Source: a virus. Taken from it: DNA of 42,970 nucleotides. The notes beneath the pieces are model-generated. The model saw only the letters and a list, made by a program, of their open reading frames with translations, ran no database searches and was not told the DNA's origin. The translations under genes and the position numbers were made by a program. The number at the start of each line of letters is the position of its first letter. Positions within the stretch are counted from its first letter, which is position 1. This document shows positions 1 to 42,970 of this stretch, one piece after another. Location: IMG/VR virus record IMGVR_UViG_3300006175_000271, positions 1 through 42,970 of that record; one strand, given 5' to 3'.

Positions 1-24
1 CCTGAACCCTGAACCCTGAACCCT
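1..24. repeat. TGAACCC heptamer array, left end of contig
   Basis: Three copies of CCTGAAC followed by CCT run directly into the ATG at 25. The same 27 bases (array plus ATG) are the last 27 bases of the window. No Shine-Dalgarno sequence lies between the array and the start codon. Confidence 0.9.
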
Positions 25-699
25 ATGTTCGCCATTTACTTTCCACAAAAGACCGGCTGCAACGTCCAGCACTTCCACGATGCCGGGCTTGCCGACCTGC
101 TCGACGACGTGGTGCCGGCATTCACAGACTTCCAGCCAGGTCCGGATGGCCTTCAGGGGATCGCCGCGAGCTGGGCCGGCCGGCCCATCACCTGCGGCGA
201 ATTCGAATGGACGAAATGCCGCGGCGGCAAATTCTGGTTGGGCAAACTGGCGAATGAAAAACCCAAGCCGGAGTGGTTCGCACGGGCCGACGTGCAGCTC
301 GGCGCCGATGTGACGTTCGCCGACGGCCAGGAGTGGCACGTTCCGATCGCAAGGCAACTACCGCAACTACTGGGACTCGACGACGCGGGAAATCTGACGA
401 AAAAACTGCTGCCGCAATACCAGCGCTTCTGGGACGAGGCGTTCAAAACCCTTAAGTGGTTCGAGTCGAACGAGAGCCGCGTCATGCACTATGACCAGCG
501 GGAAATGTTCGATTTTGTCTCGCTGGCCCTGTCGATCAACTACCGCCTGAATCCCGACGTCGCGAGCTGGCTTGGCCTGATTCGCAATGACGTCGGATGG
601 TCGGTGGCCGGCGTGGTCACCGAATGGGAAGGTCTCGAAAGGGCGCAAAAAAAAACGGAGTCCGCTGGCTCACCCACCTCCGCTGGCGGCGCGGCCTGA
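25..699 (+). CDS. Putative tail assembly chaperone, G-like (zero-frame product)
   Basis: A 224-residue soluble protein with no motif I can name. Its role is inferred from position. If the contig is circular it follows the major tail protein (40882) and two small genes and directly precedes the tape measure gene, the usual place of lambda G/GT-type chaperones, which bind the tape measure and recruit tail-tube subunits. The last 15 or so residues of the zero frame are Ser/Ala/Gly-rich and look unconstrained, whereas the -1 frame after a run of nine A's (647-655) reads as credible protein. The start follows a TGAACCC array and has no Shine-Dalgarno sequence. Alternative: an unrelated tail protein. 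Confidence 0.7.
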   Translation: MFAIYFPQKTGCNVQHFHDAGLADLLDDVVPAFTDFQPGPDGLQGIAASWAGRPITCGEFEWTKCRGGKFWLGKLANEKPKPEWFARADVQLGADVTFADGQEWHVPIARQLPQLLGLDDAGNLTKKLLPQYQRFWDEAFKTLKWFESNESRVMHYDQREMFDFVSLALSINYRLNPDVASWLGLIRNDVGWSVAGVVTEWEGLERAQKKTESAGSPTSAGGAA

Positions 700-752
700 T
701 GCCGGCGGGCTACAGTCCCTCCGTGGCCGACCTCGTCCTCTTGAACGATTGA
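25..752 (+). CDS. Predicted -1 frameshift product, GT-like tail chaperone
   Basis: If ribosomes slip back one base on the A run at 647-655, after the codons CAA AAA AAA, translation continues AAC GGA GTC and stops at TGA 750-752. The product is 242 residues, with a 32-residue extension in place of 14 zero-frame residues. The extension (NGVRWLTHLRWRRGLMPAGY, then SPSVADLVLLND) is Arg/Leu-rich and ends in a short helix-like segment. From memory it resembles the C-terminal T segment of siphophage chaperones. Frameshifting just upstream of a tape measure gene is the conserved rule in long-tailed phages. The shift is inferred, not demonstrated. Confidence 0.6.
646..656 (+). promoter_or_regulatory. 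Slippery site for -1 ribosomal frameshift
   Basis: C followed by nine A's and C. In the zero frame it reads CAA AAA AAA ACG, which contains A AAA AAA heptamers that allow tandem slippage by -1. It lies about 45 nt before the zero-frame stop. Confidence 0.6.
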
Positions 753-784
753 TTTTGATTCTCACGCGAAACGCTGACCTTAAA

Positions 785-837
785 CGTGCGGGCGCGACAT
801 TGAACAAAGGCTAACCCGACGCACCACCGCAAGTAAA
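785..837 (+). promoter_or_regulatory. Shared structured leader of the tape measure gene (copy 1)
   Basis: The 12-mer CGTGCGGGCGCG (785-796) and a 24-nt block (809-832) recur at 31782-31793 and 31804-31827, just before the protease/capsid gene. GTGCGGG near 786 can pair with CCC-GA-CGCAC near 815-825, which would make a stem close to the start codon. The leader ends in an A-rich stretch before ATG 838 and has no obvious Shine-Dalgarno sequence. A regulatory function is inferred from the repetition. Confidence 0.55.
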
Positions 838-3066
838 ATGAGTGACGGCCTGGTCATCGTGACTCTCTCCGTGCAAGACGCGGAGGCCCTGCGCGCGTGG
901 CAGCGAGGAAAGCAGGGCATCGGCGAGATGGGCCAGGAGCTGAAAGGAACCAAGTCGGCCACCGCCAGCGCCTATCAGGAGCAGAAGAAACTCGCAGACG
1001 GCTTCGCGCAGCTTTCGGCCGCCGGCAAGACGGCCTTTCAAAACCAAACAGCCTGGAGCAAAGGGCTCAGCGCACTCGATAAGCAGCGGGCAGAGGAAGC
1101 CCGCAAAGTAGCCGAAGCCGAAAAACAGGCGGCCGACGCACAGGCCAAGGCGGCGGCCAAAGCCGAAAAGGCCGCCAACAAAGCCGCCGCCGCGCAACGC
1201 AAGCAAGCGGCCCAACATCGCGCCGCCAATGATCAGCTTGTTCGCGATCTGAGCAATACGGCGCTGAAATGGATCGGCGTAAGCAGTGCGATCGATGTGG
1301 CTCGCCGGGCACTTGGCAGCTTTTTGGACGTCTCCGAACAGGTACGCGCGAGCCAGGCCGACGTTACTTTCACGCTCGACGAGACGTTTAGAAAGTACAC
1401 CGCGCAGGCTGGCATCGGAGATGCCGGACGCCAGGCGGCGGCACAAAAGCTGATCGGCATTTCCAGCCGTCAAGCCACCCCGATTCAAACCGTCGAGGGC
1501 ATCGCTCGCCAGCTCGTATCGAGCGGCTACACGAACGAGCAGGTTTTAGCGAAAGGGGGAGTGGCCGAAACAATGGTCGCCACCTCCCGCGCGGCCGCAC
1601 TGACGGGCGAGGAGTTCGACCCCAAGCGCATGGGCGAGGCGGCGACGCACTTTCTCTTGGCCCAAGGCGGCGCCGAAACCGCCGATCAAAAGAAGCTCCC
1701 CGCCGACGTTCGGGCACAGCTTCTTTCGACCGACAAATTTAAGCAGTTGATGCAGGACACGCACGCCCTGTACGAAAACGCGAACCTGCAATTCGAAGAT
1801 CTTCAGTTCTTTGCCGAGGCGGCTCCGGCCCTGGCGCGCGCGGGCATCGACATGCGCACGCAGCTCGCGATGGCCGCTCAAATGCGCGAAGTGCTCGACG
1901 CTGAGACGGCCGCCACGTCGCTACGCAATATCGTCTCGCGCATGCGGACCGCCGGCGCCAGCAAAGAAAAGACGGCCGCACTGGCCTCGATCGGCCTCAA
2001 GCCCGAAGACATCGACCTCGAAGGCGAATCGATCGACGAGGCTCTTGGCCGCTTCCGCGACGCGCTGGCGGGCAGCGACAAAGTAACTCAAGACATCGTG
2101 CTCAAGAAAATCTTCGAGGAGAAGGGTGCGCAGGGCGCCAGCGTGCTTATCGAGCAGGCCGCGCAGCTCCAGATGTTCCGCGCCATGGCCGGCGACCATT
2201 CAAAATTTGCCATCGCCCATCAGCAGGTCACCAGCGGTCCAGCCGCGGCGAAGACGCGGCAGGAGATTCAAAAGCAGGCGCAACGCTTCGAAGGTGTAGG
2301 TGCCCGAGATGAGCTGATCAAGCAGGCGATCGAAAACCAGATCGCCGAGCATCCCGAACTGTCGGCGTACGGCGCGACCATCTACTCCCGCATTCGCAAC
2401 TGGTCGATGGGCTATATCTCGCCGGAAAAGGCGCTCAAGCTGGCCGTCGGCCCGACGAATCGCGATCGCATTCTTGCCCGGCTGCGCGAAGTGCAGGCCG
2501 CCGGCGAGATGCCCGCCGGTATGGGCGGCGGAGCCGATGAAGCCGCCGCCGTCGCTCCCGGCGCGGCGCCCGATCCGGCGCGTATTAAGCAGTATGCCCA
2601 GCGCAAAGCCGCCGCCGAGCAGGAAGCCCAAGCCAAGGTCGACGACAAAGCCGCGGCCAAAGTGGCCAAGCAAATCGCTTCGCTGGAAAAGAAACGCGAC
2701 GCACTCTCCGATCAGCAGCACGAGCTGGCCGAGCGGCTCGACGATCGCCGCCAGCGCATTCGCGACTTGGAAGAAGACCAGCGGCTGCGCGAAGCCGAAC
2801 GTCTTTTACCGCACCGACACCGCGGCGAGGCGGCCGAAGCCATCGAGCGGCAAAAACAGGCCCGAGACGATCGCGAGCATCGGCAGCAGATCGATCGCGA
2901 GCGGCGTGAGGAGCGGGACGACAAGGCCCGCGAACAAAAGATGATGGAGGAACAAAACGCCCTCTTGCGCGAGCTGGTGAAGCTGCAAGGCGGCGCCGCC
3001 AAAGGCGGCGCTGCCGTCGTCAATCGCCCCGGCCAACGGCCGCCGCCCGTGATTGGAGGCAACTAG
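838..3066 (+). CDS. Tail tape measure protein
   Basis: A 742-residue, strongly helical, Ala/Glu/Lys/Arg-rich protein. Residues 75-130 form a long charged coiled coil. Residues 130-480 hold a TMP-core-like stretch with motifs such as TSRAAALTGEEF and AAQMREVLDAETAATSLRNI, typical of the TP901-type tape measure repeat. Residues 590-720 form a second very charged coiled coil. At about 0.15 nm per residue it would set a tail of roughly 110 nm. It threads the tail tube and fixes its length. It follows the presumed frameshifted chaperone and precedes distal tail genes, as in siphophages. The ATG follows the conserved leader described at 785-837. Confidence 0.88.
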   Translation: MSDGLVIVTLSVQDAEALRAWQRGKQGIGEMGQELKGTKSATASAYQEQKKLADGFAQLSAAGKTAFQNQTAWSKGLSALDKQRAEEARKVAEAEKQAADAQAKAAAKAEKAANKAAAAQRKQAAQHRAANDQLVRDLSNTALKWIGVSSAIDVARRALGSFLDVSEQVRASQADVTFTLDETFRKYTAQAGIGDAGRQAAAQKLIGISSRQATPIQTVEGIARQLVSSGYTNEQVLAKGGVAETMVATSRAAALTGEEFDPKRMGEAATHFLLAQGGAETADQKKLPADVRAQLLSTDKFKQLMQDTHALYENANLQFEDLQFFAEAAPALARAGIDMRTQLAMAAQMREVLDAETAATSLRNIVSRMRTAGASKEKTAALASIGLKPEDIDLEGESIDEALGRFRDALAGSDKVTQDIVLKKIFEEKGAQGASVLIEQAAQLQMFRAMAGDHSKFAIAHQQVTSGPAAAKTRQEIQKQAQRFEGVGARDELIKQAIENQIAEHPELSAYGATIYSRIRNWSMGYISPEKALKLAVGPTNRDRILARLREVQAAGEMPAGMGGGADEAAAVAPGAAPDPARIKQYAQRKAAAEQEAQAKVDDKAAAKVAKQIASLEKKRDALSDQQHELAERLDDRRQRIRDLEEDQRLREAERLLPHRHRGEAAEAIERQKQARDDREHRQQIDRERREERDDKAREQKMMEEQNALLRELVKLQGGAAKGGAAVVNRPGQRPPPVIGGN

Positions 3067-3067
3067 C

Positions 3068-3475
3068 GTGATCAATTTCAACGGCCAAAACCTAATGTGC
3101 TTGCACGAATGGCCGCGGGCCGATGCGCCCAAAATCCACGCGCAACGCAATCAGTTCCCAGGCATCTGGGGCGAGTCGCAGATTTTGTTAGGCGTCGGCG
3201 GACGCGACATCGCGATCAATGTCTGGCTGACCGATCCCAGCTTCACCACCGCGCAAGCCGTCGATAACTACCGCGCGGGGTTTGACCTGTCCGTCGGCAC
3301 GACCGCCGGCTTGCAGATCACCGGCAGTGCGCCTTCACAGTGGGGCGACGTCTGTTTTGACGGCTTCGAGCCGACCGGCTCCGTCCTGCCCTGCATCGGC
3401 GGCGATCCACTGATGAAGACCGGCACCTTCTGGCAACCCGGCGTGCTTCACTTCCACCAGTTAACAGTTCCGTAG
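3068..3475 (+). CDS. Putative distal tail protein
   Basis: About 135 residues, beta-rich, without a recognisable catalytic motif. I chose GTG 3068 because GGAGG (3055-3059) sits 8 nt upstream; an ATG at 3053 in the same frame lies inside the tape measure gene and has no such signal. Position between the tape measure and the large tail-tip protein fits a distal tail or tail-tube adaptor. Its stop codon TAG overlaps the first base of a GGGTTCA array. The function is inferred from position only. Confidence 0.65.
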   Translation: MINFNGQNLMCLHEWPRADAPKIHAQRNQFPGIWGESQILLGVGGRDIAINVWLTDPSFTTAQAVDNYRAGFDLSVGTTAGLQITGSAPSQWGDVCFDGFEPTGSVLPCIGGDPLMKTGTFWQPGVLHFHQLTVP

Positions 3476-3569
3476 GGTTCAGGGTTCAGGGTTCAGTGAC
3501 GCGCAAGCGGAAATTCCTTCCCCCCGTATTTCCTGAACCCTGAACCCTGAACCCTGAACCCTGAACCCT
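3475..3569. repeat. Palindromic heptamer element (GGGTTCA)3 - loop - (TGAACCC)5
   Basis: The left arm of GGGTTCA units (3475-3496) and right arm of TGAACCC units (3532-3569) can form a perfect long stem. The 35-nt loop (3497-3531) begins TGACGCGCAAGCGGAAATTC. The same loop, inverted and with three differences, lies between the arms of the element at 40673. The right arm leads into ATG 3572 without a Shine-Dalgarno sequence. Confidence 0.9.
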
Positions 3570-3571
3570 CA

Positions 3572-5515
3572 ATGCCCTCCAGAGCCGCCACTCCCGTCCA
3601 AGTGCTGATCGATGGTTCGCCGGATGCGAACCTGCGGCCGATCAGCGTGCGCAGATCGAGCGGCGGCAAGCAACGCGATGAAGCGAGTTATCTGGTCGAC
3701 CTCGGCGCGCAGGGCGAATGGATCCAGAACCTGGCGATGATTCCCGGCGGAGCCGTCTGCCAGATTGTCGCTTACCCCAACGGCGTCGAGACCACGCTGC
3801 ACTGGGGCAAGGTCGATGTGACATCGATCGCCATCGGCGAAAACGAAATGCTCACCTTCACCTCGCGCGTCGAGCCGTATCACTTCGGCCAGGTGATGGA
3901 CGGCGTGCAAGTCTGGGAGCCGGTCAGCGCGCAGCTTATCACCCTGCAAGAGGAGCTGGTCTTCAATCCAGAAATCGACGACCAGGTGCTTGCGAACCAG
4001 TCGGGCCAGTATTGGCAGTTCGGACTCGCGCCCACCATCCTCGATCCCGAAAGCGTACGCACGCCTGCGGCCAAAACAGTGCAGGGCGATACCGCGCAGT
4101 TCTGGACGCTGCAAACCGCCGTGGCCTATCTGTGCTGGGCGCTGAACCCCGCGCAGACCAATATCAAAAACCCTTCGGCCGCCACAATCCTGTTGCTTCC
4201 TCAGTGGCCGCTCAATCACTTCAAGCTCGAGCGTGGCCAATTCCTGCCCGACTATCTGGACGATCTGCTCACGCGCTTCGGCCTGGGTTGGTATCTCGAT
4301 CTGAGTCTTGGGACGCCGCAGATTGCTTTCTTCGCCCGCGGCCTGGGCGACGCGAACACGGTTTACCTCGGCACGCCCGGCGCGCTCTTTAGCGGCGACA
4401 ACGCGCTCGACACCGACCTGCACTACGACGTCGGCAATACCCGCAACCAGGCCGTTGTCGTCGGCGACTGGCACTATGTCGAGAGCACGTTTGCATTGCA
4501 AAAAGGCTGGAAGTCGTCGCTCGACAACACGGCCGAATCAAAACTCTCCAAAGACTCGCCCGACTTCGAGAACGTCGCCAATCCTTATCGCGATGTGTGG
4601 CGCAAGTTCGTCTTGAACGAGGCCGGCGACTATGTCGGCACGCGATCGGAAATCACTAGCCCCTTTGATTTTTCCAGCGTCGTCGGCCATGCCTGCGCGC
4701 CGCGTCGCCGGCGGTTTCTGCCCTGCATCGCGCAAGACAACGACGGCGCGCCGTTCGGCCGCTACGCCGGCTGTTTTATCGAGTTCTCGATTGACGGCGG
4801 CAGCACCTGGTCGAGCGTCGAAACGCTCGAAGACCGCACCTGCGTGATTCTGGATCGCGAGTGCGGCATCCGTTTCGATGGCCTGTTTCCTCCGCCCGAG
4901 TTGCGCCGCGCGGGCCTTTCGCTCGGCAACTATGATTTCACCAACAAGGCCCGCGTACGCATCACGGCCGTGATGCGCGACGATCAGCGATTGCGAGCGA
5001 TCGTCGGCCCGAACGCCGACAGCCCCTTAGTCGACGTGGCGCCGTTCCACGTCGACGCCTCGGCCCATTTTCACTGGCGCGAGATCCTGCCGTCGAGCCA
5101 GCTCTACAACGACGTCTTAAGCGGCGAGATTCCTTCGGGAGTCACGAACGACCTGCAACCGCTAACCGACTACGCCACCTGGTTGCAGCAGCAGTTCGAC
5201 GTGGGCGACGTGCACGGCGGCATTCTGGTCGAGGGTCTCGACACCGCAGGCATCGCCGGCCCTTACGACATTGGCCAGCTCGTCACGTCGATCGCCGGCC
5301 GCAACATCAATCTCAACGCGCAGTCGATCTTCAGCGGCGAGCAGCGCTATCCGCAGATTGTCGGCATCTCGTTCGACTTTCAGCGTCAGACCCGCCGCCT
5401 GCACTTAGAAACCTTCCGCGACGAAGAGCCGCTTTACGCCGAGCACATCCGCGCGGCCGCGATGGAGAGGAAGATGATCGCCAGGGCCTCGCGTGGCAAG
5501 CGGAGGGGCCGATGA
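3572..5515 (+). CDS. Tail-tip / baseplate hub protein
   Basis: A 647-residue beta-rich protein. Its first 250 residues look like the hub fold of tail-associated proteins (gp27/gp44-like): short beta strands with repeated LxxPxxI and WxFGLAPT segments. Middle residues contain FSIDGGSTWSSVETL, a BNR-like or carbohydrate-binding style motif. The C-terminus is a basic tail (KRKMIARASRGKRRGR-like). It follows the tape measure and distal tail genes and overlaps the next start by ATGA, so it sits in one tail operon. The ATG lies three bases after a TGAACCC array with no Shine-Dalgarno sequence. Function inferred from size and order. Confidence 0.65.
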   Translation: MPSRAATPVQVLIDGSPDANLRPISVRRSSGGKQRDEASYLVDLGAQGEWIQNLAMIPGGAVCQIVAYPNGVETTLHWGKVDVTSIAIGENEMLTFTSRVEPYHFGQVMDGVQVWEPVSAQLITLQEELVFNPEIDDQVLANQSGQYWQFGLAPTILDPESVRTPAAKTVQGDTAQFWTLQTAVAYLCWALNPAQTNIKNPSAATILLLPQWPLNHFKLERGQFLPDYLDDLLTRFGLGWYLDLSLGTPQIAFFARGLGDANTVYLGTPGALFSGDNALDTDLHYDVGNTRNQAVVVGDWHYVESTFALQKGWKSSLDNTAESKLSKDSPDFENVANPYRDVWRKFVLNEAGDYVGTRSEITSPFDFSSVVGHACAPRRRRFLPCIAQDNDGAPFGRYAGCFIEFSIDGGSTWSSVETLEDRTCVILDRECGIRFDGLFPPPELRRAGLSLGNYDFTNKARVRITAVMRDDQRLRAIVGPNADSPLVDVAPFHVDASAHFHWREILPSSQLYNDVLSGEIPSGVTNDLQPLTDYATWLQQQFDVGDVHGGILVEGLDTAGIAGPYDIGQLVTSIAGRNINLNAQSIFSGEQRYPQIVGISFDFQRQTRRLHLETFRDEEPLYAEHIRAAAMERKMIARASRGKRRGR

Positions 5516-6027
5516 GCGATCGCGACAGCGTGCGCAGGAGAGGCGATTTTGGCCAGCCGACGAATCTGGCCCTGCGCCGCTACAAGCTCAACGCCACGCT
5601 CTCGGCCGGCTCGAACGCGCAAGCGTACTGGGTGATCTGGGATCCCAAAGCCACCCCCGCCAAGTATGTCGCGCTCGACGGCACGGGCGGCTATATGAAC
5701 GACAGTTTCACGCTCTACTCGGGTCCGAACAATTTCACGGGCGGCAGCGGTGATTTTGGCTACGCGGCTTACTTCACCGACCGCGGTCAGTGGGAGCCGA
5801 TCGGCGGTGGCCTGGCCGCCATTGCCATCGCCACACTCACCGCCACGCTCAATCAGGGAGGTAGCGGAGTGGCGGCGACATACGTCGTGGGCGGCAGCGG
5901 GAGCGTCACGGGCGGCGTCTCTGATGCAATGCTTTGCACGGGTGATTCAATCGCCTCAGGCGCAACGATAGTCATCGCCAAAATCTCCGGCACGTGGTAC
6001 GTGATCCAGGCCGTCTGCCCCTGCTAA
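5512..6027 (+). CDS. Tail appendage / minor structural protein
   Basis: 171 residues. The ATG overlaps the previous stop (ATGA), so it is translationally coupled to the tail-tip protein. The second half is Gly/Ser/Ala/Thr-rich with short beta repeats (GGSGSVTGGVSDAM) and ends in CPC. It looks like a surface or receptor-contact protein of the tail tip. No enzyme motif is visible. Confidence 0.6.
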   Translation: MSDRDSVRRRGDFGQPTNLALRRYKLNATLSAGSNAQAYWVIWDPKATPAKYVALDGTGGYMNDSFTLYSGPNNFTGGSGDFGYAAYFTDRGQWEPIGGGLAAIAIATLTATLNQGGSGVAATYVVGGSGSVTGGVSDAMLCTGDSIASGATIVIAKISGTWYVIQAVCPC

Positions 6028-6030
6028 ACA

Positions 6031-6678
6031 ATGGGATCTCCGCGTTTCAAATTTCCCGTAGGGAAGGGCAATCCGACCGGCTATTACAGCGGCTACCCCT
6101 GCTGCTGTGGTTGCAAGTGTTGCGCGGCTGGACAGCCTCAAGAAATCACCGTCACGATTAGCGGAGGAAATTTCGGGCCGTGCAATGGAACGCTGGAGCA
6201 GTGTCTGTGCTACGGCTTCGGCATCACCTGCAACGGCGGACCATGCTTCAGCGCACAGACCACCTGCCTGCCGGTATCGCCGAACTCGCTGAACGGAACC
6301 TACCTCCTGCAGGCATCCGCACCCTGCACCTGGAGTGGAACCTTTTCGACAGGCTGGACCGTGAACGGCAACTATTGCTACACCGACTGCCACGGCACCG
6401 GCCAATCGACAACCGCACAATTTTTTCTCGACATTACCGCCGGCATCGCCAACGTGAGCAGCGCGAATTGCGCAGGTCAATCGTGGTCGCTGCACGTGCG
6501 ATCCTACCTGGCCGTGACGACATTAACAGGTGGCTTCTTCGGTCCCTGCACTCCCATCAACCAGCAATTGCAATGCTCGTCGGGCGTCAGCACCGGAACG
6601 GGCACGAGCAAAGTCTATCAATGCTCCGGGTTTTCTCCGGTCACGATCAGCGGCGGCTTCGCCACAATTTCACCGTGA
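6031..6678 (+). CDS. Cys-rich tail-tip surface protein
   Basis: 215 residues with more than twenty cysteines, including YPCCCGCKCCAAG near the N-terminus and later paired Cys (CNGTLEQCLCYG, CYTDC). Between them are Ser/Thr/Gly-rich beta segments and an LNGTYLLQ motif. I have seen similar LNGTY-containing Cys-rich proteins in planctomycete-type genomes, so this may be a family tied to that host. The cysteines suggest a disulfide- or metal-stabilised exposed domain. There is no signal peptide. It lies three bases after the previous gene in the tail operon, so a virion role is likelier than a secreted one. Receptor binding is a guess. Confidence 0.6.
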   Translation: MGSPRFKFPVGKGNPTGYYSGYPCCCGCKCCAAGQPQEITVTISGGNFGPCNGTLEQCLCYGFGITCNGGPCFSAQTTCLPVSPNSLNGTYLLQASAPCTWSGTFSTGWTVNGNYCYTDCHGTGQSTTAQFFLDITAGIANVSSANCAGQSWSLHVRSYLAVTTLTGGFFGPCTPINQQLQCSSGVSTGTGTSKVYQCSGFSPVTISGGFATISP

Positions 6679-6679
6679 C

Positions 6680-8221
6680 ATGATGAACGAATGCCTCTGG
6701 CGCCGAACCGCCAATACAATCACTTGCGAAACTTGCGGCTACTCGAGGACTTGGCCGCCGAGCAGCGATCTTCCCCATCGACCCTGCACAGCGAAACCGC
6801 AGCCACAAAGACTGGCCATGGCCGTGGGCCCCGGCGAAGAGCTGGCCAATCTGATCGAGCTCGCCGGACTGTCAGACCTCTGTCGTCGCTGCCAGTTCCG
6901 CGCCGATCAAATGAACGCCTGGGGGCCGTCTGGCTGCCGCGAGCGACTTGCTGAGATTTCCGCCTGGCTGCGCGAGAGTTTTTGGAAGCTCGATTGGCGA
7001 AACAAGCTCAAGGCCGCAAAAGCGCTTCGCCCCTTCGTGCAATCCACGCGGCCGATCGAAAGCTTGGTCGAACTGGCCATCGCGCGCGCCGAGATCGCAG
7101 CTTGGAACCAGTCGGAGATCAGTCCCTCCGACGCACTGGAGTTCGCAGCCCGCGTGCCGTGCCGGGTAGTCGATGCCGCGCATTTGGCAGAAGAATTAGC
7201 CAATACGGCCGCCGGGAACGCACTGCAATGGATTGACGATGGCCGGCACGACTGTCGCCTGCCGATTGAGATCGTGCGCGTGACGGGCACGCCAAGCTGC
7301 TTTGCCCAGCCGGGCGGCGCCTACCTCGACTGCCGCCCGGCGCCGCGGCTGCCACCCATCGGGAAAGTTTGCCGCATCGATCAATCGGCCGGCTTCGGCG
7401 ACGCGGTCGCGCTGTCGGCCGTGCTCAGGCACCTGCGTCATTACCATCCTCGCGCGCGGCTGGAGGTAGTCACCGAACCAGACCGGACGGCTCTCTACAG
7501 CACGAGCGTTCCAGACCCGACGCTCGGCCGACCATTGGTGGATCGAATTCTGTTTCGCGACACCGCTGCTTGGTGCACGCACCCGCTGTATCCCTGGCCC
7601 GGTCATTCGCGCAGTTTCCGCGGCTGCCCGAGCACGCCCGTCGAGCACTGTCTGGTCGACCGCCTGGGCCTGCAGCCCGTGCGCGAATTGTGTCATTACT
7701 GGGTACCGGGGAGGGTTCAGGGTTCAGGGTTCAGGGTTCAGCGCTCTGTAGAGAACGGACTGCGTGCGGTTCCGTCCGCCCTCTGCCACTTCGCTGGCGA
7801 GCATCGTAAGCCCCAGAAGAACCTCACCCTCGAGCAGCAATCCGAAGTCGCCTGTCAGTTGCGATGTGCCGGCTACGGCGTCCACGTGCTCGGCGAGGAC
7901 ATCTCCGCCTCGAATGCCGCCGAGCTGATCGACCTGATTCAATCCTGCGACCTGTTCGTCGGCGTCGACTCGGGACCACTGCACATGGCCAGCGCACTGG
8001 GCAAGCGCGCGATCGGCCTCTGGACCTACCTTTCACCCCTGCACTGCTTTTGCCCGGACTCGACGACGCACCACCTGTTATGGCGCGGGCCTGCGCAGGA
8101 TTATGAGCGTTGGCGGATTTGCCGGCCCGTTGACGACGGTCTCGCCTTCTTCCGCGCGAACTACCGATACAGTTGGTGCGACACTTTCGGCGAAGGAATG
8201 GCCAATGCGTTACACTCCTGA
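6680..8221 (+). CDS. Cys-cluster domain fused to GT9-type glycosyltransferase
   Basis: About 513 residues from tandem ATGs at 6680/6683. Residues 1-120 carry a Zn-binding style region (CETC, later CRRC) and the pattern GPGEELANLIELAGL...WGPSGCRERLAEISAWLRES, a small domain common in planctomycete-type proteins. From about residue 230 the sequence matches glycosyltransferase family 9 (heptosyltransferase-like): RIDQSAGFGDAVALSAVLRH at the start of the first Rossmann-like domain and FVGVDSGPLHMASALGKRAI near residue 427 in the sugar-nucleotide site. It could modify host surface glycans or a virion protein. A GGGTTCA array interrupts residues 345-355 in frame. It overlaps the methyltransferase gene by 17 nt. 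Confidence 0.72.
   Translation: MMNECLWRRTANTITCETCGYSRTWPPSSDLPHRPCTAKPQPQRLAMAVGPGEELANLIELAGLSDLCRRCQFRADQMNAWGPSGCRERLAEISAWLRESFWKLDWRNKLKAAKALRPFVQSTRPIESLVELAIARAEIAAWNQSEISPSDALEFAARVPCRVVDAAHLAEELANTAAGNALQWIDDGRHDCRLPIEIVRVTGTPSCFAQPGGAYLDCRPAPRLPPIGKVCRIDQSAGFGDAVALSAVLRHLRHYHPRARLEVVTEPDRTALYSTSVPDPTLGRPLVDRILFRDTAAWCTHPLYPWPGHSRSFRGCPSTPVEHCLVDRLGLQPVRELCHYWVPGRVQGSGFRVQRSVENGLRAVPSALCHFAGEHRKPQKNLTLEQQSEVACQLRCAGYGVHVLGEDISASNAAELIDLIQSCDLFVGVDSGPLHMASALGKRAIGLWTYLSPLHCFCPDSTTHHLLWRGPAQDYERWRICRPVDDGLAFFRANYRYSWCDTFGEGMANALHS
7713..7741. repeat. GGGTTCA array inside the GT9 gene
   Basis: Four GGGTTCA units lie inside the open reading frame and encode RVQGSGFRVQ. The frame stays open, and the conserved GT9 segment FAGEHRKPQKNLT follows about 25 residues later, so the array sits in an interdomain linker. 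Confidence 0.9.
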
Positions 8222-8723
8222 GCAAGACGTCCAGGCCCTGATCGATCTCTGCCAGCGATTCGGCACTAAGCGCCTGCTTGAGATCGGCTGCAACCGCGGC
8301 GAAACGATGCTGGCTCTGAGCGAACGCTTCCCGGACTTGTACATGGTCGGCGTGGATCCGGGCGATTATGTGCCTCCGCTCGAGCGGGCGCCGACGCAGT
8401 TCGCTGAGTATCTGCCGGCGCATCGCGTGGGCGAGCTGGTGATCGACCGGCCCAACGTGCGCATCTACCGTTGCCGCTCGCGGCAGTTTTTCGCGGCCGC
8501 GTTCGCCGAGCCGCTTTTCGACGGAGTATTCATCGACGGCGACCATCGCCAGGCGGCCGTCGAGCACGACACGCGATTGGCCACGCGGTTGCTGCGGCCT
8601 GGCGGCTTCATCGCCTGGCACGACTGCGACAACGAGGCGCTGGGCGTGGTGCACGCGCTGCGCGCCCTGGCGATCCCGGCCCTGCAAGTTCCCGGCACCT
8701 GGCTGGCCTGGTGGCGGCCGTGA
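8205..8723 (+). CDS. Class I SAM-dependent methyltransferase (Methyltransf_24-like)
   Basis: 172 residues. Motif I is LLEIGCNRGETMLALSE near residues 24-40 (SAM-binding Gly loop). An acidic motif II is MVGVDPGDY, and FDGVFIDGDHRQAAVEHD is the DGDH motif of the Methyltransf_24/FkbM-like sugar or small-molecule methyltransferases. GGFIAWHDCDNE follows. ATG 8205 has AAGGA seven bases upstream; the gene overlaps the end of the glycosyltransferase, so the two probably act on the same glycan. Function as a glycan O-methyltransferase is inferred from this pairing. Confidence 0.75.
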   Translation: MRYTPEQDVQALIDLCQRFGTKRLLEIGCNRGETMLALSERFPDLYMVGVDPGDYVPPLERAPTQFAEYLPAHRVGELVIDRPNVRIYRCRSRQFFAAAFAEPLFDGVFIDGDHRQAAVEHDTRLATRLLRPGGFIAWHDCDNEALGVVHALRALAIPALQVPGTWLAWWRP

Positions 8724-9064
8724 TCGTCAGCGGTCCCGATCTGGGTTACACGTCGAGCGACGTTGGCACGCCGACGATCCCTTATTTCTCCGACACCGTC
8801 TCGGCCGGAGCCGCCGAAATCCGCGACGTGTCGATCGATGAGGCGCTCGATCGCTGGCTCGCTTCCGCGACTGAGCGAGACGCGCTAAAAGCTGTCCGAG
8901 AAGAAACGCAGCACGCCGGACCACCCGCCGAGTGTGCGCCAGAATTCGGGGCAGGCCACGAACCAAATGAAATAGATGGCCGCGGCCAGAATGACAGCCA
9001 GAGGAATCTCTCGACGCTCGCAGCGCAGCCAGGCGAAGCGTGTTACTGGGCGCTCAGCAGATGA
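8720..9064 (+). CDS. Hypothetical protein, coupled to the methyltransferase
   Basis: GTG 8720 overlaps the methyltransferase stop (GTGA). The first half (GYTSSDVGTPTIPYFSDTVS, then a helical VSIDEALDRWLASATERDALKAV stretch) looks coding. After about residue 60 the composition deteriorates, and the tail runs antisense to the minus-strand genes at 8885 and 9043. Either the gene ends with a long unconstrained tail or one of the two overlapping frames is not expressed. About 114 residues; function unknown. Confidence 0.42.
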   Translation: MIVSGPDLGYTSSDVGTPTIPYFSDTVSAGAAEIRDVSIDEALDRWLASATERDALKAVREETQHAGPPAECAPEFGAGHEPNEIDGRGQNDSQRNLSTLAAQPGEACYWALSR

Positions 9065-9085
9065 TTCGTGATGTTGTCGTTCCAT
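8885..9085 (-). CDS. Small single-pass membrane protein (uncertain)
   Basis: 66 residues, overlapping the 3' end of the pseudopilin gene by 43 nt on the same strand. After a basic segment (RCERREIP) comes a convincing transmembrane helix (LAVILAAAIYFIWFVA), then an aromatic-rich tail ending RFFSDSF. It could be a membrane partner of the pseudopilin or a holin-like protein. It competes with the plus-strand frame at 8720-9064, so confidence is limited. Confidence 0.35.
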   Translation of the reverse strand: MERQHHESSAERPVTRFAWLRCERREIPLAVILAAAIYFIWFVACPEFWRTLGGWSGVLRFFSDSF

Positions 9086-10320
9086 CCTTTTCCTGCGATC
9101 GGTTGGCCCATCAGGTAGAACGGCAGGCCGGCCGCCGAGGCCGACGTCGAGTCGTTGAAGTAGGGATCCGTGGCCGCCGAGACGATCGACGACTCGTTTG
9201 ACTGCGTCGACCAGATGTTGGTAATCAAGCCGTACTCACCGTCCGGCCCGGCGGAATAGATCAGCGGGGTCAGAATCTCCCCGCGTGGCAGGGGCTGCGC
9301 GGCCGTGCCCATCGGCACGTCCATTTTGAGTGGATCGAAGAAGTCATGGTTATCTCTTGAAAAGTCGAGAGCATATTGAAAAAGTGTCTGCGGGCTCGAG
9401 GCCGGGTTCGCCTGAAGTGGATCGTCCTGGTAATCGGAGAGCAGCCAGCCGCCGCCCAGCACATTATTGAAAAATCCGGCCGGCCAGCGGATGAACGCAA
9501 TCGGCTTGTTGAAGGGCCCGTTGGGCGTGAAGTTTCGCAGTGGCTCGATCCATGCGTCCTGAAATTCGGGCAAGCCGTCGCCATCGGCGTCGCCGATCTC
9601 TTTGACCTGGTCGGACGGCAACCAGCTCTCGTCGGCCGCATTGGCCAGAATCATATAGAGGCACTCCGCCGAATCGTATTCGTCGAGCCGCGCGATTGCC
9701 TGCTGGGGCGTCGCACCGGCCGCGATCAGCGCGGCGCCTGCCTGGTTAATCTTCGCCAGATAGCGCTGCGTGAGCTGCGGGTACGTGCGCAGGATCAACA
9801 GCGGCGCCGGAGGGTAGGGCGGCGAAGGATTCGGGCTGCTCTTGAAGTCGATCAAATCCGACCAGGAGTCAGGCATCTCGAGTCGCTGCAGCTCGCGCAT
9901 TGCCAGCAGCCGCACAACCGCAATCTGGGCCGGAGTCGGGTACTTTGGGTTTGGGGCTCCGCCGAACGAGGACGGCGTGCTGAGTGGGTTGCTCGCCGGC
10001 CACCCGCCATTTGTGACGAGGTTTGCGTTGAGCGCGGCCATAGCCTGCGTTGCGTTGACGTATTGCGGCGTGGGCTGTCCGGTGGCCGGATCGATCGGGT
10101 TCGTCAGCACAAATCGCGGATTGATCGGCAAGCGCCGACTTCGGTAGCCCTCCCAGCGCTGCATCAACTGTCCGTGCAGCTTCGCCACCGTCGACCTGGT
10201 TTTCATTTGCCTGGCCCGCGACTGCGCGATCGACATGCCGCCAAGCGCCATTCCCGCCAGAATTGTGATCACGGCGATCACGACCATCAGCTCGATCAGT
10301 GTGAAGCCTCGGCGCCGCAT
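9043..10320 (-). CDS. Type II pseudopilin-like protein (prepilin N-terminal cleavage domain)
   Basis: 425 residues. The N-terminus MRRRG|FTLIELMVV is a textbook prepilin peptidase site: Gly at -1, Phe at +1, Glu at +5, then a hydrophobic helix (VIAVITILAGMALGGM). The remaining 390 residues are a large periplasmic domain with GDADGDGLPEFQDAW (EF-hand-like Asp run) and SAGPDGEYG, a motif shared with GspG/DUF1559-style planctomycete pseudopilins. ATG 10320 is preceded on the minus strand by a strong GGAGGGAGG Shine-Dalgarno sequence. It opposes the phage transcription direction and has a host-like character, so I read it as an acquired cargo (moron) gene. Whether it enters a host type II secretion or pilus system is unknown. 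Confidence 0.88.
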   Translation of the reverse strand: MRRRGFTLIELMVVIAVITILAGMALGGMSIAQSRARQMKTRSTVAKLHGQLMQRWEGYRSRRLPINPRFVLTNPIDPATGQPTPQYVNATQAMAALNANLVTNGGWPASNPLSTPSSFGGAPNPKYPTPAQIAVVRLLAMRELQRLEMPDSWSDLIDFKSSPNPSPPYPPAPLLILRTYPQLTQRYLAKINQAGAALIAAGATPQQAIARLDEYDSAECLYMILANAADESWLPSDQVKEIGDADGDGLPEFQDAWIEPLRNFTPNGPFNKPIAFIRWPAGFFNNVLGGGWLLSDYQDDPLQANPASSPQTLFQYALDFSRDNHDFFDPLKMDVPMGTAAQPLPRGEILTPLIYSAGPDGEYGLITNIWSTQSNESSIVSAATDPYFNDSTSASAAGLPFYLMGQPIAGKGWNDNITNHLLSAQ

Positions 10321-10759
10321 AAAAGACCTCCCTCCAAACGACAGCGGCCCCGCGCGGCATGCTGGGCCGGGAAGCCTAGCGCCGCGCAGGGCCGCGTGGA
10401 TTGGTGTTTGGCTTCCCGGCCAGCAACCATCATCGCGCGCACCTTCCGTTCCGTCAACGATTTGCGACCTGAAAACCGTGCGCGGTTTTCGTGTCTGCGG
10501 CATGCCGCCGGTTCATTTCCCAGATTGCCAGTCGGCAGTTTCCGCGCTCAATCGGCAGGCTCAAGCGGCAGTTTCTGCGCGATCGAAATGCAAAACTAAA
10601 AACGCAAACGCAAAATACAAAATGGGCAAGCCGATAAAGCTGAACAGGGGCCGGGGTTCAGGGTTCCGGTCACGCGCTCAAAACCACTCCTGCCTTGGTC
10701 GCTGTTGACCCTGAACCCTGAACCCCAAACCCAAAGTCCGCCGCAGGCTACAAACCGCC
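10321..10759. other. Divergent intergenic region with hairpin and degenerate repeats
   Basis: This gap separates the minus-strand pseudopilin from the plus-strand gene at 10760. It holds an inverted repeat (10361-10376 with 10410-10424; GCCGGGAAGCC / GGCTTCCCGGC), a degenerate A-rich run of GCAAAA-like units (10588-10622), and two pieces of the GGGTTCA family. No coding frame in it convinced me. Promoters for both flanking genes should lie here, but I cannot place them. Confidence 0.6.
10654..10726. repeat. Short GGGTTCA/TGAACCC inverted pair
   Basis: GGGTTCAGGGTTCC at 10654-10667 faces CCCTGAACCCTGAACCCC at 10709-10726 across about 40 nt. It is a degenerate version of the palindromic element at 3475. 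Confidence 0.75.
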
Positions 10760-11344
10760 ATGGCCGCAGAGACGACACTTCACGAGCGACCCGAGCCGTC
10801 AGACGAAGAAAAGAAAATTCGGCTGCGGGCCATCGCCGCAGACCTGCGCAATTTCAGGCGCTACTGGATCGTCGTCGGCAGGCTACTTTGGGAGGTGCTG
10901 CGCGACCGCCTGTATCTACTCGAGGCAGCCACCTTTGACCAGTATCTCCTGGGCCACGGCTTCAAGCCGCGAACCGGTCGGGACCTGGTCGCAGGTGCTC
11001 GAATCGCGAAACGAATCAAGGACGTCCCTCACGAGCTCAGTCTCCGCGCTGCGCTGCAGCTTGCGCCGCTGCCCGACGATCTCACGGCCAAGTGCCTGGC
11101 TGAGGTGATCCAGCAGACGGGCACCGAGAGCCCCACTGCAAAACAGGTGGCCGAAATCGTGGCCAGGTGGCCGAGGCGTGCGGACGCCAACCACAAACCG
11201 CGGAAGAAGCCCAAGGCCAGGCCCAAACCCTGGCGGCAGCGGTTCGCCGGCGGCGAGATCGTCGTACGATTAAAAGCCGGCGTCGACCTGCGGGCCTTGC
11301 TGCTGGAGGCAATCGCGCGAATCGATGCCCAAAAGGTTGCTTAG
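10760..11344 (+). CDS. Hypothetical protein, possibly nucleic-acid binding
   Basis: 194 residues, highly charged. Residues 20-60 are helical (RNFRRYWIVVGRLLWEVLRD). Residues 70-130 contain FKPRTGRDLVAGARIAKRIK and a possible helix-turn-helix (TAKQVAEIVARWPR). A basic linker (KPRKKPKARPKPWRQR) precedes a C-terminal beta/helix segment EIVVRLKAGVDLRALLLEA. The layout resembles ParB- or repressor-adjacent DNA-binding proteins, but I do not recognise the family. It is followed closely by the exported protein at 11385. Confidence 0.6.
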   Translation: MAAETTLHERPEPSDEEKKIRLRAIAADLRNFRRYWIVVGRLLWEVLRDRLYLLEAATFDQYLLGHGFKPRTGRDLVAGARIAKRIKDVPHELSLRAALQLAPLPDDLTAKCLAEVIQQTGTESPTAKQVAEIVARWPRRADANHKPRKKPKARPKPWRQRFAGGEIVVRLKAGVDLRALLLEAIARIDAQKVA

Positions 11345-11384
11345 TAACCTAAGCTTGAGACGCAGGAGAAAAAAGGAACCACCC

Positions 11385-12053
11385 ATGTCCCAAAACTCAC
11401 TCACACGATTTTTTGCCTTCGCCCTGATTGCCTCGCTGGGCTGCACTTCGTTCGCTGCCGACGCGGCCTCGACCGCCGCTGCGGCCTCGACGGCGGCGTC
11501 TCACCGATTGTTCTCCTCGGAGCGCCGCGCGGCTGCCGCCGCCGAACGCCCTAAGAAGGCTCGCTTCTTTGAACGGCTCCGCGGCCGACTCGAAAGCGCG
11601 CCGACTCCGGCCATCACGCCAGGTTCTTCTCAAAACCAGCCGACGCCCGCGCCAACTCCGGCCGCATCACCGGCTCCGACGCCCGCTCCCGCCCCTCCGC
11701 CGGCTCCGACAAATGTCGCCGCTCCGGCCGGCGGTCTGACGTTCGCCGAGGCGGCCCAGCTCGCGGCCGCCGCCAGCCCGGCCCTCACGCCGGCGCAATC
11801 TACCGCGGCCTCCACGTTTTTCTCGAGCGATGCGGCCCCCGGCGTCACTCTGATCCGAGACCTCGTTCACCGCCGGGCGATGGCCGCCGGCGCCCTACCG
11901 GCGGGCACTCCGGTGCACCAGGTCAACTGGCACAACCTGGTAACCTTCGTGCAAGACCTGATGCCGGTGATTTTGAAGCTGCTTCCGGTGGCCGCGGTTG
12001 CCGAAGACAACTCTGCGACCAAACCGCTCTTCTCACTAGCCGCCACTCCTTAA
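11385..12053 (+). CDS. Exported Ala/Pro-rich protein
   Basis: 222 residues. I chose ATG 11385 because of the AGGAG-type signals upstream and because it starts a clear signal peptide (SLTRFFAFALIASLGCTSFA, cleavage near AADA). A weak lipobox-like SLGC is also possible. Residues 65-125 are a Pro/Ala/Thr linker. The C-terminal 90 residues form a helical domain (GGLTFAEAAQLAAAASPALT; NWHNLVTFVQDLMPVILKLL). It looks like a host-derived or envelope-targeted cargo protein; a spanin-like role is possible but unsupported. A strong terminator follows. Confidence 0.65.
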   Translation: MSQNSLTRFFAFALIASLGCTSFAADAASTAAAASTAASHRLFSSERRAAAAAERPKKARFFERLRGRLESAPTPAITPGSSQNQPTPAPTPAASPAPTPAPAPPPAPTNVAAPAGGLTFAEAAQLAAAASPALTPAQSTAASTFFSSDAAPGVTLIRDLVHRRAMAAGALPAGTPVHQVNWHNLVTFVQDLMPVILKLLPVAAVAEDNSATKPLFSLAATP

Positions 12054-12128
12054 AAGACCGTTTGCCTCTCACGCACACCTCCAAACGAGCCTCCTCCTAG
12101 CGCAAAGGTGAGTCGTGAGACAGGTCCG

Positions 12129-12166
12129 GCGGCGTGGGTTCTCCCCAGTTCCCACGCCGCTTTTTT
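12129..12166 (+). terminator. Rho-independent terminator
   Basis: The stem GCGGCGTGGG / CCCACGCCGC has a 12-nt loop and is followed by TTTTTT (12161-12166). It closes the transcript of the exported protein gene. Confidence 0.88.
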
Positions 12167-12173
12167 GCTGCGC

Positions 12174-12205
12174 GATGAGGGATGAGAGATGAGGGATGAG
12201 GGATG
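12174..12205. repeat. GGGATGA heptamer array
   Basis: Units of GATGAGG/GATGAGA repeat with a 7-nt period just after the terminator. The same family is inverted at 13306 and 22184. Confidence 0.85.
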
Positions 12206-12231
12206 TTCGCCTTTCGCTCCGCGAAAGTAGC

Positions 12232-12254
12232 GCGGGGCTCACACTGAGCCCCGC
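12232..12254. repeat. GGGGCTCA palindrome, copy 1
   Basis: GCGGGGCTCA and TGAGCCCCGC flank a CAC loop. Related palindromes lie at 25282, 35908 and 42633. It has no T tract, so it is not a standard terminator. Confidence 0.75.
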
Positions 12255-12302
12255 GGCGTTTCCGAGCGAAACGCCTTCACGCCGGCCCGCTCGGCATGTA
12301 AT

Positions 12303-12331
12303 TTGCGCCAGACCGTCCGAACCGATAAGAT
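12303..12331 (+). promoter_or_regulatory. Candidate sigma70 promoter for the Zn-ribbon gene
   Basis: TTGCGC (12303-12308) and TAAGAT (12326-12331) are 17 nt apart, each matching four of six consensus bases. They lie about 40 nt before the start at 12374. Moderate support only. Confidence 0.4.
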
Positions 12332-12373
12332 GCTAGCAGCCTCTTGCTGGCAACATTTTTGAGGGAGGAAGCC

Positions 12374-12793
12374 ATGGCCATGATCATTGCCGAGCGTGAT
12401 GGTAAATGCCGCCGGTGCAAGCGCGACTTCAAGGCCGGCGAACAAATCTGGTACGCCAAAGGCCAGCCGATCTTTTGCACGCGGCCGGACTGTGCACCCG
12501 ACGCCGAACGCGTTGTCGAATCCGCCCGCAGCTATAGCTTTCAGCGCGGCGAGCAAAGCGGAGTGAGCTACTCAGCGCAATCGCACGGAACCCGTCCGCC
12601 CGCGGCGGACGATCCGCGACAGCAGCCGGCGGCGGCCGCTGCTGCAGCGCCGGCCGCTGCGCCGCCGCTGGCGACCCTCTTCCGCGAGCAGCAGCAGGCA
12701 TTCCGGGAGCAGCAGCTCAGCGATCTGCTCGATCGGCTGCTGCCGCTGTTGCGCGAGCTGCGCGCGGAGCTGCTGCAGCGGCAGCCGCAGTAG
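12374..12793 (+). CDS. Zn-ribbon protein with C-terminal helix
   Basis: 139 residues. ATG 12374 follows GAGGGAGGAA, a good Shine-Dalgarno. Residues 9-40 form a Zn ribbon: CRRCKRDFKAGEQIWY...FCTRPDC, reminiscent of PARP-like or DksA-like ribbons that bind nucleic acid or protein. A Pro/Ala linker (80-105) leads to an amphipathic, Gln/Leu/Arg-rich C-terminal helix (LSDLLDRLLPLLRELRAELL) probably used for oligomerisation. Layout recalls small phage single-strand-binding or regulatory proteins. Function unknown. Two hairpins follow it and separate it from a converging gene. Confidence 0.7.
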   Translation: MAMIIAERDGKCRRCKRDFKAGEQIWYAKGQPIFCTRPDCAPDAERVVESARSYSFQRGEQSGVSYSAQSHGTRPPAADDPRQQPAAAAAAAPAAAPPLATLFREQQQAFREQQLSDLLDRLLPLLRELRAELLQRQPQ

Positions 12794-12797
12794 GCGA

Positions 12798-12846
12798 GCA
12801 CGCCCCGCGGGGGCGTGCCATGTGAGGCTTTGACTCACAGCCTCAC
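12798..12846. terminator. Two back-to-back hairpins between convergent genes
   Basis: GCACGCCCC / GGGGCGTGC (12798-12818) and GTGAGGCT / AGCCTCAC (12822-12846) lie between the ends of the genes at 12374 and 12843. No T tract follows either, so they may act as weak bidirectional terminators or mRNA end protectors. Confidence 0.55.
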
Positions 12847-13202
12847 GCCATGGAAAAGACCCAGGCCCTCGCCGGCACGCGATTCGTGACGGACATTGCT
12901 CGCAAATAATCTGCTCGAGCGATCGCCTCTGGCAGCGTCTCCGGCCCCCAAACATTCACATGGCACGCTTCATTGCCGCCCATCACGATCGTCGCCCAAC
13001 GACGTTCGTCGAGTTTCCAGATCCGCCGCATGCCGGCTCTCCCGGCCTCGGACTGCATGAGGGCAAAGTGAAAGCGGGAGTAGGCACGCAGCAGTGGGTC
13101 AGCAAATTCGATAAGTGCCTTCTCCGCCTGAGCTTCCTCTAGCGGATTGATTAGTGCCGCCGGATTGTGGATGCACGGACCGAAGTCGAAAGATGGCAGC
13201 AT
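12843..13202 (-). CDS. Hypothetical protein
   Basis: 119 residues on the minus strand, converging with the Zn-ribbon gene. It has a well-balanced globular composition (LPSFDFGPCIHNPAALINPL; WATIVMGGNEACHVNVWGPE; ADYLRAMSVTNRVPARAW) with no membrane segment or recognised motif. The plus-strand frames across it are fragmentary, which supports this strand. It belongs to the group of isolated minus-strand genes in the lysogeny/cargo region. Confidence 0.6.
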   Translation of the reverse strand: MLPSFDFGPCIHNPAALINPLEEAQAEKALIEFADPLLRAYSRFHFALMQSEAGRAGMRRIWKLDERRWATIVMGGNEACHVNVWGPETLPEAIARADYLRAMSVTNRVPARAWVFSMA

Positions 13203-13305
13203 GGGCCGCCCGGGTATGGAATCAAACTCGCCGCGTGGTCGCGCAGCGGGTCAGGCAGCAGCAAAACTGCCGGCGAGCACAAAAACAGGCGGCGACCAAT
13301 CTTCA

Positions 13306-13338
13306 ATCCCTCATCGCTCATCTCTCATCCCTCATCGT
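13306..13338. repeat. TCATCCC heptamer array
   Basis: Units of CTCATC(C/G) repeat with a 7-nt period, the reverse orientation of the array at 12174. TTCAA occurs on both sides, which may be a short duplication. Confidence 0.8.
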
Positions 13339-13439
13339 TCAAAAAAACGGCCGGGGCGAGACGTCCTGTTCGCCGCGGCCGAAAGCTCAAGAGCCCAAAC
13401 CTCCAACGACGAAAAGTGTAACCCGGCCGCTCTGGCGTG

Positions 13440-13907
13440 TCACGAGAAAAGCCCGGCCAAAAACCCCTTCGGTTTGGCCTGCTTGACCGCGGGCGCCGCG
13501 CGGCGCTTCGGACGCTGGCGTTTGGCTTCGGCTTTCGCACGCCGCTTGCGCTCGGGATCCTTGGGCGGCCTCTGCCGCTCGGCGTGTCCGGTGGCCACGC
13601 CGAGTCGTTTCAGCACGACCGCACTCACCGGCGGACGAATCTCGATCGTCTGGCCGCCCACCAAGTGCACGGCGTACCGCCCTTCTCCTTTGGCCTCCAG
13701 CGCCGACACGTGCTCCGGGTCGAACACGAGCGGCAAGTGTTGCTCTGCTTCGGGCGCGTCGCGATCGGTGATCACCACGAAGCGCGAGCCGTCGGCGACG
13801 TCGATCGTGGGCATGAGCGTTTGGAGAAAAGTAGCGGTGCCTCTCCTCTGTATCGTCACCACGGCCGGCCGGCCGTCGCATCGGCGTTTTTGGCCTCCTT
13901 GAGCCAT
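13440..13907 (-). CDS. Hypothetical basic protein
   Basis: 155 residues on the minus strand. Residues 35-105 form a compact alpha/beta domain (TIDVADGSRFVVITDRDAPE; YAVHLVGGQTIEIRPPVSAV). The last 50 residues are a strongly basic Lys/Arg/Ala/Pro tail (RKRRAKAEAKRQRPKRR) ending GFLAGLFS. The basic tail suggests nucleic-acid binding. It is divergent from the serine recombinase gene and shares the intergenic palindrome at 13944 with it, so one could regulate the other. A plus-strand frame of 251 residues over the same region looks like a shadow. Confidence 0.6.
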   Translation of the reverse strand: MAQGGQKRRCDGRPAVVTIQRRGTATFLQTLMPTIDVADGSRFVVITDRDAPEAEQHLPLVFDPEHVSALEAKGEGRYAVHLVGGQTIEIRPPVSAVVLKRLGVATGHAERQRPPKDPERKRRAKAEAKRQRPKRRAAPAVKQAKPKGFLAGLFS

Positions 13908-13943
13908 TTTCGCCGGAAAAGCTGAAAACCCGCGGTCCGGGCT

Positions 13944-13969
13944 GTGAATTTAACGTTCGTTAAATTCAC
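13944..13969. promoter_or_regulatory. AT-rich palindrome, operator or recombination site
   Basis: GTGAATTTAAC and GTTAAATTCAC are perfect 11-bp inverted arms around GTTC. It is unusually AT-rich for this genome and lies 30 nt upstream of the serine recombinase start, in the divergent gap. An autoregulatory operator or a recombinase crossover site are both possible. It has no T tract, so it is not a normal terminator. Confidence 0.6.
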
Positions 13970-13998
13970 GCCGGGCAAATCGTGGTGTAAATATACTA

Positions 13999-14700
13999 GT
14001 GAAGGTCATCGGCTACGTCCGCGTCAGCACCGAAGAGCAGGCCCAGGGCGGCCACAGCCTCGGCGCGCAGGACGACAAACTGAAAAAGTACGCGGCACTC
14101 TACGACGTCGAGCTCATCGGCGTGCTTGAAGATGCCGGCGCCTCGGCTAAGTCGCTCGATCGACCAGGCCTACAAAAGGCGCTGGCAATGCTCCGTAACG
14201 GAGAAGCCGACGGCATTCTGGTGGCCAAGCTCGATCGACTGACTCGAAGCGTGCGCGACTTGGGCACGCTGCTCGAGGAGTTCTTTCACGAGCGGGCGGG
14301 CAAATGCCTGCTGAGCGTGGCCGATCAGATCGACACTCGGAGCGCCGGCGGCCGGCTTGTGCTCAACGTGCTGATGTCGGTTGCCCAGTGGGAACGTGAA
14401 GCGATCGGAGAACGCACCAGCGCGGCGCTTCAGCACAAGATTGCGAAGGGTGAACGCGTCGGCCGGCCGCTGTACGGCTTTGTGCTGAATCAGACCGGCA
14501 TCACTCCGAAGGGCAAGCCAATCTACGAGCTGATCGAGGATCCGCGGCAGCAAGCGGGCATCAAGCGGATGCACGAGCTGCGACATGCGGGCCTGTCGCT
14601 GCGAGACGTCGCCGCTCATCTTGATCGCGAAGGCTTTCCGACGAAAGACGGCAAGCCCTGGCAGGCCGCCACCATTCGGCAAATTTTGGGGAGACGGTAA
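13999..14700 (+). CDS. Serine recombinase (resolvase/invertase family)
   Basis: 233 residues from GTG 13999. The N-terminal resolvase domain has the signature YVRVSTEEQ with catalytic Ser10 and Arg8, then LDRPGLQKAL, ILVAKLDRLTRSVRDL and the helix-E type segment NVLMSVAQWEREAIGERTSAALQ. Residues 155-230 form a short recombinase/DNA-binding part (GRPLYGFVL; SLRDVAAHLDREGFPTKDGKPWQAATIRQIL). It is much shorter than large serine integrases (450+ residues), so it is more like a resolvase, invertase or small-element recombinase. It overlaps the next gene (TAATG) and lies 3 kb from a tyrosine integrase. Confidence 0.9.
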   Translation: MKVIGYVRVSTEEQAQGGHSLGAQDDKLKKYAALYDVELIGVLEDAGASAKSLDRPGLQKALAMLRNGEADGILVAKLDRLTRSVRDLGTLLEEFFHERAGKCLLSVADQIDTRSAGGRLVLNVLMSVAQWEREAIGERTSAALQHKIAKGERVGRPLYGFVLNQTGITPKGKPIYELIEDPRQQAGIKRMHELRHAGLSLRDVAAHLDREGFPTKDGKPWQAATIRQILGRR

Positions 14701-15113
14701 TGCAGCAACGAATGAAAGACGTTGTCGAAAGGATCGATGAGCTGAAAGCACATCACCGCCGACTTTGCGACGCAATCGGCGTCGTCGATGCTTACCGGCA
14801 ACTCTTGACCACGGGAATCTACGATTCCCTTGCCGCTCGCTTCAAGAAGCACAATCCGGAAGCCAAAACAGCGCCCTGGGAGTTTGTCTTCACTATTGGG
14901 CGCAAACGCTACAAGAGCCACCGACTCGGCTATTCCGATGTTCCCCCAATACTGCAAAGCCTTGAGAGCGAAGACGATCTCGACAACTTCATTGTCGAAT
15001 ATCCGTTATCGATGCGAGCGCCGAGTGATCGTCAAATAGACGAGGGCGTCCAGACCGAAATTGGAAAGACCGAGCAACTCGTGAAGCGCAGAAAACCAAA
15101 GGCGACACAATGA
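14700..15113 (+). CDS. Hypothetical protein, coupled to the serine recombinase
   Basis: 137 residues. Its ATG overlaps the recombinase stop (TAATG), so both are made from one message. The N-terminus is helical (MKDVVERIDELKAHHRRLCD); the middle contains FKKHNPEAKTAPWEFVFTIG. No catalytic motif is recognised. A directionality or accessory role for the recombinase is suggested only by the coupling. Confidence 0.65.
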   Translation: MQQRMKDVVERIDELKAHHRRLCDAIGVVDAYRQLLTTGIYDSLAARFKKHNPEAKTAPWEFVFTIGRKRYKSHRLGYSDVPPILQSLESEDDLDNFIVEYPLSMRAPSDRQIDEGVQTEIGKTEQLVKRRKPKATQ

Positions 15114-15142
15114 GCGTGGGCCGGCGGCCGGGGAACTGAAAA

Positions 15143-15358
15143 ATGAAATCCGCAGACATTCCCGACCAAGTAATAATCGACGCGTGCAACGCATTCCACG
15201 CTGGCCTGGCCGACGCCCCTGACGTCGTCCTGGCGGCCAAGTATCCTCCGAAAGTCGTGCTCGCCAAGATGCAGAACATGCACCGGCGCCGGCTGCTGGA
15301 ATACGGCGTGAGCCTGAGAACCGCGTGGGTCGTGCGCCGCCCTGGCGGTGAAAAATGA
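15143..15358 (+). CDS. Small phage protein
   Basis: 71 residues (PDQVIIDACNAFHAGLADAP; KVVLAKMQNMHRRRLLEYGV). The sequence has the look of a small winged-helix or helical phage protein whose relatives occur in many early regions: a short N-terminal helix followed by a Lys/Arg-rich helix. ATGA overlap with the next gene indicates coupling. Function unknown. Confidence 0.68.
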   Translation: MKSADIPDQVIIDACNAFHAGLADAPDVVLAAKYPPKVVLAKMQNMHRRRLLEYGVSLRTAWVVRRPGGEK

Positions 15359-15561
15359 TCCCGCCCTTTGAGATTTACCATAGCCGCCTCGGCCAGCTCG
15401 CCGGCTACATCGACTGCAATGTGGCGACCATCTATGCGCACACGGAGGCGCGAAACGAGGCGAGTCAGGCTTACGCCCTCGATGTGACCAGAAGGCATGC
15501 CTACGAGCTGGCCGCCGAATGCGAGCGCCTACTCGAAAAAGCGGCCGCTGCTTCCCTCTAA
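15355..15561 (+). CDS. Small helical protein
   Basis: 68 residues, ATGA overlap with the preceding gene. Mostly helical (FEIYHSRLGQLAGYIDCNV; DVTRRHAYELAAECERLLEK). No motif is recognised. Confidence 0.62.
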   Translation: MIPPFEIYHSRLGQLAGYIDCNVATIYAHTEARNEASQAYALDVTRRHAYELAAECERLLEKAAAASL

Positions 15562-15649
15562 CCGCGGGCGTTCCAGGCTCGCGGAATCACCCGTTGACAG
15601 AGCCGCCGAATTGTTCGAGTCGGTGGCGAGGTAGAGCATGGGCGGAGTC

Positions 15650-15979
15650 CTACGGCAGCGGGGCCATTTCAGGCGTCAGGCTCTCTGGCGCGAAACGCAA
15701 ATTGGTGAGGTCGGCAACTAACTGCGAGAGATTGTCGTCGTCGCTGGCGTGCCATTGTTCGCAGCGTACATAAAAGACCTTCCCTTCAACGTCATAGTGA
15801 TTCGCACTCTCGATCTTGAAGTGATCGAAGTCGCCGTCTTTTCCGCCAACGGCGAGGATCAGTCCCGGGTATGGTGCAAAAGGTAACTCAATCGTGCGAT
15901 ACATCGGAAAAATACCAGCGGAGCGGCATTCGGGGACGCCCTTCTCGCAGACGATTGGGACGCACAATTCAACTTTCAT
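15650..15979 (-). CDS. Hypothetical protein
   Basis: 109 residues on the minus strand. I chose ATG 15979 (preceded by AGAGAG) over the longer frame to 16120, because the extra N-terminal residues are Arg-rich shadow sequence that would overlap the tRNA-like element. The protein is alpha/beta (VELCVPIVCEKGVPECRSAG; MYRTIELPFAPYPGLILAVG; VFYVRCEQWHASDDDNLSQL) with no catalytic motif I can name. One of the isolated minus-strand genes between the two recombinases. Confidence 0.6.
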   Translation of the reverse strand: MKVELCVPIVCEKGVPECRSAGIFPMYRTIELPFAPYPGLILAVGGKDGDFDHFKIESANHYDVEGKVFYVRCEQWHASDDDNLSQLVADLTNLRFAPESLTPEMAPLP

Positions 15980-16107
15980 GGCTCTCTTTGCATAGCACAG
16001 CGGCCGCGCGCGTCGGGCAGGCAGGCCCAAGGTACGCACGCGGCCGCGTGTATCGATATCGAGTTGGAAATGGGCTTGCCTGCCACCGAGCAGCCTAATG
16101 CTCGCGG

Positions 16108-16171
16108 AGCGGTGCGTCAAACCTGGGGAATCATAATCCGCGTGTCCGGGGTTCGAGTCCCTGCGCCGCTA
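16108..16171 (+). tRNA. tRNA-Met(CAT)-like sequence lacking a normal D arm; possible attP
   Basis: The acceptor strands AGCGGTG (16108-16114) and CGCCGCT (16164-16170) pair over 7 bp with one G-U, followed by discriminator A. The anticodon arm is GGGGA-ATCATAA-TCCGC (four of five pairs, anticodon CAT, U33 and A37). The T arm is CGGGG-TTCGAGT-CCCTG. Only 10 nt separate the acceptor from the anticodon stem, too short for a D arm. It is therefore either a minimal or degenerate tRNA, or the 3' part of a host tRNA carried by the phage as the attP identity block. The tyrosine integrase gene lies 1.2 kb downstream, which favours the attP reading. Confidence 0.5.
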
Positions 16172-16204
16172 GTGAGGGGGGCACCACCATCAAACGGAGA
16201 CGCA

Positions 16205-16434
16205 ATGGCTGACTTGGAAGTCAAAACGATCGAAGGCGTGCAAGACACCGGGAGCCCAGTCCTCGATTCATTGGTGAACATCGTTCAACCAAGGCCATGG
16301 GCCTCGATGCGAAAACGTTGGGCGCTTTGCACGACACGCTTATGAACCTGGCGCAGAAAGAGCCCGGCGGTCTGAGGTCCCGCACCAACTGCAGAAAGGT
16401 ATCGGCTAAACGGCCGGAGGAGGCGCCTGCATGA
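16205..16434 (+). pseudogene. Small gene apparently split by a frameshift
   Basis: ATG 16205 has GGAG six bases upstream and starts MADLEVKTIEGVQDTGSPVL, ending DSLVNIVQ before the frame deteriorates (stop 16345). In the -1 frame the sequence continues sensibly as KAMGLDAKTLGALHDTLMNL and on to TGA at 16434. Together they would give about 75 residues. No classical slippery heptamer is seen at the junction (CAACCAAGG near 16286), so a mutation is more likely than programmed shifting. Alternatively these are two tiny genes with a second start at ATG 16297. Confidence 0.4.
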
Positions 16435-16442
16435 ATCGACCG

Positions 16443-16640
16443 CTAGCTCAGCAAAAGCTGCTGGCGTCGTTCGTTCACTTTGCGCTGCAGCCGCTTGGCC
16501 TCGTCGCTGGCGATGGTCACGGTGCTTCGCAAATGTGCGAGGTAAACGACCAGGCCGCCGTTGCCCGGTTCGGCGACAGCGACATCGGAAGGGTCGAGCA
16601 GAACTTTTCCACCACAAGGCGCGCGAAAACGAACCAACAT
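16443..16640 (-). CDS. Small FlbD-like protein
   Basis: 65 residues on the minus strand. I chose ATG 16640 because GGAGG lies five bases upstream; an in-frame ATG at 16652 would put that signal inside the gene. The sequence (MLVRFRAPCGGKVLLDPSDV; GLVVYLAHLRSTVTIASDEA; KRLQRKVNE) resembles the small FlbD fold in which a residue stretch reports 'position and default value' beta strands. Function unknown. Confidence 0.62.
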   Translation of the reverse strand: MLVRFRAPCGGKVLLDPSDVAVAEPGNGGLVVYLAHLRSTVTIASDEAKRLQRKVNERRQQLLLS

Positions 16641-16870
16641 AAAAACCTCCATGGAATTGGAAACCCGTCAATGCTAGCACGCGGCCAGACTTGCGGAGTA
16701 CGACTCCGCGAGTGTCAGCGGGACGTGGCCAAAACCGGGCGTATTGGGGTAGGTAATTCGCGGAAAACTCACGAAAAACAGCGGAGATCGTGGTAGAATT
16801 CACCCGCCGGCTGGTCCTCGTATGGCGCTCTCAGGGCGTTTAAGCAGCCAGCTCCGGGTGACATCGGCGG

Positions 16871-16913
16871 GCCGGCTCCCCTTGAGAAAGGGAGCCGGCT
16901 CGTCACTTTTTTT
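16871..16913. terminator. Terminator-like hairpin
   Basis: GCCGGCTCCC (16871-16880) and GGGAGCCGGC (16890-16899) form a perfect 10-bp stem with a 9-nt loop. A seven-T run follows after seven bases (16907-16913). Confidence 0.65.
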
Positions 16914-16925
16914 CTCATCGGCCTG

Positions 16926-16953
16926 TTGACACCGCGACTTCGCGCGGTATAAC
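16926..16953 (+). promoter_or_regulatory. Strong sigma70-type promoter
   Basis: A perfect TTGACA (16926-16931) and TATAAC (16948-16953) are 16 nt apart. The spacer contains a CCGCG/CGCGG inverted repeat that could be an operator. The nearest recognised plus-strand gene is the integrase, 425 nt downstream. Confidence 0.65.
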
Positions 16954-17378
16954 GGCCGTCGCTTAATGGCCCACGCGCCAGCGCGGGCCACATACGAGCC
17001 CAAACGATTCTTGTCGCCTCTAGCGACCCATCGCTCTTTTCTCGGGAGCGGCGGCCGAACCGCACGGACTCGTGACAGTTGAGTTTCGTGCAGCCGATTT
17101 AAGCCGCCTCGTATGGTCGGCACTTCGGCCGCTTGGCATTCCGAGTTTTCCGCGAGTGCCACGCCAGAGCGTGCTTGCAAATTCCCACGCTCTGGCGTTG
17201 GCCGCCGCGCGAATTACTATGGCGCGTAGCGACTGAGGGCAGCCGCTGCCGCCATGGCAGAGCGGCAACATGGACGCACCCAATTTCTTTCGAAAAAACG
17301 GGTCAGTCGCTAAGGGAGTTCGAGGGAGCACTGCGCTGATCCACAGCACGGGCCACGTCGCCCGGCTAGGTCAGTACA
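16954..17378 (+). other. Long leader or non-coding transcript region before the integrase
   Basis: About 425 nt between a strong promoter and the integrase ATG. I see no convincing coding frame. It holds several hairpins: GGCCC/GGGCC near 16977-16995, AGCGA/TCGCT near 17021-17034, and a 13-bp pair ACGCCAGAGCGTG / CACGCTCTGGCGT at 17161-17198. It could be a structured leader, a small RNA, or part of the attachment/arm-binding region of the integrase. Confidence 0.4.
17161..17198. repeat. Inverted repeat in the integrase leader
   Basis: ACGCCAGAGCGTG and CACGCTCTGGCGT are perfect 13-bp arms around an 11-12 nt loop. No T tract follows. Confidence 0.75.
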
Positions 17379-18458
17379 ATGTCCACTTTACACTCTCCCC
17401 TGTTTCCCGATCCCGATCGGTCGGCTCCAGCCTTGAAGCTGTTCGTCGACGCACCCGACGATGGGCCACAATTCTCGGCCAGCATGACGCTCGCCGAGTT
17501 TTACAAGGCTTACGTGCAGCCGGTCTGCCTGGTGCACGCCGCCAAACGAAACCTCGACCAATACGAGCAATCGCTCGCCTACTGGGTCGAATTCACGGGC
17601 GACCCGCCCCTGTCGGCCATCGACGACTACACGGTTTCGCGCTTCTTGCAGGAGCTCAAAAAACTGCCGGGCCGCGGCAAGCGGCCGCTTGCCGACAACA
17701 CGGTGCGAAAGCACTGCGTACACGTGCAGTACGTGCTCGATCGGGCCGGGCCGCGATCGCGGCACAACCCGCAGGGCCAGCGGCTGATCGACGAAGTGCC
17801 CATCCTGCAAAAACCGTCGCTGGTTATCGACGAGGTGAGCGACAATTTCACGCTGCAGGAAATCGCCTGGTGGCTGGAGGCTGCCGAGACGGCGATCGCG
17901 CCTGTTTTGCGTGGCTGCTCGCCTGGCGACTTTTGGAGGTCGCTGACTCTTTTCACCTACAACATCGGCTTTCGCCTGCAGACGTTGCTAGCGTTGCGCT
18001 GGGAATGGATTTACGAAGAGGAGTTCGGCCGCACGAGAAAATGGATCAAAGTCCCGCCCGAAGCCATCAAGAAGAAACGCGGGCGGTCGTTCTACCTGAA
18101 TCATGCGGCCGGCGAAGCGCTCAACCTGGTGCGTCAGGTTACCCCCTCACAAGCGCTTGCCGGCCGAATTTTTCCCTGGCCACACTGCGAATCCTATCTG
18201 CAAGCAAGCCGGCGGGCAATGCTGGCCGAAAGCAAGATCCCCGTCTCGCGGCACTTCGGTTTTCACGGCCTTCGCAAAGCGTTTGCCACGGAGCTGGCGC
18301 AGATCAACGACGCCGCGGCCTCAATGGCGCTGGGCCATTCGCAGCGGAATGTCACGCGCGACCATTACCTCAACAAGCGCGTGATGGCCGAGGCAATGGA
18401 CAAGCTGCCGCAGCCCAAATGGACGCCGCCGGCGGATCCGCAGTTGAGACTCTTTTAG
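17379..18458 (+). CDS. int: Tyrosine recombinase / phage integrase
   Basis: 359 residues. The N-terminal 60-150 region is a SAM-like core-binding domain (LAEFYKAYVQPVCLVHAAKR; SRFLQELKKLPG). The catalytic domain holds the full set: Arg199 (YNIGFRLQTLLALRW), His296-x-x-Arg299 (GFHGLRKAFATEL), His320 (MALGHSQRNVTRD) and the nucleophile Tyr330 (DHYLN). It catalyses site-specific integration and excision, probably at a tRNA gene given the tRNA-like sequence at 16108. A long overlapping frame (17270-18739) is a shadow. Start ATG 17379 has a modest TAGGT signal. Confidence 0.95.
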   Translation: MSTLHSPLFPDPDRSAPALKLFVDAPDDGPQFSASMTLAEFYKAYVQPVCLVHAAKRNLDQYEQSLAYWVEFTGDPPLSAIDDYTVSRFLQELKKLPGRGKRPLADNTVRKHCVHVQYVLDRAGPRSRHNPQGQRLIDEVPILQKPSLVIDEVSDNFTLQEIAWWLEAAETAIAPVLRGCSPGDFWRSLTLFTYNIGFRLQTLLALRWEWIYEEEFGRTRKWIKVPPEAIKKKRGRSFYLNHAAGEALNLVRQVTPSQALAGRIFPWPHCESYLQASRRAMLAESKIPVSRHFGFHGLRKAFATELAQINDAAASMALGHSQRNVTRDHYLNKRVMAEAMDKLPQPKWTPPADPQLRLF

Positions 18459-18463
18459 GAAAA

Positions 18464-18540
18464 GGGTTCAGGGAAGCGCTCAGGGCGCCGGCTGCTTGTC
18501 CATGCCAGCCGCTGAGCCCTGAACCCCGAACCCCGAACCC
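18464..18540. repeat. Degenerate palindromic heptamer element
   Basis: GGGTTCAGGG at the left faces CCCTGAACCCCGAACCCCGA at the right. The loop itself folds (CTCAGGGCGCC...GGCTGC...GCAGCC-like). It sits just after the integrase stop. Confidence 0.75.
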
Positions 18541-18549
18541 TCTTTTGCT

Positions 18550-18710
18550 CACGCGAAGGCGCGAAGCCGCGAAGACGAGACGAAGTGCCGGCGCGAAGCC
18601 GGACGGCCGTGAGATGCCTTGGGCTCGGTTCGACATCGCCGGTCCATATAAGACTGGAAGCGGCCGGATCGGAACTCTTCTGAGTCTTCGCGGCTTCGCG
18701 CCTTCGCGTG
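18550..18710. repeat. Perfect 27-bp inverted repeat flanking 107 nt
   Basis: The 27-nt block at 18550-18576 (begins CACGCGAAGGCGCGAAG) is the exact reverse complement of 18684-18710. The 107-nt interior has no gene. The motif is built of GCGAAGGC/GCGAAGCC units and a related, imperfect pair brackets the gene at 42699. Confidence 0.9.
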
Positions 18711-18735
18711 AATTAGGCGTCAGGGAGGGGAAGCC

Positions 18736-20343
18736 ATGATCGTGATCGCCCGCAAGCAGTGCCCCTATTGCCAGAAGTGGTTCATCCCTCGCCCTGGGCG
18801 CACGCAAATTACATGCGGGAAGCCTAAATGCCAGAAGGCCCATGGCAAGGTGTGGCGCGCAGACAACGCTCAAAGGCTTAGGGCTCAGCAGCAATGCTGG
18901 TACATGGCGAACGCCGAGCGCATCTCCGCATGCGGCAAAGCCTATTACGCGGCGAACGGTGAAAGCATTAGGGCCAAACACGCGGCATACCGTAAGGCGA
19001 ACCCTGAAAAGGTCGCGGCTGCGAACAAATCCTGGCGCATGTCAAACCCAACTTATGACGCGCGGAAATACGCAAAAAAGCGGGCCACGGAAAACCTGAT
19101 CAACCTGCTGTCCGCGTCGCGTCTGCGGGTCGATCTTCAACACCACGCGACGATCATGGGAGTTGAAACGATGAACGCGAGTGATCTCGGCGCGAAGCAG
19201 GAAGAGTGGCGACTAAAAATCGAATCGCTGGACTTCGACGGCTGTGAACAGTTGTATGAAGCCAAGCAAGCGACGCTCGAAGAGTCTGTCGTCGTGCTGG
19301 CGGAGATTGCGGCCCGTTATAAGCGCGATTGGCCATCAGCCTTCAAGAAGAAGTTCAGACACACGGGCGAAATGCTTTTGCTTGTCCAAGAAGGCAAGCT
19401 GAACCCGGCGCTCTATCTGGCAAACCCGAAGCCCACACTCGCCAAACTGGCGGCCGCCAAAGTCCCCTTCGAACAGCAGCCATCGCTTGCGGGAATGCGG
19501 GTCGCCGAGCCGGAAGGCGGAAGTCATCCATTGGACGTGTCCGAGGCCACGGCGGAAGAGATTGCGCAGGTCATCGACGACCGCGGAATCGTGCCTGAAG
19601 GGGAGCAAGCCACGCCGCGGGCAGGCCTAGAATCGAGCGTTGAAAAACCACTGGCCGATCGACTGGGACAGCTCGATGAGCTGATTGACCGCTGTGAGGC
19701 GCAAATCGAAAAGGAGAACCAGCGGCATGCCAGGGCCGTCGCGGCCCTGAGAGAGCAGCTCGCCGAGCTGCGTGCAGAGAGAAAACAGCTCGCTAAAGAG
19801 TTGGCGGCCCTTGCCCTGACCTACCCCCTAAGCCCTATGCGACCTTCCATCGTTACCTGCCGGCGCGTGTGGACGTCGCCGGATGTGTGCGGCCATTGCG
19901 GCGCTTCTACGTCCACTGTCACCAGGGAGGGAAATTCTCGATCACTTTTGGGCCGCGCGGGACGGATCATCGCCCCCGCGCGGCCTTTTTTCTTCGCTTC
20001 GTTCTTAGGTCTTAGGAGGAGATTTTTCAATGGCAATCTCAGCAGTCGAAAGCAGGGCGCTCAATCACGTCGTGCGTCGCTTCAACACGCTCTACCCGAT
20101 CGGCACGGCGGTCAGATATTGGCCGGGAGTGCGCGAAGGTCTGGGGATTTCCTCGCACACCAAAAGCGAAGCCTTTCTGCTCGCCGGTCACACGCCCTGC
20201 GTTTTTGTCGACGGCCGCGGCGATTGCATCGCTCTGACCCACGTCTGCGCCGAAGCCCAGAACAGAGAAGAGGCACCGGTAGTTCGTGGTGGCGACGTCG
20301 AGGGCTGCATGCGGCAGCTCGCCGAGACAAACCAAGTGATTGA
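18736..20343 (+). CDS. Zn-finger protein with long helical region; C-terminus probably over-extended
   Basis: The frame is open for 535 codons. Residues 8-40 have CPYCQKWFIP...CGKPKCQ, a two-Cys-pair finger, then YY/ANGE...IRAK repeats like those preceding HNH domains, but no HNH core follows. Residues 150-245 are a globular domain (LDFDGCEQLYEAKQ; RHTGEMLLLVQEGKLNPALY). Residues 305-365 are a coiled coil (EALIEKENQRHARAVAALRE-like). Good coding character ends near 19820 at a CCCTAAG-type repeat. After that the frame runs through a strong terminator (19951-19991) and 310 nt of another gene, so the last 170 codons are probably not native. Internal ATG near 19171 could start a second product. 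Confidence 0.55.
   Translation: MIVIARKQCPYCQKWFIPRPGRTQITCGKPKCQKAHGKVWRADNAQRLRAQQQCWYMANAERISACGKAYYAANGESIRAKHAAYRKANPEKVAAANKSWRMSNPTYDARKYAKKRATENLINLLSASRLRVDLQHHATIMGVETMNASDLGAKQEEWRLKIESLDFDGCEQLYEAKQATLEESVVVLAEIAARYKRDWPSAFKKKFRHTGEMLLLVQEGKLNPALYLANPKPTLAKLAAAKVPFEQQPSLAGMRVAEPEGGSHPLDVSEATAEEIAQVIDDRGIVPEGEQATPRAGLESSVEKPLADRLGQLDELIDRCEAQIEKENQRHARAVAALREQLAELRAERKQLAKELAALALTYPLSPMRPSIVTCRRVWTSPDVCGHCGASTSTVTREGNSRSLLGRAGRIIAPARPFFFASFLGLRRRFFNGNLSSRKQGAQSRRASLQHALPDRHGGQILAGSARRSGDFLAHQKRSLSARRSHALRFCRRPRRLHRSDPRLRRSPEQRRGTGSSWWRRRGLHAAARRDKPSD
19951..19991 (+). terminator. Rho-independent terminator inside the open frame of 18736
   Basis: GGCCGCGCGGG and CCCGCGCGGCC form an 11-bp stem, followed by TTTTTT (19986-19991). 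It marks the real end of the upstream transcript and lies 40 nt before the Shine-Dalgarno of the gene at 20030. Confidence 0.88.
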
Positions 20344-20374
20344 GCGGGCACAAGCGGAAACGAGAACAGGATAA
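20030..20374 (+). CDS. Hypothetical early protein
   Basis: 114 residues with a strong GGAGGAG signal nine bases upstream. N-terminus SRALNHVVRRFNTLYPIGTA, then VRYWPGVREGLGISSHTKSE and LAGHTPCVFVDGRGDCIALT, a small beta-barrel-like segment often seen in phage early proteins of this kind. A helical tail (VEGCMRQLAETNQVIERAQA) follows. Function unknown. It overlaps the doubtful 3' part of the frame at 18736. Confidence 0.72.
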   Translation: MAISAVESRALNHVVRRFNTLYPIGTAVRYWPGVREGLGISSHTKSEAFLLAGHTPCVFVDGRGDCIALTHVCAEAQNREEAPVVRGGDVEGCMRQLAETNQVIERAQAETRTG

Positions 20375-20391
20375 ACCCCAGGGAGGAATTT

Positions 20392-20595
20392 ATGGGACTT
20401 GCTTACCTGCTCGATTTTTACCGCCGACTGCAAGCCAAGAAGGGCTATCGACCCGAGGTCGTGATCTTCACTCGGGCATTTCGGGAAGACCTGCACGCCC
20501 TCCAGTTTCGGCGGCAGCGGCCTGCCAGCGTGTTCTATCGCCGCCGCGGCAAAGGCCAGCGTGAAGAGCGCAAGCGCGCCAAGGGGGAACGATGA
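20392..20595 (+). CDS. Small basic protein
   Basis: 67 residues, GGGAGGAA Shine-Dalgarno upstream. Begins LAYLLDFYRRLQAKKGYRPE and ends in a strongly basic tail (RRRGKGQREERKRAKGER). ATGA overlap with the next gene. Probably nucleic-acid associated; family not recognised. Confidence 0.65.
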   Translation: MGLAYLLDFYRRLQAKKGYRPEVVIFTRAFREDLHALQFRRQRPASVFYRRRGKGQREERKRAKGER

Positions 20596-20924
20596 AAGGC
20601 GCCTGCCAACGCTGTGGCTGCACTCAGGACGATCCGTGCAAGGGCGGCTGTGCGTGGGTCGATGAAGGCGAGGACCTATGCGACCGCTGCGCCGCGCACA
20701 TCGTGGGCGAGCCCGTGCCGGAAAACGACCTGGCCGCACTGCGGCTGCACTTCCGCGCGTTTACGTGCATCGCCATTTTCGCAATCGCCCGCCTGCGTGG
20801 CGAGCAAGCGCAGCTACGCAGGGCGATCGACGAGCTCACGGACGGGACGGACGTCGAACGCGATTGGGGCGAAGACGTCGAGCACGTGCACCCGGAAATC
20901 TGGACCCCGTGGACGGCACAATAA
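20592..20924 (+). CDS. Small Zn-binding phage protein
   Basis: 110 residues. The N-terminal Cys cluster CQRCGCTQDDPCKGGCAW...LCDRC is a motif shared by many small phage proteins of unknown function. A short hydrophobic helix (AFTCIAIFAIARLRGEQ) and an acidic C-terminus follow. It overlaps the preceding gene by ATGA, so the two are coupled. Confidence 0.72.
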   Translation: MKGACQRCGCTQDDPCKGGCAWVDEGEDLCDRCAAHIVGEPVPENDLAALRLHFRAFTCIAIFAIARLRGEQAQLRRAIDELTDGTDVERDWGEDVEHVHPEIWTPWTAQ

Positions 20925-20940
20925 GCCAAGGAATGGCATC

Positions 20941-22176
20941 GTGGAACAAAGAAAAAATGCCAGCGACAACGCCCAGCGGCTAGAATGGATCGAAGCCGAC
21001 GAGCTGCGTCGCCTGGTGTGGCAAACCAAGTGGCGGCTGCCGCCCAAGCCAAACCAGCCGGAGAAAAAGCCGCGACGGCTTTCCGGCGAAGCTCGCTGTG
21101 CCTGGTGGGTGCTATGGTGGGACCTTGGTTTGTGGCGCGGCGGCGCGCTCGACGTGACGGCCGCCCAGATCGCCACGGCGATCGGCGATAGCGACAGCCG
21201 CGGGGGCCGGCGGGCGATCGAGGCCCTACGTGACGCCGGCCTGCTGGGCATCGACGCCAGAGAAAAACAAGTAACGGGGCGTTATACCGTCTTCATGCCG
21301 GACCCACGGGACGTCCGTCGCGGACGTCGCCAGGCGAGCGACGGCCAGGTCGAACTGTTCGATGATGATCACATCGAGCAGGGCGAGACTGAGCCAGGAT
21401 CGTCCCCCGTGGCCGATCGGGTGTCTGAGTTCGACAGCGCCGCTGTCAACGCCGACCCGGGCACTCCTCCTGTTTCCAACGGGAGGAGTGTGCGCTTTGC
21501 GGACCGGTCGGCGGCGCCCATTGGCGTCGTCGCCGCGGCGGATGTTGCACAACATCCGCCGCCGGATGTTGTGCAACACCTTGCGCAACATGTTGCGCAA
21601 CATCCGCCGCCGACCGCGCATCTCCAGGGGAGGAGCTCCCCCGCGCGAGAACGACTTGAAGACTTGGACTTGAAGGGAAACATTTTTCCCAACTTGGGTC
21701 TTGAAAGACTTGAGACTTATAGCGCGCAAGTTCAAGTAACGGTTAGAGGCGCCAGCGGCGGCGGAAGTGGCGCAACATCCGCCGCGGGCCTGCCGACCAC
21801 CGCCGCGCTGCCAAAGGCCGCCGCGGCTGCCAGCGGCGAACCGGCGAAGGTCGGTGACCTGTTCTCGCAGGTCATGTCGGCGATCGATGGCCGACGGGGA
21901 ATCGCTTTCGCCACGTCGCTGTGTGCGATCGTGCCGGACCTGTGGGGCGATTGGGCCGACGAGCTTGGCCGCGAGCTGGATGGCGGCCGCGACGCTGAGC
22001 ACGGAGGCGAACCGACTCCCCTGTCGACGCGGGAGGTCGCGCGTCTCGTCGTGGCCGAGGCGAAACGCAAGCGGAGAGACCGGCCGGCCGCGGTGTATTT
22101 CACCGGCGCCGTGAATCTCTGGCTGCAAGAGCACGGCCGCAAGCGAATTTTCATCAAGCCACGTCAGCCGAGGTGA
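20941..22176 (+). CDS. Putative replication initiator (winged-helix, lambda O-like layout)
   Basis: 411 residues from GTG 20941 (AAGGA eight bases upstream). A longer frame from 20614 is a shadow of the previous gene. Residues 25-120 look like a winged helix: CAWWVLWWDLGLWRGGALDV, TAAQIATAIGDSDSRGGRRA, IEALRDAGLLGIDAREKQVT, RYTVFMPDP. The middle 130-270 is a low-complexity linker that encodes QH repeats over a cluster of palindromic DNA repeats. The C-terminal 290-410 is helical (VGDLFSQVMSAIDGRRGIAF; STREVARLVVAEAKRKRRDR). The layout (DNA-binding N-terminus, repeats inside the gene, C-terminal interaction domain) is that of lambda O. Alternative: a regulatory winged-helix protein. Confidence 0.6.
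   Translation: MEQRKNASDNAQRLEWIEADELRRLVWQTKWRLPPKPNQPEKKPRRLSGEARCAWWVLWWDLGLWRGGALDVTAAQIATAIGDSDSRGGRRAIEALRDAGLLGIDAREKQVTGRYTVFMPDPRDVRRGRRQASDGQVELFDDDHIEQGETEPGSSPVADRVSEFDSAAVNADPGTPPVSNGRSVRFADRSAAPIGVVAAADVAQHPPPDVVQHLAQHVAQHPPPTAHLQGRSSPARERLEDLDLKGNIFPNLGLERLETYSAQVQVTVRGASGGGSGATSAAGLPTTAALPKAAAAASGEPAKVGDLFSQVMSAIDGRRGIAFATSLCAIVPDLWGDWADELGRELDGGRDAEHGGEPTPLSTREVARLVVAEAKRKRRDRPAAVYFTGAVNLWLQEHGRKRIFIKPRQPR
21535..21750. other. Candidate replication origin: iteron-like cluster plus AT-richer stretch
   Basis: Four copies of the palindromic core (G/C)TTG(C/T)(A/G)CAAC start at 21544, 21568, 21580 and 21592, spaced by 24, 12 and 12 nt. The first sits in a 28-nt palindrome (21535-21562). 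TTGCGCAACATGTTGCGCAA at 21581-21600 is a perfect palindrome. A partial fifth copy is at 21769. Downstream, 21645-21745 is AT-richer, with repeated GACTTGA units in both orientations. The arrangement resembles lambda ori inside gene O. The period of 12 also encodes a tetrapeptide repeat, so a purely coding origin of the repeats is possible. Confidence 0.5.
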
Positions 22177-22233
22177 CCATGCCGCATCCCTCATCCTTCA
22201 TCTCTCATCCCTCATCCAGAAAGTGACCATGCC
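22173..22233. repeat. TCATCCC array flanked by an 11-bp direct repeat
   Basis: GTGACCATGCC occurs at 22173-22183 and 22223-22233, on either side of a CTCATCC heptamer array (22185-22218). The duplication looks like a target-site duplication or replication slip made when the array entered. The upstream copy still carries GAGG before its ATG; the downstream copy does not. Confidence 0.85.
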
Positions 22234-22417
22234 CGTCGTGAAGGTGATTTGTGCGCATCGCATCGACCGCTCGCTGTGGGACGAAGAGCGCGGCGATCGG
22301 CGTTGGAATGGCGCCCAGTACGTCTGGGCGCCATCGCTGAGCGGCGCGCTGATCCGCACGACCTGCCGACGTTGCAAAGCGTTCGTCGGCTATCGAACCC
22401 TGGAGCAAAAAGCATGA
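22229..22417 (+). CDS. Small CxxC protein
   Basis: 62 residues from ATG 22229. It begins MPVVKVICAHRIDRSLWDEE and contains TTCRRCKAFVGYR, a single CxxC that with the earlier Cys could bind zinc. Its start seems to have lost its Shine-Dalgarno to the array insertion just upstream. ATGA overlap with the next gene. Confidence 0.6.
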   Translation: MPVVKVICAHRIDRSLWDEERGDRRWNGAQYVWAPSLSGALIRTTCRRCKAFVGYRTLEQKA

Positions 22418-22635
22418 GCCCTGAACGCGACCTGAGCTATCGACTCAGCCAACTGCACTGGACCGGCCGCAATTGCTACGAGGGCTTTCGCGTGAAGTTT
22501 TGTGGAAAATGGCATCGGCCGTGTGAGTCGGGCGAACGCTTCATCGCCGACGTGCTGGCCGCTCTCGACGAAGCTTCCGCAATGCTCGATCGAATCGCGA
22601 TTGAGCGCGAGCGTCGACTTCCCCTTCCCTCTTAG
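22414..22635 (+). CDS. Small hypothetical protein
   Basis: 73 residues, coupled to the previous gene by ATGA. Starts SPERDLSYRLSQLHWTGRNC and includes a helical C-terminus (FIADVLAALDEASAMLDRIA). No motif recognised. Confidence 0.62.
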   Translation: MSPERDLSYRLSQLHWTGRNCYEGFRVKFCGKWHRPCESGERFIADVLAALDEASAMLDRIAIERERRLPLPS

Positions 22636-22646
22636 GAGAACCAATC

Positions 22647-24284
22647 ATGTCAACCGTCGTAAAACGCCGTAGATTCAAAGAGCCACAAGCGGAGCGGCCG
22701 AAGGTCGCGGAGAATGCCCCGCAGATCAACGGTCGCTCGAATAGCCTCCAATGTGAAGCGTGCGGAGCGTGGACTTTCTATGACCCGGAGGAGCCCGATC
22801 TTCTCTGCGCCGCGTGCAGCGTCAAGGCTGAGAACGGCGTGATCGTGTGCGTCGACGGCGAATGGAAGGCCGCCGAGCTGCCCAGCCTGGCCGCCGAATT
22901 CCGCGACGGCTTGCCCTCGCTCTCCAATCGCCGGCGACACGACGACCGCACGCTCTCGACGGCGACGCCCAGCGGCATCGCGATCCATGCCGAGGACGTT
23001 GCCCCGCCGGTGCACAAAGGCGGCGTCAGCCCGGCAACGGAAGAAAAAAATAGGCGAAATGGCAGGCGGCCGCAGGCCATGCTGCCCGACGATTGGAAGA
23101 TCAAGATCGACCCGGAGTTTCGCGATTTGCTCGATCCGCTCGATCCCATCGAACTCGAAAAGCTCCGGACCGATTTACTGGCCCACGGTTGCCTGGATCC
23201 GCTGATTGTGTGGCGATGCACGGGCCACATGGCCGGCCTGGGCGACACGCATCCGGCCGCGCGTATCCTGCTCGACGGCCACAACCGCTACCAAATCTGT
23301 TATGAGCATCGCATCCCCGTCGAGATCGTTGAGCTCGAATTCTCCAACCGCGCCGAGGCCCTCACTTGGATGCGAGACCACCAGGTCGGCCGCCGCAACT
23401 TGTCGATCGAAAAACGCAACGAGCTTTTGGCCCGCGACTATGCGGCGGAGATTGAGCGACGGAAGAATGGGCAGAAAGAGAAGGGGCAAAAGAACGGGAA
23501 GGCCGCGGCCGTCGTCGCCAAAAAGCACGACGTCTCGCCGGCCACGGTCAAGCGAGCGGTGCAAACCGACAGAGCCCGCGACGCGATCGCGAAGATTGTC
23601 GATCGTCCGCGGCAACAGCTACCGGCGATGACCGATGATGAGGCGAAGACGCTCGCGAAGCTTCCCCGCCATCAAATTCACGAGGCTGTAAGACGCGGCA
23701 CGACTGCCATTGAAACACTCGTAAAAAGTTTCAAGGCGACGACGGTGCACGACACCGTAGTCGTTCCCTTCTCGAAAGGCGAGAAGTGTAAGGCGAGCTT
23801 TGTGATCGTCGAGCAAGATGGCCGCTGGTTCCATTTCGAGAATTCCAGCAACGCCCGCGGCGGAGGCGTCACCAGCTATTCGGCTGACGATATTCGTCGT
23901 GGCGAAGGGCTGAGCGGTCTCGAAATCGGGCAAAAATTCCGAAGTCGCGAGGCGTGCTTGCAAGCCGCGGCGAAGGATATCGAGCGCATGGCCGTCGCGC
24001 AGGGTAATAAGTGTTGGCCGCCGACGGCTCTCAAGGTCATTCGCGAATGGCGCGCTTCCCTGCCCCAGCCGGGAGCGAGGAAGAAAACTCGCGCCAAGGC
24101 GGACCGTGAGCTGCGCGAGGAAGCGACAAAGCACATTGAGCGGTACCTCGACACGATCGACCCGGCCGAGGCCGCCTGGCAGCAGAGCGATTACCTTTTG
24201 GATGCGATCAACCTCTGGCGCAGCCGCCGCAAAGGCGCACGCACGATGAAGGCCGCCAAGACACGGAGGCCAAAACCGCGATGA
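22647..24284 (+). CDS. ParB/Spo0J-like protein with N-terminal Zn ribbon
   Basis: 545 residues, AGGAG upstream. Residues 35-60 hold a Zn ribbon (CEACGAWTFYDPEEPDLLCA ACS). Residues 145-260 are the ParB N-terminal domain: ELEKLRTDLLAHGCLDPLIV, LLDGHNRYQICYEHRIPVEI (ParB catalytic/CTP-type region) and TWMRDHQVGRRNLSIEKRNE. A helix-turn-helix follows (VAKKHDVSPATVKRAVQ). Residues 350-450 are an unrelated beta domain. In phages such proteins act in partition-like DNA binding or transcription control. Linker repeats NGQKEKGQKNGK resemble the GGGCAGAAAAAT repeat family. Confidence 0.82.
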   Translation: MSTVVKRRRFKEPQAERPKVAENAPQINGRSNSLQCEACGAWTFYDPEEPDLLCAACSVKAENGVIVCVDGEWKAAELPSLAAEFRDGLPSLSNRRRHDDRTLSTATPSGIAIHAEDVAPPVHKGGVSPATEEKNRRNGRRPQAMLPDDWKIKIDPEFRDLLDPLDPIELEKLRTDLLAHGCLDPLIVWRCTGHMAGLGDTHPAARILLDGHNRYQICYEHRIPVEIVELEFSNRAEALTWMRDHQVGRRNLSIEKRNELLARDYAAEIERRKNGQKEKGQKNGKAAAVVAKKHDVSPATVKRAVQTDRARDAIAKIVDRPRQQLPAMTDDEAKTLAKLPRHQIHEAVRRGTTAIETLVKSFKATTVHDTVVVPFSKGEKCKASFVIVEQDGRWFHFENSSNARGGGVTSYSADDIRRGEGLSGLEIGQKFRSREACLQAAAKDIERMAVAQGNKCWPPTALKVIREWRASLPQPGARKKTRAKADRELREEATKHIERYLDTIDPAEAAWQQSDYLLDAINLWRSRRKGARTMKAAKTRRPKPR

Positions 24285-24505
24285 GGCTCAGCAGAAACGA
24301 CTGGCGACTGATCGTGTACTGGCTCGAACGTGGCGAAAGGGTCGAGTCTGAAAGGGATCTCAAGCCCAAGTGCGCGTCTCTGATCGCGAGCATGCTGTCC
24401 GAACTCAACCGCGGCGTCGACGTGATCATCCCGCCAGAAGTCGCCATGCCCAAGCGGCGCCGCAATAGAAAATCGACGACCGAAGACCTAAGCCCTAAGC
24501 CCTAA
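24281..24505 (+). CDS. Small hypothetical protein
   Basis: 74 residues, ATGA overlap with the ParB-like gene. Begins RLSRNDWRLIVYWLERGERV and ends RRNRKSTTEDLSPKP. The last residues and the stop codon are encoded by a CCCTAAG heptamer array, so the native C-terminus was probably replaced. Confidence 0.62.
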   Translation: MRLSRNDWRLIVYWLERGERVESERDLKPKCASLIASMLSELNRGVDVIIPPEVAMPKRRRNRKSTTEDLSPKP

Positions 24506-24554
24506 AAACGGCTGTTTTCTCCGGCATTTTTCTGCCCCCGGCATTTTTCTGCCC
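24486..24554. repeat. CCCTAAG array and tandem GGCATTTTTCTGCCC repeats
   Basis: CCTAAGCCCTAAGCCCTAA (24487-24505) supplies the stop of the gene at 24281. Two copies of GGCATTTTTCTGCCC follow (24523-24537, 24540-24554); each is close to a hairpin and is the reverse complement of the GGGCAGAAAAAT units at 29753 and 42485. Confidence 0.85.
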
Positions 24555-24748
24555 GCGCTTTCCTTGCACAGTTCGCGGCGTGTTGTAGGGAATCACATAG
24601 ACGCTCCGCGACTCGCACGCCATCGAGCTTGCCGTGCCGTCTGGCACCTGGTGATCACCGCCGAGGCGTCCGCCTCGAATCGACAGCAACTCGACGTGCG
24701 GGCGCGGCGTCGTGCTCGCCAAATCCAATTCACTCCGTAGGTAAAGGT

Positions 24749-25018
24749 ATGCCAGCGAAGAAAAAGCTGATGAGCGCCAAGAAGGCATCGGAGCTCGCCG
24801 CCGAGCTGATCTCCGTGAAAGAGAAAGGCAAAGCCTGCTATGAGCGGGCCGGCGAGCTGATCGACCAGCTCATCGCCGGAGGCCTCGTCGGCGTCGGAAT
24901 CCCTGTCGACGGCGACGCCGTGCTGCGCCTCGTCGATCAGTTCGACGGTGGCAAAACGAACAAAGTCTTCAAATCGACGGTCTTCGAGCGATACAAGCTC
25001 GTCGTCTCCGAAACCTAA
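24749..25018 (+). CDS. Small helical phage protein
   Basis: 89 residues from ATG 24749. N-terminus MSAKKASELAAELISVKEKG, then CYERAGELIDQLIAGGLVGV and a basic TSTVFERYKLV-like end. Its leader (from 24695) shares CGTGCGGGCGCGG with the leaders at 785 and 31782. Function unknown; position before the packaging genes could suit a late regulator. Confidence 0.65.
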   Translation: MPAKKKLMSAKKASELAAELISVKEKGKACYERAGELIDQLIAGGLVGVGIPVDGDAVLRLVDQFDGGKTNKVFKSTVFERYKLVVSET

Positions 25019-25059
25019 GCGGCACATCACGGCGCGGCGCACGCCGCTGCCCCAAGCGC

Positions 25060-25335
25060 ATGCCAAACGTCACATCCTCCGGCTGCCGCCGGCCTCTCGT
25101 CGCGCTCGTGATTGCGCTCGTTGTCGCGTCCGCTGCTGCGGCCGCATTTGCAAACGACGCCGATAACTGCCCGTTTTCCTTCGCGCTCGAGCCGGCACTC
25201 GCTCCGCCGGTTTGGACATCGCCTGTGTTGGGAACGGTCTCAATCCTTTTTTCGATCGCCGCGATTTTAGTCGCCCTCTTCGGGGCTCACCGTGAGCCCC
25301 GCTGCCGCTCCCGGCCAAACACGAGGCTCAAATGA
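25060..25335 (+). CDS. Small membrane protein, holin candidate
   Basis: 91 residues with two hydrophobic segments (PLVALVIALVVASAAAAAFA and VLGTVSILFSIAAILVALFG) separated by a short Asp/Pro-rich loop and followed by a basic tail. A two-helix layout and position before the packaging genes are compatible with a holin or antiholin. The first helix could instead be a signal peptide. The 3' end contains a GGGGCTCA palindrome. Confidence 0.52.
   Translation: MPNVTSSGCRRPLVALVIALVVASAAAAAFANDADNCPFSFALEPALAPPVWTSPVLGTVSILFSIAAILVALFGAHREPRCRSRPNTRLK
25282..25300. repeat. GGGGCTCA palindrome, copy 2
   Basis: GGGGCTCAC and GTGAGCCCC around a single C, inside the last codons of the gene at 25060. 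It lacks a T tract. Confidence 0.75.
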
Positions 25336-25407
25336 CACACGCGACTCCCTCGAAGCCCACGCGTCCTAATTCCTTTGGTCTCACATTGGGACGCGGGTCC
25401 TCCGACA

Positions 25408-25440
25408 GGGGGGCAGGCCCCACGCAACAGTGCGTGTTGT
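25408..25440. other. Candidate cos / packaging-recognition region
   Basis: Just upstream of the small terminase gene lie a G-rich block GGGGGGCAGGCCCC (25408-25421) and an inverted pair CACGCA/TGCGTG (25421-25436). A lambda-type TerS binds sites at this position. Support is only positional. Confidence 0.3.
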
Positions 25441-25488
25441 GAATTATTTGCGAGTTCCGATGATTTTTGGCCGCCACCACCACCCCCT

Positions 25489-25986
25489 ATGGCGCGAACG
25501 AAACGGAGCACGGCGGCGCAGGTCGTCGCCTCGATCGGCCTGGCGGCCAAGGCAATCGGCGTGCATGAGCGCACGCTGAAGACCTGGCTCAAGGCGGGCT
25601 GCCCAGGCAAGCCGGGCGCGTATGACGTCGCCGCGATCGCGGAATGGCACGAAGCGAACGTCGGCAGCACGCGCGACGACAGCTCGGAGAAGACACGTTG
25701 GGCAGCGGAAAAACTGAAGGCCAACGCCCGCAAGGCAAAGCTCGAAGTCGATCGGCTGCTGGGCCGACTGGTCGACGTCGAAATTCCCGCGCGGGAGTTC
25801 GCCGCGCACATTGTCGAGGCGAAGGCGCTGCTCGAGCAGCTCCCCGATCGCTTCCTGAGTTATGTCCCCGGCCTTTCGCCGGCAACGAAGAAGGCCGTCC
25901 GCCAACGGGCGAAGGCGGCAATCCGAGACGTGCTCGCGGCGCTTGAGGCCGCGTTGAAACGCCAGGCTGATGCCGACACGAATTAG
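25489..25986 (+). CDS. Terminase small subunit (Nu1-like)
   Basis: 165 residues from ATG 25489. The N-terminus ASIGLAAKAIGVHERTLKTW plus LKAGCPGKPGAYDVAAIAEW is a winged-helix/MerR-like DNA-binding domain as in lambda Nu1. Residues 60-110 (KTRWAAEKLKANARKAKLEV; DRLLGRLVDVEIPAREFAAH) form the linker helix typical of this family. The C-terminal part is basic and helical. It recognises phage DNA for packaging and overlaps the large subunit by 17 nt. Confidence 0.85.
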   Translation: MARTKRSTAAQVVASIGLAAKAIGVHERTLKTWLKAGCPGKPGAYDVAAIAEWHEANVGSTRDDSSEKTRWAAEKLKANARKAKLEVDRLLGRLVDVEIPAREFAAHIVEAKALLEQLPDRFLSYVPGLSPATKKAVRQRAKAAIRDVLAALEAALKRQADADTN

Positions 25987-27949
25987 TCCACGCCGTCGTC
26001 TCCTCAATTGGTGGGCGGAGACGTGGCGTCCGAGGAGCGACCTTGATCGCGTTCGATGGTGCGAAAAGAACATCCGCTTCCCGGCCGAGATCAGTCCCCG
26101 GCCGGGCAAGTGCGATCTGTCGCACGGCCATACCTACATGCGCGAGCCACTGCTCGCTTTCGATGACCCCGAGGTGGAAGTAATCGTGCTCGTCTGGGCC
26201 ACGCAAACCGCGAAAACGACGCTGCTGATTCTGGCGCTCGCCAGCCAGGCCGCGCTCGCGCCGGCCCCTTGCATGTTCGTCGCGCCTGACAAAGATGCGT
26301 TGGTCGAGCTGCGCGACAAGTTCTACTCGTTCGGTGAAGAGTGCCAGACGCTCGCCGCCGAGCTCCCCGCGCAGCATCATCGCAACAATCGTTGGATCGA
26401 CGCCGGCCGGCTCCGCTGCCACCTGGCGTATCCCATGAACACCCAGCGTCTGTCGGGCAAGGCCTGCCAGATCGTGCTGGCCACCGAGGTCGACCGCTAC
26501 CGCTCGCGGCGCGAACAAGGCAGCCCCGAAAAGCTGGCCGCCGAGCGTGTGAAGGCTTTCTTCCAATACAAGATCGCCTACGAATCATCACCGACCGACG
26601 AGACCTCGCGCATCTGGAAGCTTTACGAATCGAGCGACCGCCGACGCTTCCAAGTCCCCTGCCCCGTCTGCAATCACTTTCAAGAGCTGCGGCTCTTCCC
26701 ACACCGCGACGGCCAGTTCGCCGGCGCCGGCGGCATCGTCGGACTGAAAGATTCCGGCGGCAACTGGCGGACGCCGGAGCAAGCCCGCGCCGAAGCGTTT
26801 TATTGCTGCGAGCAGGGCTGCAAAATCACCGACGACAAAAAGCCGCTGATGGTGCCCGACGGCATTTGGGTGCCGAAGGGCCAATCGATCGACGGCGGCA
26901 AGCTCACCGGCGAGCCCGAACGCGGACCGCGTATCTGGGGCGGCCAGCTCAGCTCGCTCTATGCCGAGCCGATCACGTTCGGCCGCTTCGCCGCGGAATA
27001 CCTGGAGAGCCGCGACGATCCGGAGAAGCTGCAAAGCTACTGGCAAAACTGGATGGCGCTCCCCTACAAACGCAAGCTCGACGCGCCCAAGTGGCGCGAA
27101 GTCGGTCGACGCCTGAAGGGGGCCCACCGCCGTGGCACGGTGCCGGCGGGCGCGCTGTTTCTCACCGCCGGCGTCGACGTTGGCGCCGACTACACTCGCT
27201 GGATTGTCCGCGCCTGGACCGAAGGATCGACGTCCTGGCTGGTCGATTGGGGCACGACGCACGCCCGCGTGGGCGAAGACGGCTCGATCAGCCGCACCTC
27301 ACACCTCGACCAGCTCGATGACGAGTTGGTCAATCGCGACTGGCCGATCGCCGCCGGGCCCAACGCTCTGGGTGACACTCGCCTCCGAATACGACTGACG
27401 GGCATTGATTGCCAATACGAGACGAGGTTGGTCCACGCCTGGGCGCGCAAGCACAAAGGCCGCGTCTTCACCGTGGCCGGCGTCGAAGACCTGAAGAGCG
27501 GCGAGTTCTACCGCGTGAAAACGATCGAACGCGACGTTCGCTCAAAAAAACCCTACCCCGGCGGACTCGAGCGGTGGGAAGTGAACCGCGCGCTATACAA
27601 CGCCGACGTGCAGGGCCGCTGGAAACAGCCGCTCGACGAACCCGGTTCCTGGTGGCTGACCGATGCTTCGCTCGACGAAGCGGAAACCTATCTCCGGGAG
27701 CTGGTCAACGAAGCGCCCGTCCGGCAGAAGCACAAGCGGGGGCGATCGATCACCGTCTGGGAAAAGATCGAACAGAGCGTCGGCAATCACACCTGGGACG
27801 CGGAGATTTATGCCCGCGCTTTGGCCGACATGATCACGGGCGGCGATTGGGAGAATTTGGCCGAGCGCGCCCGCACCGATCGCGGCCGCCGCGGCGGTTC
27901 ACGCGATGCCGAGGGACGCAGGGAGCAAGAAGATTTTTCAGCACGTTGA
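25970..27949 (+). CDS. Terminase large subunit (GpA family)
   Basis: 659 residues, the typical length. The ATPase part has a lambda-A-type degenerate Walker A (VWATQTAKTTLLILALASQA, about residue 75), VAPDKDALVELRDKFY, and a Walker B region (CQIVLATEVDRYRSRREQGS). A Zn knuckle (CPVCNH near 231 with CCEQGC near 278) and the nuclease-domain aspartate (AGVDVGADYTRWIV near residue 400) follow. It pumps DNA into the prohead and cuts it; the GpA family usually works at cos sites. It lies in one transcript with TerS. Its 3' end carries one copy of a 17-nt direct repeat found again at 28261. Confidence 0.95.
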   Translation: MPTRISPRRRLLNWWAETWRPRSDLDRVRWCEKNIRFPAEISPRPGKCDLSHGHTYMREPLLAFDDPEVEVIVLVWATQTAKTTLLILALASQAALAPAPCMFVAPDKDALVELRDKFYSFGEECQTLAAELPAQHHRNNRWIDAGRLRCHLAYPMNTQRLSGKACQIVLATEVDRYRSRREQGSPEKLAAERVKAFFQYKIAYESSPTDETSRIWKLYESSDRRRFQVPCPVCNHFQELRLFPHRDGQFAGAGGIVGLKDSGGNWRTPEQARAEAFYCCEQGCKITDDKKPLMVPDGIWVPKGQSIDGGKLTGEPERGPRIWGGQLSSLYAEPITFGRFAAEYLESRDDPEKLQSYWQNWMALPYKRKLDAPKWREVGRRLKGAHRRGTVPAGALFLTAGVDVGADYTRWIVRAWTEGSTSWLVDWGTTHARVGEDGSISRTSHLDQLDDELVNRDWPIAAGPNALGDTRLRIRLTGIDCQYETRLVHAWARKHKGRVFTVAGVEDLKSGEFYRVKTIERDVRSKKPYPGGLERWEVNRALYNADVQGRWKQPLDEPGSWWLTDASLDEAETYLRELVNEAPVRQKHKRGRSITVWEKIEQSVGNHTWDAEIYARALADMITGGDWENLAERARTDRGRRGGSRDAEGRREQEDFSAR

Positions 27950-28277
27950 GGGTTCAGGAGAAAAAAACAATGGCCAAAGAACCAAACAAGCGGCCGACGA
28001 CGCCGGCGACGCTCGGCGCTGATCCACAGCAGGTAGATCCTGGGTCGCAAGAAACGGCGGCTTCGGCCGAGTCGGGCGAAGAGAAGCGGCTGCGGCAAAA
28101 CTTGCCGCCACCGGTTTGCCCTTATCACCGAGTCGAGTGCCGGAGCAACCGCTCCGATCCCCTCTTTACCCGTTATTACTGCCCGACGGCCGGCTGCACC
28201 TATTCGGCCAAGGTCGCACGGCCGGTGATCGACCAGGTACTGCGACGGCAAGAGGCACGGGAAGATTTTTCAGCACG
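27929..28277. repeat. 17-bp direct repeat bracketing a small cassette
   Basis: GAAGATTTTTCAGCACG occurs at 27929-27945 (end of TerL, encoding EDFSA) and 28261-28277 (end of the next gene, encoding EDFSA as well). The repeat brackets exactly one small gene. Confidence 0.85.
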
Positions 28278-28281
28278 GTAG
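27970..28281 (+). CDS. Small Zn-finger-like protein inserted after TerL
   Basis: 103 residues from ATG 27970 (AGGAG upstream). Residues 45-75 hold CPYHRVECRSNRSDPLFTRY YCPTAGC, a Cys/His cluster of the Zn-ribbon type. The C-terminus REDFSAR copies the last residues of TerL because both are encoded by the 17-nt direct repeat. It may be a separately acquired cassette. Function unknown. Confidence 0.65.
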   Translation: MAKEPNKRPTTPATLGADPQQVDPGSQETAASAESGEEKRLRQNLPPPVCPYHRVECRSNRSDPLFTRYYCPTAGCTYSAKVARPVIDQVLRRQEAREDFSAR

Positions 28282-28321
28282 TTTAACCGCAACGCCAACG
28301 GCGTCCGCGAAAGGAGGAACA

Positions 28322-28558
28322 ATGGATTCGACAATTCAGATTTGCAAGGCGACTGCGCCACCGCCGGCGCAGCGAAAGACGCTCGGCGAGATCGAAGTCA
28401 GTTACACGAAGCCGAACCACGCCGGCTTTCTGCTCAAGGGCGAGCTGCACCGCTCGCTCACGCTCCTGAAGGCGATCAATCACGCCGGCCTCATCCCGCG
28501 CGTCGGCGATCGGCTGCGGATCAGCGTCGAGATTTTAGAAGGCGACGGTGTCGCATGA
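28322..28558 (+). CDS. Small hypothetical protein
   Basis: 78 residues, with a strong AAAGGAGG Shine-Dalgarno. Contains LGEIEVSYTKPNHAGFLLKG and HRSLTLLKAINHAGLIPRVG DRL, a small beta/alpha fold. ATGA overlap with the next gene. Confidence 0.65.
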   Translation: MDSTIQICKATAPPPAQRKTLGEIEVSYTKPNHAGFLLKGELHRSLTLLKAINHAGLIPRVGDRLRISVEILEGDGVA

Positions 28559-28782
28559 GAGATCCACGCCGCTATGGGGCGACTGTGATTGAAAACCAGC
28601 ACACCAGCGAATGGGAGAGGCTTCTCGCGCTGCGCTCGACGATGTGCGCGGTGATTGACGACTTCGGAATCGACAGCGCGGAACTAACGATCCGCTGGAC
28701 CTGGTCGCGTCGCTTTGCGGCTGGCTTCCGGGAGACGACGGTTGAGCACGTGCTTTCGCTCGAAGCGAGCCTTCCCGGCTAG
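28555..28782 (+). CDS. Small hypothetical protein
   Basis: 75 residues from ATG 28555 (ATGA overlap). Contains EWERLLALRSTMCAVIDDFG and AELTIRWTWSRRFAAGFRET. No motif recognised. Confidence 0.58.
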   Translation: MRDPRRYGATVIENQHTSEWERLLALRSTMCAVIDDFGIDSAELTIRWTWSRRFAAGFRETTVEHVLSLEASLPG

Positions 28783-28832
28783 GAATCGTGAAAAAAGGCC
28801 GTGTTTTCTAGGGTCAAATTGCTTTAACGCTG

Positions 28833-28855
28833 TTTTGGGCGAGTTTCGCTCAAAA
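28833..28855. terminator. Terminator-like hairpin
   Basis: TTTTGGGCGA and TCGCTCAAAA pair over ten bases with one G-U and a GTT loop; the A/T tracts are part of the stem, so it could act in either direction. Confidence 0.5.
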
Positions 28856-28888
28856 TCCCTGGGTCCGGCGATCACAAAAACGGCGAAA

Positions 28889-28917
28889 GGGTTCAGGGTT
28901 CGGGGTTCATGGTTCAG
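28889..28917. repeat. Degenerate GGGTTCA array
   Basis: Four units (GGGTTCA, GGGTTCG, GGGTTCA, TGGTTCA). A base change creates an ATG at 28909 inside the array that opens the methyltransferase frame. Confidence 0.85.
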
Positions 28918-28977
28918 AAAAGAAAAAATGAGCGCACACACACACGCAAGGCGCGCGCCGTCGGCCGCTGGGGCCGT

Positions 28978-29460
28978 ATGAAATCGCGCACCGCGTCTTA
29001 CCGGAAGGAGTGCCACGGCGTGAACGGTAGCGACGAGTGGTACACGCCGATCGAACTGATCCGTTCGCTGGGCGAGTTCGATCTCGATCCGGCCTGCGGA
29101 CCGCAGTGCACCAACCGCACGGCTCGCCGGCGCTATGGCGTGAACGGCCTCGAGCGGGAATGGTTCGGTCGCGTGTGGCTTAACCCGCCGTTCAGTTTTG
29201 TGCCTCCCTGGGTCGACAAGATGATCGAACACAATAACGGCGTGATGCTGGTCTTCGGCCGCGTCGACGCCGTTTGGTTTCAGCGTGCTGCCCAAGCCGC
29301 TTCGGGAGTCTACCTGCTTCGCGGCCGGGTGCAATTCGATCGGCCCAACGGTTCGACCGGCCGGTGCCCGCTTGGCTGCGTGCTGTTCGGTTTCGGCGCC
29401 GCGAACCGCCGCGCCATCCAGCGCTGCGCATGGCCGGGAACCTGGCTCAGTGCCAACTAA
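28978..29460 (+). CDS. Phage-type DNA N6-adenine methyltransferase
   Basis: 160 residues from ATG 28978; the frame opens further upstream at an ATG created by the repeat array (28909). The motif set is that of phage Dam-like enzymes: NGSDEWYTPIELIRSLGEFD LDPACGPQCTN, then VWLNPPFSFVPPW (the NPPF catalytic motif), VMLVFGRVDAVWFQRAAQA and LRGRVQFDRPNG. It probably protects phage DNA from host restriction by methylating adenine. It lies between the terminase and portal genes. Its stop codon is part of a CCACTAA array. Confidence 0.85.
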   Translation: MKSRTASYRKECHGVNGSDEWYTPIELIRSLGEFDLDPACGPQCTNRTARRRYGVNGLEREWFGRVWLNPPFSFVPPWVDKMIEHNNGVMLVFGRVDAVWFQRAAQAASGVYLLRGRVQFDRPNGSTGRCPLGCVLFGFGAANRRAIQRCAWPGTWLSAN

Positions 29461-29508
29461 CCACTAACCACTAACCACTAACCACTATCCACTGCCCACT
29501 CTCCACTC
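29456..29508. repeat. CTAACCA heptamer array
   Basis: Units of ACTAACC turning into ACTATCC/ACTGCCC/ACTCTCC lead straight into ATG 29509 with no Shine-Dalgarno. The stop codon of the methyltransferase is in the first unit. The reverse-complement arm of the same family is at 34418. Confidence 0.88.
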
Positions 29509-29766
29509 ATGCCCATCTTCCGCAACCGCGAGCAACTGTTTGACGGAGAAATACTCGGCCGGCGGATCGAGGCGTTCCTGTCGCGAACCAATAACGCCCT
29601 GGCCAACGTGGCCAAGGCCCTGCCCGACTTCGAGGTCGAGGGCATTGAGGTCTCGCTCACGATCGACGCGGGTCTCAATGTCGCCTTCTCCGGCATCGGC
29701 GGGAGTGTCAGTCGCGACCGCACGTTCAGCTTCACACTCAAGCCGAAGAATCGGGCAGAAAAATGA
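29509..29766 (+). CDS. Small beta-rich protein
   Basis: 85 residues. N-terminal helix FRNREQLFDGEILGRRIEAF, then a beta segment EGIEVSLTIDAGLNVAFSGI GGSVS, ending LKPKNRAEK. The end resembles small trypsin-co-occurring (trypco-like) domains, a weak resemblance only. The stop codon and last residues come from a GGGCAGAAAAAT repeat. Confidence 0.58.
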   Translation: MPIFRNREQLFDGEILGRRIEAFLSRTNNALANVAKALPDFEVEGIEVSLTIDAGLNVAFSGIGGSVSRDRTFSFTLKPKNRAEK

Positions 29767-29820
29767 AGGGCAGAAAAATACCTTCCAACCTTGGAAGTCT
29801 GACGTCTGACGGCTGGCGAC
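29753..29820. repeat. Composite repeat: GGGCAGAAAAAT pair, CTTCCAACCTTGGAAG, GTCTGAC units
   Basis: Two GGGCAGAAAAAT units (29753-29765, 29768-29780), then CTTCCAACCTTGGAAG (29782-29797, also at 31718-31733), then four 7-nt units of GTCTGAC type (to 29820). Confidence 0.8.
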
Positions 29821-29833
29821 TGACGCACCATAG

Positions 29834-30079
29834 TTGAGTGTGCTCAGTACGCAGGCTCATCTCGACGCGCTCGACGCGGCCATCAATCAGCGGCTCAACG
29901 GCGGCGCCTACAACGGCTACGGAGAACTGGGCCAGCGATTCGATGGCGAAACACTCAGCGGCCTGTACGCGATCCGCGAAAACCTGATCCGCCGGCTGAA
30001 CGCCGAGCAAGGCAATAACTTCTCCCTCGCCGAACCCTTTGGCGACGGCGACTCCCGCGGCCCCATCGCCCTCTGGTAA
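29834..30079 (+). CDS. Small head-tail joining protein, W-like
   Basis: 81 residues from TTG 29834 (or GTG 29840). Helical, with the pattern SVLSTQAHLDALDAAINQRL and YAIRENLIRRLNAEQG. The order TerS-TerL-(small)-portal matches lambda Nu1-A-W-B, where W is a 68-residue head completion protein. Sequence similarity to W is not obvious to me, so the assignment rests on order and size. It abuts the portal ATG directly. Confidence 0.6.
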   Translation: MSVLSTQAHLDALDAAINQRLNGGAYNGYGELGQRFDGETLSGLYAIRENLIRRLNAEQGNNFSLAEPFGDGDSRGPIALW

Positions 30080-31705
30080 ATGTTCACTCGCCTCCGCCAA
30101 CTCGCCTCTAAAGCCATCACGGCCGCCAGCCTCCAATTCGGAGGCGGCGGTCCGATGATCCGGGGCAACGGCCAGGCTTACCGCGGCGGCATGCTGACGC
30201 GGATCTGGAAAGATTGGATTCCCTGGCACCGCTCCGGCGACGCCGCGATCTGGGAAAACTGGTCGCTGCTCACCGCCCGCATTCGCGACCTCTGCCGCAA
30301 CGACGGCACGATCCGCGCCGGCAAGCGAGCGCTCGCCAAGCACGTCGTCGGCAAGGGGCTGGCCGTCCACGCCGACGTCTGGGACGGCGACCAGGCCGAC
30401 GACGAATACAACTTCGAGGTCGATCAGCTCTTCGAGCGGTGGGGAAAACGCGAAGCCGACAGCCGCGGCAAAAGTTCTTTCGGCCAGTTGCAGTGGCAAG
30501 CCTTCAACGAGTGCATGGAGGTCGGCGAAGCCATTTTCTTGAAGTGCCAGGACAACTCGAAAGGCCGGCTGATCCCCTACTGCTTGCAGTTGATCGAAAG
30601 CGAGCAAATGGATCTCCGCTTCGATCGGCCCGAAGGTGTTCGTGGCGAAAACAAAATCGTTCGCGGCGTGGAATATGACAAGTGGGACCGGGCGGTGGCC
30701 TACTATGTCTACGACCAGAACCCGTACGATATTTACACCTCCTGGACCGGCGCCAGCACGCGCATCCCCGCCGATCGCGTGATTCACGTCTACCTGCCCG
30801 GCCGGCCGAGTGAGCGTCGCGGCATTTCGTGGTTCGCCACGAACATGCAAACCGCGAAAGACATGGACTGGTATCTTGGCAACGAGCTCACCTCGTCAGC
30901 CCTCGCGGCGCTGTTGACCTGCGTTGTGAAACGCAAATACGGCTCCGGCTCCGGCCTCGGTTTCGCCGGCGACGCCGCCAGCACCGACGGCAATAGCGAC
31001 GACTGGGGCAACCCCTTACAAAAACTCGGCCGCGGAATCATTGCCGACATCGGCTCCGAGGATGACGTCAAGGTCATCGAATCGAGCCGTCCCAACCGCG
31101 ACGCCGGCCCGTTCATCAAGCTGCTGCTGATGCTGCAAGGCATGGGCATCGGCGTAAGTCAGTTGCGACTTACGGGCGACTACTCGCAATCGAGCTACAC
31201 CTCGGCCCGCGGCGCCCACCTCGACGACCAGGCGTATTTCGTGGTGCTGCAGCAGTGGTTCGCCGAAGTGCTCGTGCTCAAGGTCTGGGAAGACGTCGTG
31301 CGGCAGCTCATGGCCTTTGGCCGGCTGCGGTCGATCGGCGCGAGGCAATTTCTCAAAGACGCCTGGCGGTACCTGGACGCCAAATATCTGGCACCCGGCC
31401 GCGAGCAGCTCGATCCGGAGAAAGAGACCGGCGCGGCCATGAAGCGCATTCGCGCCGGCTTTAGCACCTGGCAGCACGAATGCGGTCTGCGTGGCCACGA
31501 CTGGCGGCGGATTGTGATCCAGCAGGCCCGCGAGCGGGCCTTCTTCACGAAATACAAATTCAAACCCGACCTGGCCGATTCCGCCAGCCTGCGCACCGAC
31601 TCGCCCGACGCCGTCGACGCCGACCCGAATAGCGCGCCGGACGAAGAAGACGGGCAGAAAAACGGCGGCCAGGAAAATGGCGGCCTGAAAAATCGGGCGG
31701 CCTGA
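30080..31705 (+). CDS. Portal protein (lambda B-like)
   Basis: 541 residues. Typical lambda-type portal segments: NWSLLTARIRDLCRNDGTIR, AGKRALAKHVVGKGLAVHAD, GEAIFLKCQD, PYCLQLIESEQMDLRF, RVIHVYLPGRPSERRGISWF, LLMLQGMGIGVSQLRLTGDY and SQSSYTSARGAHLDDQAYFV. The protein forms the ring through which DNA enters. The C-terminal 20 residues (EDGQKNGGQENGGLKNRAA) come from degenerate GGGCAGAAAAAT-type 15-nt repeats, so the native end is altered. It is followed by the shared leader of the protease/capsid gene. Confidence 0.92.
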   Translation: MFTRLRQLASKAITAASLQFGGGGPMIRGNGQAYRGGMLTRIWKDWIPWHRSGDAAIWENWSLLTARIRDLCRNDGTIRAGKRALAKHVVGKGLAVHADVWDGDQADDEYNFEVDQLFERWGKREADSRGKSSFGQLQWQAFNECMEVGEAIFLKCQDNSKGRLIPYCLQLIESEQMDLRFDRPEGVRGENKIVRGVEYDKWDRAVAYYVYDQNPYDIYTSWTGASTRIPADRVIHVYLPGRPSERRGISWFATNMQTAKDMDWYLGNELTSSALAALLTCVVKRKYGSGSGLGFAGDAASTDGNSDDWGNPLQKLGRGIIADIGSEDDVKVIESSRPNRDAGPFIKLLLMLQGMGIGVSQLRLTGDYSQSSYTSARGAHLDDQAYFVVLQQWFAEVLVLKVWEDVVRQLMAFGRLRSIGARQFLKDAWRYLDAKYLAPGREQLDPEKETGAAMKRIRAGFSTWQHECGLRGHDWRRIVIQQARERAFFTKYKFKPDLADSASLRTDSPDAVDADPNSAPDEEDGQKNGGQENGGLKNRAA

Positions 31706-31717
31706 CCTCCCAACTGT

Positions 31718-31733
31718 CTTCCAACCTTGGAAG
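31718..31733. repeat. CTTCCAACCTTGGAAG motif, second copy
   Basis: The 16-nt near-palindrome of 29782 recurs after the portal gene. Confidence 0.7.
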
Positions 31734-31781
31734 GTAAGCGGCTGACAAGCTACGCGACCTGAACCAATCTTAAATATCGAA

Positions 31782-31834
31782 CGTGCGGGCGCGGCCGTCA
31801 CCTGGCTAACCCGACGCACCACCGCAATAAAAAA
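31782..31834 (+). promoter_or_regulatory. Shared structured leader of the protease/capsid gene (copy 2)
   Basis: CGTGCGGGCGCG at 31782-31793 and the 24-nt block at 31804-31827 are identical to the tape measure leader (785-796, 809-832), and it too ends with an A-rich stretch before ATG 31835. The same GTGCG/CGCAC stem can form. Confidence 0.6.
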
Positions 31835-34417
31835 ATGCCTGTACTGTCGGCGAGAAAGCACGCGCAACGCAACCTGGTCCGCGCCGCGTGCCAGACGGAG
31901 TGGCAGATCGAAGAGCAAAAGCTCGAAGCGATCTGCGAGCTGTTGAGCGTCCGCAGCGAAGGGCTCGAATACTCGGCCGACGAGATCCGCGTCCGCATCG
32001 GAGCGACGACACCGAAAGCCGCCGGCGAAGAAGGCGACGATGACGATTACCAGGGCCCCGTCCTGAAAGATGGCGTGGCCGTCCTGCCGCTGCACGGCGT
32101 GCTCGCGCCGAAAATGAATCTGCTGATGAGTGTCAGCGGAGGCACAAGCACGCAGCAGTTCGCTCAGTGGTTCCGGGATTGCATGGCCAATCCGGAATGC
32201 AAAGAAATCGTGATCGACGTCGATAGCCCAGGCGGGACCGCCCAGGGCAACGAAGAGGTCGCCAATCTGATCCGCAGTGCTCGAGGCAAGGGCAAAAAAA
32301 TCACCGCCGTGGCCAACGGCCAGATGTATTCGGCGGCCTACTATATCGCCTCGGCCGCCGACGAAGTTGTCGCTTCGCCCTCCGCCGGCCTGGGCTCGAT
32401 CGGCACGTTTATGATTCACCGCGAAAGCTCGCGGGCCGATCAGAACGCCGGCCACACGTTCAGCGTGATCAAGGCCGGCGCCAATAAGGCCGCCGGCAAC
32501 TCGACCGAACCGCTCAACTCAAGCTCGCGAGCCGTCCTGCAGGAAGGCATCGACGACCTCAACAAAATGTTCGTGCAGGCCGTGGCCAAGAACCGCGGCA
32601 TCACGGCCGAGCAGGTCGAGGAGAATTTCGGCCAGGGCAAGACAATGCTCGCCCCCAGGGCTTTGGCCGCCGGCATGGCTGATCGCATCGCCACGCTCGA
32701 TCAGGTCACCGGCGAAGCCAGGCAGCGCGCCCGCGGCAAAAAGATCACACCGTTCGACGTGGCGGTCATCGGCGCGGAAACGCAGCCGCAACCAAACCAA
32801 AGTACCGGTGCCTCTTCAGTGTCGCCGGAACCCCTTGTATCCGAATGTCCGGGCGCGACTTCGCGCTCGGCTAATAAAAACCCTTCTCACCACCGGAACG
32901 AAAATATGAACCCTCGCATCAAGCAGGCCCTCGTCGCGCGAGGGCTGATCCAGGCCGAAGCCACCGACGTCGAAGCCCAGATCGCGCTTAACGCCTTTTT
33001 CGCCGCCGCCGGCGGCTGGGAAGGCAAGACCGAAGATCAGATCGTCGCGGCTCTCTCGCCCACCGCCCATACGGCCGCCCGGGAAGCGACCAACCTCGAG
33101 CGTGCCCGCATCCAGGACCTGCAAGCCCGCGCCGAGCTGCTCGGCGTCGGCCAGGTCGATCTGCAAGCCGCGATCGATGGCGGCCTGCAAGTCGAAGACG
33201 CGCTGGTCAAGTGGACCGATAAAATGGCGGCGAGCAACAAGCCCGTCCGACTCGAGTCGGGCGAAGCGGCCGCCGACAAGTTTCAGGCCGCCGCCGTCGA
33301 CGTGCTCTGGCACCGCAGCGGCTCGCCCGCCGCGGCCGACGCCAAGCCACTCGACGCCGGCCGCGATCTGCGCCGCAAGACGCTCGTGCAGATCGCCGAG
33401 CTGTCGCTTGCGACGCAGGGCGTCCGCACCGCCGGCATGGACGGCGACGACATTGCCACGCTGGCCTTGCGCGGCAACATGGACACGATTATCATCCGGC
33501 AGGACGGCGGCGGCGACAGCGACTACGGCTACGGCCGCCCCGGCGATTTCCCCAACATCCTCTCGGCCCTTGCCGGCAAGATGCTCGATCTGCCGCTCGA
33601 TTATTATCCCAGCACCTACCGCGACTGGGCCTTCGAGCTGCCCGCCGTGCCCGACTTCAAACCCAAAACCATCATGGCCGCGGGTGAGTTCGGCGAAATG
33701 CCGCGAGTTCCGGACGGCGAAGATTTTACCCAGTCGAACATCGCCGAAGAGGCGAGCTGGATTGCGACCGATGCCTATGGCGACGAGTTCGCTCTTACGC
33801 CGCGCATGGTCGTCGACGACAACCTCGGCGTGTTCGAGGAAGCGGTCCGCGACAAGGCGGTCGCCCACGACATGACGCTCAATCGCTTGTGCGTCGAGCT
33901 GCTCACCGGCAACCAGATCGCCGGCGACGGGTTTGCTCTCTTCGACAACACGCACCATGCCAACGATGTGACCCCGGGCGCCGCGCCAAGTCAGACGCAG
34001 CTCGATACCGTGCGTCAAAAGTTGCGTGCTCAGACCGGCGTCAGCAAGAAGCGCAAGCTCAACCTGACCATCAAGCTGCTCTTGATTCCGCTGGAGCTCG
34101 AAACCACGACCCAGCAGCTCTTGAGCACGAACGTCCGCGTGATCCCGGTCACCACGTCGACGGGCGAAATTTTCCGCGGCATGGTCGACTACCGCGTCGA
34201 GCCGATGCTGTCCGATGCTTCGGCCGTGCAGTGGTATGCCTTCGCGCCGCGGGCCATCGTGCGGCCGATCGTCTACACGCACCAGACCGGCTTCGAGAGC
34301 ATGAAGAGCCGGCTGTATTTCAATCCCAAAAACAACTCCCGCGTTTTCCAGGCCGAGGGCCGCTTCGCCGCCGCCATCCGTCAGTGGCGCGGCGTCGTCC
34401 GTAACGCGGGTCAATAA
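31835..34417 (+). CDS. Fused S49 head maturation protease and major capsid protein
   Basis: 860 residues. Residues 1-310 are an S49 (SppA/ClpP-like) prohead protease: VAVLPLHGVLAPKM, IVIDVDSPGGTAQG, nucleophile Ser166 in QMYSAAYYIASAADEV, GLGSIGTFMIHRES, and Lys218 in IKAGANKAAGN, 52 residues after the serine as in bacterial SppA. Residues 310-357 are a linker of Pro/Ser/Asn. Residues 358-860 are the capsid protein: a helical N-terminal 150 residues (possible scaffold-like region), then KTIMAAGEFGEMPRVPDGED, FTQSNIAEEASWIATDAYGD and LFDNTHHAND, resembling the Mu-like gpT / HK97-fold head proteins. The frame is continuous; an internal start at 32906 is likely used. Confidence 0.88.
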   Translation: MPVLSARKHAQRNLVRAACQTEWQIEEQKLEAICELLSVRSEGLEYSADEIRVRIGATTPKAAGEEGDDDDYQGPVLKDGVAVLPLHGVLAPKMNLLMSVSGGTSTQQFAQWFRDCMANPECKEIVIDVDSPGGTAQGNEEVANLIRSARGKGKKITAVANGQMYSAAYYIASAADEVVASPSAGLGSIGTFMIHRESSRADQNAGHTFSVIKAGANKAAGNSTEPLNSSSRAVLQEGIDDLNKMFVQAVAKNRGITAEQVEENFGQGKTMLAPRALAAGMADRIATLDQVTGEARQRARGKKITPFDVAVIGAETQPQPNQSTGASSVSPEPLVSECPGATSRSANKNPSHHRNENMNPRIKQALVARGLIQAEATDVEAQIALNAFFAAAGGWEGKTEDQIVAALSPTAHTAAREATNLERARIQDLQARAELLGVGQVDLQAAIDGGLQVEDALVKWTDKMAASNKPVRLESGEAAADKFQAAAVDVLWHRSGSPAAADAKPLDAGRDLRRKTLVQIAELSLATQGVRTAGMDGDDIATLALRGNMDTIIIRQDGGGDSDYGYGRPGDFPNILSALAGKMLDLPLDYYPSTYRDWAFELPAVPDFKPKTIMAAGEFGEMPRVPDGEDFTQSNIAEEASWIATDAYGDEFALTPRMVVDDNLGVFEEAVRDKAVAHDMTLNRLCVELLTGNQIAGDGFALFDNTHHANDVTPGAAPSQTQLDTVRQKLRAQTGVSKKRKLNLTIKLLLIPLELETTTQQLLSTNVRVIPVTTSTGEIFRGMVDYRVEPMLSDASAVQWYAFAPRAIVRPIVYTHQTGFESMKSRLYFNPKNNSRVFQAEGRFAAAIRQWRGVVRNAGQ
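32843..32905 (+). promoter_or_regulatory. Third copy of the leader element, inside the fusion frame
   Basis: A GAATGTCCGGGCGCGACTTC stretch, then GGCTAA, then CACCACCG and an A-rich end before ATG 32906. The block order equals that of the leaders at 785 and 31782, though the sequence is less conserved and forms an extra GCGCGA/TCGCGC hairpin. Confidence 0.5.
32906..34417 (+). CDS. Major capsid protein from internal start (predicted)
   Basis: 503 residues in frame with the fusion. ATG 32906 is preceded by the leader-like element at 32843. The N-terminus NPRIKQALVARGLIQAEATD is helical and begins right after the linker. Capsids need hundreds of copies of this part but few of the protease, so internal initiation would provide the excess. 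Whether both products exist is inferred. Confidence 0.6.
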   Translation: MNPRIKQALVARGLIQAEATDVEAQIALNAFFAAAGGWEGKTEDQIVAALSPTAHTAAREATNLERARIQDLQARAELLGVGQVDLQAAIDGGLQVEDALVKWTDKMAASNKPVRLESGEAAADKFQAAAVDVLWHRSGSPAAADAKPLDAGRDLRRKTLVQIAELSLATQGVRTAGMDGDDIATLALRGNMDTIIIRQDGGGDSDYGYGRPGDFPNILSALAGKMLDLPLDYYPSTYRDWAFELPAVPDFKPKTIMAAGEFGEMPRVPDGEDFTQSNIAEEASWIATDAYGDEFALTPRMVVDDNLGVFEEAVRDKAVAHDMTLNRLCVELLTGNQIAGDGFALFDNTHHANDVTPGAAPSQTQLDTVRQKLRAQTGVSKKRKLNLTIKLLLIPLELETTTQQLLSTNVRVIPVTTSTGEIFRGMVDYRVEPMLSDASAVQWYAFAPRAIVRPIVYTHQTGFESMKSRLYFNPKNNSRVFQAEGRFAAAIRQWRGVVRNAGQ

Positions 34418-34532
34418 GTGGGTAGTGGATAGTGGGCAGTGGATAGTTGCGGATGCCGCGAAGCGGCGAAGAAGTCTCCGCGGCGAAGCCGCTCCACTCA
34501 CTAACCACTAACCACTAACCACCAACCACTAA
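34418..34532. repeat. Palindromic CTAACCA element with structured loop
   Basis: The left arm has TGGATAG/TGGGCAG units (34418-34447); the right arm has ACTAACC units (34493-34532), inverted relative to it. The 45-nt loop folds again (GCGGATGCCGCGAAGCGGCG...CGCGGCGAAGCCGC). Confidence 0.85.
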
Positions 34533-34594
34533 ACCGCCGCGCACGAAGCGGGCCAAACCTAGGGTAAGAAGCCCGAAATAAAGGTAGACCGAAA

Positions 34595-35326
34595 ATGAGT
34601 CAAAAAATTGTAGTCGTCGACGAGGACTTCAAGGGCGCGGCCCTGGATGCCAAGTGGTCGACGCACACCACAAAGACGGCCGGCACGCCGACCGTCTCGC
34701 AGGTCAGCGCCGGCTCCGGCGCCGACACGGCGGCCGACGGCGGCGTGAACCTCACGCTCGACAGCACCGCCGAGGTGCAGGTCGCCACGCTGTTCATGGG
34801 CGACGTGCTGCCCTACCCACTGGCTTCGCTCGTCTCGATCGACTTCTGGGCCTCGCTCACTGCCTCGATCGATTCGCACGTCAGTGCGGCATTTGGCGTC
34901 ACCGGCGCCCGCAACGACACGATCGCCTCGATCACACAGCGGGCCTTGTTTCGCACCGTGGGCGGTTTTTCCGCCGGCAATAACGAGCTCTTGTGTGAGA
35001 GTGCCGACGGTACGAATTCTCTCACGCAGCAAGACAGCGGCCTGACGCTGGCCGCCACCAAGCGCCGCTGCCGCATCAATTTCATGGAGGGGATCGTCAC
35101 CCAGACGCCCAACCTTTCCACCGGCAGTCTGACGAACCTGATCTTCGAAGCCGAAAACAGCCGCGGGCAACTGCGGCGATTGTTGCGGAACAAGCAGTTC
35201 AATATCTCGGCCGGTACCGGCGGCATGCAGATTTTCGCCCAGATCCAGAAGACCTCGAATGCGGCCGTGGGCACGCTCACGATCCACCGCGTCCGGCTGG
35301 CCTTCCGCGAAGGCGTAAATCCGTAA
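34595..35326 (+). CDS. Beta-rich head-associated structural protein
   Basis: 243 residues, almost all beta strands and turns (VDEDFKGAALDAKWSTHTTK, VATLFMGDVLPYPLASLVSI, IFAQIQKTSNAAVGTLTIHR). The layout is that of a jelly-roll/lectin-like domain. Directly after the capsid gene it may decorate the capsid or be a tail-fibre type protein. No active site visible. Confidence 0.62.
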   Translation: MSQKIVVVDEDFKGAALDAKWSTHTTKTAGTPTVSQVSAGSGADTAADGGVNLTLDSTAEVQVATLFMGDVLPYPLASLVSIDFWASLTASIDSHVSAAFGVTGARNDTIASITQRALFRTVGGFSAGNNELLCESADGTNSLTQQDSGLTLAATKRRCRINFMEGIVTQTPNLSTGSLTNLIFEAENSRGQLRRLLRNKQFNISAGTGGMQIFAQIQKTSNAAVGTLTIHRVRLAFREGVNP

Positions 35327-35335
35327 GAGCGGCCA

Positions 35336-35372
35336 GGGTTCAGGGTTCAGGGTTCAGTGACGCGCAAGCGGA
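35336..35372. repeat. Half of a palindromic heptamer element
   Basis: Three GGGTTCA units (35336-35357) followed by TGACGCGCAAGCGGA, the first 15 bases of the loop at 3497, but no right arm. The loop fragment leads into GGAG and ATG 35379. Confidence 0.85.
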
Positions 35373-35378
35373 GTCCCC

Positions 35379-35816
35379 ATGCCGCCGAGTGCCACGACGT
35401 TTGCCGGGGCGCGAGCCGAGAATTTCCAGAATGTGTTTCTGGGCTCGAACGGCTTCGCCCAGACGATCAGCCAATATCCGAAGGGCGTTGGGACGGACGG
35501 CAATCCACCGTCAGCGCCTTACACCTTCGCCGTCAACGTGACGGCGCTCGTCCACAAAGAGGAGGAGGGGGAAACACCGGTCGACGACCAGGACGGCAGC
35601 CGCGTCGTGCGGTGGATCGTCATCACGCTGGCCACAGCGGGGCAACCGGGTGGAGTGACGGTCACGATCGCCGAGCGCGGCCAGCAACGAGATCTGTTCC
35701 TGATCGACGGAGAGATTTGGCACGCGGAGAAAATCGTCAGCCGCACGGCCTACTGCCAGCGCGTGCGGCTGAAGCGTGAGGAAGCGGCCAGCACCAAGAA
35801 AACGCGCGTTCGCTGA
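35379..35816 (+). CDS. Putative head-tail connector
   Basis: 145 residues with GGAG five bases before ATG. Beta-rich (YTFAVNVTALVHKEEEGETP, GVTVTIAERGQQRDLFLIDG, YCQRVRLKREEAA). It has the length and composition of head-tail adaptor proteins and lies between head and tail genes. Not recognised by motif. Confidence 0.55.
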   Translation: MPPSATTFAGARAENFQNVFLGSNGFAQTISQYPKGVGTDGNPPSAPYTFAVNVTALVHKEEEGETPVDDQDGSRVVRWIVITLATAGQPGGVTVTIAERGQQRDLFLIDGEIWHAEKIVSRTAYCQRVRLKREEAASTKKTRVR

Positions 35817-35845
35817 AAACGAGGAGAGACCGGAGGGCCTGAGCG

Positions 35846-35905
35846 TTGGACGAAAACGAAGGCGCCGACGACCTCGACGAGTGGGAAGAAGGGCCGCTGG
35901 ATTGA
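35846..35905 (+). CDS. Possible 19-residue acidic microprotein
   Basis: TTG 35846 has CGGAGGG nine bases upstream and encodes DENEGADDLDEWEEGPLD: 11 of 19 residues are Asp/Glu. Too short for certainty, but a dedicated Shine-Dalgarno and extreme composition are notable. Confidence 0.3.
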   Translation: MDENEGADDLDEWEEGPLD

Positions 35906-35907
35906 TC

Positions 35908-35925
35908 GGGGCTCAGCGTGAGCCC
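35908..35925. repeat. GGGGCTCA palindrome, copy 3
   Basis: GGGCTCA-GCG-TGAGCCC, right after the microprotein. Confidence 0.7.
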
Positions 35926-35975
35926 AGAGAAAGTCGGGCTTTGCAGACTGACGTTTCAACAGAAGAGAAGAGGGT

Positions 35976-36287
35976 ATGGCGACCGTGGCACTTACTTATT
36001 CGCAGCTCGATGCGCTCACGACGAACGATTCCTTTCTCGGGCGAGTCAGGAATTCCTGCCGGCATTACGCGAACTACCTGCTCAACCTGCAGGGCGCGAC
36101 GCAGCAGCAGCTTGGTTGGGTCAACAGCGTGTTCTTTCAACAGCGCGCCGCCCAGATCGCCGCCAACATGGCGGGGCAGCTCGTGCAGGACGCCGCCATC
36201 ACCAGCGCGGCCAATGTCGACGCCAGTGATGTAACCGACGCGGCCCTCGAATCGGCGGTCGAAAAAATCTGTCTCTCGTACAACTAG
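35976..36287 (+). CDS. Small helical structural protein
   Basis: 103 residues; AGAAGAGGG precedes ATG. Helical (TYSQLDALTTNDSFLGRVRN, SCRHYANYLLNLQGATQQQL, AAQIAANMAGQLVQDAAITS). Near other virion genes; function unknown. Confidence 0.65.
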   Translation: MATVALTYSQLDALTTNDSFLGRVRNSCRHYANYLLNLQGATQQQLGWVNSVFFQQRAAQIAANMAGQLVQDAAITSAANVDASDVTDAALESAVEKICLSYN

Positions 36288-36296
36288 CCGTCGATC

Positions 36297-36755
36297 ATGG
36301 CCGCCACCACCCTCAATCGCGTCGAGCAGGGAACAGCGACCGACCTGCTCACGACCCAGCTCAATTCGCTGGCTGACAATACGCTCTCGTCCGCCGGCTC
36401 GGCCGTGCAAAATGTCTTCGCCACCAGCAACTTTCAGGGCTACCCGCTCTGTTCGTTGCAGCTCGTGCTGGCCGCCTACACGGGCACGCCTTCGGCTGGC
36501 GCAGCGATCTATGTTTGGTTTCTCAAGTCGATCGACGGCGGCAGCACCTACGAAGACTCGACCTCGGCCCGGCCGCCCGATGCGATCTTTCCAGTCGGAG
36601 CCGTGGCCAGCGGACCCCAAAAAATCACGCTTAAAGACGTGACATTGCCCGTGGGCTATTTCGAGCCGATCGCTAAGACCAGCGGCATGGGCCTCACGCT
36701 CGCTTCGAGCGGCAATAAAATCACCTGTCTGCCAAACAGCGTTCAGGGTCAGTAA
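36297..36755 (+). CDS. Beta-rich virion protein
   Basis: 152 residues (LNSLADNTLSSAGSAVQNVF; AAIYVWFLKSIDGGSTYEDS; KITLKDVTLPVGYFEPIAKT). Resembles small head decoration or fibre-domain proteins. It overlaps the next gene by TAATG. Confidence 0.62.
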   Translation: MAATTLNRVEQGTATDLLTTQLNSLADNTLSSAGSAVQNVFATSNFQGYPLCSLQLVLAAYTGTPSAGAAIYVWFLKSIDGGSTYEDSTSARPPDAIFPVGAVASGPQKITLKDVTLPVGYFEPIAKTSGMGLTLASSGNKITCLPNSVQGQ

Positions 36756-37552
36756 TGGCAAATACGCTTCTACAGGTCGATGTCCCTTGGGGGCAGCAGA
36801 AGCCGCCCTACGGGAAGAAGCTGCGCAAAGAGTTTTGGCAGCGAGGTACGCCTTCTCGGTGGCTGCTCAATGAAGGTGCTGGGGCGACGACGTTCGATTG
36901 TAGTGGACAGGGAAATAACGGAACGATCAAAAACGGCATCGTCTGGGTCTCGACACCCTATGGGCTGGGTGTCAAAAACGCGGCTGTCGCCAACGGAGGC
37001 ATTACAACAACGTGTAATATCGCATCGACGACCCAAGCCACTATTTGGATGTGGTTGATCGTTCTCGCGAAAACGAATTCCGTAAATAAGCGGTATTGGA
37101 CTAGCAATGGCGGCCTGTTCATCTGTTACGACGACAGCACGCACTTCGTCACCTCAAACAATGTTGGAGCGACGTTATGCACGATAACCGGAGGCACGAA
37201 CTTCGCCCTTAACACGCCATACATGCTCGCTCTGGTAGTGAATGGCATCAACGAGACCATGTACCTCAACGGGATTGTTGACGGCACCGGCACGGGAACA
37301 TTTGCTGGAGTAGGTTCGCAAACTCTGATTTGGAACGGCCAAGGGGGCGGTGCATTTCCAAGTCCGAACTGCATCATGTTGCAGGGTGGATTTTTACCCA
37401 ACGTCGCCCTGACCGCCGCCCAAGTCCGGCAACTCTACGCCCCCTACGCCGACATCGAGCCACGGCGCTACGTGCTGCCAGTAGTACAGGCGGCGGCAGG
37501 CGCATCCGGGCTCCTTCTAAGACGACGAAGGGAGGCCGCGCTCGCCGCGTGA
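36755..37552 (+). CDS. LamG/ConA-like lectin-fold protein
   Basis: 265 residues. The core (WLLNEGAGATTFDCSGQGNN, GVKNAAVANGGITTTCNIAS, MLALVVNGINETMYLNGIVD, LTAAQVRQLYAPYADIEPRR) is the LamG/ConA jelly-roll often used in virion surface proteins and glycan binding. It ends with a short hydrophobic/basic tail (GLLLRRRREAALAA), similar to sorting-like tails. GC here is about 50% in the two lines I counted against 60-65% around, so the gene looks recently acquired. It may contact host surface sugars. Confidence 0.72.
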   Translation: MANTLLQVDVPWGQQKPPYGKKLRKEFWQRGTPSRWLLNEGAGATTFDCSGQGNNGTIKNGIVWVSTPYGLGVKNAAVANGGITTTCNIASTTQATIWMWLIVLAKTNSVNKRYWTSNGGLFICYDDSTHFVTSNNVGATLCTITGGTNFALNTPYMLALVVNGINETMYLNGIVDGTGTGTFAGVGSQTLIWNGQGGGAFPSPNCIMLQGGFLPNVALTAAQVRQLYAPYADIEPRRYVLPVVQAAAGASGLLLRRRREAALAA

Positions 37553-37561
37553 TCTAAACCC

Positions 37562-39175
37562 ATGCTCGTCGCGCCCGGTTCCACTTCCATTTCTGTCGAC
37601 GTCCAGTTTTTGGACGACAGCGGCTTCGCCGTCACCGGTAAAGTCGCCGCCGATTTTCCGGCCTGCAAATGGTCGAACGGCGACAACACGGCCGACACCA
37701 CGATCACACTCAGCGACCTGGCCGCCATCACCACGGCCCATCCAAACAACAATACGGCCGGCGGAGTGAAGGAACGGGAAGGCGGTTGGTACAGGCTCGA
37801 TTTGCCGAACAATATGTTCACCGGCTCTGGCCGAAAGAACCTGACCTTCGCCGAAACGACGGGCAAGCGAATCGTCGTGCCGGAAATTGATTGCCAGTAC
37901 ACGCAGACGAATGTCGCCCAGATCAACGCCGTCGCCACGACGTCAGTCACCAGCGTGGGCGCCAACGTCGGCACGGCGCAGCCAATCAATTTCGACGGCA
38001 CCGGCGGGACCGCCTACGTCAAGAGCAGCCTGACGGCCATCCTCGGCACGTTGCTCACGGAGACCGCCGGCCAGCTCGCGGCAGGGTTCAAGAAGTTTTT
38101 CAATATCGCTTCACCGACCAGCACGATGAACGAGATTACGCTGGTCGACACCGTTACCAACCTGACCAACGCCGGCCCCGACACGGCGGGCACGACGACG
38201 CTGCTTTCTCGCTTGACTGCCGCCCGCGCCGGCTACCTCGACAACCTGAACGTGGGCGGCAATGTCGCGTCCCACGCCGACATTTTGGCGATCAATCAAT
38301 CGGCCTCAAAGCACGTGCTGCTTGTCACCGTCGCGCAATACGAAGCGGGCGAAACGTACACGGTCGAGGCTCGCACCTTCGCCGCGGCGGACGGCTCACC
38401 GGTCAATGCTGACAGCACGCCCACCCTCACCGCGACGGGTCAAGTGAGTGGTTCGCTGAACGCAAATCTATCCGCCGCCACCAACCCGGCGAGCGGCGTT
38501 TACCGTTGGACCTACACGCCCGGCGCCACGCCCACGCTCGAGCAAATCCGCTTCGATCTATCGGCCACGATCAACAGCAGCACGTTCACACTCTCGACCT
38601 ATGCCCAGACGATCGACGAAGCAACGGCCGTCTTCACGGCGACGGATCAGAGCCACCTGACGAGTATTTTCAATAAGCTGCCCACAAACAACATTGCCGA
38701 CGAGACGCTCTTGCTCGCAGCGATCGGCACGCCGGCCCAAGCTGCAACGGCGTTGTCAAATGCCCAATGGACGAATGCTCTGGCAACCGCCCTGACCACG
38801 CTGGCCGGACATGATCCCGGCGGAATACTTGCCAGCCACACGGATATTGTCGCACTCGGCAGCCCGATGCAGGCCGGCAACGTAACTGTCGGCGGCTATG
38901 CCGGCGGCCAGGATCCGGCGACGCTTGTTCTGGCGGCCACTCCGAGCAATACGCCAGGCGCCGGAACCGTGGCACTGCTCTTACGTTTGCTCGACGCCGA
39001 TTGGTCAATTGACACCACGACGGTGCCCTGGGACGCCGTCGCCACCGTAAAGGGCACGGGCCTTCCCGCCAGCATGGGCGGGACTGGCACGGAGATTCTG
39101 CGGAAACGCGTCCGCGACACGGGCAGCGCGAATATCACCAACACGACTACCGTCGTCGGGCAGGAGATCCAGTAG
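37562..39175 (+). CDS. Large fibre / baseplate-type structural protein
   Basis: 537 residues, Thr/Ala/Asn/Gly-rich with many beta turns (SVDVQFLDDSGFAVTGKVAA, WSNGDNTADTTITLSDLAAI, GVYRWTYTPGATPTLEQIRF). The N-terminal 130 residues look like a BppU-like or fibre attachment domain; the rest is helix/beta repeats. It is likely a tail fibre or a head fibre. Exact role not clear. Confidence 0.6.
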   Translation: MLVAPGSTSISVDVQFLDDSGFAVTGKVAADFPACKWSNGDNTADTTITLSDLAAITTAHPNNNTAGGVKEREGGWYRLDLPNNMFTGSGRKNLTFAETTGKRIVVPEIDCQYTQTNVAQINAVATTSVTSVGANVGTAQPINFDGTGGTAYVKSSLTAILGTLLTETAGQLAAGFKKFFNIASPTSTMNEITLVDTVTNLTNAGPDTAGTTTLLSRLTAARAGYLDNLNVGGNVASHADILAINQSASKHVLLVTVAQYEAGETYTVEARTFAAADGSPVNADSTPTLTATGQVSGSLNANLSAATNPASGVYRWTYTPGATPTLEQIRFDLSATINSSTFTLSTYAQTIDEATAVFTATDQSHLTSIFNKLPTNNIADETLLLAAIGTPAQAATALSNAQWTNALATALTTLAGHDPGGILASHTDIVALGSPMQAGNVTVGGYAGGQDPATLVLAATPSNTPGAGTVALLLRLLDADWSIDTTTVPWDAVATVKGTGLPASMGGTGTEILRKRVRDTGSANITNTTTVVGQEIQ

Positions 39176-39178
39176 TGC

Positions 39179-40090
39179 ATGTCGCGATTGTTTCCCAACC
39201 TGCTGCGCGGATTTGGTCCGTTATCGGGCGGCTCGACGCCGCCCCCACAGCCGATGCTGGCCGTCTCCGACCTGGCCAACGGCACGGGAGCGCGGGCGAC
39301 GATCACGCTTGGCGATGCGGGCGCGAGCAATCCGGTGATGGTCGCACCGCTGCCGCGGTCGCTGGGCAATGTGGCCTGGTCGCTGGGAACAACGATCAAC
39401 GGCAACAATTCAGGCACGCTCAGTCTGGCGAACGGCATTTACCTCGCCCAGGTGCAGGCGGCCGAGAGCGGCCTGTATTCGCTCGAGAGCAACACGGTCG
39501 CCTTCATGGTCACCGGCGGCGGCCTGCCGGTTCGGACGGTAACGCCAGTCGGGAATTTCCCCGTGGCCATGTGCGGTGTCGTCAACCTGGTGGCCAGTTC
39601 CGCGACCTTCCAGTCGATCGTCGGTGCGAGCGACACAGCCCACGCCCTGGCTCGTGTCAGCTTCGAGACCGACGACACGGAGGAAAGTGGCACGACGCGG
39701 CCGCGAGCAATCGTCTATCACGCGCCGGAAGGCTGGGTCGAAAGAAAAGTCGCGCTCAACGAATACCGCCCGTTTTTGAAGATCTGGCTGAGCTTCGAGT
39801 TCTACCCGTCGAACGCGATCGAAGCGGAAAGTTACCGCCAAGATCGTCTGTTCGACGAGCGAACGGAAATGATGAATCGCGCGCAAGCGATCATCGACGA
39901 CATGAAGGCGGCGCAGGGCCTCGGATTAGGCTACCTGCAATCGCCGGGCGGAACCTCTCAGATCACGTTCGGCGAGAGTCGGATCATCGGGGGCCCGGAC
40001 ACGATGGAGGAAGTCCGCGCGGAAGGGGAGCTTGGCGAAGTGCCGGCGTATTACTGGGCAATCGTGCTTGAGCTAGATATCCATGGCTGA
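39179..40090 (+). CDS. Tail terminator / connector candidate
   Basis: 303 residues. AGGAG lies inside the end of the previous gene, so it is coupled to it. N-terminal half is beta-rich (LANGTGARATITLGDAGASN), the C-terminal half helical (FDERTEMMNRAQAIIDDMKA) and includes LGYLQSPGGTSQITFGESRI. It precedes the gp10-like gene, as tail connector genes do. Not recognised by motif. Confidence 0.55.
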   Translation: MSRLFPNLLRGFGPLSGGSTPPPQPMLAVSDLANGTGARATITLGDAGASNPVMVAPLPRSLGNVAWSLGTTINGNNSGTLSLANGIYLAQVQAAESGLYSLESNTVAFMVTGGGLPVRTVTPVGNFPVAMCGVVNLVASSATFQSIVGASDTAHALARVSFETDDTEESGTTRPRAIVYHAPEGWVERKVALNEYRPFLKIWLSFEFYPSNAIEAESYRQDRLFDERTEMMNRAQAIIDDMKAAQGLGLGYLQSPGGTSQITFGESRIIGGPDTMEEVRAEGELGEVPAYYWAIVLELDIHG

Positions 40091-40670
40091 CCAATTACTA
40101 GCGAGCATTGAAATCCCGAAGCTTGGCGAGCTGCTGCTCGACAACGCGGGGCGCACGCACAACAAGATCGCGAACAATTCGATTCGTGCGACGCTGCTGC
40201 ACCATGCGGAGAGCCGCATCGTTCAGCACTTCGCCCGGCCGGCTCACGACCGCTACGGATACGCCGAGCGATCGCCGCACTACCGGCACTTCAAAAAAAA
40301 ACGCTTTCACACGTCGATCGACCTGATTCTCAGCGGCCGCACGAAGCACGCCATGACCACGCAGCGTCAGATCACCGTCGGCGGTACCGCCACCGGGGGC
40401 ACGTTGCGAGGCGATTTGAAATTGAAGTTCCCGTTCGGCCTGGCGGCACAAGCGGCCCATGCGCGGCGTGCTCGGGGACAAAGCAAAGGCGCGCCGCTTT
40501 CGGCCCGTGGCCGGAAGGACGGCAGGCCGCGAGTCACGATCGCACAAATGCGCAAAGAGATCGCCGCCATCACCGCCGACGAACGCTCGCAGATGGCCGC
40601 CGAGGTCCGCGATCGCTACGTCGACGGCGTGAAGACCACGGCGGGACCGAGACAACGAGTGAAAATTTAA
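40083..40670 (+). CDS. Virion morphogenesis protein (HK97 gp10-like candidate)
   Basis: 195 residues, overlapping the previous gene by 8 nt. N-terminal helix LLASIEIPKLGELLLDNAGR, then HFARPAHDRYGYAERSPHYR and a basic region LKLKFPFGLAAQAAHARRAR. Size and place just before the major tail protein fit gp10/neck-type tail completion proteins. Confidence 0.6.
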   Translation: MADQLLASIEIPKLGELLLDNAGRTHNKIANNSIRATLLHHAESRIVQHFARPAHDRYGYAERSPHYRHFKKKRFHTSIDLILSGRTKHAMTTQRQITVGGTATGGTLRGDLKLKFPFGLAAQAAHARRARGQSKGAPLSARGRKDGRPRVTIAQMRKEIAAITADERSQMAAEVRDRYVDGVKTTAGPRQRVKI

Positions 40671-40672
40671 GA

Positions 40673-40880
40673 GGGTTCAGGGTTCAGGGTTCAGGGTTCA
40701 GGAGATACGGGGGGAAAGAATTTCCGCTTGCGCGTTACTGAACCCTGAACCCTGAACCCTCCCCTGAACCCTGAACCCTACCCCGAACCCTGAACCCTGA
40801 ACCCTGAACCCTGAACCCTCGCCCGAACCCTGAACCCTGAACCCTGAACCCTGAACCCTACCCCGAACCCCGAACCCTCC
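40673..40880. repeat. Largest heptamer array, palindromic with inverted loop
   Basis: Four GGGTTCA units (40673-40702), then 40703-40737, which is the reverse complement of the 3497-3531 loop with three differences, then some 15 or more TGAACCC units with CTCCC, TACCCC, and CGCCC interruptions down to ATG 40882. It is the only intergenic gap here over 200 nt between virion genes. Confidence 0.92.
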
Positions 40881-40881
40881 C

Positions 40882-41811
40882 ATGGCAGACCGCTTTTCAA
40901 TTTATCCCGCCCGCTTCGTCTACGCGGGGCCGACGAACCTCGACCTGCAGGAGATGCACGGCTTTTCGATTAAACCCAACGCCAAGAAAGACGAGATCTA
41001 TCTCGGCGGCAATGTCGACGCCTCGGCGTTCATTCTTCAATCCGCTGAGCCCACCGCGACTTTCAAGACGCACGATGTAAAAACCGTGCTCACTGCGGTG
41101 TCACTCACCGCCGGCCTGGCCACGATCGCCACTAGCCAAATGCAGGTACAAAAGCGGGCTGACGGCGGCGTGTTCGCCGGCGGCAGCACGAACACGATCT
41201 ACACGAACAAAAAGGGCTACCTGATGCCCAAGAGGCTGACGGCCAGTGTCGATCGCCCGGCGGAGCTGGAGCTCGAATTCTGGGCGCTGTGGGACGGCAG
41301 CACGTCGGGCACGCCGGCCGTGCCCGTGCCCCCGATCGTAATCGCCACCGCCCAGGCCCTGCTTAGCACGCCGGCCTTCAACGACCAATGGTATTTGGGC
41401 CCCGTCTACGCCAACGGCGTGCAGGTGCCCGGCATCACCGAAATCGACCTCGATTTCGGTCTGCAATATCAGACAAAAATTCTGGACGGAGATGTGTACC
41501 CGCAGGTCGGCAGTGTCGTGAAGCGGCGGCCCAAGAAGAGCACGAAGACGACCGACGCGTCCCAGGCCGGAACGGTGGGCAGCGTGTTCAACGCCGCGCT
41601 GCCGGGAACGCTCGCCATGTATTTGCGCCACGGCGTGGCCGGCGGCGCCCGCACCAGCGATGCCAGCACGGCCCACATCAAGATCTCGGCCGCGGCCGGC
41701 GCCTGGGACGTCAACGATATTTCCGGCGACGGGCAAGACGACGTGATGACCTCGATCAACATCGACCCGACCAGCACGCTCACGCTCAATACCGCATCCG
41801 CGATTCCGTAG
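40882..41811 (+). CDS. Major tail tube protein
   Basis: 309 residues, balanced beta-rich protein: FSIYPARFVYAGPTNLDLQE, IYLGGNVDASAFILQSAEPT, VDRPAELELEFWALWDGSTS, VQVPGITEIDLDFGLQYQTK, TAHIKISAAAGAWDVNDISG. Length and gene order (gp10-like, tail tube, small genes, chaperone, tape measure) are those of a siphophage major tail protein. The ATG follows the big TGAACCC array with no Shine-Dalgarno, remarkable for a protein needed in many copies. Confidence 0.72.
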   Translation: MADRFSIYPARFVYAGPTNLDLQEMHGFSIKPNAKKDEIYLGGNVDASAFILQSAEPTATFKTHDVKTVLTAVSLTAGLATIATSQMQVQKRADGGVFAGGSTNTIYTNKKGYLMPKRLTASVDRPAELELEFWALWDGSTSGTPAVPVPPIVIATAQALLSTPAFNDQWYLGPVYANGVQVPGITEIDLDFGLQYQTKILDGDVYPQVGSVVKRRPKKSTKTTDASQAGTVGSVFNAALPGTLAMYLRHGVAGGARTSDASTAHIKISAAAGAWDVNDISGDGQDDVMTSINIDPTSTLTLNTASAIP

Positions 41812-41872
41812 TAGGTTTTGGTTGCGGTGGATCGTCGGGTTGGCAGTGGTGAACCGTTCCGGGAGAAGAGCA

Positions 41873-42100
41873 ATGGACGAACAAATCAACGCACTACCGG
41901 CGCCCGTCTGTCTTCTGTCCTCCGACCTCCGACCTCCGACCTGCGGACCCTTCGAGCGCGTCGTCTCGACCGACCAGCGGCCGGGCGAGACCGACGTCTC
42001 CGTCCGCTGCCTCGGCTGCCAGGCCTGCGCCCACTACGTTCTCGACGCCGCCGGCAGTGTGATGGACGAGGAGGGTCTCCGCGCACACCGTACACCGTAG
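41873..42100 (+). CDS. Small CxxC protein containing a CCTCCGA array
   Basis: 75 residues from ATG 41873 (GGGAGAAGAG upstream). CLGCQAC near the end is a Zn-binding type cluster. Residues 13-22 (SSDLRPPTC) are encoded by tandem CCTCCGA units (41919-41943). Confidence 0.55.
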   Translation: MDEQINALPAPVCLLSSDLRPPTCGPFERVVSTDQRPGETDVSVRCLGCQACAHYVLDAAGSVMDEEGLRAHRTP

Positions 42101-42122
42101 GCACGCCAACAAGGGGAAGAAA

Positions 42123-42482
42123 ATGCCAAACGAAAAAGAAAAACTGCAAGACGTGATCGCTGCCGCACTCGGCCGGCGCGTGAAGAAATACGCCTGGCCA
42201 GGGAGCGTGATTATCTCGGGCCTCTTGCTCTACGCGGCCCGCGACGGCATGCCGCCAGGTACCGACCTGGTCGGCGCGCTGTTAGCGCTGCTCGGCCTCG
42301 GCCGCCAGATGGGCAGCGACATTGTGGATCAGATCAGCGCGAAGCAGGCCCAGCTCACGAGTCAGGTCAGTGACCTGGTCGAGGTCGCCGACGATCACGC
42401 CACGCACCTCGAGCGGCATCAAAGTTACTTGAAACCGCTCGGCTGCCCGCCGGGCAAAGTCTTACGTCCGACGGCGATCTAG
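42123..42482 (+). CDS. Membrane protein, holin-like
   Basis: 119 residues with AGGGGAAG upstream. A hydrophobic stretch (WPGSVIISGLLLYAARDGMP) and a second weak one (LVGALLALLGLGRQMG) are followed by a soluble helical tail (DIVDQISAKQAQLTSQVSDL). The layout suits a holin or tail-assembly membrane factor. No endolysin lies next to it. Confidence 0.55.
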   Translation: MPNEKEKLQDVIAAALGRRVKKYAWPGSVIISGLLLYAARDGMPPGTDLVGALLALLGLGRQMGSDIVDQISAKQAQLTSQVSDLVEVADDHATHLERHQSYLKPLGCPPGKVLRPTAI

Positions 42483-42484
42483 GC

Positions 42485-42516
42485 AGACAAGACAGAAAAA
42501 TTACAGACAGAAAAAT
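42485..42516. repeat. Degenerate (GA)CAGAAAAAT repeats
   Basis: GACAGAAAAATTACAGACAGAAAAATG is a member of the GGGCAGAAAAAT family at 29753 and (inverted) 24523. The second unit provides an ATG at 42514 of a 24-codon frame ending at 42588 that I do not call. Confidence 0.75.
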
Positions 42517-42563
42517 GGGCCTCGCTGAATCGAGCTTCTCGGCCACCGCAACCAAAACCTCCG

Positions 42564-42627
42564 AGCGGGACGGCGCGGCACCGGCGTGATGGCCCACCAC
42601 CGCCGCCCGCGTTCGTCCCGCTTTTTT
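42564..42627 (+). terminator. Rho-independent terminator
   Basis: GCGGGACG pairs with CGTCCCGC followed by TTTTTT (42622-42627); the loop is long, about 40 nt. A GGGGCTCA palindrome (42633-42651) follows. Confidence 0.6.
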
Positions 42628-42632
42628 AGTGC

Positions 42633-42651
42633 GGGGCTCACCGTGAGCCCC
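42633..42651. repeat. GGGGCTCA palindrome, copy 4
   Basis: GGGGCTCAC-C-GTGAGCCCC, identical to the copy at 25282. Confidence 0.8.
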
Positions 42652-42698
42652 AATAGAAAACAACTCACGCCAAGGCGCGAAGGCGCAAAGGAAAAACG

Positions 42699-42917
42699 AT
42701 GCACGACGTTAATGGCCACCTGCTTTTGCCAGGGGATAAGGTTTTGATTCCCGCCGTGGTGAAAAGCGTTTCGGCGCACGACAGCTATTGCAACTGCGTG
42801 ATCGAGACGACGCTCGGCCGTCGCCCGGACGGCCAGAAAGATTCGTTCTCCTACATCAACACGGCGCAGGTGATCAAGGTCGCAGACGCCGAGCACAACA
42901 TCACCCTCGGCCTGTAA
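42699..42917 (+). CDS. Small phage protein bracketed by inverted repeats
   Basis: 72 residues: MHDVNGHLLLPGDKVLIPAV, VKSVSAHDSYCNCVIETTLG, INTAQVIKVADAEHNITLGL, a compact beta barrel-like fold typical of small phage proteins of unknown function. Inverted repeats made of AAGGCGC(G/A)AAGG units (42661-42691 and 42918-42943) bracket it. On the circular map it is the gene upstream of the G-like chaperone. Confidence 0.62.
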   Translation: MHDVNGHLLLPGDKVLIPAVVKSVSAHDSYCNCVIETTLGRRPDGQKDSFSYINTAQVIKVADAEHNITLGL

Positions 42918-42943
42918 CTCTTTGCGCCTTTGCGTGAGTTTTT

Positions 42944-42970
42944 CCTGAACCCTGAACCCTGAACCCTATG
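42944..42970. repeat. 27-base terminal repeat identical to window start
   Basis: Bases 42944-42970 equal 1-27. This is what an assembler leaves at a circular or circularly permuted genome. The repeat content means coincidence or mis-joining is not excluded. Confidence 0.9.

Follow-up and report, generated by a model that had tools for sequence, protein, structure and literature searches.

A probable tail assembly chaperone gene with a conserved -1 extension behind a length-conserved nine-A run: a candidate case of polymerase slippage

The window, by which we mean the whole stretch of DNA that was analysed, is a 42,970-base virus record that also encodes the terminase, portal and capsid of a tailed phage. 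Its bases 1-27 are identical to bases 42944-42970 and its map is therefore probably circular, although this 27-base terminal repeat sits inside a multi-copy GAACCCT repeat, which leaves circularity uncertain. The locus under study opens the record and comprises the following features:

25-699, plus strand: gene for a probable G-like tail assembly chaperone, zero-frame product of 224 aa (open reading frame, 44 relatives, fold model)
647-655, plus strand: A9 run, the putative slippage site, starting at codon position 2 (CAA AAA AAA ACG; read from the sequence)
648-654, plus strand: in-frame slippery heptamer A AAA AAA (read from the sequence)
654-752, plus strand: T-like -1 extension of 32 codons plus TGA at 750-752 (leave-one-out HMM)
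659-711, plus strand: predicted hairpin beginning 4 nt past the heptamer (MFE -29.9 kcal/mol), for which the evidence is weak (z of -0.53 on 65 nt and -1.98 on a 55-nt stretch, not clearly beyond composition)
838-3066, plus strand: tape-measure-like gene, 742 aa (Pfam PhageMin_Tail, 3.6e-10)

The heptamer lies 42 nt upstream of the zero-frame stop, that is, before it, and the -1 frame is open across positions 591-752. A -1 shift at A AAA AAA would add the peptide NGVRWLTHLRWRRGLMPAGYSPSVADLVLLND and is predicted to yield a GT-like product of 242 aa. An earlier note on this DNA had pointed to a nine-A run in a chaperone gene located just ahead of a tape measure gene, and both the run and the position are borne out by the coordinates above. 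Across the putative circular junction, the candidate major tail protein gene (40882-41811) matched no family.

Several repeats and one composite gene were seen elsewhere in the window. Arrays of the 7-base unit GAACCCT or its complement are numerous, several of them directly before start codons:

1-24, 3473-3570, 7711-7755, 10708-10740, 18509-18540, 28887-28917, 35327-35357, 40671-40880 and 42946-42970: GAACCCT-type arrays

A different, AACCACT-like 7-base unit is found at 29442-29515 and 34486-34531, and CTCATCC-like repeats occur at 13306 and 22186. The gene at 31835-34417 (860 aa) joins a Peptidase_S49 protease to a capsid protein. A 30-base leader, present at 809-838 and 31804-31833 with 93% identity between the two copies, directly precedes both the tape-measure gene and this protease/capsid gene and is possibly an expression signal common to both.

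Scans for close relatives with the product of gene 25-699 and other window proteins as queries found none, and searches of phage records gave chance matches only or no match. The portal protein led to a contig of a Planctomycetaceae MAG (L002, 57% identity). A single-protein search of Planctomycetota genomes found homologues of the chaperone-like protein in 10 of 392 genomes, one of which was judged false, a profile search of one class found them in 27 of 397, and further draws, overlapping with earlier ones, in 12 of 392 and 16 of 170; viral contigs contributed seven. In all, 44 relatives were recovered from Planctomycetota genomes and viral contigs, all very diverged (18-33% identity to the window protein in the alignments made), giving 45 genes with the window (L002, L004-L012, L021-L047, L051-L054, L056, L062 and L065; L001, L003, L014-L020, L048-L050, L055, L057-L061, L063 and L064 were left out as duplicates). 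L013 was rejected as a false positive, the matched ORF being unlike the family and the genome having no profile match.

Scans against Pfam, PHROG and NCBIfam matched none of 11 family members; the fused GT-like product had no PHROG match and a single, unrelated Pfam match below the cutoff, and a profile search of the PDB also gave no match. The zero-frame protein was modelled with AlphaFold2 from a 39-row alignment, at a mean pLDDT of 93.5 and a pTM of 0.87, and the sole BFVD match of this model below an E-value of 0.001 was a protein named 'Tail assembly chaperone' (A0A6J5LCU1; E-value 4.7e-4 at a probability of 1.00; TM of 0.32 for the query and 0.50 for the target). Another BFVD entry of that name ranked 18th, where it had no significance, and comparison of the model with PDB structures returned at best an E-value of 0.35 with Foldseek and a Z of 2.7 with VIA-align, values that point in neither direction. 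In light of its position, its dual coding (see below) and the fold match, a tail assembly chaperone is the best reading of gene 25-699, and the family is new to the databases used.

As a second A9 run (40293-40301, in frame AAA AAA AAA CGC) lies inside another gene of the window (40083-40670), the product of which a slip there would alter or shorten, the presence of A9 alone is not proof. A T-like C-terminal domain, with a motif resembling W-R-x-G-L-x-P-x-Y-x-P-T/S-x-A-D-L, follows a slippery site, in the -1 frame, in 31 of the 45 homologues, the window counted. One more (L034) encodes it in the +1 frame, after an A8 run that looks one A short. In three remote homologues (L039-L041), CCCAAAA is followed by a -1 extension of another kind. 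These three form a remote sister group with extensions of about 60 aa that are mutually alike by eye and unlike the T domain. Both the T-like domain and the slippery site are absent from ten (L011, L022, L026, L031, L032, L035, L036, L038, L053 and L054), whose phages apparently lack GT or encode T elsewhere; in several of these ten, the tape-measure-like gene begins at or overlaps the chaperone stop. A tape-measure-like gene or a long ORF comes next in most relatives.

The window extension was then scored against a leave-one-out HMM built from 24 relatives. The -1 frame reached 45.2 bits (E 2.8e-16), the zero frame -2.2 and the +1 frame gave no match; none of 500 nucleotide shuffles and none of 500 residue shuffles scored as high, the best reaching 9.0. 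The same procedure applied to 25 extensions showed that 22 beat all 500 nucleotide and all 500 residue shuffles, the weak ones being L004, L012 and L030, and six extensions outside the model (L046, L051, L052, L056, L062 and L065) matched the HMM with E-values of at most 1.8e-4. Heptamers of the form X XXY YYZ (Y = A or T) are found elsewhere just 6 times in the 6,851 codons of 27 of these genes. The A9 run and the -1 extension are thus confirmed as real, beyond chance, and the two-product coding of gene 25-699 is well supported by conservation. That the 32 codons of the -1 frame are protein-like, as the earlier note had held, is upheld by these scores. Its description of the zero-frame tail as unconstrained fits the variation in the length and sequence of that tail across relatives. 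The conserved -1 domain, the shuffle tests and the chaperone fold match together support the layout as a genuine G/GT pair, as had been proposed, in a family without a Pfam, PHROG or NCBIfam model. The comparison of homologues also sets a limit on that proposal: with ten genes out of 45 lacking site and extension, and five more having another -1 heptamer in place of the A run that 30 genes possess, the trait is common, not universal.

We next considered what slips. Among the 30 homopolymer sites, the run is nine A's long in 25, eight in four and ten in one; none has six or seven A's and none exceeds A10. The codon position at which the run starts is variable (position 1, 2 or 3 in 5, 17 and 8 genes, respectively), and the tree implies no fewer than 8 changes of this phase. 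A ribosomal heptamer would need a minimum of 6-7 A's in phase 3, 7-8 in phase 2 and 8-9 in phase 1. If the flanks drifted freely around a 7-nt heptamer, exactly nine A's would be expected in 10.6% of the sites (binomial p 3e-20), and in 1.7% under a 6-nt model (p 1e-39); these tests, and that on phases 2 and 3 given below, count the relatives as independent, with end branches that are long (median 1.26). Lysine codons elsewhere in the chaperone genes are AAA in 91 cases and AAG in 100. In the 29 loci besides the window (138,144 bp), the sites make up 29 of the 30 A/T runs of at least 8 and all 25 of those of at least 9. The retention of nine A's whatever the codon phase is what transcriptional slippage predicts and not what classic slippage on a ribosomal heptamer does, and the A-run statistics favour RNA polymerase slippage. 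Baranov et al. (2005, PMC1088944) regard purposeful transcriptional slippage as very likely wherever homologues conserve a 9A length.

The foremost alternative is programmed -1 frameshifting of the lambda type by ribosomes alone on A AAA AAA, the nine-A length being incidental, which we regard as possible but doubtful. Every A9 contains A AAA AAA, so ribosomal slippage could occur at each A9 site, and the heptamer is in frame at the poly-A sites. In 10 of the 30 genes, an SD-like motif of at least 5 nt lies within the 22 nt upstream of the run. Gene bodies would lead one to expect 1.49 such genes and resampling of synonymous codons 5.35 (a count as high arose in 16 of 2000 simulations), and this modest enrichment may point to a ribosomal stimulator in some of the genes. 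Five relatives have sites of ribosomal type that are not homopolymers (GGGAAAA in L005, GGGAAAC in L025 and CCCAAAA in L039-L041), with a strong hairpin downstream of the site in L025 (z -5.07), and Atkins et al. (2016, PMC5009743) present G/GT as a case of ribosomal frameshifting that is conserved widely among long-tailed phages. This alternative does not, however, account for the phases in which fewer A's would suffice: even when the count is confined to phases 2 and 3, in which the minimum is below nine, 20 of 25 genes have nine (p 4e-16), and sites with six or seven A's do not occur. Nor was conserved downstream RNA structure enriched when looked for, z being below -1 at 6 of 26 sites compared to 19% of 104 gene-body controls. 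The heptamer within A9, the SD-like motifs and the ribosomal-type sites nevertheless make a mixed polymerase/ribosome mechanism, or ribosomal slippage alone, possible, and as both routes yield the identical peptide QKKNGVRW, proteomics alone cannot tell the mechanisms apart.

Three other explanations carry far less weight. Ribosomes might slide on poly(A), a process distinct from tandem tRNA slippage that would presumably depend on length and not on phase, but in an E. coli cell-free system it became robust only from A11 and yielded little at A9 and A10 (PMC4363877), and the longest site here is A10, which makes sliding very improbable. Homopolymers are prone to sequencing error, and the A8 run of L034 with its T domain in the +1 frame is explicable by one missing A; yet an error in sequencing or assembly, or a decaying gene, whereby the real run would have one A fewer and the two frames would simply form one gene, is hard to reconcile with the repeated appearance of the out-of-frame layout, in 31 of 45 homologues and on separate contigs, and we give it still less credence. 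Spurious long frames are common in GC-rich sequence, but the gap between the leave-one-out score of the -1 frame and those of the zero frame and the best shuffle makes a -1 frame open by chance and without a product the least credible of all.

Taken together, our results argue, with moderate confidence, for a tail assembly chaperone made in two forms through a -1 slip at A9, most likely by way of the polymerase. The G-like protein of 224 aa would be made from most messages, and a net backward slip of one base at A9 in a minority would give the 242-aa GT-like protein with its conserved 32-residue T-like C-terminus. The most likely route is that RNA polymerase slips on A9, so that some transcripts carry an additional A; ribosomes may also slip by -1 on the A AAA AAA of the same site. 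By analogy with lambda, the part common to both forms may bind the tape measure protein, with recruitment of the tail tube protein falling to the T part. A few relatives would have swapped the A run for sites usable presumably by ribosomes only. Whether the family of planctomycete-phage chaperones as a whole sets its G:GT ratio by polymerase slippage on a phase-free A9, some branches having switched to ribosomal GGGAAAA, GGGAAAC or CCCAAAA, is in our judgement evenly poised. The -1 frameshift of the earlier note is therefore retained as regards the conserved dual coding, but it need not be ribosomal, the A-run statistics pointing instead to RNA polymerase. If run length and not codon phase is selected, evolution would conserve the shift itself rather than the slipping machine, as with dnaX. 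With an A9 that is conserved in length but free in phase, polymerase slippage has to be taken seriously as a testable alternative to the textbook mechanism. As the chaperone family has no database model, the 3' ends of its genes are probably mis-annotated.

The production of G and GT is textbook ribosomal frameshifting in tailed phages, and Xu, Hendrix and Duda reportedly described in 2004 the conserved frameshifts of tail assembly chaperones, lambda gpG/gpGT among them. Antonov et al. (2013, PMC3711429) measured frameshifting of 6-7% in an HK97-like chaperone cluster, PRFect treats chaperones as ribosomally frameshifted (PMC10885494), and possible slippage has been suggested for the tape measure gene itself (PMC6095929); a search of the open literature on slippage and frameshifting in tail chaperones and on planctomycete phage tails found, in the text accessible, no transcriptional slippage in a tail chaperone. 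Akin to lambda gpG/gpGT (as described in PMC5009743), the locus described here would turn one gene, situated immediately ahead of the tape measure gene, into two products by a -1 slip close to the 3' end of G, with a T-like domain confined to the minor product. It differs from lambda in having no detectable sequence family in common with it, in a nine-A run that is fixed in length and not in phase where lambda has a fixed heptamer, and in that the slip may be made by RNA polymerase.

PMC1088944 provides two parallels for the run itself. Thermus thermophilus dnaX also has A9 and uses transcriptional slippage while dnaX of E. coli is ribosomal, so that homologues of one gene exchange polymerase and ribosome slippage, as we propose for the chaperones; slippage gives the shorter product in Thermus, whereas here it would lengthen the product. 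The 9A IS elements of Deinococcus and others likewise link two overlapping frames by a conserved 9A, sometimes 8A, although they encode a transposase and not a tail protein. Although its proteins are unrelated and its machine is one of cellular secretion, the Shigella spa13/mxiE system, as described in PMC5009743, likewise uses transcriptional slippage to make a C-terminally extended minor product for a length-controlled machine.

Follow-up and report, generated by a model that had tools for sequence, protein, structure and literature searches.

In the genome of an uncultured virus, a 32-bp array of TCATCCC-type heptanucleotides separates two exact copies of an 11-bp sequence, GTGACCATGCC, at the junction of two genes. 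The arrangement is most economically read as an insertion of the array, together with an 11-bp duplication, into a formerly compact junction; this much of the original prediction stood, while its wording as direct evidence was too strong for a conclusion drawn from sequence. We infer that the insertion is younger than a compact ancestor and, regarding the route, lean more cautiously towards a template switch with an 11-bp back-step, by which the array would have been copied in. The source is an IMG/VR record of 42,970 bp with 62% G+C, the whole of which was analyzed and is referred to here as the window; it encodes a GpA-type terminase, a portal protein and a protease-capsid fusion. Best cellular matches of the terminase were found in Planctomycetota, whose genomes yielded only matches of 30-32% identity, and a planctomycete host is possible, since this resemblance (32%) is closer than that to GenBank phages (28%). 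Scans of IMG/VR with the terminase, the upstream gene of the junction, the gene at 22647 and the capsid fusion retrieved no relative of the phage, and GenBank phages offered no match to either junction protein, only terminases of at most 28% identity. Neither the IMG/VR nor the GenBank phage searches brought up the junction without its array, in this phage or in a close relative, which counts against the insertion reading.

The predicted duplication proved exact, with its two copies exactly 50 bp apart and no other exact occurrence on either strand of the 42,970 bp; TGACCATG occurs just once beyond these copies. According to the ORF list, it spans a stop and a start as had been claimed, the upstream TGA lying in copy 1 and the downstream start in copy 2 (Table 1). 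Collapse to one copy does restore a compact GAGGTGACCATG junction with a good Shine-Dalgarno (SD) motif: with a single copy between the two flanks the sequence becomes GCCGAGGTGACCATGCCCGTCGTG, in which GAGG, stop and start lie within 12 bases. Many array-free junctions of the phage are similarly compact (ATGA or a few bases), which favours insertion, and at four array-bearing junctions (10708-10760, 22176-22229, 29460-29509 and 35326-35379) the gap from stop to start is 48-52 bp, in a junction list for which genes were picked by hand from the ORF list. The upstream ORF had no Pfam or PHROG match, and neither database held a family match for the downstream ORF, a small CxxC-containing protein with an ATGA overlap with the next gene. 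The array itself is a degenerate, not a pure, TCATCCC array, and RNA folding of the array junction is unremarkable (z -0.95).

Table 1. Features of the array junction and the two sister arrays in the window.
Feature	Position	Strand	Remarks
Upstream ORF, 520 aa	20614..22176	+	TGA stop in copy 1; ORF list
SD-like GAGG	22170..22173	+	5 nt before the ATG of copy 1; spacing read from sequence
Duplication copy 1, GTGACCATGCC	22173..22183	+	Stop TGA 22174-22176, ATG 22179
15-codon open frame, MPHPSSFISHPSSRK	22179..22226	+	Starts at ATG in copy 1, ends at TGA in copy 2 (22224-22226)
Filler G, one base			Left of array, between copy 1 and array; sequence
Heptamer array, 32 bp	22185..22216	+	CATCCCT CATCCTT CATCTCT CATCCCT CATC
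Filler CAGAAA	22217..22222	+	Right of array, before copy 2; sequence
Duplication copy 2, GTGACCATGCC	22223..22233	+	Has the start of the downstream gene
Downstream ORF, 64 aa	22223..22417	+	GTG 22223 (62 aa from ATG 22229); ORF list
Sister array	12174..12205	-	31/32 identical; third unit CATCTCT and ends as at 22185
Second sister array	13306..13336	+	94% over 31 bp; third unit CATCTCT and right end as at 22185

As a control for chance, the same array flanks were compared after displacement by 60-330 bp. Of ~9,940 such comparisons, 18 gave an exact, complex match over 11 bp or more, i.e., 0.2% per array or about 0.03 for 17 arrays, a rate which is not negligible and counts against the insertion reading. 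Over 497 distinct arrays from all loci fetched, the flanks showed an exact, complex match over 9 bp or more in 14 cases (2.7 expected) and over 11 bp or more in five (0.9 expected); the window scored just 8 in this count, because the scan set the array edge inside the duplication. When stop contexts of the phage were paired with start contexts of unrelated genes, 4 of 1681 pairs shared 11 bp or more. Since matches of 11 bp are rare among displaced flanks as well as among context pairs, chance is an unlikely source of the duplication, and the flank match taken alone constitutes moderate evidence. Matches at L141, L093 and L419 turned out to be long-unit tandem repeats, not clean duplications. 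Clean flanking duplications were recognized at about five (~1%) of the 497 arrays, namely in the window, L128, L097, L070 and L035, and this low number, too, weighs against insertion.

A simple period scan detected 17 period-7 arrays in the window and 0-2 arrays for each other period from 4 to 12. They belong to the families CCCTGAA, TCATCCC, ACTAACC, AAGCCCT and CCTCCGA and, like heptanucleotide simple sequence repeats (SSRs) of the STRR type, consist of head-to-tail 7-bp units in at least about three copies, above chance. The three TCATCCC arrays are 94-97% identical and have length, ends and the third unit CATCTCT in common. In other loci this unit accounts for 4 of 1054 CATCNNT units, and in none of 250 other arrays does it stand between normal units, figures that have to be read with the bias against variant units near the match, as most comparison loci were picked by a pure 20-mer pattern. 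Judged by the shared length, ends and rare third unit, the arrays at 12174, 13306 and 22185 are copies of one sequence, and the common CATCTCT indicates that the array was moved or copied as a unit. No other evidence independent of the flanks speaks as strongly for the array having been brought in. Small dispersed repeats, too, are characterized by several copies per genome that are nearly identical and end alike. The arrays at 12174 and 13306 have no flanking duplication of at least 8 bp, which leaves it at one of three copies, and the 32-bp array shows no palindrome and no terminal inverted repeats; a fixed-length duplication and terminal inverted repeats, as expected of a DDE/IS-type element, are thus lacking.

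A second type of repeat, 89 nt long and 97% identical, is dispersed as a unit in inverted copies (3474-3562 and 40672-40760). This pair and the three TCATCCC copies show that array-bearing short sequences disperse inside the phage genome. At 3474-3569 and 40672-40760 a 35-bp core is placed between inverted AGGGTTC/CCTGAAC arrays, in two copies of opposite orientation, with a half copy at 35335-35372, and the whole looks like a miniature element with heptamer arrays as its ends. Contig L235, which has the 18-bp core of the element at 3497 in common with the window, was discarded, the match lying in coding DNA and being due to chance. The direct terminal repeat of the record (27 bp; 1-27 and 42944-42970) is itself a CCTGAAC array, and a call of circularity or completeness based on it could therefore reflect an assembly artefact. 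A 20-bp palindrome, CGGGGCTCACCGTGAGCCCC, is present in four copies in the window (12233, 25281, 35907 and 42632), possibly as terminators or operators.

Flanking duplications were also met with in other loci. In L097 (Saprospiraceae) a GTGAGT(N) array at 5172-5249 lies between TTGAGCGAATCGCCCAAGGATT and TTAACCGAATCGCCCAAAGATT, and in three loci of the same genus (L222, L223 and L226; flanks 74-79% identical) the upstream gene ends with TESPxxC once and the array is absent. By this comparison the empty site predicted for insertion with duplication is seen in an organism unrelated to the phage, and these array-free relatives with a single motif copy favour insertion. The layout of the phage junction recurs in L035, with CCAGAAAGCC, a GATAGCT array, ACC and CCAGAAAGCC-ATG in succession, and likewise in L128 and L070, which also speaks for insertion. 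Duplication lengths vary, being 10-13 bp where exact (13 bp in L128, 10 bp in L070) and about 22 bp in the imperfect case of L097, and filler bases occur. Relatives of L128 did not present an empty site; other arrays occupy the same spot. L032 was rejected as a further case: what had looked like duplicated flanks is a composite array duplicated in tandem (105 bp) within the linker of a portal gene. This composite joins two heptamer arrays and is translated (5827-8109 of the locus) as part of the linker in a Mu gp29-like portal protein.

The template switch towards which we lean would have started from a compact ancestral junction with overlapping SD, upstream stop and downstream start. DNA synthesis would have left its template once GTGACCATGCC had been copied, would have copied an existing TCATCCC-type array, for which this single genome offers suitable donors at 12174 and 13306, and would then have gone back to the first template, 11 nt upstream of the exit point, copying GTGACCATGCC again. 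The expected product is an array plus seven filler bases between two 11-bp copies, the first keeping stop and SD, the second the downstream start. Insertion as such is favoured by exact 11-bp flanks that are unique in the window and rare in controls, and by the array being one of three near-identical copies in the genome. Template switching or repair is preferred to a transposase cut of fixed length on account of the variable duplication lengths and the fillers, and with a sister array at hand as donor it fits best.

Transposition, in which the 32-bp array would be a non-autonomous element moved in trans and the 11 bp a target-site duplication left by a staggered cut, would agree with three copies of identical termini and with the exact direct repeats that enclose one copy. 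It is nevertheless quite improbable, because a staggered cut predicts a duplication at all copies and of one length, whereas two copies lack it and lengths differ between cases; moreover, filler bases separate array and repeat, and 32 bp without terminal inverted repeats hardly suit such an element. We regard as no more probable a local origin, with an 11-bp tandem duplication or slippage of CATGCCG as seed and subsequent growth by 7-nt replication slippage: the CATGCCG at 22178 keeps the phase of the array and is taken in by the period scan, arrays elsewhere change by whole units, and the phage arrays at 10708 and 29456 overlap a stop codon with matching sequence, but independent growth would not repeat the rare third unit, the length and the ends of the arrays at 12174 and 13306, nor does slippage of CATGCC give CATCTCT at the same place three times. 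Most improbable is that the 11-mers merely resemble each other as stop/start contexts (TGACCATG) by chance or functional convergence, with no duplication, as TGA and ATG may be shared through function and a few context pairs do match over at least 11 bp, but no annotated gene uses the ATG in copy 1 or the TGA in copy 2, which leaves at least 8 of 11 letters unexplained by function, and GTGACCATGCC is confined to two places in the window.

The insertion would have had a notable side effect on the reading of the junction. TGA-CC-ATG is present on either side of the array. Read in this direction, TCATCCC is free of stops in all frames, and because the spacing also keeps register, a 15-codon open frame links both stop/start pairs; one third of insertion lengths would put such a relay frame in register. 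A terminating ribosome could go from stop to start twice through this frame, and translation of the downstream gene could thereby stay coupled. The frame is plainly present; its translation is suggested more guardedly.

Elsewhere, arrays were seen to arise or change in other ways. In pairs of Herpetosiphon species with 93% identity, arrays differ by steps of 7 or 14 bp or by rearranged intergenic sequence, and about 325 kb of alignment revealed no clean empty sites, the intergenic regions being saturated with repeats. In alr, murF and ispD of rumen Prevotella, arrays fill a variable segment that is taken up in relatives by unrelated inserts, other arrays among them; no duplication is visible at these sites, which point to replacement at recurrent variable spots and not to clean insertion. 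That close genomes show replacement or 7-/14-bp changes without duplication counts against the insertion reading, and these arrays demonstrate more than one route of origin, with the flanking duplication as a minority signature. The Prevotella arrays lie in frame within these conserved genes (L050 699-729 and 132-160; L125 1835-1867). In Herpetosiphon giganteus (L131/L158-L176) different heptamers are chained within a tract, e.g., TTTTGAC, TATGTTC and TCATCCC, and period-9 arrays are frequent as well (21 in 370 kb). TCATCCC arrays of Zavarzinella formosa (G007; L236, L244, L110 and L137) mostly stand in pairs of inverted orientation, 40-80 bp from each other, which form long potential hairpins; in some pairs the complementarity is perfect, variant units included.

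Heptanucleotide SSRs are abundant in bacteria, as the STRR of cyanobacteria and GGGNATC in Xanthomonas and Nostoc (PMC4692102) or TAACTGA in Beggiatoaceae (PMC4679880). Both studies treat distribution and possible roles of heptamer repeats, and the latter reported no evident transmission mechanism. The phage arrays resemble these SSRs in being of period 7, head-to-tail, of few units, mostly intergenic and near stops or starts, and differ in the flanking duplication, the near-identical dispersed copies and the stop/start relay; in neither study did we find flanking target duplications, near-identical array copies in a phage or such a relay. Small dispersed repeats of cyanobacteria, thought to be mobile (Elhai et al. 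2008, as cited in PMC3116915 and PMC2884548), are about 20-30 bp long and, as far as these citing papers describe them, comparable in being very short and dispersed within one genome, whereas the phage unit is a heptamer array. With REPIN/MITE-type miniature elements (PMC3116915) the 32-bp array shares its shortness, intergenic position and multiple copies, but not a palindrome or terminal inverted repeats, REPINs being made of paired palindromic REP units that go with a RAYT transposase; the element at 3474-3569 with its inverted arrays comes closer to that layout. Template-switch mutations have been described in yeast (PMC5677150) and E. coli (PMC7202029) at hairpins and quasipalindromes. 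The process proposed here likewise comprises exit of the polymerase from the template, re-entry and a short sequence change, yet it would copy a distant array instead of a hairpin or quasipalindrome. Heptamer arrays and tiny mobile repeats were accordingly already known, and the flanking duplication is the new part, as the literature searched yielded no account of heptamer arrays with target duplications.

These observations bear on the question why 7-bp arrays abound between bacterial genes and recur in distant phyla. It is a speculative and rather unlikely generalization that heptamer arrays across bacterial phyla and phages spread as tiny copy-in sequences, sometimes with duplications of 10-27 bp, and that in the phage the duplicated overlapping stop/start built a translatable relay mini-ORF coupling two genes. 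A flanking duplication would mark the birth site of an array, predict each base of the empty site and tell an array that was copied in from one that grew by slippage. A duplicated stop/start, as in the phage, may moreover let a compact operon tolerate the insertion of an array.
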